Source: Streptomyces sp. 846.5
GTDB lineage: Bacteria > Actinomycetota > Actinomycetes > Streptomycetales > Streptomycetaceae
Direction of reading: 5' to 3'
Length of the DNA: 64,000 nucleotides
NCBI RefSeq assembly: GCF_004365705.1
Contig: NZ_SOBN01000002.1
Coordinates: forward strand, 1,116,001-1,180,000
Part shown: positions 1 through 64,000 of the stretch, piece after piece
Layout: each line of letters starts with the position of its first letter
How positions within the stretch are numbered: the first letter of the stretch is position 1
Notes under the pieces: generated by a model
The model's input: only the letters and a program-made list of their open reading frames with translations
What the model was told of the DNA's origin: nothing
The model's database searches: none
Position numbers and translations under genes: made by a program

Positions 1-130
1 GCGCCTGCTGCCGCGGGTGAGCCAGGCAATGCCGCGTTCGACCATGGGGCGCCAGGCGCGGTACTCGTGCTGCCAGGTGGGGTCGGCGGCTTGGTGGCAT
101 GCCTGGGCGCTACCACGCAGCTCGCGAGCA
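1..130 (-). pseudogene. Transposase C-terminal remnant
   Basis: Read on the minus strand, the first 120 bases encode a stretch ending in HEYRAWRPMVERGIAWLTRG, the typical C-terminal region of actinobacterial DDE transposases (the 'YRAWRPMVER..AWL' tail). The frame meets a stop (TGA) just upstream at about 172-174, and no N-terminal part follows. It is therefore a truncated insertion-sequence scar or a piece of an element continuing outside the window. The family cannot be assigned from this fragment. It marks the left border of a region that also ends in an IS at about 8 kb. Confidence 0.6.
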
Positions 131-194
131 CCAGCGCCTCTACTCCGACTTCGACCGGCACAATTTCGACCTCACTGCTTGACGCCGGGCAAGG

Positions 195-710
195 TCACAC
201 CGCGTACACCGAGCCGTTCTCTGCAACGTAATGGTGTCCATCACCAGCCATGCTGAGAAAGCGCCAGTCTTCTCGCCCTTCGTGCCCTTCCGGGAACACC
301 TCCAAGGACACGCCGGACGACAGCGTCAGCTGGAGGTCGAACGCGTCGCCGATGCGCACATGCTCGACTACCGGGACTTCAGCGGCGATGATCCGCGAGA
401 CGGTCTCGACACGGTCGTCGAACCTGGACGTTCCGATCTTGGCCCCGGTATCGAACGCAGCTCCAGCGCGGGCTCCCGGAACATAGAGATCGCCCTTCTG
501 GACCAGCGCCGTGGCTCCGCGGACCAGTCGCCAACGGCATTGCAGGTGAAGAGCCAGCTCTGGACGCGTCGTGTGCTCGCCGCGATAGTTCACCCACGGC
601 ACCTCGTCGCCGAATGCGAACCAGGCAAGCGTTGCGGCGCGACCGACGGCCGTGAACGGGCGCCCTTCCAGTGCCCCCAAGGCGCTGCGGGCTGCCACGA
701 GGCTCGTCAC
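195..710 (-). CDS. Conserved hypothetical protein
   Basis: A 171-residue soluble protein with no signal peptide or membrane segment. I do not recognise a characterised family. It has a central W.NYRGE...LHLQCRWRLV segment and a C-terminal GVSLEVFPEG...WRFL segment, a layout seen in actinobacterial proteins of unknown function sometimes found near polymorphic-toxin or immunity genes. The start is placed at the GTG at 708-710 because a strong GGGAGG Shine-Dalgarno lies five bases upstream. An upstream ATG at 764 would add 18 residues but has no ribosome-binding site. It lies downstream of the P450 on the same strand, separated by about 300 bp. Confidence 0.6.
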   Translation of the reverse strand: MTSLVAARSALGALEGRPFTAVGRAATLAWFAFGDEVPWVNYRGEHTTRPELALHLQCRWRLVRGATALVQKGDLYVPGARAGAAFDTGAKIGTSRFDDRVETVSRIIAAEVPVVEHVRIGDAFDLQLTLSSGVSLEVFPEGHEGREDWRFLSMAGDGHHYVAENGSVYAV

Positions 711-1023
711 GGAAGCCTCCCCTTCTCTGACGACCACGTCTCGCACCCAGGAGGACGACAGCATCAGGGGATCAGGATACGAGCACCGCCCCAGCGACCA
801 GGGGAATTACGGAGGCGTCCACACTTACGACCTTCACTCGAAGCGAACCGCACCCACCAGCGAAGGCTGTACGGCGAGCTCGGCACATCACCCCCGCAGA
901 GCACGAAGCCGCCCACCACGAACCCCCTGCGTCACTCCAGAAAACCAGCTGACCCACTCTCCACACGAAACCCGGGGCTTGCCACGGGGGTTCCGTCCAG
1001 CGATGGCGCGAGGCCGGCGCAGA
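711..1023. other. Intergenic region, no gene seen
   Basis: About 310 bases between the P450 stop and the start of the hypothetical protein. Short open frames exist on both strands but none has a ribosome-binding site or recognisable protein features. It presumably holds the promoter of the downstream hypothetical gene. I see no clear hairpin or repeat. Confidence 0.4.
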
Positions 1024-2367
1024 CTATGCCTTGAGCCAGTTGAGGAACTGGCTCCAGCGACCTCCGCCCTCCTTGGTCCCCGCAGCGACGGGATTCGTAC
1101 CGGGCGCGGGTGCCGGAGCTGGTGCTGAGCTGGTTCGGTGTGTGATCTTCACTGGGGTGAAGCGGGTCGGAAGGGCGACCAAGCCGCGACTGAACGGCCC
1201 CGGGCGCCACGACAGGCTCTGCTCCGGAACAGTGAGGACGACGTCGGGGACCTGCTTGAGCAGGTTCTCAATCGCGGTGACCGCGATCTGGCGGGCTGGG
1301 TCCTTCGCCGGGCAGCCGTGGGGCCCCGCGCTCCACGCCAGGTGTGCGCGACTGTTCGTCTTCCGAGCCATGGCCAGGTCCGGTCCCGTGTTCGCGGCAC
1401 CGATGCTGACAAGCAGCAGATCGCCCGCCCGGAAGTGCTGGCCAGCGAACTCCATGTCTGTAGCGGGGTAGTGCGCCATGAAGTTCGCCATGGGCGGGTT
1501 CTCCCAGAGCGTGTGATCGATGGCCTCGTCGATGAGCCCGCCCTTGCGGGCGTACTCCTCGTCGGTGAGCACCCGGTGCAGCGTGTTTCCGATGAGGTTG
1601 CGCAGCGGTTCGGAGCCGGAGGCAAGCAGAAGCGCGAGCTGGTAGACCATCTCCTCGTCCGTCAGGTTGGCAGGGTGCTGCAGCAGCCACGAAGTGACGT
1701 CGTCGCCCGGCCGGCTACGCTTGAGCGCCACCAGCTCGCCGCAGGCGCCGAACAGCACGCCGACCGCTTGCTCGGCGTTGACGCCTTCGAACATGCCGGA
1801 GGTGCCGAACATGACCCGGTCACCGATGTCGGCGGGGCAGCCGAACAGCTCGTTGAAGACCATGAGCGATAGCTGCTTGGCGTAGTCACCGAGCAGGTCC
1901 GCCGAGCCGCGCCCCCCGAAGTGGGCGATCAGGAAGTTCGAGACCTGCTCAGTGCTGCGCGCGAGACGGGGCATGTCGATGCGGGCCAGGCTGTCCGTGA
2001 TGGCCTGGCGCAGCCGCAGGTGCTCGGCACCGTCGCTGAACAGGGCATTCGGCCGGTAGGTCAGCGTCGGGACCACCGGACTACCCACGGGCAGCCTGCC
2101 CTCCGCCTGGGCGCGCCACCGCCGCGAGTCCTTACGAAAGTTCACCGGGTCCTGCAGCATGCGCAAGGCAGCCTGGTAGTCGGTGACCAAAGTCGCTTCG
2201 ACACCGGGAGCGAGCTCGACCGGCGCGGTCGGCCCGAAGTGGCGCAGGTAGGCGTAGTAGGCGTGCGGATCTGCGGTGAACTCCGGCTTGAAGAGCGGCA
2301 CACGGCCGCCGACGGAGTGAGCAGGGCAGCCGGGCGGGGGCACCGGGGCGGAAGAGCGAACGTCCAT
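1024..2367 (-). CDS. Cytochrome P450, CYP157-like, lacking EXXR
   Basis: A 447-residue P450 close in style to the CYP157 family of Streptomyces. That family usually accompanies 'conservon' operons (cvnA-D: sensor kinase, roadblock protein, DUF742, small GTPase). The heme-binding loop is visible as HLAWSAGPHGC with Cys352 as thiolate ligand; Trp replaces the usual Phe. The K-helix, where other P450s carry Glu-x-x-Arg, reads DHTLW (residues 284-288), so both Glu and Arg are absent. Loss of EXXR is a known CYP157 peculiarity, but this copy also has Asp where CYP157C1 keeps Glu. No cvn genes lie in the window. The C-terminus has an Ala/Pro-rich extension (about 415-435). Substrate unknown. Confidence 0.85.
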   Translation of the reverse strand: MDVRSSAPVPPPGCPAHSVGGRVPLFKPEFTADPHAYYAYLRHFGPTAPVELAPGVEATLVTDYQAALRMLQDPVNFRKDSRRWRAQAEGRLPVGSPVVPTLTYRPNALFSDGAEHLRLRQAITDSLARIDMPRLARSTEQVSNFLIAHFGGRGSADLLGDYAKQLSLMVFNELFGCPADIGDRVMFGTSGMFEGVNAEQAVGVLFGACGELVALKRSRPGDDVTSWLLQHPANLTDEEMVYQLALLLASGSEPLRNLIGNTLHRVLTDEEYARKGGLIDEAIDHTLWENPPMANFMAHYPATDMEFAGQHFRAGDLLLVSIGAANTGPDLAMARKTNSRAHLAWSAGPHGCPAKDPARQIAVTAIENLLKQVPDVVLTVPEQSLSWRPGPFSRGLVALPTRFTPVKITHRTSSAPAPAPAPGTNPVAAGTKEGGGRWSQFLNWLKA

Positions 2368-3125
2368 GTCTGCCTGTGGCTCCTAAGCCGGCGGGCCAGC
2401 AAAACGCTGACGAGACTAGTCAGGGGCCAGGTGCTGCATCCCCAGAACTTGTGGGGTGGAACCACCTGCTCCGCAAGATTTGTGCGATTGTATCACCGCA
2501 TCTGGGGCGCCCCTTCCCGTTCCACGGAAGGCGGTTGACGGTGCGACAGGGCACCGACGTGCAGTTGAAACTTCACAGAACGCCGCGATGCCGGACGCTG
2601 AGACCGCCCGCCCAGCCGTGCCCGCGTTCCGCCCGTCGAGCTCTGTGCCGCCAAGGTTCGGACGGGCATCAGTGCTGCCAAGCAGGCAACCTGGCCAGGC
2701 CCTCTGAGCGTCGGGATCGACGGGTTCCGCTGAGGCGTGCTGTGGCGCGTCTCCAGAGTGGCTCCTGTAGCAGGCTCCGGGCCGCCAGTGTCATGAACAC
2801 TCCGACGAGCAAAGATCCCCATGCCAGAAGCCACTACGGGGCATGGAAGGAACCGCTTGGGCATCTCACGGAAATGGTGGGTGAGGACAATCCGGCACGG
2901 TGCAAGGCATTGCACGTGTGCGCAATGTCGCACCTGGACACCTGCTCAAATCCGTTTGCTCTCATTCCGGTTGGGCATGCCTGCAGGGTTTGCTGATGGC
3001 GATCGCGCCGGCCCCCATGGAGGCCTCCTGCACATCGTCCGGAGCGACGGGACTCGTCCCGATCGTGAGGGTCGATCAAACACCAGGAGGTGAGGGGACG
3101 GCGCGCTTGGAGATCGGAAGGGTGA
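2368..3125. other. Long intergenic region with one palindrome
   Basis: About 760 bases between the divergent P450 and prenyltransferase genes. Open frames on both strands (for example minus 2493-2933) show no family resemblance and no ribosome-binding site, and I treat them as chance. The region looks less GC-rich than the surrounding chromosome and may contain decayed DNA. It should hold both promoters. The only clear structure is the palindrome at 2900-2915, listed separately. Confidence 0.4.
2900..2915. promoter_or_regulatory. Palindrome GTGCAA-N4-TTGCAC, operator candidate
   Basis: A perfect 6-bp inverted repeat with a 4-bp spacer. It is followed at once by a second, partial one sharing the TTGC half-site (TTGC...GCAA, 2910-2925). 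Nested TTGCA palindromes of this size are typical binding sites of dimeric HTH regulators. It lies about 210 bases upstream of the prenyltransferase operon. No regulator gene is adjacent, so the factor is unknown. Confidence 0.35.
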
Positions 3126-4286
3126 GTGGACAGCAGCTTCTCCTGCGAAGAACGCTCCATCGGTGGATTCCTACGTGAGCGCTGGGCCGACATGTGCGAC
3201 GGGCTCGGCCTGCAGCAACTCATGACAGAGTCTGCGGCGCGCCAGCTCGGTGCTGTCCTGCGGCCCTGGGGTGACATACCCGTCGGGCGATCGAGCCCGT
3301 TCCCCTCCTATGTCGCCGCCGACGGCTTCCCCGCCGAACTGTCGGTGAAGTGGTCACGCGGGAGACCAGAGCTTCGCATCCTGTTCGAGGCGCTGGGCAC
3401 CTCCAGACCGATCACTGCGGCTTCCAATCGGACCGCCGCCACGGACCTGACGAACCGGCTGGCTAGGGAACCACTGGTCAGCCTGGACCGCCTCCAGAAG
3501 GTGGCCGACGTCTTCGCGCCGAGCGCCGGCCAGGCGGCAGCGCCGGTTCCCGTCTGGCATTCGCTGGCCTGGCTGCCGGGGCATCCACCGGCCTTCAAAA
3601 TCTACTTCGGGCTGTACTCCCTGGCCTTGCAGGAACGTTACGCCAGGGTGGGCGAGGCGATGGAACGCCTCGGGATGGGCACCGCGTGGACCGACACTTC
3701 TGCGGGAGTATCCGGGGGGGCGCAGATTGACGGCGTAGAGCGCGAGCTGGAGTTCTTCGCCCTTGACCTGGACGACAGTGCGCGGAGCCGGGCCAAGGTG
3801 TACTTCCGCAACCACAGCAACAGCGTCGCGGTGCTGCACCAGATGGCATCGCTCGCGCTGACCCATGACCCGGTCCGGGCTCGCTCGGCCTACCGGACTC
3901 TGCTCGGCGACGCCCCAGATGCCGCGGGAAGCACCCCACTGACTTGCTTGGCTTTCCGGCCCGATGTCCCGCGCGCCGACGAGGCGAGCACCTACTTCCG
4001 GGTGTCGAGCTTCACCGCGTCCGACGCGGAAGCCGCGGCCAGAATCGGCGCGCTGCTGGCACACGAGGGCATCGACCCGCAGCGCCACCACGCGCTGCTC
4101 CACGCTGTGGCGCCTCGGCCTCTGAACCAGAGCCGGGGGCTCCAGGAGCTGGTCAGCTACCGCTCGCTCGCTGATGGCGGCGACGTTTCCGTCTACTTCA
4201 GGTTTCCGGTGTACCCCTCACCGGCTGTTCTGCCCAGCCCGCCGTCACAGCAGTCGCGGCGAGTCCTCCGGGAGGAGAACGTATGA
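3126..4286 (+). CDS. DMATS-family aromatic prenyltransferase
   Basis: A 386-residue protein resembling bacterial tryptophan dimethylallyltransferases (ABBA fold; relatives such as SCO7467 and CymD), which attach a dimethylallyl group to an indole. Visible family features: AELSVKWS...PELRILFE around Glu71, the position of the Glu that contacts the indole nitrogen in fungal DMATS; AFKIYFGLY with Lys158; AKVYFRN with Lys224/Tyr226; and VSVYFRFPVYP near the C-terminus. The Lys/Tyr pairs form the diphosphate shield. Length fits the family. The GTG start at 3126 has GGAAG upstream. Its last codons overlap the next gene (ATGA), so it heads a coupled three-gene operon. Substrate not predictable; tryptophan or an indole derivative is the family default. 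Confidence 0.8.
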   Translation: MDSSFSCEERSIGGFLRERWADMCDGLGLQQLMTESAARQLGAVLRPWGDIPVGRSSPFPSYVAADGFPAELSVKWSRGRPELRILFEALGTSRPITAASNRTAATDLTNRLAREPLVSLDRLQKVADVFAPSAGQAAAPVPVWHSLAWLPGHPPAFKIYFGLYSLALQERYARVGEAMERLGMGTAWTDTSAGVSGGAQIDGVERELEFFALDLDDSARSRAKVYFRNHSNSVAVLHQMASLALTHDPVRARSAYRTLLGDAPDAAGSTPLTCLAFRPDVPRADEASTYFRVSSFTASDAEAAARIGALLAHEGIDPQRHHALLHAVAPRPLNQSRGLQELVSYRSLADGGDVSVYFRFPVYPSPAVLPSPPSQQSRRVLREENV

Positions 4287-4921
4287 CCACCATGACCGCG
4301 CCGCTCGAAGCAGTCGCCGCCAGGAACGATCAGCACGTCCGGGCGTACCGCTCCAGTTCCTTGATCGGTCTACTGCAGGACCCCGCGACACCGGGACCCG
4401 TCAAGGACGCCGTGATTGTGTACGTAACACCGTGGTCGAACGCGTTCCAGCGGATGATCAACGCCCGTGCCGCTTTCGAGACCGACCCCCAACTCAAGGC
4501 GCTCGCGATTGAGCACCAGCAGGAAGAGGTCGGCCACAACGAGATCCTGGCGGAGAGCCACGAAAGCGCCCGGACCTCAAGCTGGGATCCCGTCGTCGAG
4601 GCCGGAGCCGCGTGGTTCGTCGAGCAGCTCCGCACCCTGCCCGGCGTGCAGCGCGTCGTCCTGGCCCACCTCGTACTGGAAGCCGGCAGCCTGACCTTCA
4701 GCAACGCCGGGTCCCTGGCCTTTCCCGGAAACAGCTACTTCGCCCTGCACGACGAAGCCGACCTGGAGCACATCGAGATGGGCTACCGCCTGCTCGCCGA
4801 GCGCCAGGACTGGCAACTCGACGACGTCCTCGTTCTTCTCGACCGCGCCTGGCAGATCATCACCATGGTCTCCGACAGGATTGCCGAGCTGGCCCTGCAC
4901 GACGCGGCAGGCCAGGCATGA
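4283..4921 (+). CDS. Heme-oxygenase-fold diiron oxidase-like protein
   Basis: A 212-residue all-helical protein of the TenA/heme-oxygenase-like superfamily. Metal-ligand spacing matches heme-oxygenase-like diiron oxidases (UndA, CADD, SznF): Glu82-x2-His85 in one helix, Glu133 in a later one, and His156-x3-Asp160-x2-His163 in the HDEADLEHIEMG motif. This argues for an O2-activating diiron enzyme (oxidative cleavage, N-oxygenation or desaturation in known members) rather than a thiaminase, since the TenA catalytic Cys is not evident. It starts inside the stop of the prenyltransferase gene with GGGAGGAGAAC as Shine-Dalgarno, and its stop overlaps the next start. It probably acts on the prenyltransferase substrate or product. 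Confidence 0.7.
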   Translation: MTTMTAPLEAVAARNDQHVRAYRSSSLIGLLQDPATPGPVKDAVIVYVTPWSNAFQRMINARAAFETDPQLKALAIEHQQEEVGHNEILAESHESARTSSWDPVVEAGAAWFVEQLRTLPGVQRVVLAHLVLEAGSLTFSNAGSLAFPGNSYFALHDEADLEHIEMGYRLLAERQDWQLDDVLVLLDRAWQIITMVSDRIAELALHDAAGQA

Positions 4922-5742
4922 GCACCCTCCCCCAGGAGACCCTCGACTCCGGTTCCGCCACCGGAATCGCCGAGCGCTGCGCGAACGCGTTCCAGCAGAC
5001 CTTCACCGACCGACTCGTCGCGGCCTACGCCCTCGGAAGTCTGGCGCACGGCGGGTTCGCGCCCGCCGTCAGCGACATCGACCTCGGTCTCGTGCTCAGG
5101 AACTGCCGCCAAGACGACGAACAGACCATCCACCGCGTCACCATCGACCTCCACCAGACGGGGGGTGACTATCAGCGCCTTTCGGTGTTCTGGAGTTCCC
5201 TGCCCGCGCTCCGCGCGAACCAGGACGACGGCAGATTCCCGGCCGTCGACCGACTCGACCTCAAGAACAGCGGCATACTGCTGCTCGGCACCGACGTACG
5301 CCGCGACGTGGAACAGCCAGATGCCCGCGTGCTGCTGATCGACAGCATCGGCTTCGCGCTGGAAGTACTCGCCGCGGGCCCCGTGGTGGCCGACTTTCAC
5401 AGGCCAGAACGCCTCGTGAGCGACATCAGACGGTTCACGAAAGCCGTCCTGCTCCCCGTCAGGTTCCTCTACACCGCCGCCCATGCCGTGCCCGGATCCA
5501 CCGACGACGCAATCCAGTACCACCTAGGGCAGTCCCCCCCGGCCGCGGCAGAGCTCGTCCGTGCCGCGACCCGGGCGCGTCACGGACAGCCAGACTCGGC
5601 AGAGCGCCTGACCGAGCTCCTCCACGCTGAGCTGATCCCGCTCTACCTCTACTACATCGAGAGCTGTCTGATGAGGCTGACCCCCGCCGACAGCGACCTG
5701 GTGCAAGGCCTCACCCACTGGCGATCACAACTCATGGAGTAG
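4918..5742 (+). CDS. Nucleotidyltransferase-fold protein
   Basis: A 274-residue protein with an N-terminal nucleotidyltransferase core: AYALGSLAHGG (Gly40-Ser41) followed by SDIDLGLVL with the metal-binding Asp53-x-Asp55 pair. The rest is helical, as in aminoglycoside or tRNA-type NTases. Family members transfer a nucleoside monophosphate from NTP to a small molecule or protein. The target here is unknown. The ATG at 4918 overlaps the preceding stop (ATGA), so it is translated with the prenyltransferase and diiron genes. In that setting it could adenylylate the pathway product (self-protection or activation), or be a regulatory NTase. No antitoxin-like HEPN partner is adjacent. Confidence 0.75.
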   Translation: MSTLPQETLDSGSATGIAERCANAFQQTFTDRLVAAYALGSLAHGGFAPAVSDIDLGLVLRNCRQDDEQTIHRVTIDLHQTGGDYQRLSVFWSSLPALRANQDDGRFPAVDRLDLKNSGILLLGTDVRRDVEQPDARVLLIDSIGFALEVLAAGPVVADFHRPERLVSDIRRFTKAVLLPVRFLYTAAHAVPGSTDDAIQYHLGQSPPAAAELVRAATRARHGQPDSAERLTELLHAELIPLYLYYIESCLMRLTPADSDLVQGLTHWRSQLME

Positions 5743-6314
5743 GAACGGGAACCCCGCAACCCGGACCTCAGGCTCCCAGGAGCCGGACCGGCGCCATCGT
5801 GATCCCGGCCAGCAAGGCCGCGCAGAGGCGCGGACGGAACCCCGTCCGTGCCTCCTGCTGGTGAGCACACTCCACCGTCTCGACCGGCCAGGTGGGCAGA
5901 GCACCCACCGCGGACGGGCACAGCCGAGCGACGGTCGTCGGTGGACACGGCGCTGGCAAAGGCATCTCCGGGGCCCGGGCGCCCGGGTCCGGGAGGGTGG
6001 TGCCTGGTGCTGGCGCGACGGTCAGGTGGTGCTGGAGGCCTCGGCGTCTCCGAACAGGTAGTCAACACACCGTCCCTGGTCCACCATTCGACGGTCTCCG
6101 GGCTGACGTCGGCCAGCGATGCGATCTGCTTGCGGGTGATCCGTGCAGGCAGGGTGGCAGGGCGTTGGATGAAGTCGTCGATAGCTGTAGCGGCTATAGC
6201 GCACCATCATCGCGTATCCAATCCCCATCTGCCTGCACCAGTCCCGTTCCTCGTCTGATTCGGGCTGCAGGAGGGTGCGCGTCCGAAGCCCGGTAGCGGT
6301 CCTGCGGCGAAATA
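5743..6314 (-). pseudogene. Decayed region with HTH-like remnant
   Basis: This stretch between the operon and the IS holds no intact gene. On the minus strand, about 6190-6040, one frame reads RITRKQIASLADVSPETVEWW, which looks like a helix-turn-helix followed by TRDGVL. It is preceded by an in-frame TGA. A neighbouring frame upstream reads QPESDEERDWCRQMGIGY, so the two may be parts of one gene split by a frameshift near 6195. I cannot name the parent gene. A small palindrome (GGCTCC/GGAGCC, 5771-5784) just after the nucleotidyltransferase stop could be a weak terminator. Confidence 0.35.
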
Positions 6315-8070
6315 CCCAACCCCGGAATTTGACCTCCTGGAAGGCGCCCCGTCCGTGGCGGGGCGCGACCGGCGTCGATGGTGGAGCGCTGGGACCGGGC
6401 CCCGCCCTTCGGGTCGCCCGCGCAGCCGAAGCGGGAGGACTGGGGCATGGGTCGTGTCCGACGGCGGTCGGCCGTGTGGGGCGCGGATGTGAGGGCGTGC
6501 GGTGCCTGCCGCGCGCGGTCGCGGCCTGTCCGGGTGCTTTCCGGGTCGGGGGCGGTCGGGGTGGCGGTGTCGCCGGTGGCCGGTCGGGCCGTCGGGGTGT
6601 GGTTCGGCGTGAGGATTAGGTCGCAGGTGGCGGCTGGTGAACCGCGTCGAACAGGCCCTGGAAGGCGTCTCGCCAGGGCCAGTGGGACCAGGTGGGCGCG
6701 CAGGGTGGCGGTGGTGGCTTTGGCGTGGAAGCGCGAGGCCAGGGCGCCGGCGGCCCGCAGCAGGTTGTGGGACATCGCGCACAGGGTCAGCCACGCGGCG
6801 TTGGCCTGGAAGCTCCCCGACGGCAGGTGGGCCAGCGGTCCGGACTTACCGTCGGCGATCGCCTGCTCGACGACAGCGTGCCGGCGGTGGTCGAGCTCTG
6901 CGTCGAGCATCGGGAAGGGCCTGTCGGTGAAGACGGGGTGGTAGCGCCAGGTAGTGAACAACTCGCCCTGCCCCTGGGTGACTTCGGTGTTCAGCCGTCG
7001 CACCCGGCGCACGATGAGGCGCGCGGTGACCTGCTCGGCCTTCTTGCGTCCGGTGAAGGCGGTGTATTCCGTCTCGGCGACCTGGGCATCGGAGACCGTC
7101 TCGCCGGTGTCCGGGTAGCGGATCGCGGTCCAGGATTCCTGCGGGATGCGCGAGATCGCGGCGGCGATGGAGGGGTTCATGCCGGTGGCCAGGGAGAAGC
7201 GGGTACCGGCCCGGCGGCAGGAGGCGACCACGTCGGCGGTGTAAAACTTGCTGTCCGCGCGCACCAGGCGGATCCCGGTGCCGCCGGCCTCCTTTGCGAC
7301 GGCCAGGGCCTCGGCGACGAAGCTTTCCGCGCCGCGGACGTCGGCGGCCTTGCCGCGGCGCAGGCGTACCGCGCCGATCACGGGCCGGGCGATGGGGGTG
7401 GAGAGGGTGGCCAGGATCGGGTGCAGGGTGCGCTGGCCCTTGAGGCGGCCGACCTCGGCGCCCTGCTTGGCGTGGCCGTAGACGCGGCGGTGGGTGGGGT
7501 CGATGTCGATGAACATCACCTGGTCGGCGCCGGGCAGCAGCGGTGCGTGTCGGGCGAGTTCGGCGAGGAACTGGCGGTGCACCCGGTGCAGTTGGCGGTT
7601 GTGTCCGTGGGTGAAGGACCGCAGGAAGGTGCCGAGGGTGGACGGTGCGCGTATGCCGCCGAAGGCCCGGGCCATCGCGCCGTGCCGCAGTCGGGCGTCG
7701 TCGTCGATGCTGTCCGCTCCGGCACACATGGCGCCGAGCAGCGACATCACCTTCGCGGCAGGGTGGGCGCCGCCGCTGTTGGCAGCCCCGTCAATGCGTA
7801 TCGCGGCGGCCAGGTCCGGCAGTCCGGCCCGCTCGGCCAGGCGGACCAGCGTCAGCAGTCCGGCGTCGGCGATCAGGTTCGGCTCGTCGAACGCAGCGCG
7901 GACCGCCGTGGCGGCATGGGAAGATTGCATCTCGCTGATGTTCTCTCGATCTGTGGACCTGGAACCGTAGGAAGTCCCATCGTCCCAGGTCAGAGGACAT
8001 CCGCGTCATCATGTCCAGGCCCCGACGGATCATTCATCGGTGGATTCGGGCTCAAAGTTCCCCCCGAAGG
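6315..8070 (-). mobile_element. IS1380-family insertion sequence, probably inactive
   Basis: An element of about 1.75 kb around the IS1380-type transposase. Candidate imperfect terminal inverted repeats: the left end at 6315-6334 (reading inward) and the right end at 8049-8070 (read on the minus strand) share a GGAA-TTTGA-CC core. I found no convincing target duplication, so the exact ends are uncertain. Because the transposase is frameshifted (see the pseudogene entry), the copy is probably immobile unless helped in trans. Confidence 0.45.
6616..7930 (-). pseudogene. IS1380-family transposase, frameshifted near its C-terminus
   Basis: The frame opening at 7930 encodes a typical IS1380 DDE transposase: N-terminal LIADAGLLTLVRLAERAGL, a catalytic-core FIDIDPTHRRVYGHAKQGA segment, LVRADSKFYTADVV, and the C-terminal LAHLPSGSFQANAAWLTLCAMSHNLLRAAG. 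After LRAHLV (about 6692) the natural ending, HWPWRDAFQGLFDAV...PPPAT and a TAA stop at 6616-6618, is in a different frame. The loop usually found between these blocks is missing. An internal deletion has therefore shifted the frame, and the in-frame product runs on as nonsense to 6194. Probably non-functional, although a fused protein cannot be excluded. Confidence 0.8.
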
Positions 8071-8338
8071 ACATATGCCATCCGTATTCGATCGCTCACG
8101 GATCCTGACTGCCCAACACGTCGGCGGCTCACACCAGCAACTCCCTGCGCCTGCCTATTGACATGATTCGCACAACGGCGGGACAGTAGCGCCGTCCTGA
8201 CGCACGTCCGCACGATGTTCGGTTCTGCCGGGCTTCGCCCGCCCCGATGGCGGACGTGCAAGGGGTCTTGTTCCGTCGCACCCCTCCCCTGGTGAACCGA
8301 TGCCCGGGCGTGCCCAAATCCCGGAAGGGGAGCGGAAC

Positions 8339-9853
8339 ATGTCCCTGGCATCACTACTCCTGCGCCTGGTGAGACCCGGCGTGGTGACGGCGACGCTCGC
8401 CGCCGCCGCGCTGGCCTTCACCACCGGAACCGCCACCGCGGCTCCGGCACTCACCCAGATCAGCGCCGACCCCTACACCAACACCACCAGCCAGCACGCC
8501 ACCGAGGTCGAGCCGGACACCTTCGCCTACGGCTCCACCGTCGTCTCCGCGTTCCAGGTCGGCCGGTTCAACGACGGCGGCAGCTCCAACATCGGCTTCG
8601 CCGTCTCCACCGACAGCGGCGCCACCTGGACCAACGGATTCCTGCCCGGGATCACCACCCAGGCGGGCGGCAGCTACGCCCGGGTCAGCGACCCCTCAGT
8701 GGCCTACGACGCCAAGCACAACGTCTGGCTGATCTCCAGCATCCCGATCACCGCGTCGGTCACCGTGCCCGCCGTCTTCACCAGCCGCTCCACCGACGGG
8801 GGTCACACCTGGAGCAACCCGGTGACCACCGCCACCGGCTCCGGCCTCGACAAGAACTGGATCGTCTGCGACAACACCGCGACCAGCGCCTTCTACGGCA
8901 ACTGCTACACCGAGTACGACAACAACAGCAACGGCGACCGCATCCAGATGACCACCTCCACCGACGGCGGTCTCACCTGGGGCGCGTCGAAGACCACCGC
9001 CAACAACGCCACCGGCCTCGGCGGCCAGCCCGTGGTGCAGCCCAGCGGCACCGTGGTGGTCCCGATCGCCAGCGCCTCGGAGACCTCGATCCGGGCCTTC
9101 ACCTCCACCAACGGCGGCAGCAGTTGGACCAGCGCCACCACCGTGACCACTGTCAGCACCTACACCGTGCACGGCTCGCTGCGCAGCGGACCGCTGCCCT
9201 CGGCCGAGATCGACGCCGCCGGCAAGGTCTATGTGGTCTGGCAGGACTGCCGCTTCCGCACCAGCGGGGGCTCCTGCACCTCCAATGACATCGTGATGTC
9301 GACGAGCACCAACGGGACCAGCTGGTCGACCGTGGTCCGCATCCCGATCGACGCGACCACCAGCACCGTCGACCACTTCATCCCCGGCCTCGCAGTCGAC
9401 CCGGCGACCTCCGGCAGCACCGCGCACCTGGCGCTGACGTACTACTACCACCCGGTCGCCAACTGCACCGCCAGCAGCTGCCAGTTGGACGTCGGGTACG
9501 TCTCCTCCACCAACGGCGGCAGCACCTGGACCACGGCGACCCAGCTGGCCGGACCGATGAGCCACTCCTGGCTGCCGAGCACCACGCAGGGGACCATGGT
9601 CGGCGACTACATCTCGACCTCCTTCTCCGCCGGAACCGCGCACCCGGTCTTCGCCGTGGCCACCGCCCCCGTCGGTTCGGTCTTCAACGAGGCGATGTAC
9701 ACCCCGACTTCGGGGCTCGCCGCAGCGGCCGGCACCGCGGCCGTGACACCCGCCACCTTCGCGCAGAACATCGCCTCGGCCCGGCTGGCCGTGATCGCCT
9801 ACGCGCAGTGGCTGGCAGCCGGCGGCACCTCGGGGAGCGAGGACAGCCCCTGA
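8339..9853 (+). CDS. Secreted sialidase-like Asp-box beta-propeller protein
   Basis: A 504-residue exported protein. The N-terminus (MSLASLLLRLVRPGV...ALAFTTGTATAAPA) is a Sec-type signal peptide with probable cleavage after the Ala-x-Ala near residue 36. The mature part contains at least six Asp-box (BNR) motifs, S-T-[DN]-x-G-x-[TS]-W, as in STDSGATW, STDGGHTW, STDGGLTW, STNGGSSW, STNGTSW and STNGGSTW, spaced as in a six-bladed sialidase-type propeller. The fold is shared by sialidases, GH74, GH93 and non-enzymatic binders. I cannot identify a catalytic Arg triad by eye, so activity is open. The ATG at 8339 follows GGAAGGGGAGCG. It is monocistronic, converging on the peptidase gene. Confidence 0.75.
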   Translation: MSLASLLLRLVRPGVVTATLAAAALAFTTGTATAAPALTQISADPYTNTTSQHATEVEPDTFAYGSTVVSAFQVGRFNDGGSSNIGFAVSTDSGATWTNGFLPGITTQAGGSYARVSDPSVAYDAKHNVWLISSIPITASVTVPAVFTSRSTDGGHTWSNPVTTATGSGLDKNWIVCDNTATSAFYGNCYTEYDNNSNGDRIQMTTSTDGGLTWGASKTTANNATGLGGQPVVQPSGTVVVPIASASETSIRAFTSTNGGSSWTSATTVTTVSTYTVHGSLRSGPLPSAEIDAAGKVYVVWQDCRFRTSGGSCTSNDIVMSTSTNGTSWSTVVRIPIDATTSTVDHFIPGLAVDPATSGSTAHLALTYYYHPVANCTASSCQLDVGYVSSTNGGSTWTTATQLAGPMSHSWLPSTTQGTMVGDYISTSFSAGTAHPVFAVATAPVGSVFNEAMYTPTSGLAAAAGTAAVTPATFAQNIASARLAVIAYAQWLAAGGTSGSEDSP

Positions 9854-9880
9854 CCCGGCCGGTCCAACGGGACAGCACGG

Positions 9881-9910
9881 CCTGCGACCCCGGAGCCCCG
9901 GGGTCGCAGG
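9881..9910. terminator. Bidirectional hairpin terminator
   Basis: Perfect 13-bp inverted repeat (arm CCTGCGACCCCGG, 9881-9893 and 9898-9910) with a 4-base loop. It sits between the convergent stops of the propeller gene (9853) and the peptidase gene (9926), so it can terminate both transcripts. It lacks a U-tract, as is common in actinomycetes. Confidence 0.8.
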
Positions 9911-9925
9911 CACGTCTGCCGGAGA

Positions 9926-10738
9926 TCAGGCGACCAGCCGGATGGTCCAGAAGTCGGAGGAGAGCCCCGACTCCGTCAGATACGCGTAGGGCAGGGTGAA
10001 GTAGCCGCTCTGGCCCCACCCGGTGCCCCAGGAGTTGCGGACGATGAAGCGCTGCAGGTCGTCGTCGTAGCCCACCGCGAGCACCGCGTGCCCGCCGAGG
10101 ACCTGTTCGCCGACGGCGGGCAGTTGGGCCTCGCCGGTCTTGGCGACGTCCGCGCTCTCGAAACCGGAGTAGACGGTGAAGCCGAAGGCGAAGGGGTAGC
10201 CGTCGGCCAGGCAGCCCTTGAACTGGTTCAGGTCCCGGGTCACCCGCCGGTACACCGTCGCGGTCCACTGCCGGGCGTCCTTGTAGCAGCTGTCGGACGG
10301 CTTCTCCCCCGCCGGGGCGCCGGGCGGGAAGGGCCCGCCGTCGGTGACCGCCGGGGTGTCGTCGTAGGGCCACTCGGTCTCGGGGCAGACACCCAGCGTC
10401 GCCACGCTCTTGATGCCGTCGCGGATCTGCGCCCCGGAGTCGGTGCCCGCGTGACCCTCCATCAACCGCTCGTTGTAGTAGATGAACAGGCGCGAGGGCG
10501 TCCACGAGGGCAGCTGCTGCCGCATCAGCTCGAACTCGAACGCGCCGGCCAGCGCGTTGGCGGTGCAGCTCCCGATCCGGCCCTGGTCGTAGACCGGCGG
10601 AAGGCCGGCCCGCAGATCCATCTTGGGCGGCGGGTTCACCAACGCCAGCCGCGGTGCGGCGTAGACGTGGTCGCGGGCGTCCGGCAGGTCGGGGACCCAG
10701 CCGTAACGGGAGACCTTGCGCGGCGTAGGACTTGTCAT
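9926..10738 (-). CDS. Papain-like (C1A) cysteine peptidase without signal peptide
   Basis: A 270-residue member of peptidase family C1. The active site is complete: Gln52 (oxyanion hole) and nucleophile Cys58 in DQGRIGSCTANA, His217 in GGHAVLAVGYDD, and Asn235 in RNSWGTGWG. The protein starts MTSPTPRKVSRYGWVPDLPDARD, without a signal peptide or long inhibitory propeptide, so it is predicted to be cytoplasmic and made in near-mature form. The short segment YGWVPDLPDARD is shared by bacterial C1 peptidases of this type. Monocistronic; its role and substrate are unknown. Confidence 0.85.
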   Translation of the reverse strand: MTSPTPRKVSRYGWVPDLPDARDHVYAAPRLALVNPPPKMDLRAGLPPVYDQGRIGSCTANALAGAFEFELMRQQLPSWTPSRLFIYYNERLMEGHAGTDSGAQIRDGIKSVATLGVCPETEWPYDDTPAVTDGGPFPPGAPAGEKPSDSCYKDARQWTATVYRRVTRDLNQFKGCLADGYPFAFGFTVYSGFESADVAKTGEAQLPAVGEQVLGGHAVLAVGYDDDLQRFIVRNSWGTGWGQSGYFTLPYAYLTESGLSSDFWTIRLVA

Positions 10739-10783
10739 GGTGTTCCTCCCTGGGTTCGGTGACTACTCTATGCGATCGAGTCG

Positions 10784-13700
10784 TTACTCTGTGCCGATAC
10801 TGTCAATTGTCGGCGCCGATGTCCATGCGCGGATCGCGTCCGCCAACTCCCCTACGCCGTACTCCTTGAGGACGCTGTAGTGGTCGCCGGTGAGCGGCAC
10901 CACGCGGGGCGGGGCCGCGCTGTATCCGGAGCTGTTCTCGATGAAGGAGTAGTCGTCGCCCGCAGCCTTGAAGATGGTCACCGGGGCGTCGAGGCACCGC
11001 TCCGCGAGCTCGGCGAAGGTGTAGTCGAAGGCATAGGTCTCGGCGACGATCCGGGTGATCCGCTTGATCAGCGCCTCGTCGAGGTCGGGCAGCAGCCGGT
11101 GGACGAAGGCCGTGAAGCCCGCCTCGTCCCGGGCCGCGCGCAGGCAGTCCCGCAGCTCGGGGCCGGTGACGGAGCCGGTGAAGACCGAGAACAGGATCGT
11201 CACATAGGCGGGGTTCCGCCAGTCGGCGTCACGTCCGAACCGGTCCGCGCCGGCGGCGCGCACCGTGGGGTTCCCGGGGCAGATCAGCAGCAGGTTCTCG
11301 ACCTGCTCGCCGAGCCGCTCCAGTTGCCAGGCGGTCTCGAACGCCACCCGCGCTCCGAAGGAGTACCCCCACAGCGTGTAGGGGCCGTGCGGCTGGACGC
11401 GCCGGATCTCGGCGACGTCGGCGGCCGCCATGGCACGCACGGTGGGGTGGGGCGTCTCGCCCGCGTTGATGCCGCAGGCCTGCACCCCGTAGAAGGGCCG
11501 CCCGTCGGCCGTCTCGCGCGCCAGCGGGCGCAGGTTCATCGGGTAGCCGCCCAGGCCGGGCCAGCAGAAGACCGGGGGCGCCGAACTGCCTGCCATCAGC
11601 GGGACCAGGCGGGAGGCAGGCTGGCCCGAGCCGTCCGCGATCGAGTCGTCCGCGATCCGTGCTGCCAGGTCGGCCAGCTTCGGGGTCTCGAAGACGATCT
11701 GGAGCGGCAGTCCGGTCCCGAACTCCCGGTTGATGCGGTTCACCAGGGCGACAGCGGTCATCGAGTTCCCTCCGGCGGCGAAGAAGTCGTCCTCCACCGA
11801 GACGTCCGCGGCGTCCGGGTACTTCAGCGCCCTGGCCCAGGCGTCGGCGAGCCAGCGCTCGTGCGCGGTCGCCGGGGCCACCCGCGCGGTGCGGGTGTCC
11901 GCCGAGCGCACCGCCTCGGAGCCGGCCAGCGCTTTCACGTCGACCTTGCCGTTCGCGGTGAGCGGCAGGCTGTCCAGGACCAGGATCCGGTTGGGGATCA
12001 TGTACTCGGGCAGGAACTGCGCCAGTTCGTCCTTGATGATCTCCGCCGGGCCCCGCATGTGGACGGCGTCCTCCCGCATACCCTCGCTGCGGATCTGCTC
12101 GTCGCTGACCTTGCCGCCGAGGAAGAAGTAGGACGGTCCGGAGGCGATCCCGCACGCCGCCAGGATCTCGTCGACACGCCGGGCCGACGGCAGCGGACTT
12201 CCGCTCCTGGAGCTGTACCCGGAGGACATGAACCCCAGCCGCAGGCCGTTCCGCTGCAGCCGGTGCAGCGTGGCGCCGAGGCCGATGTACTGCAGCCAGT
12301 GCTCCTCGGCGCGGCCGACGGCGGTGATGCCGAAGGCCGACCGCTGGTACACCTGCTGGTTGATGGCGATGACGTGCCTGGACAGTACGAGTTCGTCCGA
12401 GAGCCGGTCGAAGTCGCCGTCCCGCCAGCGGTACTGACCGGCCGGCAGTCCCTCGACGCGCCCGGGGTGGGCCTGGACGTAGATCTCGGTGGCGTCGGCG
12501 GCGGGCGCGCCGTCGTTGCCGCGGATCTCGAACGTGCCCAGGTAGAAGTCGTCGTCCGCGACCTGGAGCCGGTCCTTGACGGCGGGCCGGTGGGCCGAGG
12601 CGCGGATGGCCAGCCCGTAGCCGGGCAGCACCTCCTCGAAGACGCCCAGCATGTGGCCGGTCTCGAACTCCAGCACCTCCTGGATGTTGTTCCTGTAGAC
12701 CGGCTCGATCGCCGCTCTCCGGCCGACGAAGTGCACCTGCAGCGCACCCGGCCGGGCCTCGGCCCAGTCGGAGATCCGCACCAGTGCGTGTTCGACGGGG
12801 TGGTAGTAGTACACACCGGCGCCCAGGCCGTCCAGGCCGCCGGTCTCCAGGTAGAACTGGGTGGCGTAGAGCGCCCCGGGCGAGGCGTACGCGTACTTCG
12901 GCAGCAGCCGCTCCGCGCTGTGGAACTGGCCGAACCACCGCAGCAGCTCGCCCAGTTCGGCGAAGGTCAGCTCGTCGGGGCGGCGGGAGCGGGCGGACAC
13001 CGGGGCCGGGGTGAGCAGGGCCCGCAGGTCGTCGCGGCTCACCTGGCCGCCTTCGTAGAACCGGTAGGTCTTGCGGGCGAAGACCTCGCGGCGCTGGTAC
13101 GCGTTCTCCTGCCCGCCGGGCAGGGCGAGGGCCGGGCGCGCACGCAGGTCCTCGGGGGGTCGGAGTCCCGGGTTGGACAGCTGGGCCCGCACCTGCAGCC
13201 TGCTGCCCTTGGACTGGTGATGGGCGCCGTGGTTCCCCTGGTCCATCAGCGCCGCCTCCTTCGGGTTCAGTTCCACGCAGGCGACCAGGGACTGGAATCC
13301 CGTCCGCTGGTCGTCGGTCACGACCGCGGCCGCGCGGCGCACCCAGGTGTGCTCCTCGACGGCGAGCGCGATCTCGTCCAGCTCGACGCGGTAGCCGCGC
13401 AGCTTGACCTGGTTGTCGCTGCGCCCGGCGAACTGGATCGTCCCGTCCGGGTTCCAGGACGCCAGGTCCCCGGTGCGGTAGAGGCGCTGGGTGGGCAGGA
13501 AGGGGCAGGGGACGAAGCGTTCGCTGGTCTGCTCCGGCCGGTGCAGATAGCCCTGGGCCAACTGCACCCCGCCGATGTACAGCTCACCGGTCTCCCCGAT
13601 GCCGACCGGGGCGAGCCGGCCGTCCAGGATGAAGCACTGGGTGTTGTCGACCGGTGTGCCGATGGCCACCGCGCCGGTGCCTTCGCCGAGCGTGTCCGGG

Positions 13701-14668
13701 TCGACCACATGGGCGGTCGCGTTGATGGTGCACTCGGTCGGCCCGTACAGGTTGACCAGCGTCGCCCACGGCAGCGCGTCGGTGAGGGCGCGGGCCAGCG
13801 GCCGCGAGAGCGCCTCGCCGCCGGAGAAGAGCCGCCGCAGGCCGGTGCAGGACTGGAACCGCTCGGTGTCCAGCAGCGCCTGCAGCAGGGTCGGTACGCA
13901 CTGCAGGGTGGTGACGCCGTGCGCGGTCACCGTGTCGATCAGGGCCTCGGGGTCGCGGTAGACGCCGGGCGCGCCCACGACCACCGTGGCGCCGGTGGCC
14001 GGCGCCAGGATCTCCCACTGCGCGGCGTCGAAGCTCATCGGGGTCTTCTGCAGCACGGTGGCGTCGGCTCCCAGGTGCCCGCAGTTCTGCAGCCACCGCA
14101 TCTGGGAGACGATGCTGCGGTGCCCGATCACCACGCCCTTGGGCCTGCCGGTGCTACCGGAGGTGTAGATGACATAGGCGAGGGAGTCGGGCCGGGGCCC
14201 GGGCGGGACGGCGCCGGAGAACCCCGCGGCCTCGGTGAGGGTCACCACCCGGGTCCCCCGGGGTACGAGCCGGGCCGCGCGGGCCCTGAGATGGTCCTGG
14301 GTCAGCACCATCCGGGTACGGCTGTCCTCGACCATGTACCGGACCCGGTTCTCGGGGTACTCCGGCGACAGCGGCAGATACGCCGCCCCGGCCTGCAGAA
14401 TCCCCCAGGCCCCCACCATCAGTTCCAGGGAGGGCTCGACGTACAGGCCCACGCTCTGGTCCGGCTGCGACCCGAGGTGGTGCAGGTAGGCGGCCACCTC
14501 CCCGGCCTGCTGCCGGAGCTCCCGAAAGGTCAGCCGCCGGTCGCCGAACTCCACGGCGACGGCGTCGGGGCGGATCTCCGCCCGCTGGTCCAGCAGCCCC
14601 GGCAGGCAGGCGGTCGGTTGCAGGGTGCGGCGGTTCAGAGTGGTCAGAGTGGTCGGTGCGGCAGTCAT
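10784..14668 (-). CDS. bpsA/indC-like: Indigoidine synthetase-type NRPS (A-Ox-T-TE)
   Basis: A 1294-residue single-module synthetase matching blue-pigment synthetases (BpsA is about 1280 aa), which convert two L-Gln into indigoidine. Order: adenylation domain (YVIYTSGSTGRPKG, VNLYGPTECTINAT, LYRTGDLASWNPDG); an FMN-dependent nitroreductase-like oxidation domain inserted in the A domain (YQRREVFARKTYRFYEGG to about residue 840); the A-domain remainder with LPLTANGKVD; a thiolation domain with phosphopantetheine Ser in DDFFAAGGNSM; and a thioesterase with GYSFG. The start is set at the second ATG (14668), six bases after GGAGG; the ATG at 14674 abuts the SD. No indA/indB or Sfp-type PPTase gene is adjacent, so a distant PPTase must activate it. 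Confidence 0.88.
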   Translation of the reverse strand: MTAAPTTLTTLNRRTLQPTACLPGLLDQRAEIRPDAVAVEFGDRRLTFRELRQQAGEVAAYLHHLGSQPDQSVGLYVEPSLELMVGAWGILQAGAAYLPLSPEYPENRVRYMVEDSRTRMVLTQDHLRARAARLVPRGTRVVTLTEAAGFSGAVPPGPRPDSLAYVIYTSGSTGRPKGVVIGHRSIVSQMRWLQNCGHLGADATVLQKTPMSFDAAQWEILAPATGATVVVGAPGVYRDPEALIDTVTAHGVTTLQCVPTLLQALLDTERFQSCTGLRRLFSGGEALSRPLARALTDALPWATLVNLYGPTECTINATAHVVDPDTLGEGTGAVAIGTPVDNTQCFILDGRLAPVGIGETGELYIGGVQLAQGYLHRPEQTSERFVPCPFLPTQRLYRTGDLASWNPDGTIQFAGRSDNQVKLRGYRVELDEIALAVEEHTWVRRAAAVVTDDQRTGFQSLVACVELNPKEAALMDQGNHGAHHQSKGSRLQVRAQLSNPGLRPPEDLRARPALALPGGQENAYQRREVFARKTYRFYEGGQVSRDDLRALLTPAPVSARSRRPDELTFAELGELLRWFGQFHSAERLLPKYAYASPGALYATQFYLETGGLDGLGAGVYYYHPVEHALVRISDWAEARPGALQVHFVGRRAAIEPVYRNNIQEVLEFETGHMLGVFEEVLPGYGLAIRASAHRPAVKDRLQVADDDFYLGTFEIRGNDGAPAADATEIYVQAHPGRVEGLPAGQYRWRDGDFDRLSDELVLSRHVIAINQQVYQRSAFGITAVGRAEEHWLQYIGLGATLHRLQRNGLRLGFMSSGYSSRSGSPLPSARRVDEILAACGIASGPSYFFLGGKVSDEQIRSEGMREDAVHMRGPAEIIKDELAQFLPEYMIPNRILVLDSLPLTANGKVDVKALAGSEAVRSADTRTARVAPATAHERWLADAWARALKYPDAADVSVEDDFFAAGGNSMTAVALVNRINREFGTGLPLQIVFETPKLADLAARIADDSIADGSGQPASRLVPLMAGSSAPPVFCWPGLGGYPMNLRPLARETADGRPFYGVQACGINAGETPHPTVRAMAAADVAEIRRVQPHGPYTLWGYSFGARVAFETAWQLERLGEQVENLLLICPGNPTVRAAGADRFGRDADWRNPAYVTILFSVFTGSVTGPELRDCLRAARDEAGFTAFVHRLLPDLDEALIKRITRIVAETYAFDYTFAELAERCLDAPVTIFKAAGDDYSFIENSSGYSAAPPRVVPLTGDHYSVLKEYGVGELADAIRAWTSAPTIDSIGTE

Positions 14669-15044
14669 GTTCATCCTCCGCTGACGGGCGAAATGGGGAC
14701 GGCCTCTGATCTGACGGTGTGATCCGAAGGCGCCCTGAAAGACTGCGCCGCCGCCACCCTCGGGCACGTCAGCCTCTGCCCCGATCTACCGGGTCGCCCG
14801 GCAGTGCTACGACCTGGGTCGTACGCGAAAAGTCAGACTGAGCCCCGATGTGCGGCACCAGGGCGTGCACGGACAATCGGAGGGAATGCCGGAACAGGGC
14901 TCCCCGTCCATGACCGAAGCACCGCATCTCATATGGCTTATGCGGCTGATCGGGTGACGACCGGCCCCTGTCGGGAACAGCTGTGATTCGATCGTCGAAT
15001 CACATGGAATTCCTGCCGGCGCCGACACGACCCTGGAGGTTCCC
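14669..15044. promoter_or_regulatory. Divergent promoter region, bpsA-like / two-component operon
   Basis: About 375 bases separate the synthetase and the unknown-protein/two-component operon. The region has a perfect 23-bp palindrome at 14982-15004 (arms TGTGATTCGA and TCGAATCACA, 3-bp spacer), about 40 bases upstream of the plus-strand operon. A 9-of-10 match to one arm (TGTGATCCGA, 14718-14727) lies about 50 bases upstream of the synthetase start. The palindrome is the right size for a dimeric response regulator such as the one encoded at 16847. Joint control of both transcripts is an inference. Open frames here look spurious. Confidence 0.55.
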
Positions 15045-15605
15045 ATGCAGAATCCGCAGTCACCCGTCGAGGCCAACGTCGTCGTGGAAACCGCCGCAGC
15101 GAACGGGGGAACACCGCTGGCGCTTGCGAGCGGAATTCTCCTCAGCGAACGCACCGTGCTGGTCCCGGATCCGCCGCGCCGACTGCTCGAACACCAGGGC
15201 GGCCTCCATGTGGTGGTCACCGCCTTTCCGCCGGAAGGGCGGTACCACGAGACGATTCCCGTGGTCCGGGTGGAGCGCTCCATGCTGACCACGCCGGAAT
15301 TCCGCTCGTCGGGCGCCCTGCTCTCGCTGGCGGCCGGCGCCCCCTACGCCGCCACCGGCCCGCAGTACACCCTGGGCCAGTTCGCCGAGTCCCTGCAGCG
15401 GAACCGGGGAGACCTGTGGAAGACCGTGTCCGACCGCGGCCACACCGTCCCGGCCTCCCCCAACACCACACTCCCGGAGCACGAGCCGGACCCGGCCGGG
15501 GACGCCCACCTGTGGGACCTGCACACGGATTCCGCGATCAGCTTCATGACCGGGATCTGCGACGTCTGCCCCAACTGCGTCCGCCCCGCGCCCCCGACCG
15601 AGTGA
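15045..15605 (+). CDS. Unknown protein with C-terminal CxxCxxC motif
   Basis: A 186-residue protein I cannot assign. The N-terminal half is beta-rich (GTPLALASGILLSERTVLVP, then GGLHVVVTAFPPEGRYHETIPVVRVE) and recalls the first strands of a trypsin-like or other beta-barrel domain, but no catalytic triad is visible. The C-terminus carries ICDVCPNC, a possible metal or redox site. No signal peptide or membrane segment. The start has an ideal GGAGG-N5-ATG. It is the first gene of an operon with a histidine kinase (7-bp gap) and its response regulator, so it may act as an accessory sensor, modulator or target. Confidence 0.75.
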   Translation: MQNPQSPVEANVVVETAAANGGTPLALASGILLSERTVLVPDPPRRLLEHQGGLHVVVTAFPPEGRYHETIPVVRVERSMLTTPEFRSSGALLSLAAGAPYAATGPQYTLGQFAESLQRNRGDLWKTVSDRGHTVPASPNTTLPEHEPDPAGDAHLWDLHTDSAISFMTGICDVCPNCVRPAPPTE

Positions 15606-15611
15606 GCGCCG

Positions 15612-16850
15612 ATGGCTGACGTGCTGGGACGGTCCGCGGAGCAGGAGGAAGACCTCGTCGGGCCGCCCGGCCGGTACCACGCCCACGCGCTCAGCGTCGG
15701 GGTCCTGCTCCCGGATCTGCTCTTCTTCTCCAACGTCGTCGGCCGCGAGTCCAGTTGGTCGCAGAAGCTGCTGGAGATCGGCTGGACCGCCGTCGGCTAC
15801 CTGGCGCTGTCCTTCCGCAGCTCCGCTCCGCCCGTCGCCTACGGCCTGGCCTGGCTGTACGCGGTGGGCGGGACGCTGCTGACACTGGCCGGCGTCTTCG
15901 TCTTCACGCCGTTCTTCGTGCTGCTGGTCGCGCTGTACGCGATGGCGAGCATCCGCACGGTGCGTCAGTCCGCCGTCGCGCTGGCGCTGGCCTCGGTTCC
16001 CGCCGCCCTGGCGGTCTACCACGACGCCTGGGTCCAGGCCTCGCCGATCCATCGCCTGCCGGCGTTCATCAGCTCCCTGCTCTTCTACACCGTGCTGATC
16101 GTCGAGGCGTACGCGGTGGGACGGTGGTCGCGCGCCGCCAGGCTGGCCGCCGAGCGCCACCGCCGCAGGCTCGCCGAGAGCCGGGCGGCGATCGTGGAGG
16201 AGCGGCTGCGCATCGCCCGCGAGCTGCACGACATCCTGGCCCACACGGTCACCGTGATAGTGCTTCAGGCCAGCGGCGCCCGGCGCGTCCTGGCGACCGA
16301 CCCCGAGCGGGCCGAGGACGCGCTGCGGCACATCGAGGCCGTCGGCGCGGACGCCATGGGCGAGCTCAAGCACCTGCTCGCCCTCATCCGCTCGCCAGGC
16401 TCCCGCGTCGAGGGGTCCCAGCCGGCCGGCATCGCCGATCTCGGACGCATCCTCGACGACGCCTCCCAGGCCGGGGTCTCCATCGACCTGGAGGTCGAAG
16501 GAGCGCCGGCCCCGCTGCCCGAGAGCATGGACCGCACGCTCTACCGCGTCGTCCAGGAGGCGGTCACCAACATCACCAAGCACGCCGGTCCCGGCACCGT
16601 CGCGAAGCTGCGCCTGGCCTGGACCCGGGAACTGCGCATCGAGATCACCGACGACGGCTCCGGCACCCCGCCGCCGAGCTCGGGCCGCCTCTCGACCCGG
16701 CACGGACTGCTCGGGCTGCGGGAGCGGATCCAGTTCTTCGGCGGCACCCTCAGCGCCGGCCCGCACGGCAGCGGGTTCCGCGTCACCGCGACGCTGCCTC
16801 TCCCCCTCCCGATCGCGGGAACCGCCGTCCCGGAAGGAAGCGCACCATGA
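15612..16850 (+). CDS. NarL-type sensor histidine kinase
   Basis: A 412-residue membrane kinase. After a short cytoplasmic tail there are about five hydrophobic segments (roughly residues 30-42, 58-70, 75-112, 120-137, 150-170). These are followed by a HisKA_3 dimerisation domain with the phosphoacceptor His206 in ELHD, and a HATPase domain with the N box (VQEAVTNITKHA), DDGSG and GLRERIQFFGG. There is no large extracellular loop, so the signal is probably sensed within the membrane or through the neighbouring unknown protein. The stop overlaps the regulator start (ATGA), indicating translational coupling of the cognate pair. Confidence 0.88.
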   Translation: MADVLGRSAEQEEDLVGPPGRYHAHALSVGVLLPDLLFFSNVVGRESSWSQKLLEIGWTAVGYLALSFRSSAPPVAYGLAWLYAVGGTLLTLAGVFVFTPFFVLLVALYAMASIRTVRQSAVALALASVPAALAVYHDAWVQASPIHRLPAFISSLLFYTVLIVEAYAVGRWSRAARLAAERHRRRLAESRAAIVEERLRIARELHDILAHTVTVIVLQASGARRVLATDPERAEDALRHIEAVGADAMGELKHLLALIRSPGSRVEGSQPAGIADLGRILDDASQAGVSIDLEVEGAPAPLPESMDRTLYRVVQEAVTNITKHAGPGTVAKLRLAWTRELRIEITDDGSGTPPPSSGRLSTRHGLLGLRERIQFFGGTLSAGPHGSGFRVTATLPLPLPIAGTAVPEGSAP

Positions 16851-17569
16851 TCCGTGTCGTAGTGGCGGACGACCAGCCGCTGGTCCGGTCCGGCATCGCC
16901 ATGATCCTCAGCGGCGAACCCGACATCGAGGTCGTCGGCGAGGCCGACGACGGCGAGAAGGTGATCGCCCTGGTCGCCGAACTCCAGCCGGACATCGTGC
17001 TCATGGACGTCCGGATGCCCGGGACCGACGGCGTGGAGGCCACCCGGACCATCACCGCCGACCAGTTCGCCCGCAACCCGGACGCGCCGGTCAAGGTCGT
17101 CATGCTCACCACCTACAACGTCCAGGACTCGGTCCACCAGGCGCTGCGGGCCGGCGCCTCCGGCTTCCTGCTCAAGGACGCGGTGCCGACCGAGCTGGTC
17201 CGCGCGGTCAGGCTGGTCGCCGAGGGCAACGCCTGGCTGGACCCGGCCGTGACGGCCGAACTCATCGAGGAGTTCGCGGCCCGCCACGATCCGCTGCGGC
17301 CGACGCCGGACCGGATGTCCGCGCTCACCGCACGCGAACGCGAGGTCCTGGTCCTGGTCGCCCACGGCCTGTCCAACCGGGAGCTCGCCGAGCACCTGGT
17401 GATCAGCGAAGCCACCGTCAAGACGCACTTCGGCCGGATCCTGATGAAGCTGCAACTGCGCGACCGCGCCCAGGCCGTGGTCGCCGCCTACCAGAGCGGC
17501 CTGGTCCAGCCGGGAGCCGCTCCCCGGCCCCGACCCGGCCAGGCCGCCTCCGGACAGACCGGCCGCTGA
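16847..17569 (+). CDS. NarL/FixJ-family response regulator
   Basis: A 240-residue regulator with a receiver domain (acidic pair Asp8/Asp9, phosphoacceptor Asp54 in VLMDVRMPG, Thr in MLTTYN, Lys in LLKDA) and a C-terminal LuxR-type HTH (LTAREREVLVLVAHGLSNRELAEHL...ATVKTH). It begins within the stop codon of the kinase gene. The best target candidate in the window is the 23-bp palindrome upstream of its own operon, with a related half-site before the indigoidine synthetase; this is inferred from position and symmetry. The C-terminal tail after about residue 220 is Pro/Arg-rich and probably disordered. Confidence 0.9.
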   Translation: MIRVVVADDQPLVRSGIAMILSGEPDIEVVGEADDGEKVIALVAELQPDIVLMDVRMPGTDGVEATRTITADQFARNPDAPVKVVMLTTYNVQDSVHQALRAGASGFLLKDAVPTELVRAVRLVAEGNAWLDPAVTAELIEEFAARHDPLRPTPDRMSALTAREREVLVLVAHGLSNRELAEHLVISEATVKTHFGRILMKLQLRDRAQAVVAAYQSGLVQPGAAPRPRPGQAASGQTGR

Positions 17570-17572
17570 GGA

Positions 17573-18778
17573 TCAGCCTGCCGCCGGGGAGAGGTCGGCG
17601 ACCAGGGCGGCCGCGATCCTGCCGGTGCGCTCGCGCTGCGGGAAGGCGCCGACGGGGACGCGGGCGACCTCCTTCGCGGTGGCGTAGTCGATCACCGATA
17701 CCTGGTTGAGGCTGCTCAGCGAGACAAAGCAGAGCGTGCCGTCCGCGCTGCTGGTGGCCCAGTACGGCAGGCTGCCGGTGGGGTAGGTGACGGTGCCCCT
17801 GGTGCTGTAGTCGGCGGTGTTGACGACGGCGGCGTAGTCGTCGATGGTGCCGGAGTCGCAGATGGCGGACCCGTCGCCGGAGACGGCGAGGCCGTGGTGG
17901 GCGGAGTTCTTCGGGTAGCTGTCCGGCTTCAGGGCCGCGCCCGCCGTACTGAACGGCATGGTCACGGTCTTGACGATGCGGCTGCTGGAAAGGTCGTACT
18001 GGACGAAGCCGTTGAGGTAGGAGAGGTCGGTGTACATGGTCGTGCCGTCCGGCATGACCACATTGGGCCGGATGCCGTGCGGGAAGGTCCAGGTCTGCAC
18101 GGTCTTCAGGGTCTGCGCGTCGACCTTGGTGAGGCGGAAGGAGCCCTTGGCCCACTCCAGGGCCTGGGGCAGCGAGACGACGCCGATGCTGGAGTTGTAG
18201 ATGTACTTGCCGTCGGCCGAGTAGTCGTTCTGGTGCGGGTAGGTGCCGGTGGCGAAGGTTCCGGCCACCGAGCCGTCCGCGGTGTTCAGCACCTCGGCCT
18301 CGTCGGCGGTGGTCGCGGAGACCACATAGCGGGTGCCGTCCGGGGACAGCGCGGCGTGGTCGGCGTGGAAGCCGGCCAGCCTGGTCCGCCACAGCTGGGC
18401 GCCGGTGGCGACGTCGTACGCGGCCACGTCGTCCAGGGTGCCGCGGGAGACGTAGAGGGTGCGGCCGTCCGGCGAGAGCGACGCGTCGTCGACCCAGCGG
18501 ATGCCGCCCTCCACCGAGGTCACCGTCTCGTACCCGGCCCACTGGATCGGGTCCATGGCGGCGATGCGCTGCTGGGCGTCGGCGGTGACGTTGATCGAGC
18601 CGAGATTGGCGAAGGTGTGCGCGTCGACGAAACTGACGGTGCCCGCCTGGCTGTTGCCGACGACCAGGACGTCGCGCAGGCCGTCGGCGGCTGTCGCCCC
18701 GGTGGCCGGCCCGGCGATCGTCCCGGCGAAGAGCACCGCTGCGAGCGCGCATAAGCGGGTGGTGCGACGTGTTCCCAT
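17573..18778 (-). CDS. Secreted YncE-like beta-propeller protein
   Basis: A 401-residue exported protein. It has a twin-Arg-containing, otherwise Sec-like signal peptide (MGTRRTTRLCALAAVLFAG...TGATAAD), then repeated blades of the YncE/NHL type (DVLVVGNSQAGTVSFVD, LSPDGRTLYVSRGTLDDVAAYD, NTADGSVAGTFATGTYPH, VSVIDYATAKEVARVPVG). Such seven-bladed propellers bind metal, lipid or protein partners, and activity cannot be inferred. The start is set at ATG 18778, which has AGGAGG six bases upstream; a longer frame to 18814 has none. It converges on the response regulator with only 3 bp between stops. The palindrome at 18812-18837 lies in its promoter. Confidence 0.75.
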   Translation of the reverse strand: MGTRRTTRLCALAAVLFAGTIAGPATGATAADGLRDVLVVGNSQAGTVSFVDAHTFANLGSINVTADAQQRIAAMDPIQWAGYETVTSVEGGIRWVDDASLSPDGRTLYVSRGTLDDVAAYDVATGAQLWRTRLAGFHADHAALSPDGTRYVVSATTADEAEVLNTADGSVAGTFATGTYPHQNDYSADGKYIYNSSIGVVSLPQALEWAKGSFRLTKVDAQTLKTVQTWTFPHGIRPNVVMPDGTTMYTDLSYLNGFVQYDLSSSRIVKTVTMPFSTAGAALKPDSYPKNSAHHGLAVSGDGSAICDSGTIDDYAAVVNTADYSTRGTVTYPTGSLPYWATSSADGTLCFVSLSSLNQVSVIDYATAKEVARVPVGAFPQRERTGRIAAALVADLSPAAG

Positions 18779-18811
18779 GACCTGCCTCCTGCTGTCCCTA
18801 TGACATGTCCA

Positions 18812-18837
18812 CACTTCTTACTGAAGGGTAAGTAGTG
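18812..18837. promoter_or_regulatory. Inverted repeat CTTAC/GTAAG, operator candidate
   Basis: Near-perfect palindrome with arms CACTtCTTAC and GTAAGtAGTG (9 of 10 paired, 6-bp spacer). It is about 35 bases upstream of the YncE-like gene, where a repressor would overlap its promoter. A second inverted repeat (CGTTAT/ATAACG, 18903-18923) lies nearer the divergent phosphatase gene. The binding proteins are unknown. Confidence 0.4.
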
Positions 18838-18978
18838 CGGCGCGAGGGGCCAAGAGGCGTGCAGGGTCAATTCCACGGGGCGGCATGCCCTGAGTCAAAG
18901 TCCGTTATGTCCGATATATAACGCTATGGTGAGAGAACAGTGAACTGAAGCGACCCGACGGCTGCGAGGTGAGCGACG

Positions 18979-21429
18979 ATGGCGCATCGCGGCCGTGCCG
19001 TTCTGGAGCCACCGCACGGTGACGGGCGTACGGACGGACTGGCAACGGTCACCATGAGTGTGCAGGGCATCGTGACGGGGTGGAGCGAGGGCGCGCGACG
19101 CGTGCTCGGCTACTCCGCCGGCGAGGTGGTCGGGCGCGTCGCCGCCGACCTGCTCGCCGCGGACGCCTCCCCCGCGGGCTGGGGAGCCCTGGCCGGCACC
19201 GAGGGCTGGAGCGGGACGGCCGCCCTGCGCCACCGGGACGGCCGCCGGCTCGACGTCGGACTGTTCGCCTGCCCGTTGCTGGACGGCCGGGGCAGGAGCA
19301 TCGGGTACGTCGTGGCCATCGCTCCGAATCCGCCCGACAACGGGTCCGGAGCTGAGCACGGAAACGGGCACGGGAACGGGCAGATCGCTCACTTGCTGGA
19401 ACGGGCCTTCGCCCACGCCTCGGTCGTCATGTCCACCTTTGACACCGAGCTGCGCTACCAGTGGCTCAACCGTCTCGCGGGCGACACCGCCGAAAACGGC
19501 GGCCGGCTGCTGGGCCGGAAGTACGCCGACACCGTCCCCGACGACGCCACCAGCCGGGGCTTCCTGCAGCAGCTGCGGCAGGTGGCCGCGACCGGGAAGC
19601 CGACGCGCTTCGACAGCCACACCGGCAAGCGCGCCTGGATCGTCGAGATGTGGCCGGTCAGGGACTCCGCCGATCAGGTGTGCGGCGTCGGCATGGCCGC
19701 CTTCGACAGCAGCGAGCAGTACGGGGCCCGGCAGCGGCTGGCCCTGCTGAACGAGGCCGGCACCCGGATCGGCACCACCCTGGACGTGGTGCGCACCGCC
19801 GAGGAGCTGGCCGAGCTGGTCGTGCCGCAGCTGGCCGACTTCGTCAGCGTGGACCTGCTGGACTCGGTCCTGCGTGGGGAGGAACCGACCGCGGAGCGGG
19901 TCGACGCCGCGGTCGTGCTGCGCCGGGTCGCGCACCGGTCCGCCGTCGAGGGTCACCCGGAGATCGCCGTCGCCCTGGGGGACGTCGACACCTATCCCGG
20001 CTTCTCACCGCCGGCCCGGTGCCTGGCGGCCGGGACAGCGCTGCTCAGCGGGGTGGACGATCCCGACTTCCTGCGCTGGGTCGCCCACGACGACGTGCGC
20101 AGCGGCAACGTCCACCGCGACGGGGTCCACTCGATCATGGCGGTGCCGCTGCTGGCCCGGGGGCTCACCCTGGGCGTGGCCGTCTTCGCGCGGCTGCGGC
20201 GCCCCGACCCCTTCCAGCCCGACGACCTCGTGCTGGCCGAGGAACTCGCCGGCCGGGCCGCCGTCTGCGTCGACAACGCGCGCCGCTACACCCGCGAGCA
20301 CACCACCGCGCTCACCCTGCAGCGAAGCCTGCTGCCGCGCGGACTCCTCGGGCAGACCGCCGTCGAGGTTGCCTTCCGCTACCTGCCGGCCGGCTCCCAG
20401 GCGGGTCTGGGCGGCGACTGGTTCGACGTGGTCCCGCTGTCGGGGACCAGGGTCGCCCTGGTCGTCGGCGACGTGACCGGGCACGGCCTGCACGCCTCCG
20501 CCACCATGGGCAGCCTGCGGATGGCCGTCCGGACCCTGGCCGACGTCGACCTGCCACCCGACGAGCTGCTCACCCACCTCGACGACCTGGTCTCCCACCT
20601 CACCAGCGACGACGGCAACGACACCGCCCCGGCCGCGGAGGACGCCGACCAGATCAGCGCCACCTGCCTGTACGCCGTCTACGACCCGGTGTCCCGTCGC
20701 TGCACCGTCGCCAGCGCCGGCCATCCGCCGCCCACCGTGCTCTACCCGGACGGCATGGTCACCACCATCCGCCTGCGCCCGGGCCCTCCGCTCGGCGTGG
20801 GCGGCCTGCCCTTCGAGGCGACCGAGCTGGAGCTGCCCGAGGGCAGTCTGCTCGCCCTGTACACCGACGGCCTGATCGAGACCCGCGACAACGACATCGA
20901 CGCCGGTCTGAACCGGCTGCGCCTGGCCCTGGCCGCTCCCGGCCCCTCGCTGGAGAACACCTGTGACACCCTGGTGCGGACCCTGTTGCCGGACCATCCC
21001 GCCGACGACGTCGCCCTGCTCGTCGCCCGCACCCGTGCCCTGCACGCCGACCAGGTCGCCACCTGGGGCCTGCCGGCCGATCCGGAGATCGTCGCCGACG
21101 CCCGGGCCCAGGCCTCCCGCCAGCTCGCCGTCTGGGGGCTGGACGAGGCCGGGTTCGTCACCGAACTGGTGGTCAGCGAACTGGTCACCAACGCCATCCG
21201 CTACGGGGCGCCCCCCATCCAGCTGCGGCTGATCCGCGACCGCACGCTGATCTGCGAGGTCTCCGACGGCAGCAACACCGCCCCGCACCTGCGCCGCGCC
21301 CGCACCTTCGAGGAGGGCGGCCGCGGCCTGCTGCTGGTCTCCCAGCTCACCCAGGCCTGGGGCACCCGGCAGACCACCACCGGCAAGACCATCTGGGCCG
21401 AGCAGCCCCTGCCGACGGGCTGCCCATGA
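18979..21429 (+). CDS. PAS-PAS-GAF-SpoIIE phosphatase-HATPase regulator
   Basis: An 816-residue soluble signalling protein. Domains in order: PAS (about 20-110), a second PAS (about 130-235), GAF (about 250-440), a SpoIIE/PP2C-type Ser phosphatase (about 455-675, with GGDWFD and GDVTGHG carrying the metal-binding Asp residues), and a C-terminal RsbW/SpoIIAB-like HATPase (about 690-816, ELVVSELVTNAIRYG). This layout is frequent in Streptomyces and acts in partner-switching: dephosphorylating an anti-anti-sigma factor and/or phosphorylating it. No STAS or sigma gene is adjacent. Unusually, the stop overlaps the start of a LacI-type sensor and a sugar-uptake operon follows, suggesting input from carbohydrate status. 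Confidence 0.88.
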   Translation: MAHRGRAVLEPPHGDGRTDGLATVTMSVQGIVTGWSEGARRVLGYSAGEVVGRVAADLLAADASPAGWGALAGTEGWSGTAALRHRDGRRLDVGLFACPLLDGRGRSIGYVVAIAPNPPDNGSGAEHGNGHGNGQIAHLLERAFAHASVVMSTFDTELRYQWLNRLAGDTAENGGRLLGRKYADTVPDDATSRGFLQQLRQVAATGKPTRFDSHTGKRAWIVEMWPVRDSADQVCGVGMAAFDSSEQYGARQRLALLNEAGTRIGTTLDVVRTAEELAELVVPQLADFVSVDLLDSVLRGEEPTAERVDAAVVLRRVAHRSAVEGHPEIAVALGDVDTYPGFSPPARCLAAGTALLSGVDDPDFLRWVAHDDVRSGNVHRDGVHSIMAVPLLARGLTLGVAVFARLRRPDPFQPDDLVLAEELAGRAAVCVDNARRYTREHTTALTLQRSLLPRGLLGQTAVEVAFRYLPAGSQAGLGGDWFDVVPLSGTRVALVVGDVTGHGLHASATMGSLRMAVRTLADVDLPPDELLTHLDDLVSHLTSDDGNDTAPAAEDADQISATCLYAVYDPVSRRCTVASAGHPPPTVLYPDGMVTTIRLRPGPPLGVGGLPFEATELELPEGSLLALYTDGLIETRDNDIDAGLNRLRLALAAPGPSLENTCDTLVRTLLPDHPADDVALLVARTRALHADQVATWGLPADPEIVADARAQASRQLAVWGLDEAGFVTELVVSELVTNAIRYGAPPIQLRLIRDRTLICEVSDGSNTAPHLRRARTFEEGGRGLLLVSQLTQAWGTRQTTTGKTIWAEQPLPTGCP

Positions 21430-22295
21430 CCGAGCGCACCCGCACGCTCGGGATGGTGTTCCCGCCCTCTGACCGTCACTACACCGGGATGCAGCTGGAC
21501 TTCATCGGGAGCGTGGCCGAGGCGGCCCAGGCGCACGGCTACGACGTGCTGCTCACCGCGGGCAGCGAGGTCGGTGACGACGCGTTCCAGCGGCTGCTCG
21601 ACCGGCGCCGGGTGGACGGCGTGATCCTGATGGAGATCCGGCTGGAGGACTCCCGGGTCGACCATCTCACCGAGCGGGGCTTCCCCTTCGTGACCATCGG
21701 GCGGACCAGCGACCTCGATCGGACCTGGTGGGTGGACCTGGACTACGGAGCGCTCGCGAACAGCTGTGTGCGGCACCTGGCCGACCTGGGCCACAGCCGG
21801 ATCGCCTTCGTCAACCGTTCCGAGCAGCTGTTCCGGACCGGGTACGAGTCCGCGCACCGGGGCCTGCAGGGGTTCACCGAGGGCATGGAGGCGCTGGGGC
21901 TCACCGGACGGACGTACCTGTGCGGCGACGACGCCGCCTCGGGCGAGGCGTGTCTCGAACGGATCCTGGCCGAGGAGCCGGCGACCACCGCGGTGGTCAC
22001 CATGAACGAGGCGGGTCTGGGCGGCCTCTACCGCGGCCTGACCAGGGCCGGCCTCGTCGTGCCGCGCGACTTCTCGGTCGCGGGCGTGGCGGCCGGGCCC
22101 TGGGCCGAGCGGGTGACCCCGCAGCTGACCGCGGCCGATGTCCCGGCCGGTGACATGGGCCGGGGCGGCGTCGAGCTGATGATGGCTCGGCTGGACTCCC
22201 CCGATTCCCCTCCCCAGCACGTACTGCTCAGACCGCTGATCTCGATCCGGTCCAGTACCGGTCGCTGCCCCTCGGCGCCGGACGCCGACTTCTGA
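21426..22295 (+). CDS. LacI-type ligand-binding protein lacking the HTH domain
   Basis: A 289-residue protein that aligns with the periplasmic-binding-protein-like sensor domain of LacI/GalR regulators from its first residues (TLGMVFPPSD...GMQLDFIGSVAEAAQAHGYDVLL, VDGVILMEI, HLADLGHSRIAFV, TAVVTMNEAGLGGLYRGL, DFSVAGVAAG). Normal LacI proteins are about 340 residues, with a roughly 55-residue N-terminal HTH and hinge. Here the ATG sits inside the stop of the phosphatase gene, leaving no room for one, and there is no signal peptide or lipobox. It is therefore predicted to be a cytoplasmic sugar sensor without DNA binding, perhaps acting on the phosphatase. A decayed LacI regulator is the alternative. 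Confidence 0.82.
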   Translation: MTERTRTLGMVFPPSDRHYTGMQLDFIGSVAEAAQAHGYDVLLTAGSEVGDDAFQRLLDRRRVDGVILMEIRLEDSRVDHLTERGFPFVTIGRTSDLDRTWWVDLDYGALANSCVRHLADLGHSRIAFVNRSEQLFRTGYESAHRGLQGFTEGMEALGLTGRTYLCGDDAASGEACLERILAEEPATTAVVTMNEAGLGGLYRGLTRAGLVVPRDFSVAGVAAGPWAERVTPQLTAADVPAGDMGRGGVELMMARLDSPDSPPQHVLLRPLISIRSSTGRCPSAPDADF

Positions 22296-22325
22296 CCGCA
22301 CTCTGACCGCCCTCTGACCGCCCCT
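22291..22325. repeat. Short tandem repeat of TCTGACCGC
   Basis: Three tandem copies of TCTGACCGC at an 11-bp period occupy the end of the HTH-less LacI gene and the start of the 69-bp spacer before the solute-binding protein gene. They could be a direct-repeat binding site or slippage product. No hairpin is formed. Confidence 0.4.
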
Positions 22326-22364
22326 GATTCCCGACCCCTTCCCCGACCGCCTCTGGAGTGGACC

Positions 22365-23615
22365 GTGCCGCACACCGTCGACCGCCGTGACTTCCTACGT
22401 CTGACCGGCGCGGGGGCCGTGGCCCTGGGCCTCGGCGAGGCACTGGCCGCCTGCGGCTCCGGCAAGTCCGGCAAGTCCGCGACGGGCCCGGCCACCCTCA
22501 CCTGGTGGGACTACTGGGACCAGCCCAACTTCCAGCAGGGCGTGAACGCCGTCATCGCCGACGTCCAGGCGCACGTCCCGGGCGTCACGATCCGCCGCAC
22601 CGTCTTCCCCTTCGCCAACCTCACCGACGCCCTCACCCGGGCCGCCATCACCGGGACCCTGCCCGACCTCGCCATCGTCGACAACGTCGCCATGAACACC
22701 CTGGGCGGCAACGGGCTGCTGGCCGACCTCACCGAGCGGGTCCAGGCCTGGGGGCAGGCGGGCGACTACTACGCGGGCCCCTGGAAGGGCTGCCAGGTCG
22801 GCGGCAGGACCCTGGGCATCCCCAACAACAGCAACTGCCTCGCCCTGTACTACAACACCGAGCTGCTGCAGGCCGCGGGCGTGGAACCGCCGCGGACCTG
22901 GGACCAACTGGCCGCCGCGGCGCAGCGGCTGACGTCCGGGAACAGGCACGGACTGGCGCTGAGCGCGGTCAACACCGAGGAGGGCGTCTTCCAGTTCCTG
23001 CCCTTCCTCTGGCAGACCGGCGGTGACCTGAAGACCTTCGCCACCGACGGCGCGACCGCGCTGGCCTTCCTGCACGGCTTCGTCAGCAAGGGATCGCTGT
23101 CCCGCGAGTGCGTGGGCTGGACCCAGCAGGACGTCAACGCCCAGTTCCTCGCCGGACGGGCCGCCATGCAGGTCAACGGGCCCTGGCAGGTCCCATCGCT
23201 GCGGAAGTCCTCCCTGAAGTGGAGCGTCGTCCCGCTGCCGGGCGACCGGACCTCGGCCACCTGCCTGGGCGGCGAGAACTGGATCGTGCTGAAGACGAGC
23301 AAGCACGTGGACACGGCCTGGCAGGTCATCGAGCGCACCCAGCGGGCGGGCTCGCTGGTCCCGTACCTGGAGGCGCTCGGCGACCTCCCCGCCCGCAAGG
23401 ATCTGGCCACCGCCGGTACCTGGGCCAGCGACCCAGCGCTCAAGGTCTTCCTCAACCAGCTCCCCATCGCCCGGCCGCGCCAGTACGGGCCGCACTACCC
23501 CGACATCTCGCTGGCCGTCGCCGAGGCCGTGCAGGCCGTCCTCACCGGAAGCGCCACACCCGCGGCAGCAGCCGGCAGCGCCGCATTCAAGATCACCAAG
23601 GCGCTGGGGCAGTAG
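22365..23615 (+). CDS. Sugar ABC transporter substrate-binding lipoprotein
   Basis: A 416-residue family 1 (MalE-like) solute-binding protein. The N-terminus has a twin-arginine motif (DRRDFLRLTG) and a lipobox LAAC, giving a membrane-anchored lipoprotein probably exported by Tat. The body carries TWWDYWDQ, LPDLAIVDN, NNSNCLALYYNTELLQAAGV and AMQVNGPWQVPSL as in carbohydrate binders. It begins at GTG 22365 and is followed directly by two permease genes and a GH31 enzyme, so its ligand is likely a xyloglucan-type or alpha-linked oligosaccharide. The ATPase (MsiK-type) is encoded elsewhere, as usual in Streptomyces. Confidence 0.9.
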   Translation: MPHTVDRRDFLRLTGAGAVALGLGEALAACGSGKSGKSATGPATLTWWDYWDQPNFQQGVNAVIADVQAHVPGVTIRRTVFPFANLTDALTRAAITGTLPDLAIVDNVAMNTLGGNGLLADLTERVQAWGQAGDYYAGPWKGCQVGGRTLGIPNNSNCLALYYNTELLQAAGVEPPRTWDQLAAAAQRLTSGNRHGLALSAVNTEEGVFQFLPFLWQTGGDLKTFATDGATALAFLHGFVSKGSLSRECVGWTQQDVNAQFLAGRAAMQVNGPWQVPSLRKSSLKWSVVPLPGDRTSATCLGGENWIVLKTSKHVDTAWQVIERTQRAGSLVPYLEALGDLPARKDLATAGTWASDPALKVFLNQLPIARPRQYGPHYPDISLAVAEAVQAVLTGSATPAAAAGSAAFKITKALGQ

Positions 23616-24530
23616 GTGGACAGCCGCCGGCCGGTCCCCCTCTCGCTCCGCAGGCAGCGGACCGGATACCTGCTCTCCCTGCCCGGCCTGGCCTTCCTCG
23701 CCCTGCTCGTCGTCTATCCGCTCGGCTACAACGTGTGGACCTCGGTCCACGACGTGGGCCTGGCCGGGCTGATCGGCAACGAACCCACCCCGTTCGACGG
23801 CGCCGTGAACTACCGCGCCGTCGTCGCCGACCCCGCCTTCTGGCACGCACTGCGGGTGTCGGCGGCCTTCACCGCCGGGTCGCTGGTCTTCCAGTTCACC
23901 ATCGGCTTCGCCCTGGCCCTGCTCTTCGTCAGGCCGTTCCCGCTGAACGGCCTCTTCCAGTCGCTGATCCTGGTGGCCTGGGTACTGCCGCCGGTGGTCA
24001 GCGGCACCCTGTTCCGCTGGATGCTCGACGCCGACTCCGGCGCCTACAACGCCCTGCTGCGCGGGGCCGGCCTGGGCGCCCTCTCCCACGACTGGCTCAC
24101 CGACCCGTCAACCTCCCTGCTCGGCGTGGTCTTCGCCAATGTGTGGGTGGGCGTGCCCTTCAACATGGTGCTGCTCATGGCCGGGCTGCAGGGCATCGAC
24201 CCGGTGCTCTACGAGGCCGCGGCCGTCGACGGCGCGAGCGCCTGGCAGCGCTTCCGCCGGATCACCCTGCCGCTGATGACGCCGGTGTCCGCGACGGTGC
24301 TGCTGCTCGGCCTGGTCTACACCTTCAAGGTGTTCGACCTGGTCTTCGTGATGACCGGCGGCGGTCCCGTCGACACCACGACCGTCCTGCCGCTCTACGT
24401 CTACCGGGTCTTCTTCGAGCAGTTCCGCTTCGGGCAGGGTTCCGCGGCGGGCCTGCTGCTGCTCGCCGTGCCCATGGTCGCGGCGGTCCTCTATGTGGGG
24501 CGGCTGCGCCGGGAGGGGGAACGCGGATGA
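23616..24530 (+). CDS. Sugar ABC transporter permease (MalF-like)
   Basis: A 304-residue inner-membrane permease with six predicted helices, the first near residues 17-37 (YLLSLPGLAFLALLVVYPLGY). The EAA loop that contacts the ATPase is visible as YEAAAVDGASAWQRFRRITLPLM. The GTG start follows the stop of the binding-protein gene without a gap, and the end overlaps the next permease by 4 bp, so the three components are translationally coupled. Confidence 0.9.
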   Translation: MDSRRPVPLSLRRQRTGYLLSLPGLAFLALLVVYPLGYNVWTSVHDVGLAGLIGNEPTPFDGAVNYRAVVADPAFWHALRVSAAFTAGSLVFQFTIGFALALLFVRPFPLNGLFQSLILVAWVLPPVVSGTLFRWMLDADSGAYNALLRGAGLGALSHDWLTDPSTSLLGVVFANVWVGVPFNMVLLMAGLQGIDPVLYEAAAVDGASAWQRFRRITLPLMTPVSATVLLLGLVYTFKVFDLVFVMTGGGPVDTTTVLPLYVYRVFFEQFRFGQGSAAGLLLLAVPMVAAVLYVGRLRREGERG

Positions 24531-25363
24531 GACCGACCCGCCGTCCCTGGCTGCTCACCGCCGCCGCCGCGCTGACCACCGCCGCGTTCCTGCTGCCCGT
24601 CTACTGGATGGCCGCGACCAGCCTCAAGAAGCCCGACCGCATCCTCGCCGTGCCGCCGCAGTGGGTGCCGGCACCGTTCACCGGCGAGAACTACACGTCG
24701 GCGTTCGCGGGCGGCCTGCTGCTGCGGGCGCTCTTCAACAGCCTGGTGATCTCCTGCAGCGTGGTCGCGCTCACCCTGCTGCTCGCCGTCCCGCTGGGCT
24801 ACGCCCTGGCCCGGTCCCGGATGCGCGGTTCGGGGACGATGGTGCTGGCCCTGCTGATCGCCCAGGCACTGCCCAGCATCGTGCTGGCCGCCCCGCTGTT
24901 CATCCTCGAACACCGGGCCGGGCTGACCGACTCCTACCTCGGCCTGATCGTCGCCGACACCACGGTCACCCTGCCCTTCGCGGTGATCGTGCTCCGGCCG
25001 CTGCTCCGTGCCGTCCCCACCGAGGTGGAGGACGCCGCGCTGGTCGACGGCTGCGGAGTGCCCAGGGTGCTGCTGCACGTGGTCCTGCCGGCCGTGGTTC
25101 CCGGACTGGTCGCCGTGGTCGGGCTCTCCTTCGTGCTCGGCTGGGGCGAGTTCGTCTTCGGCCTCACCCTGGTCCAGAACCGGGACGTGCAACCGGTCAC
25201 CGTCCTGCTGAACAGCTTCGTCGGCCAGAACGCCACCTCCTGGGGACCGCTGATGGCCACCTCCACGCTGATCAGCCTTCCCCTCGTCTGCGCCTTCGCC
25301 TTCTTCCGCCGGTTCGTCGTAGGCGGCCTCAGCGCCGGCCGGAGCCCCCACCGGAGGACCTGA
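24527..25363 (+). CDS. Sugar ABC transporter permease (MalG-like)
   Basis: A 278-residue permease pairing with the preceding one. It has six hydrophobic segments and the EAA motif VEDAALVDGCGVPRVLLHVVLPAVVPG. The ATG lies in the stop of the upstream permease gene with GGGAGGGGGAACGCGG as ribosome-binding region. The gene is followed after 35 bp by the GH31 hydrolase, indicating import of an oligosaccharide that is cleaved inside the cell. Confidence 0.9.
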   Translation: MRPTRRPWLLTAAAALTTAAFLLPVYWMAATSLKKPDRILAVPPQWVPAPFTGENYTSAFAGGLLLRALFNSLVISCSVVALTLLLAVPLGYALARSRMRGSGTMVLALLIAQALPSIVLAAPLFILEHRAGLTDSYLGLIVADTTVTLPFAVIVLRPLLRAVPTEVEDAALVDGCGVPRVLLHVVLPAVVPGLVAVVGLSFVLGWGEFVFGLTLVQNRDVQPVTVLLNSFVGQNATSWGPLMATSTLISLPLVCAFAFFRRFVVGGLSAGRSPHRRT

Positions 25364-25398
25364 CGATCCATCCGTTCCCCTCCGTCCCCTGGAGAGCC

Positions 25399-27750
25399 AT
25401 GTCGACCGTCCACCCCCGCGCCTACCTCCCCTTCGTCGCCCCGCCCGCGCCGCTCACGCCCGCCGGACCCGGCGCCCTCGACCCGCTCGCCACCGCCTCC
25501 GTGGTCCGGCTCGGTCCGGACGGCGTCCTCCTGGACGTGCGCAGCACGGCCGGACGCACCGGCGCGCTGTGGCTGCGGCCGGCTGCGGGCCGGGCGGTCC
25601 GGGTCACCCTGCGGATGGCAGGCGTGCCGACCACGCCCAGGGTCGCGCTGGTCCGGGAGGAGGCCCAGCACGGAGCCTGCACAGCCTCCCGGGCGGACGA
25701 CACCGTCGTCCTCGAACTGGCGGGCGGCGCACGGCTGCGGGTGACGCTGGATCCACTGGCGCTGGAACTGTCGGACGCCCGCGGCCGGGTGCTGCGGCAG
25801 GCCACCGACGAGCGCGACTCCAGCGGGACTCTGACCGTGCTGCCGCTGGGCGTCACCGAACTCGACGACGGCTCTCTCGCCTACCACGACAGCTGGTCCG
25901 TCGAGCCCGACGAGCACTTCTACGGCCTCGGCGAGCGCTTCACCGGCCTGGACCTGCGCGGGCAGCAGGTCCAGTGCTGGGTCCTGGACTCCATGGGCTG
26001 CACCGGTACCCGCTCCTACAAGGCCAGCCCGTTCGTCATCTCCAGCCGTGGCTACGCCGTCCTCGTCGACACCACCACCGCGGCCGACTTCGACCTCGCC
26101 CACAGCAACACCGGCGCCTGGTCGATGGTGGTCCCCGACGAGGAGCTGGACTACTACCTGATCACCGGCAGCCCCGGCGAGTGCCTCAGCGCCTACCGGG
26201 ACCTCACCGGACCGGCGCTGCTGCCGCCCGCATGGGCCTTCGGGCCGTGGCTCTCCGGCGGATTCGGTCAGGAGACCGCCGGCAGCGTGCGTGAGCGCGC
26301 ACGCCAGGTCCGCGAGCACCGCTTCCCCTGCGACGTGCTGCACATCGACACCTACTGGCAGCCGCACGGGTCCTGGTCCGACATGCGCTGGGACACCGAC
26401 GCCTTCCCCGACCCGCCGGGCCTGCTGCGCGACCTGGCCGACCAGGGATTCCGCACCTCGCTGTGGATGAACCCCTACCTCGGCGTCGACAGCCCGTACT
26501 ACGCCCAGGCCGAGCAGAACGGCTGGTTCCTGCGCGACGAGCAGGGCGTCACCTGGACCGGTCAGCTCTGGGGCGGGCACCACCCCGACACCTCGCTCCT
26601 CGACCTGACCCACCCCGGGGCCGTCGCCTGGTTCAAGGGGCGGATCCGGGAGGCTCTTTCGAGCGGGGCGTCGGTCCTCAAGACCGACTTCGGCGAGGCC
26701 GTCCCGGCCGGGGCCGTCGCCCACAACGGCATGACCGGCGAGCGCCTGCACAACCTCTACCCGCTGCTCTTCAACGACCTGGCCGCCGAGGTCACCCGCG
26801 AGGTCGCCGACAGCAACGGCCTCACCTGGGGGCGCTCCTCCTGGACCGGCGGCCAGCGGCACGGCGCCAAATGGACCGGGGACCCGAACTCCGACTGGCG
26901 CGACCTCGCCTCGACCCTGCGGGCCGGCCTCTCCCTCGGGCTGACCGGGCACCCCTTCTGGAGCCATGACATCGGCGGCTTCCACGGCACGCCCACCCCC
27001 GAACTCTTCGTCCGCTGGGCCCAGTTCGGCATGCTCTCACCGCTGAGCCGGTTCCACGGGATGACCTCCCGGCTGCCCTGGGACTTCGGCGACGAGGCCT
27101 ACGCAGCCGTTCTGCACGCCGCCCGGCTGCGGATGACGCTGCTGCCCGCGCTCTACTCCGCCGCCGTCGAAGCCGTCCGCACCGGCGAACCGCTCACCCG
27201 CCCGATGGTCCTCGACCACCCGGACCGGCCCGACGCCCATGCCGCGGACCTGCAGTACCTGCTCGGCCCGGACCTGCTGGTCGCACCCGTCTACGCCCCG
27301 GGCGGCCGCCGACCCGTCTGGTTCCCCCCGGGCGAATGGCTCCCCTACGCGGGCGGCGAGCCGGTCTCCGGACCCGCCTGGCGCGACGTCGAACTGCCCC
27401 TCGCCACCGCGCCGCTGTGGATCCGGGCCGGAGCACTGGTGCTCACCACCCGCCCCGCCGAACGCGCCGGGGACGCACCGTTCGCGGAGGTGACCGCCGT
27501 CTGGACGATGCCGCAGGCCACCGCCCGGGCCGTGCTGCACGACGAGGACGGCAGCCGCACGGTCGTCACCACCGCCCTGGACGGCCGACGTCTGCATGTG
27601 CACACGGAAGGCTCCCCTCTCGAACCACGGCTGAGGATCGCCATCCTCAGCTCCACCGACGCCACTCCGCCGACAACGGACCTGGGCGCCGCCGCCATCG
27701 AGGTGAACAGCATGCTGGACCTCATGGCGGAGCCGCCGACAACCACATAG
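25399..27750 (+). CDS. GH31 alpha-xylosidase-like glycoside hydrolase
   Basis: A 783-residue cytoplasmic enzyme of glycoside hydrolase family 31, closest in motif pattern to YicI-type alpha-xylosidases. The nucleophile is Asp430 in VLKTDFGEAVP, and the general acid/base is probably Asp495 in WTGDPNSDW. LTGHPFWSHDIGGF, SRFHGMTSRLPWDFGDEA and PAWAFGPWLSGGFGQ are family hallmarks. It lacks a signal peptide and closes the importer operon, so it should remove alpha-linked xylose (or glucose) from the non-reducing end of imported oligosaccharides. ATG 25399 is preceded by CTGGAGAGCC. Substrate is inferred from motif similarity only. Confidence 0.85.
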   Translation: MSTVHPRAYLPFVAPPAPLTPAGPGALDPLATASVVRLGPDGVLLDVRSTAGRTGALWLRPAAGRAVRVTLRMAGVPTTPRVALVREEAQHGACTASRADDTVVLELAGGARLRVTLDPLALELSDARGRVLRQATDERDSSGTLTVLPLGVTELDDGSLAYHDSWSVEPDEHFYGLGERFTGLDLRGQQVQCWVLDSMGCTGTRSYKASPFVISSRGYAVLVDTTTAADFDLAHSNTGAWSMVVPDEELDYYLITGSPGECLSAYRDLTGPALLPPAWAFGPWLSGGFGQETAGSVRERARQVREHRFPCDVLHIDTYWQPHGSWSDMRWDTDAFPDPPGLLRDLADQGFRTSLWMNPYLGVDSPYYAQAEQNGWFLRDEQGVTWTGQLWGGHHPDTSLLDLTHPGAVAWFKGRIREALSSGASVLKTDFGEAVPAGAVAHNGMTGERLHNLYPLLFNDLAAEVTREVADSNGLTWGRSSWTGGQRHGAKWTGDPNSDWRDLASTLRAGLSLGLTGHPFWSHDIGGFHGTPTPELFVRWAQFGMLSPLSRFHGMTSRLPWDFGDEAYAAVLHAARLRMTLLPALYSAAVEAVRTGEPLTRPMVLDHPDRPDAHAADLQYLLGPDLLVAPVYAPGGRRPVWFPPGEWLPYAGGEPVSGPAWRDVELPLATAPLWIRAGALVLTTRPAERAGDAPFAEVTAVWTMPQATARAVLHDEDGSRTVVTTALDGRRLHVHTEGSPLEPRLRIAILSSTDATPPTTDLGAAAIEVNSMLDLMAEPPTTT

Positions 27751-27904
27751 TCCCTGCCGCTCAGCGCACACGCCACCGATGCGCAGCGCTGCTCGGGCGG
27801 AGGGGATCGCGAGGGCGGCGATCAACTGGGCAGCGACGACCATGGGGCCTCCGATTCGGTTGCGGGCAAGGTAGCGCGAGGGGCTGACATCGCCTCCGAT
27901 GTGA

Positions 27905-28141
27905 GGCCTGCCGCAGGGCCTCGAAGCACGCAGCAGGGTCTCCCGGCTGACGCCCCGTGAGACGGACGTCCTGGCGCAGCTGGCACGTGGCGATTCCAAC
28001 GCGGAGATCGCCGCGGCGCTGGGGATGCGCGAGAGCACCGTCAAGGCACACGTCAGCCGCGTCCTCAGCACCCTCGGCGCCGGCAACCGCGTCCAGGCCG
28101 CTCTCCTGGCCCGCGACGTGGGGCTGGGCGGACCCGGATGA
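27905..28141 (+). pseudogene. LuxR-type response-regulator C-terminal remnant
   Basis: The open frame after a TGA at 27902-27904 encodes RLTPRETDVLAQLARGDSNAEI...ALGMRESTVKAHVSR, an intact LuxR-family HTH ending at a stop at 28139-28141. No receiver domain and no start codon with a ribosome-binding site precede it. It is best read as the tail of a NarL-type regulator whose 5' part was deleted, perhaps when the two flanking glycan loci were joined. Confidence 0.7.
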
Positions 28142-28179
28142 CCGGTTCGTCGCGACGCGGGCCGTGGACCGGTGCCGGG

Positions 28180-30192
28180 TCAGTTGATCCGGCGGACGGT
28201 CCAGAGTTGGTCGGAGCTGTCGAGTTCGGTCCAGGAGACGGCCTTGGCGAGGTCGCTGGAGGAGCCCTGGGCGATGGTGACGAAGCGGCCGGTGGACTTG
28301 GACTGGATCAGGTACTGGTTGCCGTGCGGGACCAGGGTCCAGACCTGGGCCGCGTTGCCGGAGGCGGCCGGGGTCTGGGTGATCGCTTCGCTGGAGGCCG
28401 GGCTGGTGTCGGTGAGCGCGAGCCCGGACTGGCCGTTGACGATCTGGTAGCCGCCGCTCACCGCGACGAAGCGCCACAGGTGCCAGTTCTGGTTGGCGTA
28501 CCACCACTGGTCGGCCTGGGTGCCCGAGGTGGTGGAGCCGCCGGGGATCTCCAGGTACTCGCCGAAGTTGTTCTGGATGGAGAGGAGCCCGGAGGTCAGG
28601 TCGGGGAACGCGGTCTGGGTGAGGGTCCAGTGCTGGTTGCCGCCGCCGGTGCTCTCCCACTGGTCGACGGAAGATCCGGAGGTCTTGGCCCACTGGTAGT
28701 CGTCGAGCAGCAGGTTGCTCCTGCGGTTGGTGATCGTGAAGCTGCCGTCCGAGAGCTGGGCGACGGCCCAGTCCTGGGCGGCGGAGCCGGGCGAGGCGGT
28801 GTCCAGTTCGACGGTGGCTCCGTCGGTGGTGGAGCCGCCGGTCGCGGCGAGCCGTAGGCCGCTGGCCGCGTTGGTGAGGGTGAAGTAGCCGTTGGCCTGG
28901 CGGTTCAGGGTCCACTGTTGCTGGGCGGAGCCGGGCGAGGCGGTGAGCTGGACCGCGCGGGTGCCGCTCGTCGTGCCGGTGGCGCCGGCGTTGAGGCCGG
29001 AGTAGCTGTTGCTCAGCGTGTAGGTGGCGCCGTTGGAGATGCCCGGGGCGATGTTGTCGAAGGCGAACTGGACCTGGTTGAGGTAGTTGCTGTCGTGGTA
29101 GCCGCCGGTGAGCGTCAGCACGGTGTTGCCGTCGGGCATCAGCATCAGCGAACGGCTGTAGCCGCCGGGTGCGTTGGACGCCTGGGACTTCCATGCGCTC
29201 GGGTCGCCGTTGGCGGTGTTGACGGCGAGCGCGGTCTGGCCGCCGTCGCTGACGACGATGGTGCCGTACTGGCCGCCGCTGGGGGTCCAGACGACATAGG
29301 GCTGGCAGCAGGGCTTGGTGCCGTCGTTGAGGACGATCTGCTGGCCGGTCGCGGAGGCGAAGCTCTCGGGGTCGGCGGCGATCCGGTAGTAGGCGGGGCA
29401 GCCGCCGCCGGGGGCGTTGCAGTACTCGTAGGTCATGATCCAGCGCCCGCCGCTGATCTGCGCGACGGTCGCCATGCCGGGGCGCGCGGTCTGCGCCGGG
29501 TAGACGACGTCGTCCACGACCGAGCCCCAGGTGGTGCCGTCCGTGGTGGTCTGGTGGACCAGCATCTGGGAGTGGACGGAGTTCTGCCGCTGGTCGGAGT
29601 AGTAGACGATCAGCTTGCCGTTGTTCATCAGCAGGAACGGTTCCCACACCGGGGTGTTGGGGTCCTGGACGTAGGCCGCGCCGCCCTTGGCCACCGAGCT
29701 GAGGAAGTGCCAGGTCTGCCCGTGGTCGGTGCTGTCGAAGAGCAGGATCTCGGTGGAGCTGCGGTCCGAGGGCACGGACAGTCCCGACTCCAGCAGCGTG
29801 CCGGCGGGCAATGCGCCCAGGGCGGCCGGGAGTTCGTAGATCTGTGGGTTCCAGCGCATGCCGTAGCCGTTGACGGTGTCGGTGACCTGGGAGAGGTAGC
29901 TCCAGGTGGATCCGCCGTCGGTGCTCTTGTAGACCGGGAACACCGGGGTGGTGTTGGTGTATACCTCGAAGGTGCTGAGCATGGTGCCGTTGGCGTCGCC
30001 GGCGTGGCGGAGGGTGACGCCTCGGGCGTACATGGCGCCGGGGTTGACGTAGCCGGCGCTCGCGGTCGGGGTGAAGATCGTCTGCACCCCACTGGTCTCG
30101 GCCCGGGCGGTGGGGCCCCAGACCAGGCAGAGGGCCACGGCGGTGAGTACCGCCAGCGCTGCTGCCCAGGGGGATCTCGCGGCTCTGGTCAT
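28180..30192 (-). CDS. Secreted sialidase-fold hydrolase with ricin-type lectin tail
   Basis: A 670-residue secreted protein. It has a signal peptide (MTRAARSPWAAALAVLTAVALCLVWGPTARAE), an N-terminal six-bladed propeller with Asp-box STDGGSTW and conserved VWEPFLLMNNGKLIVYYSD, RPGMATVAQISGGRWIMTYEY and GYSRSLMLMPDG blocks, then (from about 390) one or two ricin B-type beta-trefoils with repeated QxW endings (QQQWTL, QDWAV, QHWTL, QVWTLV, QLWTV). The propeller blocks recall GH93 exo-arabinanases as well as sialidases; catalysis is not assignable by eye. The ATG at 30192 follows AAGGACGG. It is paralogous to the gene at 30532 and lies in the GH42/sugar-importer locus. Confidence 0.8.
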   Translation of the reverse strand: MTRAARSPWAAALAVLTAVALCLVWGPTARAETSGVQTIFTPTASAGYVNPGAMYARGVTLRHAGDANGTMLSTFEVYTNTTPVFPVYKSTDGGSTWSYLSQVTDTVNGYGMRWNPQIYELPAALGALPAGTLLESGLSVPSDRSSTEILLFDSTDHGQTWHFLSSVAKGGAAYVQDPNTPVWEPFLLMNNGKLIVYYSDQRQNSVHSQMLVHQTTTDGTTWGSVVDDVVYPAQTARPGMATVAQISGGRWIMTYEYCNAPGGGCPAYYRIAADPESFASATGQQIVLNDGTKPCCQPYVVWTPSGGQYGTIVVSDGGQTALAVNTANGDPSAWKSQASNAPGGYSRSLMLMPDGNTVLTLTGGYHDSNYLNQVQFAFDNIAPGISNGATYTLSNSYSGLNAGATGTTSGTRAVQLTASPGSAQQQWTLNRQANGYFTLTNAASGLRLAATGGSTTDGATVELDTASPGSAAQDWAVAQLSDGSFTITNRRSNLLLDDYQWAKTSGSSVDQWESTGGGNQHWTLTQTAFPDLTSGLLSIQNNFGEYLEIPGGSTTSGTQADQWWYANQNWHLWRFVAVSGGYQIVNGQSGLALTDTSPASSEAITQTPAASGNAAQVWTLVPHGNQYLIQSKSTGRFVTIAQGSSSDLAKAVSWTELDSSDQLWTVRRIN

Positions 30193-30251
30193 CGATCCGT
30201 CCTTTCCTTTCTCGGAACGTGCTGGGTGGGGACGGCCGGTCGGGGAGCGGG

Positions 30252-30420
30252 TCAGCCCCGACCGGCCGTCGGCAGTGGGCGCCTCAGTGCGAGGCGGGCG
30301 TCTGCGGCGATGGCCCGGCCGTCGAGGGCGTCGGTCAGCGGGAAGTGGACGGTCACCCCGGTGGGTTCCCAGTTGAAGTGGTGCAGGGTGTGGACCCGGT
30401 GCTTGAGTCCGCGGTGCTCG
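30252..30420 (-). pseudogene. Glycosidase C-terminal remnant (GH42-like tail)
   Basis: Between the two paralogous propeller genes, the minus strand holds a frame reading KHRVHTLHHFNWEPTGVTVHFPLTDALDGRAI, ending at a stop at 30252-30254. It closely mirrors the end of the intact beta-galactosidase at 32376 (RRVHIVHNWNWEPTQV...VLSDVLDGSSI). It has no start or catalytic part, so it is the leftover of a second GH42 gene, consistent with a duplication of a propeller-GH42 unit followed by loss. Confidence 0.65.
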
Positions 30421-30531
30421 TCCGGCCGTGCCCGGCAGTTGCTGCACCTTGACTTCTCCGGCCTGGTCCTCGCCGCCGGCCGGGTGGTCCAGCGCGCGTG
30501 CGTCCGACCGGTGGCCCGACACCGGGAGGCG

Positions 30532-32355
30532 TCAGCGCCGGAGGAGCTTCCACTCCTGGGAGCCGTCCGAGGCCGCGTACTGCAGGGTCAGCGGCGCACC
30601 GGCGGAGGCGCCGGTCAGGTACAGGGCCGTGTTCTTGACCGCCTGGAGTTCGTAGTACCCGTGGGCGCTCTTGACGAGGTTCCAGCTGCCGGTGGCGCTG
30701 TTGTCGACCCACTGGCCGAGCTGCTGGCCGACCGTGGCGTTGCCGGTCCAGATGGCTGCCGCGCGGCCGCCCGCCTTGTTCAGCAGGGTGACGCCGCCCT
30801 GCGGCTCGGTGGCGATGTGCCAGTACTGGGTGTCAGGGTTCGAGGTGGCGCCGGCGTTCTCCAGCACGACGTCGGGAACGTTGCCGTTGCCGAGGTTCGC
30901 GTCGTTGGTGTGGCCGCCGGTGCCGATCACCTGGCCGGTCTTCCGGTTGACCAGCTGGTAGTAGGCGCCGGTCGAGTGGCCGAGGTCGACCTCGGCGTAC
31001 GCGAGCGTGGAGACGCCCTGGTTGCGCAGGATCACCAGGCGGCCGGTACCGGCGACGTACTGCAGGTCACGGCTGTACCCGGCGCCCAGAGGCGCCTGGT
31101 ACTCCGTCCAGGTGCCGTCGCTGCGGCCGCTCCCGTCGACCCAGATGTCGCCACTGCCCGCGGCGTTGTAGGCCAGGCGGCCGTTGGGCAGCCTGATGAT
31201 GACCGGGCTGCCGCCGGTGGCGAGGGACTGCGAGCCGGCATCGACCGGCAGCGAGGTGACGGCCTGTCCGGCGGAGGTGTCGCGGCGGAAGTCCAGCGGG
31301 CTGTCGGAGACCTTGTACCTGACGTTGGTCCCGCCGCCCCAGTACTCGTAGGTCAGCAGCCACTTGCCGTCCGTGGTGGGGACGAGGTTGGCCATGCCGG
31401 GCCGCCCGCCGCCGATCTCCGTCTTGCCGCCGCCCGCGTCCTGAGTCGACCCAGCCTGGGTCAGCCCCGCGACATCGACGACCGGGGCGCTCCAGTTCGC
31501 GCTGCGGCCGTCCCAGGTACGGTGCGCGAGAATCTGGCCGAGCGAGTCCTTGGCGGTGCCGTTGGCCGGGTCCGGAGTGGGGATGCCCGTGGTCGGGTCG
31601 TATCCGGTGTAGTCGTTCTCGTCCGAGTAGTAGCAGATGAGCTTCCCCTGATAGACCATCAGGTACGGCTCCCACAGCGGGTCCGACTGCCGGTAGGTGT
31701 TCGCTGTGGCGATGTTCTGGCCGAGCGCGCCCGCGCTGCCGCCCTGCCAGCCGCCGGTGGCGATGATGCCCTGCACCTTCCAGGTCACGCCCTGGTCGGT
31801 GCTGGCGTACAGGGCGATGGCCAGGTTGCTGCGGTCGCCGTCGTTGGACGGCGTCCAGTTGGGGTCGGCCGCCTTGTGCTCGAGGTAGTAGGAGTCGTCG
31901 CCGGACACCACGCTCGCCAGCAGCAGCGTTCCCCGCTTCAGCGTCCCGACGTTCTGCGGGAGCGTGTAGAGGTAGGGGTTGGTCCAGTTGCTGGTGTACT
32001 TCGCGTACTTGGGGTCGGTGGAGAGGTACGCGGGGGCCTTGACCTCGGACAGCGGCTGCCAGGACGTGCCGTGGTCGTCGCTTTTGTAGACGGGCAGGGT
32101 CTGCCCGTCCGCGCTGCCGCTCGCCGGCACCACGGTCGACTTCTCGAACGAAGCGACCAGTCGCCCGCTCGGCAACTGCGCCGACTTCGGGTAGATCGCG
32201 CAGTTGCCCAGGCCCTTCAGGCACGACTGGCTGCCGAGCTGGTAGAGGATGCCACCGGTCGGATCGTACGCCCGCGCACTGGCCATGGGGAACGCCAGCA
32301 GGGCGACGGTCGTGGCGAGGACGGCCAGCGTTCTGGCCGGTCGTGCAGTGAGCAT
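30532..32355 (-). CDS. Secreted sialidase-fold hydrolase with ricin-like domain
   Basis: A 607-residue secreted paralogue of the 28180 protein. It has a signal peptide (MLTARPARTLAVLATTVALLAFPMASARA), an N-terminal propeller with LWEPYLMVYQGKLICYYSDEND, GRPGMANLVPTTDGKWLLTYEY and GYSRDLQYVAGTGRLVILRNQG, then a single beta-trefoil (about 470-607: YYQLVNRKTGQVIGTGG, TQYWHI, GSWNLVKS, QEWKLL). Its mature start YDPTGGILYQLGSQSCLKG and its internal Cys pair differ from the paralogue, suggesting a different specificity. The ATG has AAGGAG five bases upstream. It follows the GH42 gene by 20 bp and is probably cotranscribed with it. Confidence 0.8.
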   Translation of the reverse strand: MLTARPARTLAVLATTVALLAFPMASARAYDPTGGILYQLGSQSCLKGLGNCAIYPKSAQLPSGRLVASFEKSTVVPASGSADGQTLPVYKSDDHGTSWQPLSEVKAPAYLSTDPKYAKYTSNWTNPYLYTLPQNVGTLKRGTLLLASVVSGDDSYYLEHKAADPNWTPSNDGDRSNLAIALYASTDQGVTWKVQGIIATGGWQGGSAGALGQNIATANTYRQSDPLWEPYLMVYQGKLICYYSDENDYTGYDPTTGIPTPDPANGTAKDSLGQILAHRTWDGRSANWSAPVVDVAGLTQAGSTQDAGGGKTEIGGGRPGMANLVPTTDGKWLLTYEYWGGGTNVRYKVSDSPLDFRRDTSAGQAVTSLPVDAGSQSLATGGSPVIIRLPNGRLAYNAAGSGDIWVDGSGRSDGTWTEYQAPLGAGYSRDLQYVAGTGRLVILRNQGVSTLAYAEVDLGHSTGAYYQLVNRKTGQVIGTGGHTNDANLGNGNVPDVVLENAGATSNPDTQYWHIATEPQGGVTLLNKAGGRAAAIWTGNATVGQQLGQWVDNSATGSWNLVKSAHGYYELQAVKNTALYLTGASAGAPLTLQYAASDGSQEWKLLRR

Positions 32356-32375
32356 GATTACTCCTTGATGGTGGG

Positions 32376-34520
32376 TCAGGAGACGAGTACGCGAACGTCC
32401 CAGGCACCGAGGTCGATTGCGGCGCCGACGGGGATGGAGCTGCCGTCCAGGACGTCGGACAGCACCACAGGGGCCTGTACCTGGGTGGGTTCCCAGTTCC
32501 AGTTGTGGACGATGTGGACCCGGCGTCCGTCCGGCGCGGTGCCGGTGGTGGCGGTGACGGAGGCGGGCAGGTCCGTCCAGCCGCCGACCGGGGTGGGGGC
32601 GAGCCATCCGGCCAGGGCCTGGGCCAGTTCGCGCCCGGGGACGGTGCCGACGCAGGTGACGCGGCCCCGGCCGTGGCGCCGGGTGGTGACGGCGGGCCAG
32701 CGGCCGAAGTGCGGGTGGTCGTAGCCGGCCAGCACCTCGGCGTCCTGGACGGTGAGGGCGTCGACCCAGCGGGTGGCGGTCGCCGTGGACGGCAGCGACA
32801 GCGGGCTGCCGGCGGTGGCGCGTACCGGCAGTGGGGCGGTGAGGTTGCTGAACTCCTCGTACTGCGCGCCCGCGGCCTCGGTGAGACGTCCGGGGGCCGG
32901 TTCCTGCCGGGCCCGGGCCTCCAGGTCGGCGTACCCGGTGCGTGGTCCGAGCACCAGGTGGCCGCCGGCCTCCGCGTAGGCGGCGAACCAGTCCAGCGTG
33001 GTGTCGTCGGCGAGGTAGAGGGCGGGGGCGACCAGGACCGGGTGCTTCCGGGCCGCCTCGTCCGGGCTGAGCCCCGGCCGCTCGCCGGTCGGGTCGTGCA
33101 ACTGGCGGGCGTGCACGATGCGGACCTGGCGGCCGGAGTCGAAGGCGCCGCGGTAGAAGGGGTCGAAGATCCGGTGGTAGGAGGCCGGGTCGGGGTCGCC
33201 GTCCGCGGTCGACAGCGGCGGGTACTTCTGCATCAGCCACTTGCTCGGCGTCGAGTAGACCAGGGTGATGTCCGCGTCCGGCTCGATACCGGCGACCAGG
33301 GTCCCGGCCGCGTCCAGTTCCGTGCCCAGGCGGGCCAGTTCGGCGTAGGTGCGGCCGGGCCGGCCGCTGTGCGGGAGGATGCCGCCCCAGTAGGTCTCCG
33401 CGCCGTAGGGCAGGGTGCGCCAGTGCCAGTACTCGATCATCTGCGCGCCCCGGGCGACCAGCGCCCAGGCGGCCTGCCGCCACTGGCCGTCGAAGCCGGG
33501 CCGGTTGTCCCAGGGGAAGCCGATGCTCTGGGCGTTGGTCTCGGTGACCAGGAACGGGGCCTGGCGGGAGGAGAACATCCAGTCCGCGGTCTGGTAGAGC
33601 GCCCAGGTTCCGGTGGTCTTCCAGACCTGTTCGTGGTCCTCCGGGGTGGGGTCGGGCAGCGCCAGGCCGTCCTGCATGTCGTAGTAGGGGTTGCCGGTGG
33701 CGACGTCGAGGCTGTCGGTCAGCTCGTCGTCCTCCACCGCGCGGCGGGTGTAGGAGATGCAGGTGGTGACGAACTGCTCGGGACGGGCGTACTCGCGCAC
33801 CAGGCCCGCCTGCCAGGCGATGAACTCGGTGGTCTGCCGGGCCTGGAACTCCCGCCAGGCTACGTCGTACTGGGGCTGGGCGTTGCCGTCCGGCGTCCAC
33901 AGATCGGCCCAGGTGGACAGCCGGTGCGACCAGTAGACCAGGCCCCACTCGCGGTTGAGCGTCTCCACGTCGCCGTACTCGGCGCGCAGATGGTCGGTGA
34001 AGCGCTGGAACACCCCGTGGTTGTGCAGCAGTTCGAAGCCGGGTTCGTTGTCGACCTGGAACCCGATGACGGCCGGGTGCGTGGCGTAGCGCTCCAGGAT
34101 TCTGCGGATGACCCGTTCGGCGTGGAAGCGGAAGGCGGGGTGGGTGAAGTCGACCTCCTGGCGCGCGCCCCAGCCGATCCGCTGCCCGGTGGCCCGCTCG
34201 CCGGCGATCTCCGGGTACTGGCGTGCCAGCCAGGGCGGCACCGCGTAGGTCGGCGTGCCGAGGATCACGGATATCCCGCGCTCATGGGCCCCGTCCAGGA
34301 CCGGCTGGAGCCAGTCCAGGTCGAAGCGGCCGTTCTCGGGCTCCCAGGTGGACCAGACCGACTCGCCGACCCGGATCACGGTGAAGCGGGCGTCGGCCAT
34401 CAGGTCCAGGTCGGTCTTGAGGCGCTCCTGGGCCTGCTGGTCCTCCGGCAGGAAGTCGTGGGGCTGGTACTCGTGGTAGTACGCGGCGCCGAACAGGACG
34501 CGGGCGGGCAGGACCGCCAT
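32376..34520 (-). CDS. GH42 beta-galactosidase
   Basis: A 714-residue cytoplasmic enzyme of glycoside hydrolase family 42. The (beta/alpha)8 domain starts LFGAAYYHEYQP. The acid/base is Glu159 in FQVDNEPG, the nucleophile Glu327 in LVTETNAQSIG. A trimerisation domain and a small C-terminal beta domain (to WDVRVLVS) follow, and length fits the family. No signal peptide, so it works on imported beta-galactosides. It lies between the importer permeases (43 bp downstream of permease 34564) and the secreted propeller enzyme, giving a compact degrade-import-hydrolyse locus for a galactose-containing polymer such as arabinogalactan (polymer inferred). Confidence 0.92.
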   Translation of the reverse strand: MAVLPARVLFGAAYYHEYQPHDFLPEDQQAQERLKTDLDLMADARFTVIRVGESVWSTWEPENGRFDLDWLQPVLDGAHERGISVILGTPTYAVPPWLARQYPEIAGERATGQRIGWGARQEVDFTHPAFRFHAERVIRRILERYATHPAVIGFQVDNEPGFELLHNHGVFQRFTDHLRAEYGDVETLNREWGLVYWSHRLSTWADLWTPDGNAQPQYDVAWREFQARQTTEFIAWQAGLVREYARPEQFVTTCISYTRRAVEDDELTDSLDVATGNPYYDMQDGLALPDPTPEDHEQVWKTTGTWALYQTADWMFSSRQAPFLVTETNAQSIGFPWDNRPGFDGQWRQAAWALVARGAQMIEYWHWRTLPYGAETYWGGILPHSGRPGRTYAELARLGTELDAAGTLVAGIEPDADITLVYSTPSKWLMQKYPPLSTADGDPDPASYHRIFDPFYRGAFDSGRQVRIVHARQLHDPTGERPGLSPDEAARKHPVLVAPALYLADDTTLDWFAAYAEAGGHLVLGPRTGYADLEARARQEPAPGRLTEAAGAQYEEFSNLTAPLPVRATAGSPLSLPSTATATRWVDALTVQDAEVLAGYDHPHFGRWPAVTTRRHGRGRVTCVGTVPGRELAQALAGWLAPTPVGGWTDLPASVTATTGTAPDGRRVHIVHNWNWEPTQVQAPVVLSDVLDGSSIPVGAAIDLGAWDVRVLVS

Positions 34521-34563
34521 GAAGGCAACCTCCGAGGGGAGTTGAACGGGACAGGGCTCAGTG

Positions 34564-35496
34564 TCACTGCTTGACGGAGCCGGCCGACAGGCCGCTCTGC
34601 CAGTAGCGCTGGAGCATCAGGAAGGCGATGACCAGCGGGATGACCGAGAGCATGGAGCCGGTGACGACCAGCGAGAGCATGTCGCTGCTGGCGCCCGAGC
34701 CGCCGTTCTGGGCCTGCGCGGCCCAGGAGGAGAGACCGACGGTGACCGGGTACAGGCGCGGGTCGTTCAGCATGATCAGCGGCAGGAAGTAGTTGTTCCA
34801 GGTCGCCACCAGCGTGAACAGAATGACCGTCACCAGGCCCGGGGCCAGCAGCCGCAGCCCGATCTGGACGAAGATCCGCAGCTCGCCGGCCCCGTCGATG
34901 CGGGCGGCCTCGATGAGGCTGTCCGGGACGGCCTCCTCGGCGTAGATGCGCATCAGGTAGAGGCCGAAGGGGTTGACCAGCGAGGGCAGGATGATCGCCC
35001 ACGGGGTGTTGACCAGGCCGACCTGCGCGAAGAGCAGGTAGGTCGGGATCGCCAGCGCCGTGGCCGGCACCATCACCGCGCCGAGCACCAGGTTGAACGC
35101 GGCTCCGTGGCCCCGGAAGCGGAACTTGGCGAAGCCGTAGCCGGCGGCGGCGGCCAGCAGCGCCGCGCCGAGCGAGCTGGCCACCGCGTACATCAGGGTG
35201 TTGAGCAGCCAGTCGACGAAGACCCCGTTGTCGTGGGTCAGGGTCTGCGAGATGTTGGTCCACAGCTGCGGGGCGTGGGAGAACCACAGGCCGAAAGTGT
35301 TGAACAGGTCCTGACTGCTCTTGGTCGAGGCCACGGCCAGCCAGAACAGCGGCAGCAGGAAGTAGGCGAGCGCGGCCAGCATGGCGATGGTGAGCGGGGT
35401 GCTGCGTCTGCGGGTCCTCGACCGGCGCCGGGGCCGGGTCTCGGTCTCGCGGCTCGTGGTGGCGGTAGCAGCGGGGGTTTCGGTCATGGTCGTCAC
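34564..35496 (-). CDS. Sugar ABC transporter permease (MalG-like)
   Basis: A 310-residue permease with six helices and the EAA loop LIEAARIDGAGELRIFVQIGLRLL. The basic N-terminal tail (TRPRRRSRTRRRS) is cytoplasmic. I place the start at GTG 35496, which overlaps the stop of the upstream permease (GTGA) and sits five bases after GGAGG; ATG 35487, three codons on, is the alternative. Part of the importer for the GH42 locus. Confidence 0.9.
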   Translation of the reverse strand: MTTMTETPAATATTSRETETRPRRRSRTRRRSTPLTIAMLAALAYFLLPLFWLAVASTKSSQDLFNTFGLWFSHAPQLWTNISQTLTHDNGVFVDWLLNTLMYAVASSLGAALLAAAAGYGFAKFRFRGHGAAFNLVLGAVMVPATALAIPTYLLFAQVGLVNTPWAIILPSLVNPFGLYLMRIYAEEAVPDSLIEAARIDGAGELRIFVQIGLRLLAPGLVTVILFTLVATWNNYFLPLIMLNDPRLYPVTVGLSSWAAQAQNGGSGASSDMLSLVVTGSMLSVIPLVIAFLMLQRYWQSGLSAGSVKQ

Positions 35497-36410
35497 CTGT
35501 TCCTCCGGCGGTTGGCGGTGAGCAGGAAGCCGTAGGAGACGATCACGATGATCAGCCCGAGCAGGAAGGAGACCGTGGCCGCGTAGTTGACCTGCTGGCC
35601 GGTGAAGGCGAGCGTGTAGGCGTAGAGGTTGGCGGTGTAGCCGCTGTCGATCACGCTCGGGGCGATGCGCATCATCAGGTTCGGCTCGTTGAACAGCTGG
35701 AAGCTGCCGATCACCGAGAAGAGCAGCGTCAGCGTCAGCGCCGGCCGCAGCGCGGGGAGTTTGATCGACCAGGCGATGCGCCAGGCCCCGGCGCCGTCCA
35801 CCGCGGCGGCCTCGTACAGGTCCGTCGGGATGGTCCGCAGCGCCGCGTACAGGATGATCATGTTGTAGCCGGTGAACTCCCAGGTGACGATGTTGCCGAG
35901 GCTGCCGAGCATCCAGCTGTCGCTGAGGAAGTTCGGCACCGGCAGGTGGAAGTGGCGCCCCAGTTGGGCGAACGGGCCGAAGTCCGGCCCGTAGAGGTAG
36001 CCCCACATGAGCGTGGCGACCACGCTCGGCACGGCGTACGGGACGAAGATGCCCAGCCGCACCACCAGGGCGAGCCGCATCAGGCCGCTGTCCAACGCCA
36101 GCGCGAAGAGCAGCGCCAGGACCAGCATCACCGGGACCTGGATCACGAAGAACAGTGCGACCCGCAGCACCCCGTGCAGGAAGAGGGGGTCCTTGAGGGC
36201 GGTGGCGTAGTTCTGCAGTCCGACGAAGGAGGTCCCGCCGATCAGCCGGTGCTGGAACAGGCTGAGGTAGGCGGCGTAGCCGAGCGGGGTGAGGAAGAGC
36301 AGCAGGAAGAGCACCAGGAACGGGGCGACGAACAGCGGTCCTGCCGTGCTGGGCCTGCGGCGCCTGGACGGTACGGGATGCGCGGTAGCGGCGGACGTCA
36401 TCGTTTCCAT
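35493..36410 (-). CDS. Sugar ABC transporter permease (MalF-like)
   Basis: A 305-residue permease with six membrane segments and the EAA motif YEAAAVDGAGAWRIAWSIKLPAL. It follows the binding-protein gene by 6 bp and overlaps the next permease by 4 bp. ATG 36410 is chosen; a second ATG four codons later (after GGAAACG) is also plausible. No ATPase gene is present in the locus, so a shared MsiK-type ATPase is expected. Confidence 0.9.
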   Translation of the reverse strand: METMTSAATAHPVPSRRRRPSTAGPLFVAPFLVLFLLLFLTPLGYAAYLSLFQHRLIGGTSFVGLQNYATALKDPLFLHGVLRVALFFVIQVPVMLVLALLFALALDSGLMRLALVVRLGIFVPYAVPSVVATLMWGYLYGPDFGPFAQLGRHFHLPVPNFLSDSWMLGSLGNIVTWEFTGYNMIILYAALRTIPTDLYEAAAVDGAGAWRIAWSIKLPALRPALTLTLLFSVIGSFQLFNEPNLMMRIAPSVIDSGYTANLYAYTLAFTGQQVNYAATVSFLLGLIIVIVSYGFLLTANRRRNR

Positions 36411-36416
36411 CCGCGG

Positions 36417-37811
36417 TCACGAACCCTGGACGGTGAAGCCCTGGTTCTTGGCGTACGTGGTGATCCGCGACTGCCAGGTGGACAGCGCCGTGACACTGTC
36501 GGTCCGGTCCGCCAGCGACTTGCCGACGGTCTCGGTCCAGTCCGTCACCACCTGGTCCAGGAACGGAGGCCACTGGAAGGAGGTCGGGACCGTCGAACTG
36601 ACGTCGGCGAAGACCTGGTTGACCTTCTGGCCGCCGTAGAAGGCGGGGGTCTGGCCGGTGAAGGACGCGTCGGCCAGCAGCGCCTTGGTCGCCGGGAAGA
36701 AGAACTGCTCGGTGGTGAAGAGCTTCGCGCTCGCCGGGTCGCTGTTGAGGAACTGCGCGAACATCGCGGCCGCGATCGGGTTCTTGGAGGAGCGCATGAC
36801 CGCGGTGGTCGAGCCGCCCCAGTTGCCCGAGCTCGGCGCGGAGGCGTCCCACTGCGGCAGCGGGGCCGCGCGCCACTTGCCCGAGGTGGACTTCGCCGAC
36901 CCGGAGAGGAAGACCGGACCCCAGGCGGCGGTGATCCAGGTCGCGTATTTCCCCTGGTTGAAGCCCGCGTACCAGGCGTCGGTGAAGTCCGGGTCGCTGC
37001 TGATGACGCCCTCCTTGGCGAGCCCGCCCCAGTAGGCGCCGAGCTTCTTGGAGACCGCGTCGTCGACGCTGATCGAGACCGTGCTCTTGCCGGAGGTGGT
37101 GTACGGCTTGCCGCCGGCCTGCCACAGCAGGCCGTGCCAGGCGGCCGGCTCGTTCGCGGAGAGGTTGGTCAGGTAGACGCTGGGGTCGGCCGCATGCAGC
37201 TTGCGCGCGGCGTCGGCGAACTCGTCCCAGGTCTTCGGCACCGCGATGCCGTGCTTGTCGAAGATGTCCTGCCGGTACAGCATCCCCATCGGGCCGGTGT
37301 CCTGCGGGATCGCCCAGACCTCGCCGCCGGCGCCGCTGACCTGGCCCCAGGTCCAGTCCACGAACTTGCTCCGCAGCGCGGACGCGCCGTAGGGCCGCAG
37401 GTCCAGCAGGCTGTCGGTGATGGTGAAGGTCGGGATGTACTGGTACTCGATCTGGCACGCGTCCGGGGCGCCGGTCCCGGCCTGCAGCGCGGTGCGCAGC
37501 TTGGTGTACTGCGCCGCGCCCTGGCCCGCGTTGACGACGGTGACCTTGATCGCCGGGTACTTCTGCTTGAAGAGGGCGACCTCCTTGTCGATGTTCGGCA
37601 CCCAGCTCCAGAAGGTGAGCTCGGTCGGGGTGGACATGGCCTTGTCGATGTCGGCCTGGCTGACCGCCTGTGCGGCGGCGGTGGAACCGCTGCTCGCGCC
37701 GCTGCCTCCGCTGCTGCAGGCGGCGAGTGCGGTGCCGGCGGTCATTGCGCCGGTGACTGCGAGAAAGCGACGGCGGCTCAGCGAGGCGGCCTGGTCGGAG
37801 AATCTGGACAT
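36417..37811 (-). CDS. Sugar ABC transporter substrate-binding lipoprotein
   Basis: A 464-residue family 1 binding protein. It has a twin-Arg signal (SRRRFLAVTGAMTAGTALAAC) with lipobox LAAC, so it is probably a Tat-exported lipoprotein. A Ser/Gly/Ala-rich linker follows (about 33-50), then LTFWSWVPNIDKEVALFKQKYP and GMLYRQDIFDKHGIAVPKTWDEF as in carbohydrate binders. It heads the minus-strand operon SBP-permease-permease-GH42-propeller. It is separated by 193 bp from the LacI gene upstream, which probably controls it. No clear operator could be picked out in that gap. Confidence 0.92.
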   Translation of the reverse strand: MSRFSDQAASLSRRRFLAVTGAMTAGTALAACSSGGSGASSGSTAAAQAVSQADIDKAMSTPTELTFWSWVPNIDKEVALFKQKYPAIKVTVVNAGQGAAQYTKLRTALQAGTGAPDACQIEYQYIPTFTITDSLLDLRPYGASALRSKFVDWTWGQVSGAGGEVWAIPQDTGPMGMLYRQDIFDKHGIAVPKTWDEFADAARKLHAADPSVYLTNLSANEPAAWHGLLWQAGGKPYTTSGKSTVSISVDDAVSKKLGAYWGGLAKEGVISSDPDFTDAWYAGFNQGKYATWITAAWGPVFLSGSAKSTSGKWRAAPLPQWDASAPSSGNWGGSTTAVMRSSKNPIAAAMFAQFLNSDPASAKLFTTEQFFFPATKALLADASFTGQTPAFYGGQKVNQVFADVSSTVPTSFQWPPFLDQVVTDWTETVGKSLADRTDSVTALSTWQSRITTYAKNQGFTVQGS

Positions 37812-38004
37812 GGGTGAACTCCCTTGTGGGTGGGAAGAGTTGCCGACGTGCCGGTGCGGCAGGCCGGAAAACGGGATGGGTGGATCCGGGGCATGGCGGC
37901 CGTCGGTCAGGGCCGCGGGAACGACACAGGTGCTGCGCGGAGACGGCAGGACTGTGCGAAGGGGATGTCGTGGAGCGGGGTGGGGGTGGGATACGGCCCG
38001 GTGA

Positions 38005-39054
38005 CTACGACCGGGACGACGGAGCTGCGGTCGAATCGCGGACGACGAGCTCGACCGGTGGGTCGTTGGCCGGCGTCAGGTCCACGTCCGGTTTCTCGAT
38101 GGCGTGCACGAGCAACCGGAGTCCTTCCCTGGCCACGGCGTCGAAGGGTTGCCGGACCGTGGTCAGCGAGGGAGTCACATAGGGGGCGAGGGGTATGTCG
38201 TCGAAGCCGACCACGCTGACGTCCTCCGGCACCCGTCGGCCGGCCTCCGTCAATGCTCGGACCAGGCCTATCGCCATGTCGTCGTTGGCGGCGAAGACCG
38301 CCGTCACCGAAGCGTCCGCGGCCAGGACGCGGCCTGCCGCGTAGCCGGAGGCAGCCGACCAGTCCCCCGCCGCGACGGCCGGCTGATCCCGTCCGTGCGC
38401 CGCCAGCGCCGCCTGCCAGCCTCGGAGCCGGTCCCTCCCGGCGTACCAGTGCTGCGGACCGGCGAGGTGGTGCACGGTCCGGTGGCCCAGGTCCAGCAGA
38501 TGCTCGGTGGCCACCCGGGCCAGCTGCTCGGCCACGCCGACCCCGGCGCTCACCGCCCTGGAGGCGACGAACTCCGACGGCGCGCCCAGCACCAGGACCG
38601 GCACCTCGACGCGGACGGCGGCGACATGGCCCTCGTCGATCGGCTCCGAGATCACGATGCCGTCCACGCCCTGTTCGAGCAGGGTGTCCACGGCCCCGGT
38701 GATGCCGCTCGGGTCACCCTCGACGGTGTTGACGACGCGCAGCGCGTACTCGGCGTCACGCACCGCCCGCTCGATGCCCATCAGCAGCGAAGCCGGACCG
38801 AACAGGGCTGTTCCCAGCGAGACCACCCCGATGGAGCGGGTCCGCCCGGAGGCGAGCATCCGCGCCGCGTTGTTCAGCCGGTAGCCGAGCTCCTCCGCAG
38901 CGGCGAGGACGCGCTGCCGCACCTCCGCCGACACGTACGGCTCGTTGTTGAGGACCCGGGACACCGTCTTCTGCGAGACCCCGGCGAGCCGGGCGACATC
39001 CACACTGCGCGGCGTTCCAGAGCCTTTGCTCTGTGCCGCCACTGGTGTCGTCAT
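38005..39054 (-). CDS. LacI-family transcriptional repressor
   Basis: A 349-residue full-length LacI/GalR protein. It has an N-terminal HTH (SVDVARLAGVSQKTVSRVLNN, about residues 17-37) with hinge helix NNAARMLASGR, then the sugar-binding core (SIGVVSLGTALFGPASLLMGI, GVDGIVISEPI, FAANDDMAIGLVRAL, VSVVGFDDIPLAPYVTPSLTTV). It lies directly upstream of, and co-oriented with, the galactoside importer/GH42 operon, which it likely represses in the absence of the sugar. ATG 39054 has AGGAGA upstream. Its own promoter is duplicated (39087-39171), and the repeats may include its operator. Confidence 0.92.
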   Translation of the reverse strand: MTTPVAAQSKGSGTPRSVDVARLAGVSQKTVSRVLNNEPYVSAEVRQRVLAAAEELGYRLNNAARMLASGRTRSIGVVSLGTALFGPASLLMGIERAVRDAEYALRVVNTVEGDPSGITGAVDTLLEQGVDGIVISEPIDEGHVAAVRVEVPVLVLGAPSEFVASRAVSAGVGVAEQLARVATEHLLDLGHRTVHHLAGPQHWYAGRDRLRGWQAALAAHGRDQPAVAAGDWSAASGYAAGRVLAADASVTAVFAANDDMAIGLVRALTEAGRRVPEDVSVVGFDDIPLAPYVTPSLTTVRQPFDAVAREGLRLLVHAIEKPDVDLTPANDPPVELVVRDSTAAPSSRS

Positions 39055-39086
39055 GGGTCTCTCCTGGCTCGTTCCGTCCGTTGGCC

Positions 39087-39171
39087 ATGTCTACGCAGTC
39101 AGACACCGGCCGTCAAGAGCTGCTTTCTGACTGCGGAGTCATGTCTACGCAGTCAGAGGCCCTCCGTCAAG
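39087..39171 (-). promoter_or_regulatory. Duplicated promoter of the lacI gene with repeated operator-like core
   Basis: Two 31-bp near-identical units (39087-39117 and 39141-39171) lie upstream of lacI. On the minus strand each contains TTGACG, exactly 17 bases, then TAGACA, a good vegetative -35/-10 pair. The spacer of both includes CTGACTGCG. A third copy of this core lies between them in opposite orientation (39126-39135). The nearer -10 is about 35 bases from the ATG. The cores could be autoregulatory LacI sites. The duplication itself is seen directly; function is inferred. Confidence 0.65.
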
Positions 39172-39262
39172 GGTTTTCACAGCATCTCGTCGCGACGCGG
39201 GCCGCTCCTCCGAGCCCGGTATGTTTCTCGGGTACCGCGAGGACCACCAGGAGGAGGAGCCG

Positions 39263-39628
39263 ATGCCCGACGGCCCGGGCCTGAAGCGTGCCCAGGAGTT
39301 TCTTGCCGTCGACGACCTGCCCTGGACCGACGTGGCAGGGGCGCCCGGGGTCTCCGAGCGGGTGCTCAGCGCGGCGCCCTCCGGCGACGGCGCCGAGCTC
39401 ACCCGCCTGGCCCGCTGGGCCGCCGGGCTCGATACCTCCTCGGCAGGGGTGATCCAGCACGAGTACTGCGAGGAAGTCCTGCTCCTGGAAGGCGAGTTGG
39501 AGGACCTCACCCTCGGCACCACCTTCACCGCAGGCCACTACGCCTGCCGCCCTCCCGGCATGCCGCACGGCCCCTACCGCACCACCACCGGATGCGTGAT
39601 GCTCGAAATCCGCTACCGCCCGCGGTGA
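39263..39628 (+). CDS. Small cupin-domain protein
   Basis: A 121-residue protein with a cupin-like fold: SAGVIQHEYCEEVLLLEGELEDLTLGTTFTAGHYACRPPGMPHGPYRT contains the first (HxxxxEE...E) and second (PxxxxH) cupin blocks with plausible metal-binding His and Glu. Resembles stand-alone cupins of the ChrR/anti-sigma or sugar-binding kind; substrate unknown. The ATG at 39263 follows AGGAGGAGG, which excludes an upstream ATG at 39221. Its last 16 bases overlap the end of the convergent membrane-protein gene. It is divergent from lacI and shares that promoter region. Confidence 0.75.
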   Translation: MPDGPGLKRAQEFLAVDDLPWTDVAGAPGVSERVLSAAPSGDGAELTRLARWAAGLDTSSAGVIQHEYCEEVLLLEGELEDLTLGTTFTAGHYACRPPGMPHGPYRTTTGCVMLEIRYRPR

Positions 39629-40266
39629 TCCAGGCGTTCAAGGGGCGCCCGCAAGGCGCGGGAGGCCAGGACGGCGACGATGCCGACGCCTAGACCGATC
39701 AGCAACACCAGGCGCGCCGGATCACCCGCCCAGAAGAACACCGCCACGCATCCGGCCAGCATGACGCCGGAGACCGGTCTCCGGGCGAGCTGAAGCGACC
39801 CGGAGACCGCCGCAACCCGCAGCAGCAGCGGCAGCACGCGGAACGCGGCGACACACCAGAACGGGATCAGCAGGGCTGCCAGCAGCACGGTCGCCGCCGA
39901 GTCCCCGGTCTCCGTGCGACGCAGCCCGCGGCGGGCCAGGGCCAGACCCGGAGTGGCTCCGCTCACGCACATCATCTCGATCACCAGCGCGCCCCAGCCC
40001 CCGGCGCCGAAACCGCCCACGCTCGCGTAGACCACGGAGCTGGTCCAGCCGGCCGCGAGGCCGCCGGCGAGCAACGCCGAACCCGACTCACTGAACTGGT
40101 AGCCGAGCCAGCATGCCGCGCCCGCCGCGGCGAAGAACCAGGTGGCCGCCGACGCTCCGGTGTCGTACCGGGGGGTGAGGACCACGATCAGCACCACCGC
40201 GGCGATGGCCACCGCGGTCACCGAGATCAGCACCGACCGTTTCGACGGCCTCGCAGCGTCCTCCAT
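39613..40266 (-). CDS. Hypothetical multi-pass membrane protein
   Basis: A protein of about 217 residues, mostly hydrophobic, with about six membrane segments (VLISVTAVAIAAVVLIVVL, TWFFAAAGAACWLGYQF, ALLAGGLAAGWTSSVVYASVGGFG, TVLLAALLIPFWCVAAFRVLPLLL, VSGVMLAGCVAVFFWAG, LVLLIGLGVGIVAVLASRAL). I do not recognise a family. The start is uncertain: ATG 40266 has GGTGGG upstream, and ATGs at 40308 and 40329 are possible but lack a ribosome-binding site. The 3' end overlaps the cupin gene on the other strand. Confidence 0.6.
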   Translation of the reverse strand: MEDAARPSKRSVLISVTAVAIAAVVLIVVLTPRYDTGASAATWFFAAAGAACWLGYQFSESGSALLAGGLAAGWTSSVVYASVGGFGAGGWGALVIEMMCVSGATPGLALARRGLRRTETGDSAATVLLAALLIPFWCVAAFRVLPLLLRVAAVSGSLQLARRPVSGVMLAGCVAVFFWAGDPARLVLLIGLGVGIVAVLASRALRAPLERLDHRGR

Positions 40267-40332
40267 CGGACCCACCACCCCTGACCCAGACCGGAACTGA
40301 CGGCTCATCACGATGGTAGGGCGAGCCACGGC

Positions 40333-41439
40333 TCAGGACGCGGCGGAGTGCTCGATGCGTTCCAGCAGGCGGTGGCGGCGGGCGGCGTGGGCGAAGTCCG
40401 GTGCGTGGTGGGTGCCCAGGGTGAGGTCGGCGCGGATCTGCTCGTAGGCGTGGGCCACCGGGTGCCAGACCTCCCTTCCGGAGGCCGGGAGTTGGGCGGA
40501 GAAGGAGTAGCGGGACGGCACCGGGAGTTCCTTCGGCTCGGTGTCCTTGCCCTGGGCGCCGTGGACGACGGCCTGGGCGAACTGCAGATGGCCCGAGCCC
40601 CCGGTGAGCAGCAGGTCGCCCTCGGTGCCGTTGATCTCCCAGTGGAAGTCGGTGGCGCGGGAGGCTCCGCCGCGGAAGTGGACCGAGGCCACCGCGCCGC
40701 CTTCGAGCACGCCGGTGACGGCGACCTGGTCCGGCGCGGTCATCGGGGTGAGCTGCCCGGTCGCCATGTTGCGGACCTGTCCGCGACGGGTCGCCACGGT
40801 GGCCTTGACGTCGGCGAACTCCCCGAGTGCCATGGTGAGGGCGTCGATGGTGTGGCCGAAGGGGATGGTGAGCAGGGTGGCGCCGTTGTCGCGGTCGAGG
40901 AGGTACTCGCTGCGCGGCGCGAACTCGGCTCCCCAGCCGAGACCCGAGGCGATCATGCTGGTGGACAGGACCTCGCCGACGTAGCCCTCGGCGACCAGGT
41001 CCCGTACGTAGCGGACCGCGGGCGCGGAGCGGGCCTGCAGCCCGACGAAGGTGCGGATCCCCTTCTCCTCGGCGACGGCGGCCAGTTCCTCGGCCTCGCC
41101 GAGGCCGTTGCCCAGGGGCCACTCGGTGAGCACTGCCTTCCCGGCGTCGAGTGCGGCCAGCGTCAGTTCGCGGTGGTGCGGGACCTTGACGGTCACCACC
41201 ACCAGGTCGACCTCGTCCCGCCGCACCAACTCCTCGGCGCTGCCGAAGGCCAGCGGGATGCCGTACTTCTCCCCCGCCGCCTTGGCCGATGCGGGGCTGC
41301 TGGCGGACAGGGCGCGGACCTCGTAGCCCGGAACGGCCGCGAGCGCGGGCAGATGGGCCTGGGCCGCCCAGCCCGCCGAGGCGCTGAGACCGATGAAGCC
41401 GATGCCGATCGGGGCGGCGGAGGGGGCGTGCGAGTCCAT
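40333..41439 (-). CDS. Gfo/Idh/MocA-family oxidoreductase
   Basis: A 368-residue NAD(P)-dependent oxidoreductase, Gal80-like in layout. The Rossmann fold starts IGIGFIGLSASAGWAAQAHLPAL. EWPLGNGLGEAEEL stands where most members have the catalytic EKP/EWP motif, with Pro conserved and Lys replaced by Trp, as in the Gal80-like subgroup. The C-terminal alpha/beta domain includes EFAPRSEYLLDRDNGATLLTIPFGHTIDAL. Loss of the catalytic Lys leaves it open whether this is an enzyme or a sugar/NADP-sensing regulator. It is divergent from the ArsR-like gene 41548, which probably controls it through the palindrome between them. Confidence 0.85.
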   Translation of the reverse strand: MDSHAPSAAPIGIGFIGLSASAGWAAQAHLPALAAVPGYEVRALSASSPASAKAAGEKYGIPLAFGSAEELVRRDEVDLVVVTVKVPHHRELTLAALDAGKAVLTEWPLGNGLGEAEELAAVAEEKGIRTFVGLQARSAPAVRYVRDLVAEGYVGEVLSTSMIASGLGWGAEFAPRSEYLLDRDNGATLLTIPFGHTIDALTMALGEFADVKATVATRRGQVRNMATGQLTPMTAPDQVAVTGVLEGGAVASVHFRGGASRATDFHWEINGTEGDLLLTGGSGHLQFAQAVVHGAQGKDTEPKELPVPSRYSFSAQLPASGREVWHPVAHAYEQIRADLTLGTHHAPDFAHAARRHRLLERIEHSAAS

Positions 41440-41501
41440 GGCGAAGTTCCTTTCACCGGACGGAACGGCAGGTGGTTGACCAGGTCAAGCAAAACCCTAT
41501 C

Positions 41502-41527
41502 CCATGTTCGCATAAGTGAGAACATGG
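41502..41527. promoter_or_regulatory. Inverted repeat CCATGTTC-N10-GAACATGG, ArsR operator candidate
   Basis: Perfect 8-bp arms (41502-41509 and 41520-41527) lie between the divergent oxidoreductase (start 41439) and ArsR-like gene (start 41548). The site is within 21 bases of the regulator start and 65 of the other, an ideal position for autoregulation plus control of the oxidoreductase. Confidence 0.6.
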
Positions 41528-41547
41528 CATGGGTGGATACTTGCCCC

Positions 41548-41922
41548 ATGGCCAGCCGAACCTCCTCCCCCCTGCTCCATCCCGACGAACCGGAGTTCGA
41601 CCTGTTCGCCGTCATGAGCGCCCTGACCGACCCGGTCCGGCTGACCATCGTGCTGCAGCTCAGCGCCGGTCCGGGGATAGCCTGCGGGACCTTTCACGTG
41701 TCCCTCGCGAAGTCCGCGCTGAGCAGGCATCTGCGCGTACTGCGCGAGGCAGGGGTAATCCGCCAGCAGGACAACGGAACCCAGCGAATCAACACCCTCC
41801 GCAAGGAGGAACTGAACCGCCGCTTCCCCGGCCTGCTCGACCTGGTGCTGACGGAAGGCGCCGAGCGGCTCGCCGCTCGGCCCGCACCCGTCCAGCCCGC
41901 AATTGCCGCTGAATTCGGCTGA
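41548..41922 (+). CDS. ArsR-like winged-helix transcriptional regulator
   Basis: A 124-residue winged-helix protein. ALTDPVRLTIVLQLS is the typical ArsR/SmtB first helix; HVSLAKSALSRHLRVLREAGVIRQQDNGTQRINTLRKEEL gives the recognition helix and wing. Metal-binding Cys clusters of classical ArsR/SmtB are absent (a single Cys in the IACGTF segment), so it probably senses a metabolite or redox signal rather than metal. It is divergent from the Gfo/Idh/MocA gene with a clear palindrome between them. Confidence 0.85.
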   Translation: MASRTSSPLLHPDEPEFDLFAVMSALTDPVRLTIVLQLSAGPGIACGTFHVSLAKSALSRHLRVLREAGVIRQQDNGTQRINTLRKEELNRRFPGLLDLVLTEGAERLAARPAPVQPAIAAEFG

Positions 41923-41934
41923 AGTACGGGAGTA

Positions 41935-42264
41935 TCAGCCGTTCGCTGCCCGGTACTTCTCGACGACCTCGGCGGGAACGCGCCCGCGCGGGGCCACCTC
42001 GATGCCGTGGGCGGCGGCCCAGGTACGCACCTCGACCGGGTTCGGCCGGTCCGCCCCGGCCGGGATGCGCTTGGCGCCACGGCGAGCGCCGCCCTGCCTG
42101 CGACCGGCCTCCGCATAAGGGGCGAAAATCTTACGAAGCCTGCCCGCATTCTTCTCACTGAGGTCGATCTCATAAGACCGGCCGTCCAGCGCGAAGGTGA
42201 TGGTCTCGACGGCCTCGGAGCCGTCCAGGTCGTCAGAGAGCTCAATTACTACCTTCTGTGCCAC
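41935..42264 (-). CDS. lsr2: Lsr2-type nucleoid-associated protein
   Basis: A 109-residue Lsr2 homologue, the xenogeneic silencer of actinobacteria that bridges AT-rich DNA. The N-terminal dimerisation half (VVIELSDDLDGSEAVETITFALDGRSYEIDLSEKNAGRLRKIFAPY) and the C-terminal Arg-Gly-Arg AT-hook-like domain (VRTWAAAHGIEVAPRGRVPAEVVEKY) are intact. The start is GTG 42264 (MAQKVVIEL is the family N-terminus), with AAAGGCG upstream; an open extension to 42387 is not translated in relatives. Streptomyces carry several lsr2 paralogues. This one sits just downstream of the peptide-export cluster and may silence nearby acquired genes. Confidence 0.93.
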   Translation of the reverse strand: MAQKVVIELSDDLDGSEAVETITFALDGRSYEIDLSEKNAGRLRKIFAPYAEAGRRQGGARRGAKRIPAGADRPNPVEVRTWAAAHGIEVAPRGRVPAEVVEKYRAANG

Positions 42265-42420
42265 AAGTGCGCCTTTCTCAGGAATGCCCTTCCGTGAAGC
42301 AGAGTACGGCCTCGGGGTGGCGTTGAACACTTCCGGCAGCCGGACGCCCCGCATTTCCCGGCGTCCGAACGACGGAATTCCCTGCATATGCGGGAACGGT
42401 GAATCGATCGGCGGAGCCCG

Positions 42421-45294
42421 TCAACGGATCTGACGGCGGACCAGCTCGTGGAACGGGCTGCCGGCGTCGGCGAGCAGGGCGGCCGGCGGTCCCTGCTGGA
42501 CCACTCGGCCCTCCGACATGACCAGCACCCGGTCGGCGTCCATGACGGTGGAGAGCCGGTGGGCGATCACGATGCGGGTGGCGCGCAGCCTGCGGGTGCT
42601 CTCCATCACCACCCGCTGGGTCTCGTTGTCCAGCGCGCTGGTGGCCTCGTCGAAGAAGAGAATGCGCGGGCGGCGGATCAGCGCCTGGGCGATCATCAGC
42701 CGCTGCCGCTGCCCGCCGGAGACGGTGCCGCCACCGTCGGAGAGAATCGTGTGCATGCCCATCGGCATCCGCTTGATGTCCTCGGCCAGGCCGGCCATCT
42801 CGGCGGCCTCCCACGCCTCCTCCGGGGAGAAGGTCTCGTTGCCGCAGATGCAGTCCAGGATCGAGCCGGTGAACGGCTGCGCGTTCTGCAGGACGACTCC
42901 GCACTGACGGCGTACCGCGGTGCGGTCGAGGGCGGCCAGTTCCTGGCCGTCGTAGCGCACGCTGCCGGAGGCCGGCCGGTCGAAGCCGATCAGCAGGCGC
43001 AGCAGGGTCGACTTGCCGCAGCCGCTGGCCCCGACGATCGCCACGAACTCGCCCTGCCGCACCTGGAAGGACACGTCGTCGAGCACCAGCGGTCCGTCCT
43101 CGGCGTACCGGAACGACAGCTGGCCGACCTCGATCGCGCCGGTCAGGACGCCCGGCGGCGTGCTCCCGCCGGACACCTCGGGGACCTCGTCGAGCACCGG
43201 CTTGATCTGTTCGTACAGCGGCAGCACCGAGGCGGCGGAGAGCAGCGCGCCGGTGAGCTGGGTGACCGAGGTCAGCACCATGGTCACGGCGGTGCTGAAG
43301 GTGAGGAAGCTGCTGGCCGAGAGGGTCCCCCGGGCCGGGCCCGCGAGCAGCATGAACATCAGCAGCGTGCAGAGCGGCAGATAGAACGCATTGAGGACGG
43401 TGATCAGATTCTTGATCCGGCCCACCCGCCGCTGCAGCTCCCGGCTGCGGGCGAACTCTCCCGCCCAGGCCGCATAGGCGAATTCCTCGGCGGCGGCGAC
43501 GCGCAGTTTGGGCAGGCCGCGCAGGGTCTGGAAGGCCTGGTTGTTGAGCTTGTTGTTGAGCGCGATCAACCGGCGCTGCCACCGCAGTTGCCACAGCCCC
43601 AGGACCAGGAACACGGTGCCGATGACGGCCACCATGGCGAGGGCCGTCAGCGCCAGCGGGACGCTGTAGTAGAGCAGCAGCGCGAGGTTCACCGCACTGA
43701 CCGTGCCGGCCTGCACGGCCACCGAGCTGATGCCGGACAACACCCGGCGGATGGCGCTGATGCCCATCGCCGCCGTGGCGAGCTCTCCGGTGGAACGCGC
43801 CGCGAAGAAGCGGGTCGGCAGCCGCAACAGCCGGTCCCAGACGGCCGGTTGCAGGGTGGCCTCGATACGCCCCTCCATGCGGAGGATGGAGATGTTCTCC
43901 AGCAGCATGAAGGCGGCCGAGACGACGGTGGTGGCCACGATCGCCAGCGAGGTCTGGACGATGAGGCTCTTCTCGGCGTTCGGGACGTAGCTGCCGAGGA
44001 CCTGTCCGGTCGCGATCGGCACCAGCGCCCCGAGCAGCACCGCCACCAGCCCGCCGAGGACCAGGTTCCGCAGGTCCGGCCGGGTGCCACGGAGACTGAA
44101 CCGGAGCAGGCGCCAGGCGGGCAACGGCTGTTCCGGCAGCGGGCGGTAGAACATGACCGCGTGGGTCTCGAACTCCGCCGCGTTCATCGCGCTGATCCTG
44201 GTCCGCCGGCCGGTGGTGGGATGCACCGCGTGGTAGCCGCCGCGCCGCCACAGCAGCGCGACCAGAGTGCCGGTGCCGGCCCGGTGGCCCACCAGCGGGC
44301 CGGCGTTCTCCCGCCACCAGCGCCCGGTGAGCCTGACCGTGCGGGTGCGGAACCTGGAACTCAGCGCGATCCGTTCGACCGGCCCCAGCCGGTCGTCGGT
44401 GGCCCCGCTCTGCGCAGACGCGGACGCGGAGGCGGGCACGGAGGCGGGCGCGGTGACCGTGATCCCGGCGGCGGCCGCGACCGTGCGGCAGACGGCGAGG
44501 GCGGCCTCGTCGGACCCGGCGACCGGCCGTCCGGCAGCCCGCCCCGGGGTGTCGGAGGTGTCGATCGAGTCCAACAGCGCCCGGTCGGCCTGGGCCCTGA
44601 CTGCGTGGCCGGCCCTGACACCGGCCGCGGCCCGGTCCTCGTGGGCGCGCTCCAGCTGTTCGATCCGGCGGTCCACCGAGATCATCAGCCGGGTCTGCTG
44701 GTCGACCAGGCGCTGCCACATGACCGCGTCGACCAGCAGGTCCCTGGCCAGGTCCGCGCTGAACGCGGCGCCGTACTGCAGGCTGCCCGGGTCCACCAGC
44801 ATCCACAGGATGCCGTCGTCCGAGGAATCGTCGGCGGAGTCGTCGGCGACCGCCGCTACCGCCCCGTCCGCCGGGGTCTCGAACACGGCGCGCAGGCTCC
44901 GCCCGATCCCGCGGGCGAACGCGTCCTCCAGCGGGCTGGGGGGCTGTTCGGCGCCACCGTACTGACGGTGGTACAGCTCACGCAGCTGGATGCGGTGCAG
45001 CACGCATCCCTGCAGCGGCCTGCCGACGAGGGTGTGCCGCGGTCCCTCGACGGGCCCCAGCAGCAGGGCTCCGGTCCGGAGCCGGCCGAGGAAGTGCCAG
45101 CGGCCCTGCTCGGCGGCGTCGACCGCGAACAGGTCCAGCGCGCCGTCCACGACCAGCCAGAGCACATCGGGCCGCTCCAGCGGCAGGCTGCGCAGGCTCG
45201 CGCAGTCGACCGGTTCGCCCAGAGCGCCCAGGGCGCCGACCACCACGTCGCCGGTCCAGGGACCGGCGGCCGCCGGGTACTCGACCGATGTCAC
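42421..45294 (-). CDS. NHLM-type peptide-export ABC transporter (no peptidase domain)
   Basis: A 957-residue membrane ABC protein like the second transporter of NHLM bacteriocin systems. It has a long N-terminal soluble region (about 1-390), partly cyclic-nucleotide-binding-like and without a C39 Cys. Six transmembrane helices follow (about 405-650), then a nucleotide-binding domain with Walker A GASGCGKST, signature VSGGQRQRL, Walker B ILFFDEATSALD and H-loop HRLS. It probably forms a heterodimer with the C39-containing partner encoded 17 bp upstream. The operon order is precursor peptide, HlyD-like subunit, C39 ABC, this ABC, all on the minus strand. Confidence 0.88.
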   Translation of the reverse strand: MTSVEYPAAAGPWTGDVVVGALGALGEPVDCASLRSLPLERPDVLWLVVDGALDLFAVDAAEQGRWHFLGRLRTGALLLGPVEGPRHTLVGRPLQGCVLHRIQLRELYHRQYGGAEQPPSPLEDAFARGIGRSLRAVFETPADGAVAAVADDSADDSSDDGILWMLVDPGSLQYGAAFSADLARDLLVDAVMWQRLVDQQTRLMISVDRRIEQLERAHEDRAAAGVRAGHAVRAQADRALLDSIDTSDTPGRAAGRPVAGSDEAALAVCRTVAAAAGITVTAPASVPASASASAQSGATDDRLGPVERIALSSRFRTRTVRLTGRWWRENAGPLVGHRAGTGTLVALLWRRGGYHAVHPTTGRRTRISAMNAAEFETHAVMFYRPLPEQPLPAWRLLRFSLRGTRPDLRNLVLGGLVAVLLGALVPIATGQVLGSYVPNAEKSLIVQTSLAIVATTVVSAAFMLLENISILRMEGRIEATLQPAVWDRLLRLPTRFFAARSTGELATAAMGISAIRRVLSGISSVAVQAGTVSAVNLALLLYYSVPLALTALAMVAVIGTVFLVLGLWQLRWQRRLIALNNKLNNQAFQTLRGLPKLRVAAAEEFAYAAWAGEFARSRELQRRVGRIKNLITVLNAFYLPLCTLLMFMLLAGPARGTLSASSFLTFSTAVTMVLTSVTQLTGALLSAASVLPLYEQIKPVLDEVPEVSGGSTPPGVLTGAIEVGQLSFRYAEDGPLVLDDVSFQVRQGEFVAIVGASGCGKSTLLRLLIGFDRPASGSVRYDGQELAALDRTAVRRQCGVVLQNAQPFTGSILDCICGNETFSPEEAWEAAEMAGLAEDIKRMPMGMHTILSDGGGTVSGGQRQRLMIAQALIRRPRILFFDEATSALDNETQRVVMESTRRLRATRIVIAHRLSTVMDADRVLVMSEGRVVQQGPPAALLADAGSPFHELVRRQIR

Positions 45295-45311
45295 GTCAGT
45301 TCCCCCCGCAC

Positions 45312-47534
45312 TCAGTGCTCACGGACCAGCGCGGCGTACCGCCCGGCGGAGGCGAGCAGCTCCTCGTGGCGCCCGCGTTCCACCACGGTGCCGTGGTCCA
45401 GGACGAGGATCTCGTCGCTGTCGCGCACCGTGCTGAGCCGGTGTGCGATCACCACGCAGGCGCAGCCGCGCCGTCGGACGTTGTCGATGATCACCTGCTC
45501 GGTCTCCGCGTCCAGGGCGCTGGTGACCTCGTCCAGGACCAGGACGCTGGGCCCGCGCACCAGGGCCCGGGCTATTTCGAGGCGCTGCCGCTGGCCGCCG
45601 GAGAAGTTGCGGCCGTCCTGTTCCACCCGGCTGTGGATGCCGCCGGGCCGCCTGGACACGGCGTCGTGGACCGCGGCGTCCTTGAGCGCGGCGATGACGG
45701 CCTCGTCCGGGATCGAGGGGTCCCACAGCGCCACGTTGTCGCGGACCGTGCCCTCGAAGAGGAAGACGTCCTGGTCGACGAAGGAGACGGAGGCGGACAG
45801 CGCGCTGCGGGGGATCTCGTCCAGCCGCTGCCCGTCGATGCGGATCTCACCCTCCCACGGCTGGTACAGGCCGGAGATCAGCCGGGACACCGTCGACTTG
45901 CCGCTGCCGGAGCCGCCGACCAGCGCGACCTGGCGGCCCGGGCCGACCGACAGCGAGAAGTCGGTGAGCAGCGGCTTGTCGAGCGGGCTGTACCCGAAGG
46001 TGACGCCGTCCAGGGTGACGTGCCCGCTGAGCCTGCGGGCACCGGCGGCCGGTTCGCGCCGGGTGTACAGCGGGTCCACCGGGAAGGCCTCGACGTCCCT
46101 GAGCCGGGCCATGTCCGCCGCGAAGTCCTGGACCCGGCCGGCCACGCCGTTCAGTCGGGTGACCGGCCCGGTGAAGCTGGTCACCAGCGCCTGGAAGGCC
46201 ACCAGCAGACCGATCGAGATGCCGCCGTCGGCCGCCCGCTGACCGCCGATCAGCAGGATCAGCGCACTGTTGAGGGCCGCCAGGGTGGGGGCGACCACGG
46301 CCAGCGCCGCGCTCGGCACGCCGAGCCGCTGCTGCCCGTCGAGGGTCAGCGCATGCTGGCCGGCCCAGCGGCGGAAGTATCCGTCCTCGGCCCCGGTGGC
46401 CTTCATCGTCTCGATCAACTGCAGGCCGCTGTAGGAGGTGTTGGTCAGCCTGGCGGCGTCCGCGCGCAGCTTCTGCACGCCGGTGCCCCGGATCCGCACC
46501 ACCACCCGCAGCGCCACCACGTTGAGCAGCGCGATCAGCACCCCGAGCACCGTCAGCTGCGGGTCGTAGGTCCACAGCAGCAGCGCGTAGAGGACCACGA
46601 CCACGGCGTCCACCCCGGTCGCGGCGAGATCCCTGGCCAGGGTCTCGGCCACGGTGTCGTTGGACTGCAGCCGCTGGACCAGCTCGGCCGGGTTGCGCTG
46701 GCTGAAGAAGGTGACCGGCAGTCTGAGCAGGTGCCGCAGGAACCGGGCGCTGCTGAGCGTGGACGAGATCATGCGCCCGCGCAGCAGGTTGGCCTGCTGC
46801 AGGGCGGTCAGCCCGGCGGTGAGAGCCACCATGGCGGCCATCGCGGCGAAGAGCACCGGCAGCAGCGAGGTCTGGTTGCCGATCAGGAACATGTCGATGT
46901 AGGTGCGGCTGAGCGCCGGCAGCACCGCGCCGACCACGACCAGCAGGAAGCTGGCGAGCAGGGCGGCCAGCATCGCGCCCGAGGTGCCGCGCAGTCGCGC
47001 CGGCAGGGCGCGCAGGATGCCCGGCCGCCGGCCCGTCCTGCGGAACCCGTCGCCGGGCTCGAAGGTCAGCACGACACCGGTGAAGCTGGAGTCGAAGTCC
47101 TCCGGCGGGACGAACCGGCGGCCCCGGGCCGGGTCGTTGATGTGCACGCCCCGGCGGCCGAGGCGACGGCGCATCCCGTCGTAGACGACGAAGTGGTTGA
47201 ACTCCCAGAAGAGCACCGCCGGCGCCTGGACCTGGGCCAGCGCGGCCGGTTCCATCTGCATGCCCTTGGCCGTCAGGCCGTAGCCGCGTGCCGCCTTGAG
47301 CACGCTGCTGGCCCGGGAGCCGTCGCGGGACACACCGCAGGCGATCCGCAGCTCCTCCAGCGGCACATGCCGGCCGTGGTGGCCGAGCACCATCGCCAGC
47401 GCGGCGGCGCCGCACTCCACGGCCTCCATCTGGAGCACCGTGGGGCTGCGCACCGCCCTCGGCTTTCGCGGCCTGCGCCGTCCGGCGTTCGACCGGTCCG
47501 GACGGTGCCTCCCGCGATCCTGCGGCACGGTCAT
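45312..47534 (-). CDS. C39 peptidase-containing peptide-export ABC transporter
   Basis: A 740-residue bacteriocin-type ABC exporter. The N-terminal C39 peptidase domain cleaves double-glycine leaders: nucleophile Cys41 in LQMEAVECGAAAL, His in FNHFVVYDG, Asp in HINDPARG. Six membrane helices and an NBD follow (Walker A GGSGSGKST, signature FSGGQRQRL, Walker B VLVLDEVTSALDA, H-loop HRLS). The start is ATG 47534, overlapping the HlyD gene stop (ATGA); a longer open frame to 47636 reads into that gene. It should process the GG leader of the precursor at 48527 and export the mature peptide. Confidence 0.92.
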   Translation of the reverse strand: MTVPQDRGRHRPDRSNAGRRRPRKPRAVRSPTVLQMEAVECGAAALAMVLGHHGRHVPLEELRIACGVSRDGSRASSVLKAARGYGLTAKGMQMEPAALAQVQAPAVLFWEFNHFVVYDGMRRRLGRRGVHINDPARGRRFVPPEDFDSSFTGVVLTFEPGDGFRRTGRRPGILRALPARLRGTSGAMLAALLASFLLVVVGAVLPALSRTYIDMFLIGNQTSLLPVLFAAMAAMVALTAGLTALQQANLLRGRMISSTLSSARFLRHLLRLPVTFFSQRNPAELVQRLQSNDTVAETLARDLAATGVDAVVVVLYALLLWTYDPQLTVLGVLIALLNVVALRVVVRIRGTGVQKLRADAARLTNTSYSGLQLIETMKATGAEDGYFRRWAGQHALTLDGQQRLGVPSAALAVVAPTLAALNSALILLIGGQRAADGGISIGLLVAFQALVTSFTGPVTRLNGVAGRVQDFAADMARLRDVEAFPVDPLYTRREPAAGARRLSGHVTLDGVTFGYSPLDKPLLTDFSLSVGPGRQVALVGGSGSGKSTVSRLISGLYQPWEGEIRIDGQRLDEIPRSALSASVSFVDQDVFLFEGTVRDNVALWDPSIPDEAVIAALKDAAVHDAVSRRPGGIHSRVEQDGRNFSGGQRQRLEIARALVRGPSVLVLDEVTSALDAETEQVIIDNVRRRGCACVVIAHRLSTVRDSDEILVLDHGTVVERGRHEELLASAGRYAALVREH

Positions 47535-48337
47535 GGCAGGACCCAATCGATCGGGTGCTGGGCGGCCAGGTGGATGGCGCCACCGACCAGGGTCGTGGAC
47601 TCGATCGCGTACGGGGGTCCCTGCGCCGACGACCACGCGTACCCGGACGTCGTTCCGGTGGACCGGTCCAGCTGGACCAGGACGGCCACCGGCTGGCCCT
47701 GCGCCGAGAACTGCGCGCCCAGGCGGCTGTCACCGAGGAAGGCGGTGATCTGCTGCTGCGTCTCGGGAACCCGCCCGACCTCCAGAACCCGCCCGCGCAG
47801 CAGGCCGTAGCGTTGCGCGGGCACCGACTGCACCGTCAGCTCGACGGCGGAACCCACCGGGATCGTCGATCCGCCGCCGCTCGGCGCGTACAGCACCGCC
47901 AGCAGCGGGTCGTGCGGGCTGTTGACGCGCTCCACCGTCGCCAGATCCGCCCCCACGGCGACGACGGCACCGATGCCGGCCGACAGCGCCGTCACCCGGC
48001 CCGCGGCCACCGTGCGCACGGTCTCGACCTTCTGCTCGGTGCGCACGCTCAGCAACGGCGCCCCGTTGCCGAGCGTCTCTCCTTCGTTGGCGAACACAGC
48101 CGTGACCTGACCCGCGAACGGGCTCTGCAGGGTGTAGCTGCCCTCCGCGAACGTCAGGATTCCGGGCACGTCCAGTTTGGGCGAGACCGAGCCGGTGACC
48201 GCCCAGAAACCCGCCACCGCCATGACCAGAACCGTGACCGTCAGCACCAGCCGGCCCTGCGGCCGAGCCAAATGCACCGGTACATCGAGCTCCTCGGGCG
48301 ACTGCAGCTTGGAAAGCGCCTTCTGGCGGAATTGCAC
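47531..48337 (-). CDS. HlyD-like NHLM secretion subunit
   Basis: A 268-residue membrane-fusion-type protein. It has a short cytoplasmic N-terminus, one transmembrane helix (about 30-50, LVLTVTVLVMAVAGFWAVTG), a biotinyl-lipoyl-like beta domain (GILTFAEGSYTLQSPFAGQVTAVFANEGETLGNGAPLLSV) and a beta-barrel region. It is shorter than Gram-negative HlyD because it lacks the long coiled coil, as in NHLM-system homologues of actinomycetes. It is coupled to the C39 exporter by a 4-bp overlap. Its 5' leader contains two hairpins (48364-48391, 48417-48466). Confidence 0.85.
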   Translation of the reverse strand: MQFRQKALSKLQSPEELDVPVHLARPQGRLVLTVTVLVMAVAGFWAVTGSVSPKLDVPGILTFAEGSYTLQSPFAGQVTAVFANEGETLGNGAPLLSVRTEQKVETVRTVAAGRVTALSAGIGAVVAVGADLATVERVNSPHDPLLAVLYAPSGGGSTIPVGSAVELTVQSVPAQRYGLLRGRVLEVGRVPETQQQITAFLGDSRLGAQFSAQGQPVAVLVQLDRSTGTTSGYAWSSAQGPPYAIESTTLVGGAIHLAAQHPIDWVLP

Positions 48338-48363
48338 AAACCATTCCTTTGAATACGCCGGTA

Positions 48364-48391
48364 GCGGTCGGGCACCAAAGCGCCCGACCGC
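48364..48391 (-). promoter_or_regulatory. Leader hairpin upstream of the exporter genes
   Basis: Perfect 10-bp inverted repeat (GCGGTCGGGC / GCCCGACCGC) with an 8-base loop, 27 bases upstream of the HlyD-like start. It lies just after the larger hairpin at 48417-48466 in the direction of transcription. It could be the second part of a tandem terminator or a structure controlling exporter translation. Confidence 0.6.
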
Positions 48392-48416
48392 ACCTCATGA
48401 AATCAATTGCTCGACC

Positions 48417-48466
48417 GAGCAGCGACGGGCCCCGGCCCGAGGAAATCCCGGGGCCCGTCGCTGCTC
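48417..48466 (-). terminator. Strong hairpin between precursor and exporter genes
   Basis: Perfect 17-bp arms (48417-48433 and 48450-48466; arm GAGCAGCGACGGGCCCC) enclose 16 bases. The structure follows the precursor stop (48527) by about 60 bases and precedes the exporter operon on the same strand. Such partially read-through terminators are classical in bacteriocin operons: they make far more precursor than exporter mRNA. The downstream minus-strand sequence is A/T-richer (AATTGATTTC) but has no clean U-run. Confidence 0.75.
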
Positions 48467-48526
48467 ATTCACTCCGGGCCGTGAATCCCGGAGCGACCCC
48501 CGCCGGCGCAGACCGGCTTCCGAAGG

Positions 48527-48748
48527 TCAGAGACCGGCGAGGCCGGTGACCTGACCCGGAACCAGGCTGGCGACCGTCGAGACCGTCTGGCCGAGGCCGC
48601 CGGGCAGGACGGACTCAGCAGCACCGAGGACCGGCGAGGTGACGCCGGAGAGGTCCAGCCCGAGCAGGCCGACCCCGCCCGACACGCTGTCCAGGTCGCT
48701 GTCGGAAATCTCGCGGGTCTCGACCTGCGGCGTGAAGTCCTTACGCAT
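48527..48748 (-). CDS. Double-glycine leader precursor peptide, cysteine-free
   Basis: A 73-residue peptide. Residues 1-25 form a textbook double-glycine leader ending ISDSDLDSVSGG, the recognition site of C39 peptidases. The 48-residue core (starting VGLLGLDLSG and ending VTGLAGL) is rich in Gly, Leu, Val, Ser and Thr and contains no Cys, so no lanthionine, disulfide or sactionine can form. The sequence resembles peptides annotated in Streptomyces as 'type A2 lantipeptide' on leader grounds alone. No LanM, radical SAM, YcaO or other modifying enzyme lies nearby. A GAAGGGAAG Shine-Dalgarno precedes the ATG. Predicted product: an exported, probably unmodified amphipathic peptide (bacteriocin or signal). 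Confidence 0.82.
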   Translation of the reverse strand: MRKDFTPQVETREISDSDLDSVSGGVGLLGLDLSGVTSPVLGAAESVLPGGLGQTVSTVASLVPGQVTGLAGL

Positions 48749-49154
48749 GAGTTGCGCTTCCCTTCAATACTGTGGGGTGTTTCATGATTGATTTCGGCCA
48801 GGTCCGGAGGACGCCGATCCGGCCGGTTCAACGGTTGCCTGGCCCCGAATTCCTGGGGCCAGTCCTTGCGACTTCCGCCGATGGAATGATCCAACCATGT
48901 CAACGGGCGTTCCGTCCAGTCGACCTGTCGGATTTTCGGTGAATATTTCCGCACCCGGCCGTGATTCCGTGGAGCATTACCCAGGGAATTGTGACGGCTT
49001 CTTCACACATTTTCGCGCGCCCATTCCGGCGGCCGACGCAGGCATTCTCCGAGCATGGCCGGGCGACCCCCACAGGCCGCAGGGCCGCCCACCCCGAGGG
49101 GTGAACGGCCCTTCTGGCCGGGCGGATTGCTGCGGTCGACCAGCTGATCACGCG
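48749..49154 (-). promoter_or_regulatory. Upstream region of the precursor gene, with palindrome
   Basis: About 400 bases without a credible gene, carrying the precursor promoter. A perfect 8-bp inverted repeat (CTGGCCCC / GGGGCCAG, 48839-48846 and 48855-48862, 8-bp spacer) lies about 100 bases upstream of the precursor ATG and could be an operator or leader hairpin. The region is more A/T-rich near 48880-49020. A small open frame on the minus strand (48900-49151) has no ribosome-binding site and is discounted. Confidence 0.4.
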
Positions 49155-49922
49155 TCAACTCCCGGTGGCGACCTGGTCAAGGCGGTCCACCCGGCCCTGG
49201 GCGTCCTTGTGGATGCCGAACAGTGGCGCAGGATGGAGCACCAGGCTGGACGCCACTGCGGCAAGAGTGTTCACGGACGAGCCCGTTCCCGTGCTCAGCG
49301 GGGCCGTGGTGGTCACCACGGCGTCAGTGAGCACGTGCAGCCACTGCGCTCCCCCGCCCGGCACGAGTTCCCCGCGCACGCAGGTGACCGGGACGGCGTA
49401 CATCAGTGCGTCCACGCCCGTGCTGAGAACGCCGGGCAACTGGAGCGAGTACAGCCGCACCAGGGTCTCCCCCGCCCGGGCCGTCACGCAGCCGACCGTC
49501 TGGCCGGGGTCCGGCACCGCCGACGTCGCCGACGCCGAGGGCCCGGCCGAAGTGGGGCTGCCGGAGCCGGAGGGCACGACCGGGCGCGCCGAGCGGCTCG
49601 GGGTCGCGGACGCCCGGGGATCCGCCGAACGTGCCGGGTCCGGCGCGGCGGACGCGATGCCCGAGGCGGACGCGCTCGGGGTCCCGCCGGACACCGGCGG
49701 AACCGCTTGCGGTGCGGATCCCAGGGCGCCGGTGATCGCGAAAGCCGTCCCGCCGACCAGCAGCCCCGACACGGCCAGCGCCGGCACGGCCAGCAGCCGC
49801 CGCCGACGGCGCCGCTCCGCCAGACGGCGCAACTCCGCCCCGCTCAGCGGCGGTTCGCCGGCAGCGCTCGCCGCGAGGCCGCGCAGCGACTCCCGAAAGC
49901 GCTCGTTCCGTTGGCTCATCAC
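49155..49922 (-). CDS. Anti-sigma-like single-pass membrane protein
   Basis: A 255-residue protein. Its N-terminal cytoplasmic segment of about 45 residues (ESLRGLAASAAGEPPLSGAELRRLAERRRRRR) is followed by one transmembrane helix (about 45-65, LLAVPALAVSGLLVGGTAFAI), a Ser/Pro/Ala-rich linker (about 75-140) and an extracytoplasmic beta-rich domain (VGCVTARAGETLVRLYSLQLPGV...). The gene starts within the stop of the ECF sigma gene, the standard arrangement for sigma/anti-sigma pairs, though no zinc-binding HxxxCxxC motif is visible. It probably tethers or senses for the SigE-family factor. No function has been shown for close relatives that I can name. Confidence 0.7.
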   Translation of the reverse strand: MMSQRNERFRESLRGLAASAAGEPPLSGAELRRLAERRRRRRLLAVPALAVSGLLVGGTAFAITGALGSAPQAVPPVSGGTPSASASGIASAAPDPARSADPRASATPSRSARPVVPSGSGSPTSAGPSASATSAVPDPGQTVGCVTARAGETLVRLYSLQLPGVLSTGVDALMYAVPVTCVRGELVPGGGAQWLHVLTDAVVTTTAPLSTGTGSSVNTLAAVASSLVLHPAPLFGIHKDAQGRVDRLDQVATGS

Positions 49923-50488
49923 GCTGACATTTCCATCAGGTCGTCGGACAGATGCTTGGCCAGGGCCGCCCTGGCCCGCGACAGGCGGACCTTCACGGTG
50001 CCCTCCGGCGCTCCCGTTTCCCGGGCGACCTCGGCCACGGGCAGGTCACAGAGGTAGTGCAGGACAACCACTCGACGCTGCTCCTCGGATATCTTGCGCA
50101 GCGCTGCCACCAGCGCGGCGTACTCCGGCCCCGGGCTCGGGGCGTCGGGCGGGGCACCGTGCCGGAACACGGCCAGCAGGGAGCTGCGGGTGCGCCGCCA
50201 TCTGCTGACCGCCAGCCGCCAGGCCACCGTGCGCACCCATGCCTCCGGCGCCTGCGCCTGCGACAACTCCTCGCGCCCGCGCCAGGCCCGGACGAACGCC
50301 TCCTGGACGACGTCCTGCGCCTCGGCCAGATTGCCGGTCATCGCGTACAGCTGACCGACCAGCCGCGACCAGCTGCCGGCGTAGAACTCGTCGAACTCGT
50401 CAGGCGACAAGCGCTCCCGCTCCCTGCTCCGGCGGTATCCGGCGGTTCCCGCTGTGCGCGGAATGCCGACTACCGGGCGCAGCCACAT
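49919..50488 (-). CDS. SigE-family ECF RNA polymerase sigma factor
   Basis: A 189-residue ECF sigma factor of the actinobacterial 'SigE family' subgroup. Region 2 includes FDEFYAGSWSRLVGQLYAMTGNLAEAQDVVQEAFVRAWRGREEL and WVRTVAWRLAVSRWRR; region 4 includes LPVAEVARETGAPEGTVKVRLSRARAALAKHL. It is coupled to the anti-sigma-like membrane protein (GTGA overlap). The start may be further in than 50488; SPDEFDEFYAGSW is the conserved beginning. Lying between the Pro/Tyr peptide and the GG-peptide export genes on the same strand, it is a candidate regulator of the export cluster (inference). Confidence 0.85.
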   Translation of the reverse strand: MWLRPVVGIPRTAGTAGYRRSRERERLSPDEFDEFYAGSWSRLVGQLYAMTGNLAEAQDVVQEAFVRAWRGREELSQAQAPEAWVRTVAWRLAVSRWRRTRSSLLAVFRHGAPPDAPSPGPEYAALVAALRKISEEQRRVVVLHYLCDLPVAEVARETGAPEGTVKVRLSRARAALAKHLSDDLMEMSA

Positions 50489-50578
50489 CGGCCGCGCACT
50501 CCATCCACCACGTCCCCGCTCCCCCGGGCCCCGGTCCGCACATCCTGTCGAACGCCGCTGCCGGAGCCCCGGCCGGGG

Positions 50579-50812
50579 TCAGCGCAGCTGACTCAGCGAC
50601 CGGAGCAGTGACCTGAGGAGGTCCGGGGTCACCGGACTGACTCGGGACGCGCCGGGGCCGTCGTAGTGCGGCTGCTGCGTGCCGGCGCCGGCCCCGGTTC
50701 CGGGGGACGCCTGGAACCACGGCGCGACGGGACCGGGGCCGGCGACGTCGGCGGGGTACGGGTTGGCGGGGTACGGGTTGGCGGCGTAGTGGTTGGCGTA
50801 CGAGACACCCAT
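50579..50812 (-). CDS. Small Pro/Tyr/Gly-rich peptide of unknown function
   Basis: A 77-residue peptide starting MGVSYANHYAANPYPANPYP, with three N-P-Y-type repeats, a Gly/Ala/Pro-rich middle and an amphipathic ending (PDLLRSLLRSLSQLR). I recognise no family and no signal peptide. ATG 50812 is chosen because GGGAGCAAGG precedes it; an in-frame ATG at 50869 would add 19 residues without a good ribosome-binding site. It is followed after 90 bp by the ECF sigma gene on the same strand. It could be a small regulator, a RiPP-like precursor or a structural peptide; codon usage looks normal. Confidence 0.5.
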   Translation of the reverse strand: MGVSYANHYAANPYPANPYPADVAGPGPVAPWFQASPGTGAGAGTQQPHYDGPGASRVSPVTPDLLRSLLRSLSQLR

Positions 50813-50951
50813 GAGGCCTTGCTCCCTGGGGGTAGGGGTGGGCGACTGCAGAACTGGGGGGCGATTCATGCTCTCTACGCAGCCCGGCACCGTCCCGGTT
50901 ACATCCCCCGCCAGGAAATCTTCGTGACCTGGGTCACAGTGCCGGCGCGCG

Positions 50952-52208
50952 TCAGCCGGCGGCGATCTGTCGTCGTCGCTGCTCCAGGAAGGCCCGTTCA
51001 GCGACGTTGGAGGTGAGCGCGAGCGCGGCGTCGTAGGCGGCCGCCGCCTCGGGGTGTCGGCCGAGACGGCGCAGCAGGTCGGCGCGGGTGGCGTGCAGCA
51101 GGTAGTAGTCGCCGAGGCTGTCCGGCAGGGCGTCCACGGCGTCGAGCCCGGCGCGCGGGCCCTGGACCTCGGCCAGGGCGACGGCGCGGTTGAGGGCGAC
51201 GACCGGCGTGGGGGCGAGGCGCAGCTGCAGGTCGTAGAGGGCCAGCACCTGGACCCAGCGGGCGTGGCGGTCGAGTGTCCCGTCGCTGTGGGCCGCGTTG
51301 ATCGCGGCCTGGATCTGGTAGACCCCCGGACTGCCGCGCCGCAGGCAGGCGCGGACCAGAGCCTGGCCCTCCTCGATCAGTGGCCGGTCCCACAGCGAGC
51401 GGTCCTGCTCCTCCAGCAGCACCAGGGTCCCGTCCGAGCGGGTGCGGGCCGCCCGGCGGGCGTGCGTGAGCAGCAGCAGGGCCAGCAGCCCGACCGCCTC
51501 CGGCTCGTCCGGCATCAGCTCGACCAGCACCCGGGCCAGCCGGAGCGCCTCGGCGCACAGGTCCTCGCGCAGCAGCGCCTCGCCCTCCGAGGCCGCGTAG
51601 CCCTCGTTGAAGACCAGGTACAGCGTGTCCAGGACGGCGCGCAGCCGATCCGGCAGTTCGGCCTCGGAGGGGACGCGGTAGGGAATGCCCGCGTCCTTGA
51701 TCTTGCGCTTGGCCCGGACCAGCCGCTGGGCCATCGTCGCCTCGGGCACCAGGAAGGCCCGCGCGATCTCGGCGGTCTGCAGGCCGCCGAGCAGCCGCAG
51801 GGTCAGGGCGACCTGCGCGTTGCGGGCCAGCGCGGGGTGACAGCAGGTGAAGATGAGCCGCAGCCGGTCGTCGCGCACGGGGCCCTCCTCCGCCTGCTCG
51901 TCGGGTGTCGCGGTCACGGCGTCCAGCAACTGCTGGGCCTGCACATGCCGGTGGTGCCGCGTCGCGTCACGGCGCAGCCGGTCGATGGCGCGGTTGCGGG
52001 CCGTGGTGGTGATCCACGCGCCCGGGTTCGGCGGCGTGCCGCTACCGGGCCAGCGCTCCAGCGCCACCGCGAAGGCGTCCTGGACCGCTTCCTCGGCGAG
52101 GTCGATGTCGCCGAGGAAGCGGATCAGGGTGGCCACGCAGCGGCTGTACTCGCGGCGGAAGACCTGCTCGGTCTCCTCGCGGGCGTCGCGCGGATCGGCT
52201 GTCGGCAC
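50952..52208 (-). CDS. ECF42-type RNA polymerase sigma factor (DUF6596)
   Basis: A 418-residue sigma factor with regions 2 and 4 ([74 protein letters not shown]) and the long C-terminal TPR-like extension of the ECF42 group ([52 protein letters not shown]-rich end). ECF42 members are controlled by the extension and occur beside YCII/DGPF-domain proteins, exactly as here (next entry, 4-bp gap upstream). GTG 52208 fits the family N-terminus; the open frame to 52439 is antisense to nothing but overlaps the YCII gene. Confidence 0.92.
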
Positions 52209-52212
52209 CGGC

Positions 52213-52575
52213 CTACTGCTCCGCCGGGTCCTCTTGGAAGGGACGGACCTCGACCGGCCCCCGGCAGGCCCGGCTGCCGTCGGCGGCCAGCGCCAGCGCG
52301 GCGTCCAGGTCGGCGGCCCTGACGACCCAGAAGCCGCCCAGGTGCTCCTTGGTCTCCGCGAAGGGACCGTCGGTGGTGAGCACCTTCCCGTCCTCCTGGA
52401 CGCTGACCACGGTGGCGGAGTCGGCGGGGTGCAGCCCACCGGCGAACACCCAGGCCCCGTCGGCCTGCAGCCGCTGGTTGAACGCGTCGACGTCGGCGTA
52501 CATCTTCTGCATCACCTCGGGAGCAGGCGGCTCCTGGCCCTCGACCATGTGCACCGCCAGCAGGTACTGCTTCAT
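52213..52575 (-). CDS. YCII/DGPF-domain protein, ECF42 partner
   Basis: A 120-residue YCII-related protein. [29 protein letters not shown] and the signature [19 protein letters not shown] (DGPF motif) are clear, followed by [21 protein letters not shown]. These small alpha/beta-barrel proteins are encoded next to ECF42 sigma factors, whose regulon often includes them. Biochemical role unproven. ATG 52575 follows GAGGAGAACGTC; the sigma gene begins 4 bp after its stop. Confidence 0.92.
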
Positions 52576-52703
52576 GACGTTCTCCTCATCGCGCGGGGCC
52601 GGCATCCTGCCAGCCCGATACAACCACTACGAACGGCGGCTGCCCGGATCGACACTCACCCCGGAACTGCTTCCGGAGAGATTGTGCAGCCCCGTGGGAG
52701 TCG

Positions 52704-53777
52704 TCAGGCGAGGGTGGGGTAGTCGGTGTAGCCGCGGTGGTCACCGCCGAAGGAGGTGGTCAGGTCGGGGGTGTTGAACGGGCCGCCGACGGCGAGCCGG
52801 GCAGGCAGGTCGGGGTTGGCGAGGAAGAGGGCGCCGTAGGCGATCAGGTCCGCGAGGCCGTCCTCGATCAGCTGCAGCTCCTCGGGGCCGGTGGGCTCCG
52901 TTCCGGTGAAGGGGTTGAGGATGTAGGTGCCCGGCCACTGCTTGCGCAGACGCGTCGTCAGGTCGCGGATCCCCGGGGCCTCCATCTGGTGCAGATAGGC
53001 GAGGCCGAGCGGGGCGAGTGCGTCGACCAGCGCGATGTAGGTCTGCTCCAGCTCCGTGGTGTCGGTCTCGGCGATGTCGTTGTAGGGGTTGGCCGGGGAG
53101 ATGCGGAAGCCGACCTTGTCCGCGCCGATCGCGTCGGCGACCGCCTTGGCGACCTCGACGGCGAAGCGGGTGCGCTTCTCCGGGGAACCGCCCCAGGCGT
53201 CGGTGCGCCGATTGGTGTTGGGCGCGAGGAACTGGTGGATGAGGTAGCCGTTGGCGCCGTGCAGCTCGACCCCGTCGAAGCCCGCCTCGACCGCGTTGCG
53301 GGCCGCCGTGGCGTAGTCGGCGATGGTCTCGGCGACGTCGGCCTCGGTGAGCTCGCGCGGGGTGACGAAGTCCTTCGGGCCCTCGTGGGTGTAGACCTGC
53401 CCGGTCGCGGCGACGGCGGAGGGCCCGAAGGGCTCCAGGCCGGTCAGGCTGGGGTGGCCGATCCGGCCGGTGTGCATCAGCTGCAGGAAGATCACGCCGC
53501 CCTGTTCGTGGACGGCGGCGGTCACCTTGCGCCAGGCCGCAACCTGCTCGTCGGTGTGGATGCCCGGGGTGTTGGGGTAGCCCTGGCCGACCGCGGACGG
53601 CTGGGCGCCCTCGGTGACGATCAGTCCCGCGCCCGCCCGCTGCGCGTAGTAGTCCGCCATCAGGTCGGTGGCGGTCGTCCCGGGGCCGTAGGCGCGGCTA
53701 CGGGTCATCGGGGCCATCACGATGCGGTTGCTCAGCCGGGTGCCGCCGAGGTCGTAGGAGTCGAATGCCGTTGCCAT
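52704..53777 (-). CDS. Old Yellow Enzyme-family alkene reductase
   Basis: A 357-residue FMN-dependent ene-reductase of the NemA/OYE group, reducing activated C=C bonds with NAD(P)H. Visible features: NRIVMAPMTRSRA near the N-terminus, LIVTEGAQPSAVGQGYPNTPGI, FLQLMHTGRIGHP, FDGVELHGANGYLIHQFL with the His/Asn substrate pair (HGAN), NRRTDAWGGSPEKRTRF and the flavin-binding C-terminal ALFLANPDLPARL. Divergent from a MarR-type gene that probably represses it, a common electrophile-responsive arrangement. Confidence 0.93.
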   Translation of the reverse strand: MATAFDSYDLGGTRLSNRIVMAPMTRSRAYGPGTTATDLMADYYAQRAGAGLIVTEGAQPSAVGQGYPNTPGIHTDEQVAAWRKVTAAVHEQGGVIFLQLMHTGRIGHPSLTGLEPFGPSAVAATGQVYTHEGPKDFVTPRELTEADVAETIADYATAARNAVEAGFDGVELHGANGYLIHQFLAPNTNRRTDAWGGSPEKRTRFAVEVAKAVADAIGADKVGFRISPANPYNDIAETDTTELEQTYIALVDALAPLGLAYLHQMEAPGIRDLTTRLRKQWPGTYILNPFTGTEPTGPEELQLIEDGLADLIAYGALFLANPDLPARLAVGGPFNTPDLTTSFGGDHRGYTDYPTLA

Positions 53778-53944
53778 GATTGATTCCCTTGCTCCGAAGC
53801 AGGCGCCCGATGCGCCGTTGGCTGTCCGAACAAGTAAATCCCGGAGGCCATTCCCCCGAACCCGTGACCTGGATCACCATCAGCCGACGCGCGGCGCCCC
53901 ACGCCGCCGATTCGGTCCCCGGCTCCACGGTTCGGATAGTCTCT

Positions 53945-53968
53945 TGCCTGTTCGAGCAGTCACAGGCA
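53945..53968. promoter_or_regulatory. Inverted repeat TGCCTGT/ACAGGCA, MarR operator candidate
   Basis: Perfect 7-bp arms separated by 10 bp, ending 13 bases before the MarR ATG at 53982 and overlapping its ribosome-binding region. It lies within the 204-bp divergent promoter region shared with the ene-reductase. Size and place suit a MarR-family dimer; the true site could also be the weaker GTCCGAAC/GTTCGGAT pair at about 53823 and 53931. Confidence 0.4.
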
Positions 53969-53981
53969 GGAGCCAAGGACG

Positions 53982-54488
53982 ATGGGCGAGCCGCAGCAGC
54001 CGGTGGGCGACCCGCTCGCCGACGCGGCCTGCATGCCGATGCCGCCCTCGGTCCAGGCCGGCCCCATGACGTACGCGATCTTCCGCGTCGCCCGCCTGCA
54101 CCGCATGCTCGCCGCCCAACTGCTGCGCCGCGTCAGCCTGCATCCCGGCCAGGAGCTGGTGATGATGCAACTGTGGGACCGCGGCCCACAGCGGCAGACC
54201 GACCTGGTGCGCCTCCTCGGCTCGGACGCGGCCACCATGACCCGCACCGTGCGCCGGCTCGAACAGGCCGGATTCGTCAACCGCTGCCCCAGCACAACGG
54301 ACAAGCGCGTCACCATCGTGGCACCCACCGCCGCCAGCCTCGCCCTGCGCCGACAGGTCGAAGCGATCTGGGCCGAACTGGAGCAGAGCGTCACGGACAG
54401 CCTGAGCGCCGACGAGCAGGGCGAAGCCATCGACTCCCTGACCCGCATCGAAGCCGCACTCATCCGCGCCACCGCCCACGACACCTGA
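53982..54488 (+). CDS. MarR-family transcriptional regulator
   Basis: A 168-residue winged-helix repressor: FRVARLHRMLAAQLLRRVSLHPGQELVMMQLWDRGPQRQTDLVRLLGSDAATMTRTVRRLEQAGFVNRCPSTTDKRVTIVAPT shows the MarR HTH and the Asp-Lys-Arg wing. It has a Cys (about residue 17) N-terminal to the core, but no OhrR-type redox Cys is evident. It is divergent from the Old Yellow Enzyme gene, its likely target. ATG 53982 has GGAGCCAAGG upstream. A perfect hairpin follows its stop. Confidence 0.9.
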   Translation: MGEPQQPVGDPLADAACMPMPPSVQAGPMTYAIFRVARLHRMLAAQLLRRVSLHPGQELVMMQLWDRGPQRQTDLVRLLGSDAATMTRTVRRLEQAGFVNRCPSTTDKRVTIVAPTAASLALRRQVEAIWAELEQSVTDSLSADEQGEAIDSLTRIEAALIRATAHDT

Positions 54489-54489
54489 T

Positions 54490-54515
54490 CCTGTCCAGAT
54501 AACTGTCTGGACAGG
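54490..54515. terminator. Bidirectional hairpin terminator
   Basis: Perfect 10-bp inverted repeat (CCTGTCCAGA / TCTGGACAGG) with a 6-base loop, located between the convergent MarR gene (stop 54488) and the small hypothetical gene (stop 54518). Position argues for a shared terminator. Confidence 0.75.
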
Positions 54516-54517
54516 TA

Positions 54518-54781
54518 TCAGACGCCGGATTCCGAGGCGTTCGGTCCCGCGACGCGTTCCGCCCGTACCGCCTGGGCCAGCAGCCGACGGCCGAGTTCGC
54601 GCGCTTCGGCCGTGCTGAGTGCCGCCCACAGCGCAGTGCCGTCGGTGCGCTCCGGTCCGATCTTCAGACGGACGACCCCGATCGGCCCGCTGGTGCCGTC
54701 CAGCCGCAGGACTCCGACCTCGACCCCGCGCCCGCACCGAGTGACCAACGTCCTCACGTCACCGCGCTCGCCGGCAGCCAT
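54518..54781 (-). CDS. Small hypothetical protein
   Basis: An 87-residue soluble protein: a beta-rich first half (VEVGVLRLDGTSGPIGVVRLKIG) and a helical second half (ALWAALSTAEARELGRRLLAQAVRAERVAG). No family recognised. Codon use is typical of a real actinomycete gene and it ends against a clean terminator. GGAGGCGGTC lies just upstream of the ATG at 54781. Confidence 0.55.
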   Translation of the reverse strand: MAAGERGDVRTLVTRCGRGVEVGVLRLDGTSGPIGVVRLKIGPERTDGTALWAALSTAEARELGRRLLAQAVRAERVAGPNASESGV

Positions 54782-54841
54782 GACCGCCTCCTTGTCTGCG
54801 TACCCGAATGGGTATACAGGCGAGCGCGTGCCTGCACCGTT

Positions 54842-55297
54842 CTATTCCGGCGAGTCCGTCTCCGCCAGGGCGAAGTCGGCGTAGTCGAAGCCGGGCGCGA
54901 CCACGCAGCTGACCAGGACGGGCTGGTCGCCCGCGGGTTCGGCGGCCTGCCAGGTCCCGGCGGGCACCAGGAGTTGGGGCCGCTCACCCTGCTCCACCGC
55001 GGGGCCGAGGACGCCCTCCGTCCCGGCGGAGCCGTCCGGCGAGTCGCCGGAACCGCCCAGCCGCAGCCGCAGCGGACCGCCGCGATGCCAGAGCCACAAC
55101 TCGTCCGAACGGACCCGGTGCCACCGCGAGACCTCGCCCGGGTGCAGCAGGAAGTAGATGCCGGTCGCGAAGGCCCGCGGTCCGGGGTACCCGTCCGGCA
55201 CGGCGCCGCCGGCGGTCTTCCAGGTCTCGCGGTACCAGCCGCCCTCGACATGGGGCTCCAGCCCGAGAAGCGCCACAAGCGGTGAAGTGTCGGTCAT
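54842..55297 (-). CDS. Cupin superfamily protein (DUF985)
   Basis: A 151-residue cupin_5 (DUF985) protein: LGLEPHVEGGWYRETWKT, FATGIYFLLHPGEVSRWHRVRSDELWLWHRGGPLRLRLGG and VPAGTWQAAEPA...LVSCVVAPGFDYADFALAE are the family blocks, with metal-type His/Glu residues in WHRVRSDELWLWH. Related proteins may be epimerases or sugar-binding; activity unknown. The start at ATG 55297 lacks an obvious ribosome-binding site, but the family begins here. Confidence 0.85.
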   Translation of the reverse strand: MTDTSPLVALLGLEPHVEGGWYRETWKTAGGAVPDGYPGPRAFATGIYFLLHPGEVSRWHRVRSDELWLWHRGGPLRLRLGGSGDSPDGSAGTEGVLGPAVEQGERPQLLVPAGTWQAAEPAGDQPVLVSCVVAPGFDYADFALAETDSPE

Positions 55298-55320
55298 GGC
55301 GTGATGGTACGTTCCCTCGC

Positions 55321-55764
55321 TCAGTGCCAGTCGCTGATCTGCACGTCGCGCGGCGCAGGTGCGCCCTCGCCGGTCTCCACCAGGGATTTCAGGCTCATCA
55401 GGAACGAGCCCCACTTGGTGGAGCAATGGTGCATGAACTCCACCGGCTCCCGCCAGCCCTGGTGCTTGAACAGCACGATCGTGTAGTCGCCGACCTGGCT
55501 GAGGTCCCAGACGACCGTCGTCCCGACCCACTCCTCCGGGCCGTCGACCACCTTCCAGACCACCCGCTCGGACGGCCGCGACTCGACGACCTCCATGTCG
55601 ACGCCGCCGTTCGGGAACCGGAACTCGAGTACCCCGCCGACCTCGCCGCTCCCCTTGGTGTCGTCGGTCCACCAGCCGGCCAGGCCATCGACTGCGGTCA
55701 GCGCGTCGTACACCTTCTCCGGCGTCGGGGTCTGGACCCCGACCCGGTGCAGAATGTCCACCAT
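55321..55764 (-). CDS. SRPBCC (AHSA1-like) domain protein
   Basis: A 147-residue START/Bet v1-like protein: MVDILHRVGVQTPTPEKVYDALTAVDGLAGWWTDDTKG at the N-terminus, then FRFPNGGVDMEVVESRPSERVVWKVVDGPEEWVGTTVVWDL and FMHHCSTKWGSFLMSLKSLVETG. These domains bind hydrophobic ligands or act as co-chaperone-like proteins; function undefined. It is the third gene of a minus-strand set (SRPBCC, ArsR, SRPBCC) likely under one ArsR-type repressor; gap to the regulator is 27 bp. Confidence 0.88.
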   Translation of the reverse strand: MVDILHRVGVQTPTPEKVYDALTAVDGLAGWWTDDTKGSGEVGGVLEFRFPNGGVDMEVVESRPSERVVWKVVDGPEEWVGTTVVWDLSQVGDYTIVLFKHQGWREPVEFMHHCSTKWGSFLMSLKSLVETGEGAPAPRDVQISDWH

Positions 55765-55791
55765 CTCGATTCTCCTTCGTCTCGTGTCTCG

Positions 55792-56178
55792 TCAGTCCTG
55801 CGGATGGTCCTGCGGTTGGTCCTGCTGTCGGTTCTGTTGGGTGCGCTGGATCGTCTCGGCGATGCGCTTGATCCGCTGCAGCCGGGCGTCCCAGGCCGAT
55901 CCGACCGATGACAACTGCGCGACCGCGCGGGCGAGTTGGGCGTCGTCCACCCGGTAGCGCCGCTCCCGGCCGGTCGGTGTCGCCCGCACCAGGCCGACCC
56001 GTTCCAGGACGCCCAGGTGCTTGGCAACCGCCTGCCGGGTGACCGGTAGTTGGTGTCCCAGCGTGGTCGCGGTGCCGTCGCCCTCGATGAGCAGCAGGTC
56101 GAGCATGCGGCGCCGGGTCGGGTCGCCGATGGCGGACCAGAGGTCGTCGTCGACCTGCTCGGCCACGGCGCTGGTCAT
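55792..56178 (-). CDS. ArsR-family regulator of the SRPBCC operon
   Basis: A 128-residue winged-helix regulator: DDDLWSAIGDPTRRRMLDLLLIEGDGTATTLGHQLPVTRQAVAKHLGVLERVGLVRATPTGRERRYRVD is typical of the ArsR proteins paired with AHSA1 proteins. No metal-binding Cys. The Gln/Asp-rich tail (QQNRQQDQPQDHPQD) is unusual and probably disordered. Start overlaps the stop of the upstream SRPBCC gene (ATGA). It probably autoregulates through the GTTGCAC sites upstream of 56636. Confidence 0.9.
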   Translation of the reverse strand: MTSAVAEQVDDDLWSAIGDPTRRRMLDLLLIEGDGTATTLGHQLPVTRQAVAKHLGVLERVGLVRATPTGRERRYRVDDAQLARAVAQLSSVGSAWDARLQRIKRIAETIQRTQQNRQQDQPQDHPQD

Positions 56179-56636
56179 GCCCGCGCCTCCAGCTTCACGG
56201 CGTACGGCGCCAGCCGCGGCAGGTAGAAGTCCCAGCCGGCGACGTGCTCCTGGTACTGCTGCTCGAGGACGGCGGCCTCCCAGCCCATCTCGCGGAAGCC
56301 GGTCTCGGTCATTTTGAGCAGCGTTCCGTCGCCCGACGGGGTCAGCGCGAAGGTGACCATCAGCGAGTTTCCCTGCGCGGCGGCCTCGTCGGCCGGGTGC
56401 GCCCACCGGAAGGTGAACGTCCGCGGCGGCTGGACGTCGACGACGGTGAACGGCACCACCGTGCCGCCCGCGTTGCAGTCGCCGAAGACGATCTCGCCTG
56501 TCGACCCGGGCGTCGGCTCGAAGTGGGCGTCGTCCGGCCACCACTGCTTGAAGTGGTCGGGACTGCTGACGACCTCGAAGACGACCTCGGGTGACGCCTC
56601 GACGTAGATCTCGCGCTCGATCGATCCGAATTCCAC
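56175..56636 (-). CDS. SRPBCC (AHSA1-like) domain protein
   Basis: A 153-residue START-like protein: IEREIYVEASPEVVFEVVSSPDHFKQWWPDDAHFEPTPGSTGEIVFGD, then RTFTFRWAHP, MVTFALTPSGDGTLLKMTETGFREMGWE and HVAGWDFYLPRLAPYA. The start is GTG 56636, which has AGGAGG five bases upstream; a longer open frame to 56729 would cross the operator region. First gene of the SRPBCC-ArsR-SRPBCC operon. Confidence 0.88.
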   Translation of the reverse strand: MEFGSIEREIYVEASPEVVFEVVSSPDHFKQWWPDDAHFEPTPGSTGEIVFGDCNAGGTVVPFTVVDVQPPRTFTFRWAHPADEAAAQGNSLMVTFALTPSGDGTLLKMTETGFREMGWEAAVLEQQYQEHVAGWDFYLPRLAPYAVKLEARA

Positions 56637-56655
56637 GGCAACCTCCTGCAACGTT

Positions 56656-56709
56656 TGGTTGCACATCAGGCTACCCGGAATACCGGAGACGTGCAACCAG
56701 AAGTTGCAC
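56656..56709. promoter_or_regulatory. GTTGCAC operator cluster of the ArsR/SRPBCC operon
   Basis: Three half-sites lie just upstream of the SRPBCC gene: TGGTTGCAC (56656-56664), GTGCAACCA (56691-56699) and GTTGCAC (56703-56709). The last two form a perfect GTGCAAC-N5-GTTGCAC palindrome, and the first two a 9-bp inverted repeat spanning about 44 bp. Spacing suits one or two ArsR dimers near the promoter of the 56175 operon. The divergent PhzF gene starts about 90 bases away. Confidence 0.6.
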
Positions 56710-56797
56710 TCAGGGCGGAACACCGCCAACGACCGCTGCGACAGGATCGACGGCTATCTGAACCCGGCCTTCCCCGCCGGGCGGCTACGATTCGCGC

Positions 56798-57664
56798 GTG
56801 CTGATGGTGAATGCCTGTCTGCGGGACGGCACCGGCGGCAGCCCCACCGCCGTGCTGGTGGACGAGGACGCGCTGAGCGACGAGGAACGTCGCCGCGTAC
56901 CGGTGGAGATGGGGACTTCGCATGCCGTGTTCCTCCGCGTGCACCAGGAGGAGGCGGCCGCCGAACCCACGGTGGACCTGCGCTTCTTCACCTCCGAAGG
57001 CGAGCTCCCCGCCTGCGGGCACGGCACGGTGGCCGCGCTGGCCTTCCTGGCCTCGCGGGCCGGAGCGTCGCAGCGCCAACGAGTCACGCTTCGGGCGTCG
57101 AAGCGCACGTTCGACGGCTGGTTCGTACGGGACGGGGCCCAGGTCACCGCCAGCTTCGACCCGGGTCCGGTCAGCGTGCGCGAACCGACCGGCAACGAGC
57201 GCTCGCTCGTGCTGTCCACGCTGGGCATCGCGCCGCAGGAGAGCGGGCCGGGGATGCGGGTGGCCGGGGTGGGCCGGGAGCGGCTGCTGGTGCCCGTTCC
57301 CACCCGCGCCGCCCTCGCTGCCCTGACTCCCGACCTTGACCGGCTCCGGGAGGCCTGCGACCGCCTGGGCCTGCTGGGCGCCTACGTCTACTCCGCGCCC
57401 TCGCCCACGGGCCGTGCGGCCGCCCGCATGTTCGCCCCCTCGATCGGGGTCCCGGAGGACATCGCCAACGCCAACAGCACCGCCTGCCTCGCCGCCCATC
57501 TGGCCGGGAACGGCTCCGCCGACATCGCCGTCGACATGGGCGACTCGCTCGGCAGCCCCGCCACCATCACCGCCACAGCCCGCCCCGGAGCGACAGGCCC
57601 TACGGTCCGCGTCGGCGGCACCGCCCAGGTCACCGCCTCGCACGCACTGGACGCCTTCCCGTAG
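56798..57664 (+). CDS. PhzF-family isomerase-like protein
   Basis: A 288-residue protein of the PhzF/DAP-epimerase-like fold. The N-terminal half has SPTAVLVDEDALSDEERRRV, then LRFFTSEGELPACGHGTVAAL, where ACGHGT is the family's GHA/GT motif. The usual C-terminal EDPATGSA segment is replaced by PEDIANANSTACLAAHL. Known PhzF acts in phenazine synthesis; most relatives, as here, lie outside phenazine clusters and have unknown substrates. GTG 56798 is chosen; ATG 56804 is equally possible, and neither has a strong ribosome-binding site. Confidence 0.82.
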   Translation: MLMVNACLRDGTGGSPTAVLVDEDALSDEERRRVPVEMGTSHAVFLRVHQEEAAAEPTVDLRFFTSEGELPACGHGTVAALAFLASRAGASQRQRVTLRASKRTFDGWFVRDGAQVTASFDPGPVSVREPTGNERSLVLSTLGIAPQESGPGMRVAGVGRERLLVPVPTRAALAALTPDLDRLREACDRLGLLGAYVYSAPSPTGRAAARMFAPSIGVPEDIANANSTACLAAHLAGNGSADIAVDMGDSLGSPATITATARPGATGPTVRVGGTAQVTASHALDAFP

Positions 57665-57725
57665 TAATGCCACCATGATCCCCTGGCACGCGGGGGGCGA
57701 GCCACTCTTCACGGGGGAAATGCCA

Positions 57726-58214
57726 ATGCCTGTCGCCCTGCGACGACGCTCACTGCTCACCTGCGCCACCACGGTGCTGCTGCTGAGCGGTTGCAGCACC
57801 GCGCACACCGGGCAGCCCCCGTCGACCACTTCCGCGTCGCCGCACAGTGCGGCTGCGACACCCGTCACGTATGCGCCGTGGGGGGATCCGGCGCAGGACC
57901 TCAAGGCCGACGGCGACAAGATCCTCGCAACCACCGGCCGGCGCACCGGCGGTATGGGGACGACCCTCCCCAGCAAGGTCGCCGCAGGGACGGTCTTGGT
58001 ATCCACGGAGTGCCAGGGCGTCGGCACCCTGACGGTTGACGCGGGCCCCTTCGGCAAGTTCACCGAGCGCTGCTACGCCCACCCGGACGGCAGCCTCAAC
58101 GCCACGGTGTTGTCGACCCCGAGCACCACAACCCCGCTTCAGGTGACCGCCGATCCGGGCGTCACCTGGGCGGTAGCGGTCGGCTGGAATGCATCCCTCG
58201 CCCATCCGCAGTAG
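57726..58214 (+). CDS. Hypothetical lipoprotein
   Basis: A 162-residue exported protein. It has a signal peptide with lipobox LLSGC (MPVALRRRSLLTCATTVLLLSGC), a Ser/Thr/Pro linker, then a small beta-rich domain (ILATTGRRTGGMGTTLPSKVAAGTVLVSTECQGVGTLTVDAGPFGKFTERCYA) with one Cys pair that could form a disulfide. It resembles small Streptomyces lipoproteins of unknown function. The start is ATG 57726, six bases after GGGGGAA; ATG 57720 is too close to the SD. Confidence 0.75.
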   Translation: MPVALRRRSLLTCATTVLLLSGCSTAHTGQPPSTTSASPHSAAATPVTYAPWGDPAQDLKADGDKILATTGRRTGGMGTTLPSKVAAGTVLVSTECQGVGTLTVDAGPFGKFTERCYAHPDGSLNATVLSTPSTTTPLQVTADPGVTWAVAVGWNASLAHPQ

Positions 58215-58307
58215 GCCGCGCTCCGGAGTGGAGCGTCAGGATTCGACGCAGCGTCAGTACCGACCCCGGTGCGAATGTTGATCAGCACAGGCTCTACCGT
58301 CGTCGCC

Positions 58308-58772
58308 ATGACGACCTTGCCGACTCACTCCGACAGCGCCGACCACGACTTCCCGGGCCGAAACGGGCCCGACGCGACGACGGAGGCCGACGCCCACCGC
58401 GTGGGCCCGGTGCGCACCGAGTACGCGCCGGCCCACGACGGCGACCCCGATCCCGGCGAGATCGTCTGGACCTGGGTGCCGTTCGAGGAGAACGACGGGC
58501 GGGGCAAGGACCGCCCGGTGCTCGTCGTGGCCCGGGAGGCACACGGCACGCTGCTCGCCGTCCAGCTCTCCAGCAAGCGGCACGACAGCGACGCCGACTG
58601 GGTGGCCATCGGCGAAGGCCCCTGGGACCGTGAGGGCCGCGACTCCTGGATCGCGATCGACCGGGTGCTGCGGCTGCACGAGAAGGGGATGCGGCGCGAG
58701 GCCTGTGCGCTGGACCGGGGCAGGTTCAACCTGGTGGTGAATCGTCTCAGGGAGCGCTACGGCTGGAGTTGA
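58308..58772 (+). CDS. PemK/MazF-like protein, no antitoxin adjacent
   Basis: A 154-residue protein with a PemK/MazF-type core: DPDPGEIVWTWVPFEENDGRGKDRPVLVVAREAHGTLLAVQLSSKRHD, then WIAIDRVLRLHEKGMRREACALDRGRFNLVVNRLRERYGW. MazF toxins are mRNA endoribonucleases; the RPVLVV strand and the following Ser/Thr (LSS) match the family. It has a 45-residue N-terminal extension rich in Asp/His/Thr and no antitoxin-like gene beside it, so it may be a domesticated relative. ATG 58308 assigned; an upstream GTG/ATG extension to 58269 lacks support. Confidence 0.75.
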   Translation: MTTLPTHSDSADHDFPGRNGPDATTEADAHRVGPVRTEYAPAHDGDPDPGEIVWTWVPFEENDGRGKDRPVLVVAREAHGTLLAVQLSSKRHDSDADWVAIGEGPWDREGRDSWIAIDRVLRLHEKGMRREACALDRGRFNLVVNRLRERYGWS

Positions 58773-58815
58773 GCCGTTTGCCCGAACTCGACTGCTCCCG
58801 GAGGAAGAGAGCCAC

Positions 58816-59064
58816 ATGCTCAGGTACATCGCAACGGCACATGGGGCCGCGGCCGGCAGCTTGATGACAGGAGCGTTCTACACGGCGATCGGCCTGTTCC
58901 TGCTCATGGCCGGCCGACACCAGCGCAGGACGGCCCACTCGGCGCCGGCGACGACCAGCGGGAGCCGGCACGTCACCGGCCTGGTGCTCATTGCCCTGAG
59001 CGTGGTCTTCCTCGCTCTGGGCGCGCTCGTCCTCCTGAACGCGTTGCTGCTCCTGCTCTACTGA
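58816..59064 (+). CDS. Small two-helix membrane protein
   Basis: An 82-residue protein with two hydrophobic helices (GAAAGSLMTGAFYTAIGLFLLMAG and VTGLVLIALSVVFLALGALVLLNALLLLLY) joined by a polar Arg/Ser/Thr loop. GGAGGAAGAGCCAC precedes the ATG, a convincing ribosome-binding site. No family recognised; 43 bp downstream of the PemK-like gene and possibly cotranscribed with it. Confidence 0.65.
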   Translation: MLRYIATAHGAAAGSLMTGAFYTAIGLFLLMAGRHQRRTAHSAPATTSGSRHVTGLVLIALSVVFLALGALVLLNALLLLLY

Positions 59065-59137
59065 CCGGCGCTCCGGGTTTCTTCCAGCGCTGGAACAATC
59101 ATTGCCGCCCGCAGCTGCCCCGGTTTAGCCTCCTGGC

Positions 59138-59230
59138 ATGAGATCGATGCGGCACCTTGACGAGCGGGTGCGGTGCGCCTGCCTCGGTGCACCGCGATGT
59201 AGCCGACGCTGTCGGCCCGCCTCTGCCTGA
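59138..59230 (+). CDS. Cysteine-rich leader peptide ORF
   Basis: A 30-codon ORF (MRSMRHLDERVRCACLGAPR, then a Cys/Arg-rich tail) with four Cys codons in 13 positions (residues 13, 15, 21, 25), 111 bases upstream of the TauD-type gene. Actinobacteria use such Cys-rich upstream ORFs as cysteine-responsive attenuators of sulfur-acquisition genes. The position before a gene of the sulfonate dioxygenase family fits. A weak GC hairpin (AGGCC...GGCCT, near 59243-59259) follows the stop. ATG 59147 is an alternative start. Function inferred; too short for similarity evidence. Confidence 0.6.
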   Translation: MRSMRHLDERVRCACLGAPRCSRRCRPASA

Positions 59231-59341
59231 ACCGACTCTGCCAGGCCCGTCGTCGGCCTGCTCTCCCACCGTTGCCCCGGGCGCACCCTGACTTCGCGTC
59301 AGGTATTCCGGCGTGCCCGCCTCTCGTCCAGGAGGACCGTC

Positions 59342-60250
59342 ATGACCGTCACCGACACCACCACCGCGATATCCGTCCGCAAGGTCACCGCGCGCATCGG
59401 CGCCGAGGTCACCGGCGTCGACCTGAACCGGGAGCTCGACCTGGGGACCGTGGCCGCGCTGCGGACCGCCGTCAACGAGCACAAGGCGCTGGTCTTCCGT
59501 GACGTGGACCTCGACGACGCCGGGCAGGAGCGCTTCGCCCGGCAGTTCGGGCCGCTCACCACCGCCCACCCGACCGTCCCCTCCGAGCCGGGCGCCCCGA
59601 ATGTGCTCCCGGTGGACAGCGAGGACGGCCGGGCGAACCAGTGGCACACCGACGTGACCTTCGTCCTCAACCCGCCGCAGCTCAGCACCCTGCGCAGCAT
59701 CGTCATCCCGCCCTACGGCGGCGAGACGCTGATCGCCAACTCCGCCGCGGCCTACCGCGACCTGCCCGCCCCGCTGCGCGCCTTCGCCGACACGCTGTGG
59801 GCCGTGCACACCAACGACTACGACTATGCGGTGCCGCCGGAGTCCCTCGACGAGGAGGAGAAGGAGCGCCGAGCGGTGTTCACCTCGGTCACCTACGAGA
59901 CGGTGCACCCGGTGGTCCGGGTGCACCCGCTCACCGGTGAGCGCGGCCTGTACATCGGCGGCTTCGCCCAGCGCATCGTCGGCCTCTCCAAGGGCGAGTC
60001 CCGCGACGTCCTCCGGTTGCTCCAGTCCTACGTGACCCGCCCCGAGAACGTGCTGCGCTGGCGCTGGGCCCCCGGCCAGCTGGTGCTGTTCGACAACCGG
60101 ATCACCCAGCACTACGCCATCGACAACTACGACGACCAGCCGCGGCGCCTCAACCGGGTGACCGTCGCCGGCGACATCCCGCTCGGCATCGACGGCACCC
60201 CCAGCCACTCGCTCAAGGGCGACGCCTCGCACTACACCCCGCTGGCCTGA
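59342..60250 (+). CDS. TauD/TfdA-family 2-oxoglutarate-dependent dioxygenase
   Basis: A 302-residue Fe(II)/2OG dioxygenase. The iron triad is visible: His102 and Asp104 in QWHTDVTF, and His257 in NRITQHYAIDNY; Arg residues in RRLNRVTV bind 2-oxoglutarate. Family members release sulfite from taurine or alkyl sulfonates/sulfates, or hydroxylate amino acids. The Cys-rich leader ORF upstream favours a sulfur-scavenging role. GGAGGACCGTC precedes the ATG. A perfect bidirectional terminator follows. No ssu/tau transporter genes are beside it. Confidence 0.92.
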   Translation: MTVTDTTTAISVRKVTARIGAEVTGVDLNRELDLGTVAALRTAVNEHKALVFRDVDLDDAGQERFARQFGPLTTAHPTVPSEPGAPNVLPVDSEDGRANQWHTDVTFVLNPPQLSTLRSIVIPPYGGETLIANSAAAYRDLPAPLRAFADTLWAVHTNDYDYAVPPESLDEEEKERRAVFTSVTYETVHPVVRVHPLTGERGLYIGGFAQRIVGLSKGESRDVLRLLQSYVTRPENVLRWRWAPGQLVLFDNRITQHYAIDNYDDQPRRLNRVTVAGDIPLGIDGTPSHSLKGDASHYTPLA

Positions 60251-60259
60251 TCCGGCTCG

Positions 60260-60299
60260 CTGAGCGGCCCCCGCGCCGTCCGGTGCGGGGGCCGCTCAG
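60260..60299. terminator. Bidirectional hairpin terminator
   Basis: Perfect 15-bp inverted repeat (arm CTGAGCGGCCCCCGC; 60260-60274 and 60285-60299) with a 10-base loop between the convergent dioxygenase and kinase genes. The right arm includes the stop codon of the kinase gene (60296-60298). Confidence 0.85.
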
Positions 60300-61231
60300 C
60301 CCGGATCCGTCATCCTCCGGATGTCGTCGGCGATGCCCGGCAGGTGGACGGCCTCGCCGGTCGAGGCGAACCAGTCCCACAGTTCGAGTGCATGGTAGAG
60401 CCGGTAGAGCTTGATCCGTTCGGCCCAGTCGGGAGGCAGCGCGCCGTATCCGCGGTGCAGGGAGTCGGCCTTGTGCCGGTCACCGCGGATGGAGTAGTAG
60501 TCGGTCTTGGCCAGGTCGACGAGAGGGTCCGCGGCGATCGCGTTCTCGACGTCGATGAACCCGGTGACCTCCCAGCCGCCGGGCCCTTCCCGCACGAGCA
60601 CATTGCCCTCGTGGAAGTCGTTGTGGCACAGCACGGGCCGGCGGCAGCGGGCGAAGAGGGCGGACCCTTCGCGAATCCTGGCTTCGACGGCTTCGCGCAG
60701 GGCCGCGTCGCCGCCGAGTTCCGAGAACTCCTCCAGCTTCCTGGCGAACTGACGCTGCATGTAGTCGGCGTTGGTGGGTTCCGGGTCGAGGATGCCGGTG
60801 GTGAGGTACCCGTACGACGGCTGCCCGATCCGGTGCACCCGGGCCAGCAGGGCGCCGAGCTGTTCGTAGATCCGGCCGACGGCCGGCGCGTCGAGGTCCC
60901 GGCCGATCTCGGACAGCGGCTGTCCTTCGAGTCGGGTCATCACCGTATGGGCGGTGGCCTCACTGTGCAGGACGACGGGAACGCAGCGGATGCCGTGCGC
61001 TTCGAGCAGCCGGTAGACGTGGATCTCCTTCTCCTGCTTCCAGCGCCACTCCTCGGCGTAGAACTTGATGATGACGGGCTGGATCGGCGGGGCGCAGCGG
61101 ACCTCGACGACCGTGCTCAGCCGGCCTCCGGTGCGGGTCAGGACGTCGGTGACCGAGGCCGTCGGGTGAACGCGTCGCAGGATCGCCTCGACCGAGCCGA
61201 GGCCCACCGGGTTCGCATCGGCAGGGGGCAT
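60296..61231 (-). CDS. Aminoglycoside phosphotransferase-fold kinase
   Basis: A 311-residue APH/choline-kinase-like protein. The nucleotide lobe has PVIIKFYAEEWRWKQEKEIHVYRLL (Lys of the ATP site); the catalytic Brenner motif is VLCHNDFHEGNVLV; the metal-binding segment is GFIDVENAIAADPLVDLAK. Such kinases phosphorylate antibiotics, sugars or amino acids; the substrate cannot be predicted. Start at 61231 (MPPADANPVG). Divergent from the CoA-transferase gene, monocistronic. Confidence 0.87.
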   Translation of the reverse strand: MPPADANPVGLGSVEAILRRVHPTASVTDVLTRTGGRLSTVVEVRCAPPIQPVIIKFYAEEWRWKQEKEIHVYRLLEAHGIRCVPVVLHSEATAHTVMTRLEGQPLSEIGRDLDAPAVGRIYEQLGALLARVHRIGQPSYGYLTTGILDPEPTNADYMQRQFARKLEEFSELGGDAALREAVEARIREGSALFARCRRPVLCHNDFHEGNVLVREGPGGWEVTGFIDVENAIAADPLVDLAKTDYYSIRGDRHKADSLHRGYGALPPDWAERIKLYRLYHALELWDWFASTGEAVHLPGIADDIRRMTDPG

Positions 61232-61304
61232 GCGCGGACCATAGCCGCGAAGCCTCGTGCGCGCCCGTCATTTTTCCGGACGCAGGGTGGCCTACCATCC
61301 CTAC

Positions 61305-62567
61305 ATGTCGACTGGGTCGCCGGGTTCCTCCGCAGACGTGGTGCGCGACTGGGCGCGCAGCGGGGTCCTCGCGCTGACCGGTCACCGGGGCGGGGCGCCG
61401 AGCCTGCCCGCCGGGGACGCGGCCTCCTGGGCCGGACAGATGTCCGACCGTATCGAGCAGGCCACCCGGGGACCCCGCCGTCCGGTCCGGGTCGACGGGG
61501 CGCAGCTGCTGGCGGAGCGCGCGGCCCACACCGGGAGCACCCGGCAGGGGCGGGTGTCCCCCGGCGGCAGCTGTCGGCTGCTGCCGACGGCGGACGGCTG
61601 GGCCGCGGTGTCCTGTGCCCGTCCGGACGACCCGTCGCTCTGGGGCGCGCTGATCGGGCACGAGGCGGACCGGCGGCTCCCGGAGCGGCTGGCCGACTGG
61701 CTGGCCGGGCACACCGGGGCCGAGCTCGACGAGCGGGCCGCGCTGCTCGGCCTCGCGGCCGGGGCCGTCCGCCCCCGCGTGGTCGATCCGGTGGCCGTCA
61801 CTCCGCCCGGGCGGACCCGCTCGGTGGAGGGCCTGCTGGTGGTGGACTTCAGCGCGCTGTGGGCGGGTCCGCTGTGCGCGCACCTGCTCGGGCTGGCCGG
61901 GGCGCAGGTGGTCAAGGTCGAGGTCCCCTCGCGACCGGACGGGGCCAGACTCGGCAATCCGGACTTCTACCACCTGCTGCACGCCGGACACCGTTCGGTC
62001 GCCGTCGACCCCGCCGACCGGGGCGGACGTGCCGCCCTGCACGCTCTGGTGCGCCGGGCAGACATCGTCATCGAGGCCTCCCGGCCCCGCGCCCTGGCCG
62101 GGTTCGGCCTGGATGCTCTGGCCGAGGTCGAGCGCGGCTGCACCTGGGTGTCGATCACCGCGTACGGGCGCTCCTCCCCCCGGGTCGGCTTCGGTGACGA
62201 CGTGGCCGCGGCCAACGGCCTGCTGGGCCATGACTCCCAGGGCCTGCCGGTGTTCTGCGGCGACGCAATCGCCGACCCCCTCACGGGGCTTGCCGCCGCG
62301 GCCCTGGTGCTCACTGAACCGGAGTCGGAATCCGGCGACGGGGTGCTCCGGGAGGTGGCGATGGCCGATGTCGTGGCGGCCACGCTGCGGCAGCGGGCGG
62401 AGGACCGGCCCGTAATCGAGTGGTCGGCGGACGGCTGGACCGTCGACACCGGGCACGGACGCGTCCCGGTGGCCCGCCCCACCCCCCGGACACCGGCGGG
62501 CCGGGCGCCCGCGATGGGTGCGGACACCGCCGAGGTGCTGGGCCGGCTCGGGATCAGCCTCCCGTGA
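61305..62567 (+). CDS. CaiB/BaiF-type (class III) CoA-transferase
   Basis: A 420-residue CoA-transferase of family III. The core LLVVDFSALWAGPLCAHLLGLAGAQVVKVEVPSRPDGAR is diagnostic, and FYHLLHAGHRSVAVDPADRGGRAALHALVRRADIVIEASRPRALAGFGLD carries the region of the catalytic Asp. An N-terminal part (about 1-185) corresponds to a second, shortened copy of the fold. It moves CoA between carboxylic acids; the acid is unknown. ATG 61305 chosen. Stop overlaps the start of the amidohydrolase gene, so the pair acts together. Confidence 0.85.
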   Translation: MSTGSPGSSADVVRDWARSGVLALTGHRGGAPSLPAGDAASWAGQMSDRIEQATRGPRRPVRVDGAQLLAERAAHTGSTRQGRVSPGGSCRLLPTADGWAAVSCARPDDPSLWGALIGHEADRRLPERLADWLAGHTGAELDERAALLGLAAGAVRPRVVDPVAVTPPGRTRSVEGLLVVDFSALWAGPLCAHLLGLAGAQVVKVEVPSRPDGARLGNPDFYHLLHAGHRSVAVDPADRGGRAALHALVRRADIVIEASRPRALAGFGLDALAEVERGCTWVSITAYGRSSPRVGFGDDVAAANGLLGHDSQGLPVFCGDAIADPLTGLAAAALVLTEPESESGDGVLREVAMADVVAATLRQRAEDRPVIEWSADGWTVDTGHGRVPVARPTPRTPAGRAPAMGADTAEVLGRLGISLP

Positions 62568-63988
62568 GCGGCCTGCTCATCCGCCGGGCCGAGGTCGGCG
62601 GGGTGCTGCGCGACGTCCGGGTGGGGCGGGGGCGGGTGCTGGAGCTCGGCCATAGTCTGCTCCGCGAGGGGCCGGACGAGCGGGTGCTGGACGGGCGCGG
62701 CGGCGCGCTGCTACCGGGTCTGACGGACCATCACCTCCACCTCTTCGCAACCGCCGCCGACCTGGCCTCGACCCCGTGCGGCCCCTCCGCCGCGGGCGAT
62801 GCGGCGGAGCTGCGCGACCTGCTCCACCGGACCCGGCCCGATGAACACGGCTGGATCCGCGGGGTGCGCTACCACGAGTCCGTCGCAGGGGATCTGGACG
62901 CCGCCGGTCTCGATCTGCTGCGCGACGACGTCCCGGTCCGGGTGCAGCACCGCAGCGGAGCGCTGTGGATGCTCAACTCCCGTGCCGCCGCCACGATCGG
63001 GCTGCAGCAGGCAGATCACCCCGGCGTCGAGCGCGATGCGCAGGGCCGTGCGACCGGGCGGCTCTGGCGCGCCGACGACTGGCTGAAAACCCGTCTCCCG
63101 CGCAGCCGGCCGCCCTCACTGGCCACCCTCGGCCGACTGCTCGCCGGCTACGGCATCACCTCGGTGACCGATGCGAGCCCGGCGCTGGACACCGGCACCG
63201 TCGACGCGATCAGTGCCGCCATGGCCGACGGAGCACTGCCGCAGCGTGTGCAACTGCTGGGTGCACCGCTGGACACTGATGGTCCATCAGAACCGACGGA
63301 CCGTCAGTGCGGGCCACTGGCCGGGCCCTGGAAGATCGTGCTCGCCGACTCCGGCCTCCCGCACTACGACGAGCTCGTCGAGGAGATCACCGCCGCGCAC
63401 CGGGCCGGACGGCCGGTCGCCGTGCACTGCGTGACCCGTGAGTCGCTGGTGCTGCTGCTGGCCGCGCTGGAGCAGACCGGCAGCCGACCCGGCGACCGCC
63501 TCGAACACGCCGCCCTGGTGCCGCACGAGCTGATCCCCACCCTGCGCCGGCTCGGCCTGCGGGTGGTGACCCAGCCGGGGTTCCTCGCCGACCGGGGTGA
63601 CGACTTCCTGCTCGGCGTCCCCGCCGCCGAGCACGGCGACCTGTACCGCTCCGCCTCGCTGCTGGCCGGGTCCGTCCCGCTGGCCCAGTCCAGCGACGCC
63701 CCCTACGGCCCGCTGGACCCCTGGGCGGTCATGCGGGCCGCGGTCTCCCGGCTCACCCCGACGGGCACCGTCGCCGGCCCGGGGGAACGGCTCACCCCGG
63801 CGCAGGCCCTGGACGGCTATCTCTCGCCGGCGCGCCTGCCCGGCGCCCCGGCGCGCACCGTACGCATGGGCGAACCCGCCGACCTGGTGCTCCTGCACGT
63901 CCCGCTGGCCGAAGCGCTGGCCCACCCGCACGCCGAACTGGTCCGGCTCTGCCTGATCGCCGGTGAGCCGAGGACGGCGTTGTTCTGA
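62564..63988 (+). CDS. Amidohydrolase family 3 (YtcJ-like) protein
   Basis: A 474-residue metal-dependent hydrolase. GGALLPGLTDHHLHLF has the His-x-His of the amidohydrolase metal site; GWIRGVRYHESVAGDLDAAGLD and VPVRVQHRSGALWMLNSRA fit the YtcJ group; HCVTRESLVLLLAAL, DRLEHAALV and PLAQSSDAPYGPLDPWAVMRAAV supply the later metal/catalytic His and Asp; ADLVLL closes the beta-sandwich. GTG 62564 overlaps the CoA-transferase stop (GTGA). Probably opens an amide or cyclic amide whose acid is then activated by the transferase. Ends 12 bp before the window edge. Confidence 0.87.
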   Translation: MSGLLIRRAEVGGVLRDVRVGRGRVLELGHSLLREGPDERVLDGRGGALLPGLTDHHLHLFATAADLASTPCGPSAAGDAAELRDLLHRTRPDEHGWIRGVRYHESVAGDLDAAGLDLLRDDVPVRVQHRSGALWMLNSRAAATIGLQQADHPGVERDAQGRATGRLWRADDWLKTRLPRSRPPSLATLGRLLAGYGITSVTDASPALDTGTVDAISAAMADGALPQRVQLLGAPLDTDGPSEPTDRQCGPLAGPWKIVLADSGLPHYDELVEEITAAHRAGRPVAVHCVTRESLVLLLAALEQTGSRPGDRLEHAALVPHELIPTLRRLGLRVVTQPGFLADRGDDFLLGVPAAEHGDLYRSASLLAGSVPLAQSSDAPYGPLDPWAVMRAAVSRLTPTGTVAGPGERLTPAQALDGYLSPARLPGAPARTVRMGEPADLVLLHVPLAEALAHPHAELVRLCLIAGEPRTALF

Positions 63989-64000
63989 CGCGGCCTCAGC

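Follow-up and report, generated by a model that had tools for sequence, protein, structure and literature searches.

Conservon-linked indole-prenyltransferase clusters were divided by Ozaki 2013, in the sections of that paper used here (PMC3617294), into Type A, which carries a tryptophanase and yields 6-dimethylallylindole-3-carbaldehyde, and Type B, which carries a flavin monooxygenase (FMO). The Type B genes SCO7467/SCO7468 yield 5-dimethylallylindole-3-acetonitrile, the FMO leading to the aldoxime and then to the acetonitrile (same sections of PMC3617294). Substituted tryptophan is also acted on by heme-oxygenase-like diiron oxidases/oxygenases (HDOs), among them the nitrile synthase AetD and the skatole-forming SktA (excerpts of PMC10654658, PMC13108848 and PMC11611611). 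Here we describe an operon of Streptomyces sp. 846.5 that probably represents a third type of conservon-linked indole-prenyltransferase cluster, in which an HDO would carry out the step on the prenyl-tryptophan side chain.

A conserved three-gene operon

The operon lies in a window of 64,000 nucleotides, the whole stretch of DNA analysed, and consists of three genes, referred to below as the trio:

3126..4286, + strand: DMATS-type aromatic (tryptophan) prenyltransferase, 386 aa, GTG start (PF11991, TIGR03429 and PDB relatives)
4283..4921, + strand: heme-oxygenase-like diiron oxidase/oxygenase (HDO), 212 aa, as predicted from the AlphaFold model, Foldseek and invariant ligands
4918..5742, + strand: AadA-like nucleotidyltransferase (NT), 274 aa, with GS...DxD, as predicted from AlphaFold and Foldseek

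Overlaps of 4 bp (ATGA) join DMATS to HDO (4283-4286) and HDO to NT (4918-4921), just as the original prediction had described, and all the DMATS and diiron residues that it named are present at their positions (E71, K158, K224 and Y226; E82, H85, E133, H156, D160 and H163), as is the GS...DxD core of the NT (G40-S41 and D53-x-D55). It had also proposed a check for co-occurrence of the three families. An HDO-based comparison recovered 35 trio loci, from Streptacidiphilus, Streptomyces, Amycolatopsis, Kibdelosporangium, Pseudonocardia and Micromonosporaceae; the order DMATS-HDO-NT is identical in all of them and the named motifs are invariant throughout, so the linkage is not due to chance. DMATS and HDO form a single fused ORF in six of the 35 loci, and these fusions fall into two separate groups, one comprising Kibdelosporangium and a record labelled R. 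rhodnii and the other Plantactinospora. The HDO/NT genes overlap by 4 bp in 31/35 loci. Because a GC-frame gene caller missed the NT in many loci, the trio and conservon counts rest on tblastn, run at cut-offs too strict to catch remote relatives.

In agreement with the earlier statement that no pathway with this trio had been described, none was found among the matches listed in open-licence PMC text. One paper in which both 'indole prenyltransferase' and 'heme oxygenase-like' occur was rejected as a precedent, the terms concerning different RiPP clusters (excerpts of PMC8120280). Two further leads were set aside. An AlkB-rubredoxin gene in divergent orientation in 13 loci was weighed as a possible tailoring function and dropped because, together with its reductase, it looks like an alkane-hydroxylase operon (Pfam of one locus). 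The protein beside the DMATS in L097 and L098, considered as a divergent HDO, is not an HDO and in our reading is HEAT-like.

The trio occupies a conservon-linked frame

A conservon ends 195 bp before the window start, and its four genes belong by Pfam to the HATPase, Roadblock, DUF742 and GTPase families. By tblastn, a four-gene conservon lies near the trio in 31 of the 35 loci, and none was found in the remaining four within the locus stretches compared. The frame of Ozaki 2013, a DMATS-family gene together with a four-gene conservon, is thus present in 31/35 trio loci, this genome included. Neither an FMO nor a tryptophanase was detected by tblastn in the stretches compared (0/35 for each), which assigns the trio to neither Type B nor Type A.

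For comparison, we read 67 other DMATS regions. Non-trio genomes with a DMATS match numbered 70; the regions of G217, G279, G139, G269, G090, G144, G181, G168, G045 and G264 were left out, as was one weak extra DMATS place in G151. An FMO is present in 36 of the 67 regions read and a tryptophanase in 14 (together 50/67), and a conservon likewise in 50/67, while HDO and NT matches are absent from all 67. Type B and the trio have in common a DMATS-family gene, a conservon, often a P450 and apparently a single enzyme that acts on the side chain of tryptophan; the trio differs in having an HDO and an NT instead of the FMO, a DMATS of a different group and, in some taxa, a DMATS-HDO fusion. Type A has the same frame, with a PLP tryptophanase where the trio has HDO and NT. 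Since the HDO takes the slot of tryptophanase or FMO, the tryptophan side chain is indicated as its target. The slot analogy does not account for the NT, because the other two types lack one (0/67).

The frames of the types are also related in detail. Two Type B-like (FMO) loci in Streptacidiphilus encode conservon proteins 77-93% and P450s 70-77% identical to those of the Streptacidiphilus trio loci. In a CvnD tree of 58 rows (31 trio, 14 of 34 FMO, 12 tryptophanase and 1 other, without the L172 and L175 conservons), the Streptacidiphilus trio conservons nest inside the FMO-type ones and the remaining trio conservons stand apart; the supported branches force two changes. L172 and L175 are Type A loci with a long CvnA (830-932 aa) from outside Streptomycetaceae. 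Beside cvnA, trio loci L023, L024, L026 and L027 have rtcB and an MFS-like gene in common with L101, an FMO-type locus from a congener. On its other flank, L101 gave no match above 45% to the trio loci, and neither did L100, the second FMO-type congener locus, on either side.

The prenyltransferase forms a group of its own

The DMATS assignment was borne out by PF11991 (E 6.6e-13, 49.2 bits, cut-off 25). Against TIGR03429 the protein scores 89.2 bits (E 3.2e-25), under the curated cut-off of 163.85; in a draw of 297 genomes, 78 had a DMATS match and just 2 of these reached that cut-off. E71, K158, K224 and Y226 are invariant in 35/35 trio loci; we take the Glu to be catalytic and the Lys and Tyr residues to bind the diphosphate. 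In a DMATS tree of 56 of 95 rows, including 24 of the 35 trio sequences, the trio enzymes form one supported group. Identity to six DMATS from Types A and B is 26-30%, and the acceptor and ring position of the trio enzymes may therefore differ. No trio genome in the draw of 297 carries a second DMATS (8/8 have a single match); we dropped this as an argument, as 48 clusters of the other DMATS types in 289 other genomes lead one to expect about 1.3 double carriers, and the observation is not significant alone.

The HDO is predicted to adopt a heme-oxygenase-like fold

Sequence comparison placed the HDO poorly: its match to Pfam PF14518 is below cut-off (E 0.066), and searching PDB sequences with the single protein or with a profile returned no relevant match, AetD included, so that a comparison of folds was needed. 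The AlphaFold model (pLDDT 92.3) has, by Foldseek, a heme-oxygenase-like all-helical fold, as had been foreseen from the sequence. It matched 3dde best (E 2.5e-4), followed by UndA (5.2e-4), AetD (1.1e-3) and CADD (2.6e-3, TMq 0.76), with TenA and PolF also among the matches. TenA proteins, which are not HDOs, rank level with UndA and above AetD, and the fold match alone thus does not prove a diiron enzyme. The complete 3H/3C ligand pattern (E82, H85, E133, H156, D160 and H163) is invariant in 35/35 loci, a comparison of residues rather than of geometry, and the pattern H-x3-[DE]-x2-H, E, H-x3-[DE]-x2-H recurs in 34/34 aligned HDO rows.

AetD, with residues H72, D76, H79, E140, H172, E176 and H179 (excerpts of PMC10654658), shares with the trio HDO the fold, the 3H/3C pattern and the spacing within the motifs. 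Its Fe1 ligand order is unlike that of other heme-oxygenase-like proteins, and sequence alone misleads there, according to the same excerpts. Among the fold matches, AetD has been solved with tryptophan derivatives. By analogy with AetD and SktA, a ring-substituted tryptophan is likely to be the substrate of the trio HDO too; for AetD and SktA this is brominated tryptophan, in the portions of the sources used here, and for the trio HDO we propose prenylated tryptophan.

The nearest relatives outside the trio are cupin-HDO proteins of Embleya (L171, 46% identity over the HDO part) and Streptacidiphilus G001 (L018, 35%), which have the same ligand pattern as the trio HDO and, in addition, an N-terminal cupin domain that the trio HDO lacks. 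Near their genes, no DMATS or NT match was found in the locus stretches compared.

The nucleotidyltransferase is a divergent AadA-like protein

The predicted NT family also stood, on the evidence of an AlphaFold model (pLDDT 93.1) that matched AadA (5lpa) in Foldseek with E 9.5e-8; the matches to AadA, ANT-3,9 and AAD(9) span almost all of the protein. The two-domain fold and the GS...DxD motif, both shared with AadA / ANT(3'')(9), mark it as a putative AadA-like protein. Profile comparison matched 7uy4 (E 1.3e-4), and hhalign aligned it to an AadA-like protein with E 8.6e-8 at 24% identity. Identity to solved aminoglycoside nucleotidyltransferases (ANTs) of the AadA / ANT(3'')(9) kinds is 12-19%, and the NT differs from these in its biosynthetic setting. 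The PF01909 match falls short of the cut-off (E 0.012; 16.4 bits against 21), and only two NCBIfam ANT models match, at 12 bits each against cut-offs of 340 and 400. The segment between D55 and D104 contains no invariant acid, and none is common on strand 88-94, which we placed, with loose hhalign support, as the counterpart of the AadA Glu87 strand.

Being far below the family cut-offs and missing the expected acid, the NT was set aside as a standard ANT; it may still function as a nucleotidyltransferase. We also discarded a phage protein (one weak PHROG match only, E 0.019) and a defence protein (the PADLOC matches PDC-S09, E 1.3e-4, and Cyclase, 3.5e-4, cover the nucleotidyltransferase core only). 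In G615, an NT-like match in two parts was rejected too, since it lies close to or at contig ends and yielded no DMATS or HDO.

A candidate pathway and its alternatives

From its family, the DMATS would add a dimethylallyl group to L-tryptophan. The slot, the fusions and the fold suggest that the HDO would then receive the prenyl-tryptophan from the DMATS, with the amino and carboxylate groups bound at its diiron centre in the manner of AetD, and would oxidatively break or rearrange the side chain, leaving the prenylated indole as a nitrile, a skatole or an oxime, a step for which the known types use tryptophanase or FMO. The NT might perhaps move a nucleotide onto a later intermediate or the product; its role might be activation or self-protection, as the original prediction had suggested. 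We take the conservon either to sense the product or to regulate its formation. The original idea of indole prenylation combined with oxidative tailoring fits this scheme and was incomplete, as the slot would point to the tryptophan side chain rather than to generic tailoring. We offer tentatively, and with some doubt, a fuller version: a coupled or fused HDO runs a new reaction on the prenyl-tryptophan side chain, the AadA-fold enzyme adds a nucleotide to an intermediate or to the product, and the resulting nucleotidylated or nitrile-type prenyl-indole signal works with the G-protein-like conservon, the unrelated tryptophanase, FMO and HDO having been exchanged in one slot of this signalling-linked cluster. 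If the reading as a third type is right, many actinobacteria in strain collections would hold a small, bounded gene set in which a new tryptophan-directed HDO reaction could be found, and natural DMATS-HDO fusions would be ready for enzymology. Prenylated indoles would then remain the theme of the conservon-linked pathway, with different chemistry at a single step, and the role of these prenyl-indoles could be tested through three versions in related species.

The separate grouping of the trio DMATS, at 26-30% identity to the six enzymes of Types A and B, together with the variety of substrates and sites on which HDOs act (excerpts of PMC13108848), would also suit an HDO whose target is the indole ring or the prenyl chain, or a DMATS that prenylates something other than free tryptophan, such as tyrosine, a different aromatic or a cyclodipeptide. 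We regard this as rather unlikely: a DMATS-linked NRPS relative occurs in 0/35 trio loci, the HDO slot is that of two side-chain enzymes, and AetD and SktA are HDOs acting on substituted tryptophan (excerpts of PMC13108848). A self-protective role for the NT, as an ANT-like enzyme inactivating the compound made by DMATS and HDO or a related toxic one, seems unlikely. The nearly full-length fold match and the 7uy4 and hhalign results speak for it, and against it stand the two NCBIfam scores, the lack of an obvious hydroxyl on a small prenyl-indole and the HDO/NT overlap in 31/35 loci, which is typical of biosynthetic genes.

A convergent nitrile route is a quite unlikely account of the same genes. 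The HDO would be an N-oxygenase making the prenyl-indole acetaldoxime of Type B, and the NT would adenylylate the oxime oxygen, loss of AMP giving the nitrile, so that HDO and NT substitute for the FMO and the dehydration step, for which no enzyme is assigned. HDO N-oxygenation has precedents in SznF and HrmI (excerpts of PMC13108848). The HDO sits in the FMO position, the NT accompanies it in 35/35 loci, and the absence of a conserved acid on the strand placed opposite that of AadA Glu87 might suit a nucleophile needing little help. Against this route, we know of no AadA-fold adenylyltransferase that acts on oximes. A merely coincidental conservon association is highly improbable. Actinobacterial genomes carry many conservons and four of the 35 loci have none nearby, but the association holds in 31/35 trio loci across two conservon lineages (in the tree without L172 and L175) and in 50/67 other DMATS regions.

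The accompanying P450

The original prediction gave the trio correctly as an operon and missed the DMATS-HDO fusions, the conservon outside the window and a P450 gene that is part of the trio locus:

1024..2367, - strand: cytochrome P450 of the conservon-linked kind, divergent from the trio, with the heme-ligand Cys (AGPHGCP) and no K-helix EXXR (EAIDHTLW)

The P450 gave only weak, below-cut-off matches to family profiles and is 70-73% identical to the P450s of two FMO-type clusters of congeners. A relative adjoins the trio in 7/7 Streptacidiphilus loci and is absent from the other 28/35, save for an unrelated 24% match in L025; with the conservon missing from 4/35 loci and the P450 from 28/35, neither is essential. 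Among 52 homologues of at least 45% identity, seven of them from trio loci, the K-helix EXXR is absent and the Cys present in all. CYP157 enzymes lack EXXR (excerpts of PMC3599690), and the P450 of the trio locus is CYP157-like in lacking EXXR while keeping the heme Cys.

A conserved three-gene cassette

Three overlapping genes for a DMATS prenyltransferase, a diiron protein and a nucleotidyltransferase had been proposed in the original prediction. Within the window (G000:C2:1116001-1180000, in a genome of 9.03 Mb), the three open reading frames (ORFs) with two ATGA overlaps were indeed recovered, and every residue named was found at its position.

3126-4286: protein 1, DMATS-type enzyme (ORF, family matches)
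4283-4921: protein 2, heme-oxygenase-like diiron oxidase/oxygenase (HDO; ORF)
4918-5742: protein 3, AadA-like nucleotidyltransferase (NT; ORF)

Protein 1 is a DMATS-type enzyme as judged from sequence, and HDO and NT show next to no sequence similarity to named families. An HDO scan of genome contigs returned 33 loci, or 35 together with the window and the congener locus L012. The three families do co-occur: DMATS, HDO and NT were found together in 35/35 loci, in this order on one strand, a count that is silent on remoter HDOs, as the short peptide patterns of the scan detect close relatives alone. The loci belong to Amycolatopsis (15), Streptacidiphilus (7, two of them placed by kinship), Streptomyces (4), Kibdelosporangium (3) and Plantactinospora (2), with one each from Pseudonocardia, Actinoplanes, Actinocatenispora and a record labelled Rhodococcus rhodnii. 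A close HDO relative occurred in 9 of 394 genomes drawn from the family, along with one distant relative, and in 2 of 394 drawn from the class, both of the same family. A 4-bp overlap joins HDO to NT in 31 of the 35 loci and DMATS to HDO in 12; with starts chosen by rule, small gap differences carry little meaning. DMATS and HDO form a single open frame of 567-586 codons in six loci (L032, L034, L036, L038, L039 and L045), and these fusions occupy two places in the DMATS tree.

The Rhodococcus rhodnii record, L032 (JOAA01000020.1), shares ten flanking gene families with the Kibdelosporangium locus L034 and clusters with Kibdelosporangium in the CvnD and DMATS trees; its label or contig may be wrong. 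Directly upstream of the fused gene in L034 lie three genes on the same strand whose products Pfam classes as an HD-domain protein, an FAD protein resembling cytokinin dehydrogenase and a GNAT acetyltransferase; the first two have relatives in L032 and the third in L039. The remoter HDOs seen, both without the trio, are cupin-HDO proteins, the nearest non-trio relatives of the trio HDO, and lie in different gene settings.

L171:8548-9597: cupin-HDO, Embleya plasmid NZ_CP108785.1
L018:8913-10052: cupin-HDO, genome G001

The Embleya gene is preceded by what reads as an alcohol-dehydrogenase-like gene, and the plasmid table of NZ_CP108785.1 has no gene entry at its site.

The trio cluster is probably a new version of a known cluster type

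Four genes at L011:15233-17805, ending 195 bp before the window, encode HATPase, Roadblock/LC7, DUF742 and GTPase proteins, a set that by its predicted products is a conservon. At least three conservon genes lie within the compared stretch of 31/35 trio loci; such a set is missing there from L021, L022, L025 and L028. In the 15 Amycolatopsis loci and those of Pseudonocardia and Actinoplanes, the conservon is immediately upstream of the trio and shares its strand, with 89-276 bp separating it from the start of DMATS. The window also carries a P450 gene.

1024-2367 (-): P450, K-helix EXXR absent, heme Cys present

Relatives of this P450 were found in 7/7 Streptacidiphilus trio loci and in 0/28 of the others, a 24% match in L025 being a different P450. 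All 52 aligned homologues likewise lack the K-helix EXXR and have Pro or Ala at the position that we take to be the I-helix Thr site. Such conservon-linked P450s (window and homologues in L100-L145) accompany clusters with a flavin monooxygenase (FMO), a tryptophanase or an HDO. They resemble in both EXXR absence and conservon linkage the CYP157 P450s (PMC3599690).

Ozaki and colleagues described actinomycete indole-prenyltransferase genes accompanied by a conservon and sometimes a P450, with a tryptophanase in Type A (6-dimethylallylindole-3-carbaldehyde) and an FMO in Type B (5-dimethylallylindole-3-acetonitrile); "nucleotidyltransferase" and "heme oxygenase" are absent from the main text (PMC3617294). 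A DMATS match was present in 78/297 genomes of the family, 8 of them with the trio, and we inspected 60 non-trio regions from 58 of the remaining 70. Three reference proteins, two FMO and one tryptophanase, were assigned with Pfam or NCBIfam, and tblastn against these served to recognise the rest. These regions comprised conservon with FMO (34), with tryptophanase (12) or with NRPS (1), NRPS without conservon (9) and none of these (4); HDO or NT was found in 0/60. Seven further regions, five from outside the family, held tryptophanase with conservon (2), FMO with conservon (1), FMO with no conservon found (1), NRPS (2) or none (1). Over all 67, FMO occurred in 36, tryptophanase in 14, NRPS in 12 and none in 5, with a conservon in 50. 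Conversely, FMO or tryptophanase was found in the compared stretch of 0/35 trio loci. The trio cluster is a new version of an already known cluster type, and its assignment to the frame of Ozaki and colleagues is very probable.

Among the matches listed in the open-licence PMC literature the trio was not described; there, "conservon" with "prenyltransferase" gave the Ozaki paper alone among the matches listed, and "heme-oxygenase-like diiron" with "prenyltransferase" gave zero matches. The main text of the HDO review PMC13108848 is without any prenyl- word.

Tryptophanase-type clusters L172 and L175, from outside Streptomycetaceae, resemble the Amycolatopsis trio loci in that the CvnA of their conservon is long. 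The DMATS enzymes closest to that of the window outside the trio (~40% identity) are in L097 and L098, where HDO, NT, conservon, FMO and tryptophanase were unmatched in 15 kb.

Proposed exchange of genes at one position

In the CvnD tree, which leaves out L172 and L175, six Streptacidiphilus trio conservons are nested inside FMO-type conservons, beside the FMO-type locus of congener G012, and the remaining 25 trio conservons lie across a supported branch. Two changes of the trio label are required, forced by supported branches; long branches make the placement of L052, L051, L086 and L133 unsure. A branch supported at 100/99 has the trio DMATS on one side, separate from Type A and B DMATS. Streptacidiphilus therefore looks to have inherited conservon and P450 from a Type B-like locus and to have received DMATS, HDO and NT as a cassette.

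In four Streptacidiphilus trio loci, L023, L024, L026 and L027, rtcB and a putative MFS-like gene adjoin the upstream side of cvnA. The same arrangement occurs in L101, an FMO-type locus from congener G011, at 77-83% identity for rtcB and 68-69% for the MFS-like gene. The other flank of L101 and the flanks of L100, another FMO-type locus of a congener, are not common to trio loci, and neither the window locus nor L012 shares rtcB with L101 in the stretch compared. The picture is one of replacement at one site, based on the single rtcB-side flank of L101. CvnD of L101 appears as two overlapping frames (L101:9688-10298, -) and may be broken or reflect a sequencing error.

Predicted structures and proposed roles of HDO and NT

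AlphaFold2 models of both proteins were made from 34 aligned sequences. For HDO (mean pLDDT 92.3), Foldseek against the PDB returned 3dde (E 2.5e-4), UndA (5.2e-4), AetD (1.1e-3) and CADD (2.6e-3), as well as TenA proteins and PolF, at 8-17% identity among the 50 best rows listed; the model thus groups with heme-oxygenase-fold proteins. Because TenA proteins rank level with UndA without being HDOs, the fold alone does not decide HDO identity, and the ligand pattern does more. The ligand residues, plus H78 and E81, are invariant in 35/35 trio loci, and the order H-x3-[DE]-x2-H, E, H-x3-[DE]-x2-H, in terms of residues only, holds in 34/34 aligned rows. AetD (D76, H79, E140, H172, E176, H179; H72 near another metal site) agrees in its within-motif residues, with the warning that its Fe1 ligand order departs from that of other members (PMC10654658).

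The NT model (mean pLDDT 93.1) matched AadA (5lpa) over the NT length (E 9.5e-8, 19% identity), followed by ANT-3,9 and AAD(9). D53, D55, D104 and D111 are invariant. An acidic residue stands at positions 62, 67 and 103 in 31 of 34 rows, the window having Asn at 62. The catalytic Glu of AadA is Glu87, as in the 5lpa title. We presume that NT strand 88-94 lies opposite the AadA strand bearing this residue, a placement loosely supported by sequence alignment; not one of its positions is acidic in at least half of the 34 rows.

As expected from its family, DMATS would prenylate tryptophan. AetD converts dibromo-tryptophan to indole-3-carbonitrile, and a second HDO, SktA, converts bromo-tryptophan to skatole (PMC13108848). 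Prenyl-tryptophan is a fairly likely substrate of the trio HDO: this protein occupies the slot of two unrelated enzymes that attack the side chain of tryptophan, forms a fusion with DMATS in two lineages, and agrees with AetD in fold and ligand pattern, while SktA provides a second precedent. The product could be a nitrile, skatole or oxime type, and NT, constant in the trio, might transfer a nucleotide to an intermediate, activate an oxime or serve in protection.

Other genes in the window

6194-7930 (-): IS1380-family transposase, directly downstream of the trio (family match)
10784-14767 (-): NRPS of one module (Pfam domains: AMP-binding, PP-binding, thioesterase)

The transposase frame extends well beyond its family match, which ends at residue 418 of 578. 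The long adenylation-domain insert of the NRPS is reminiscent of indigoidine synthetases.
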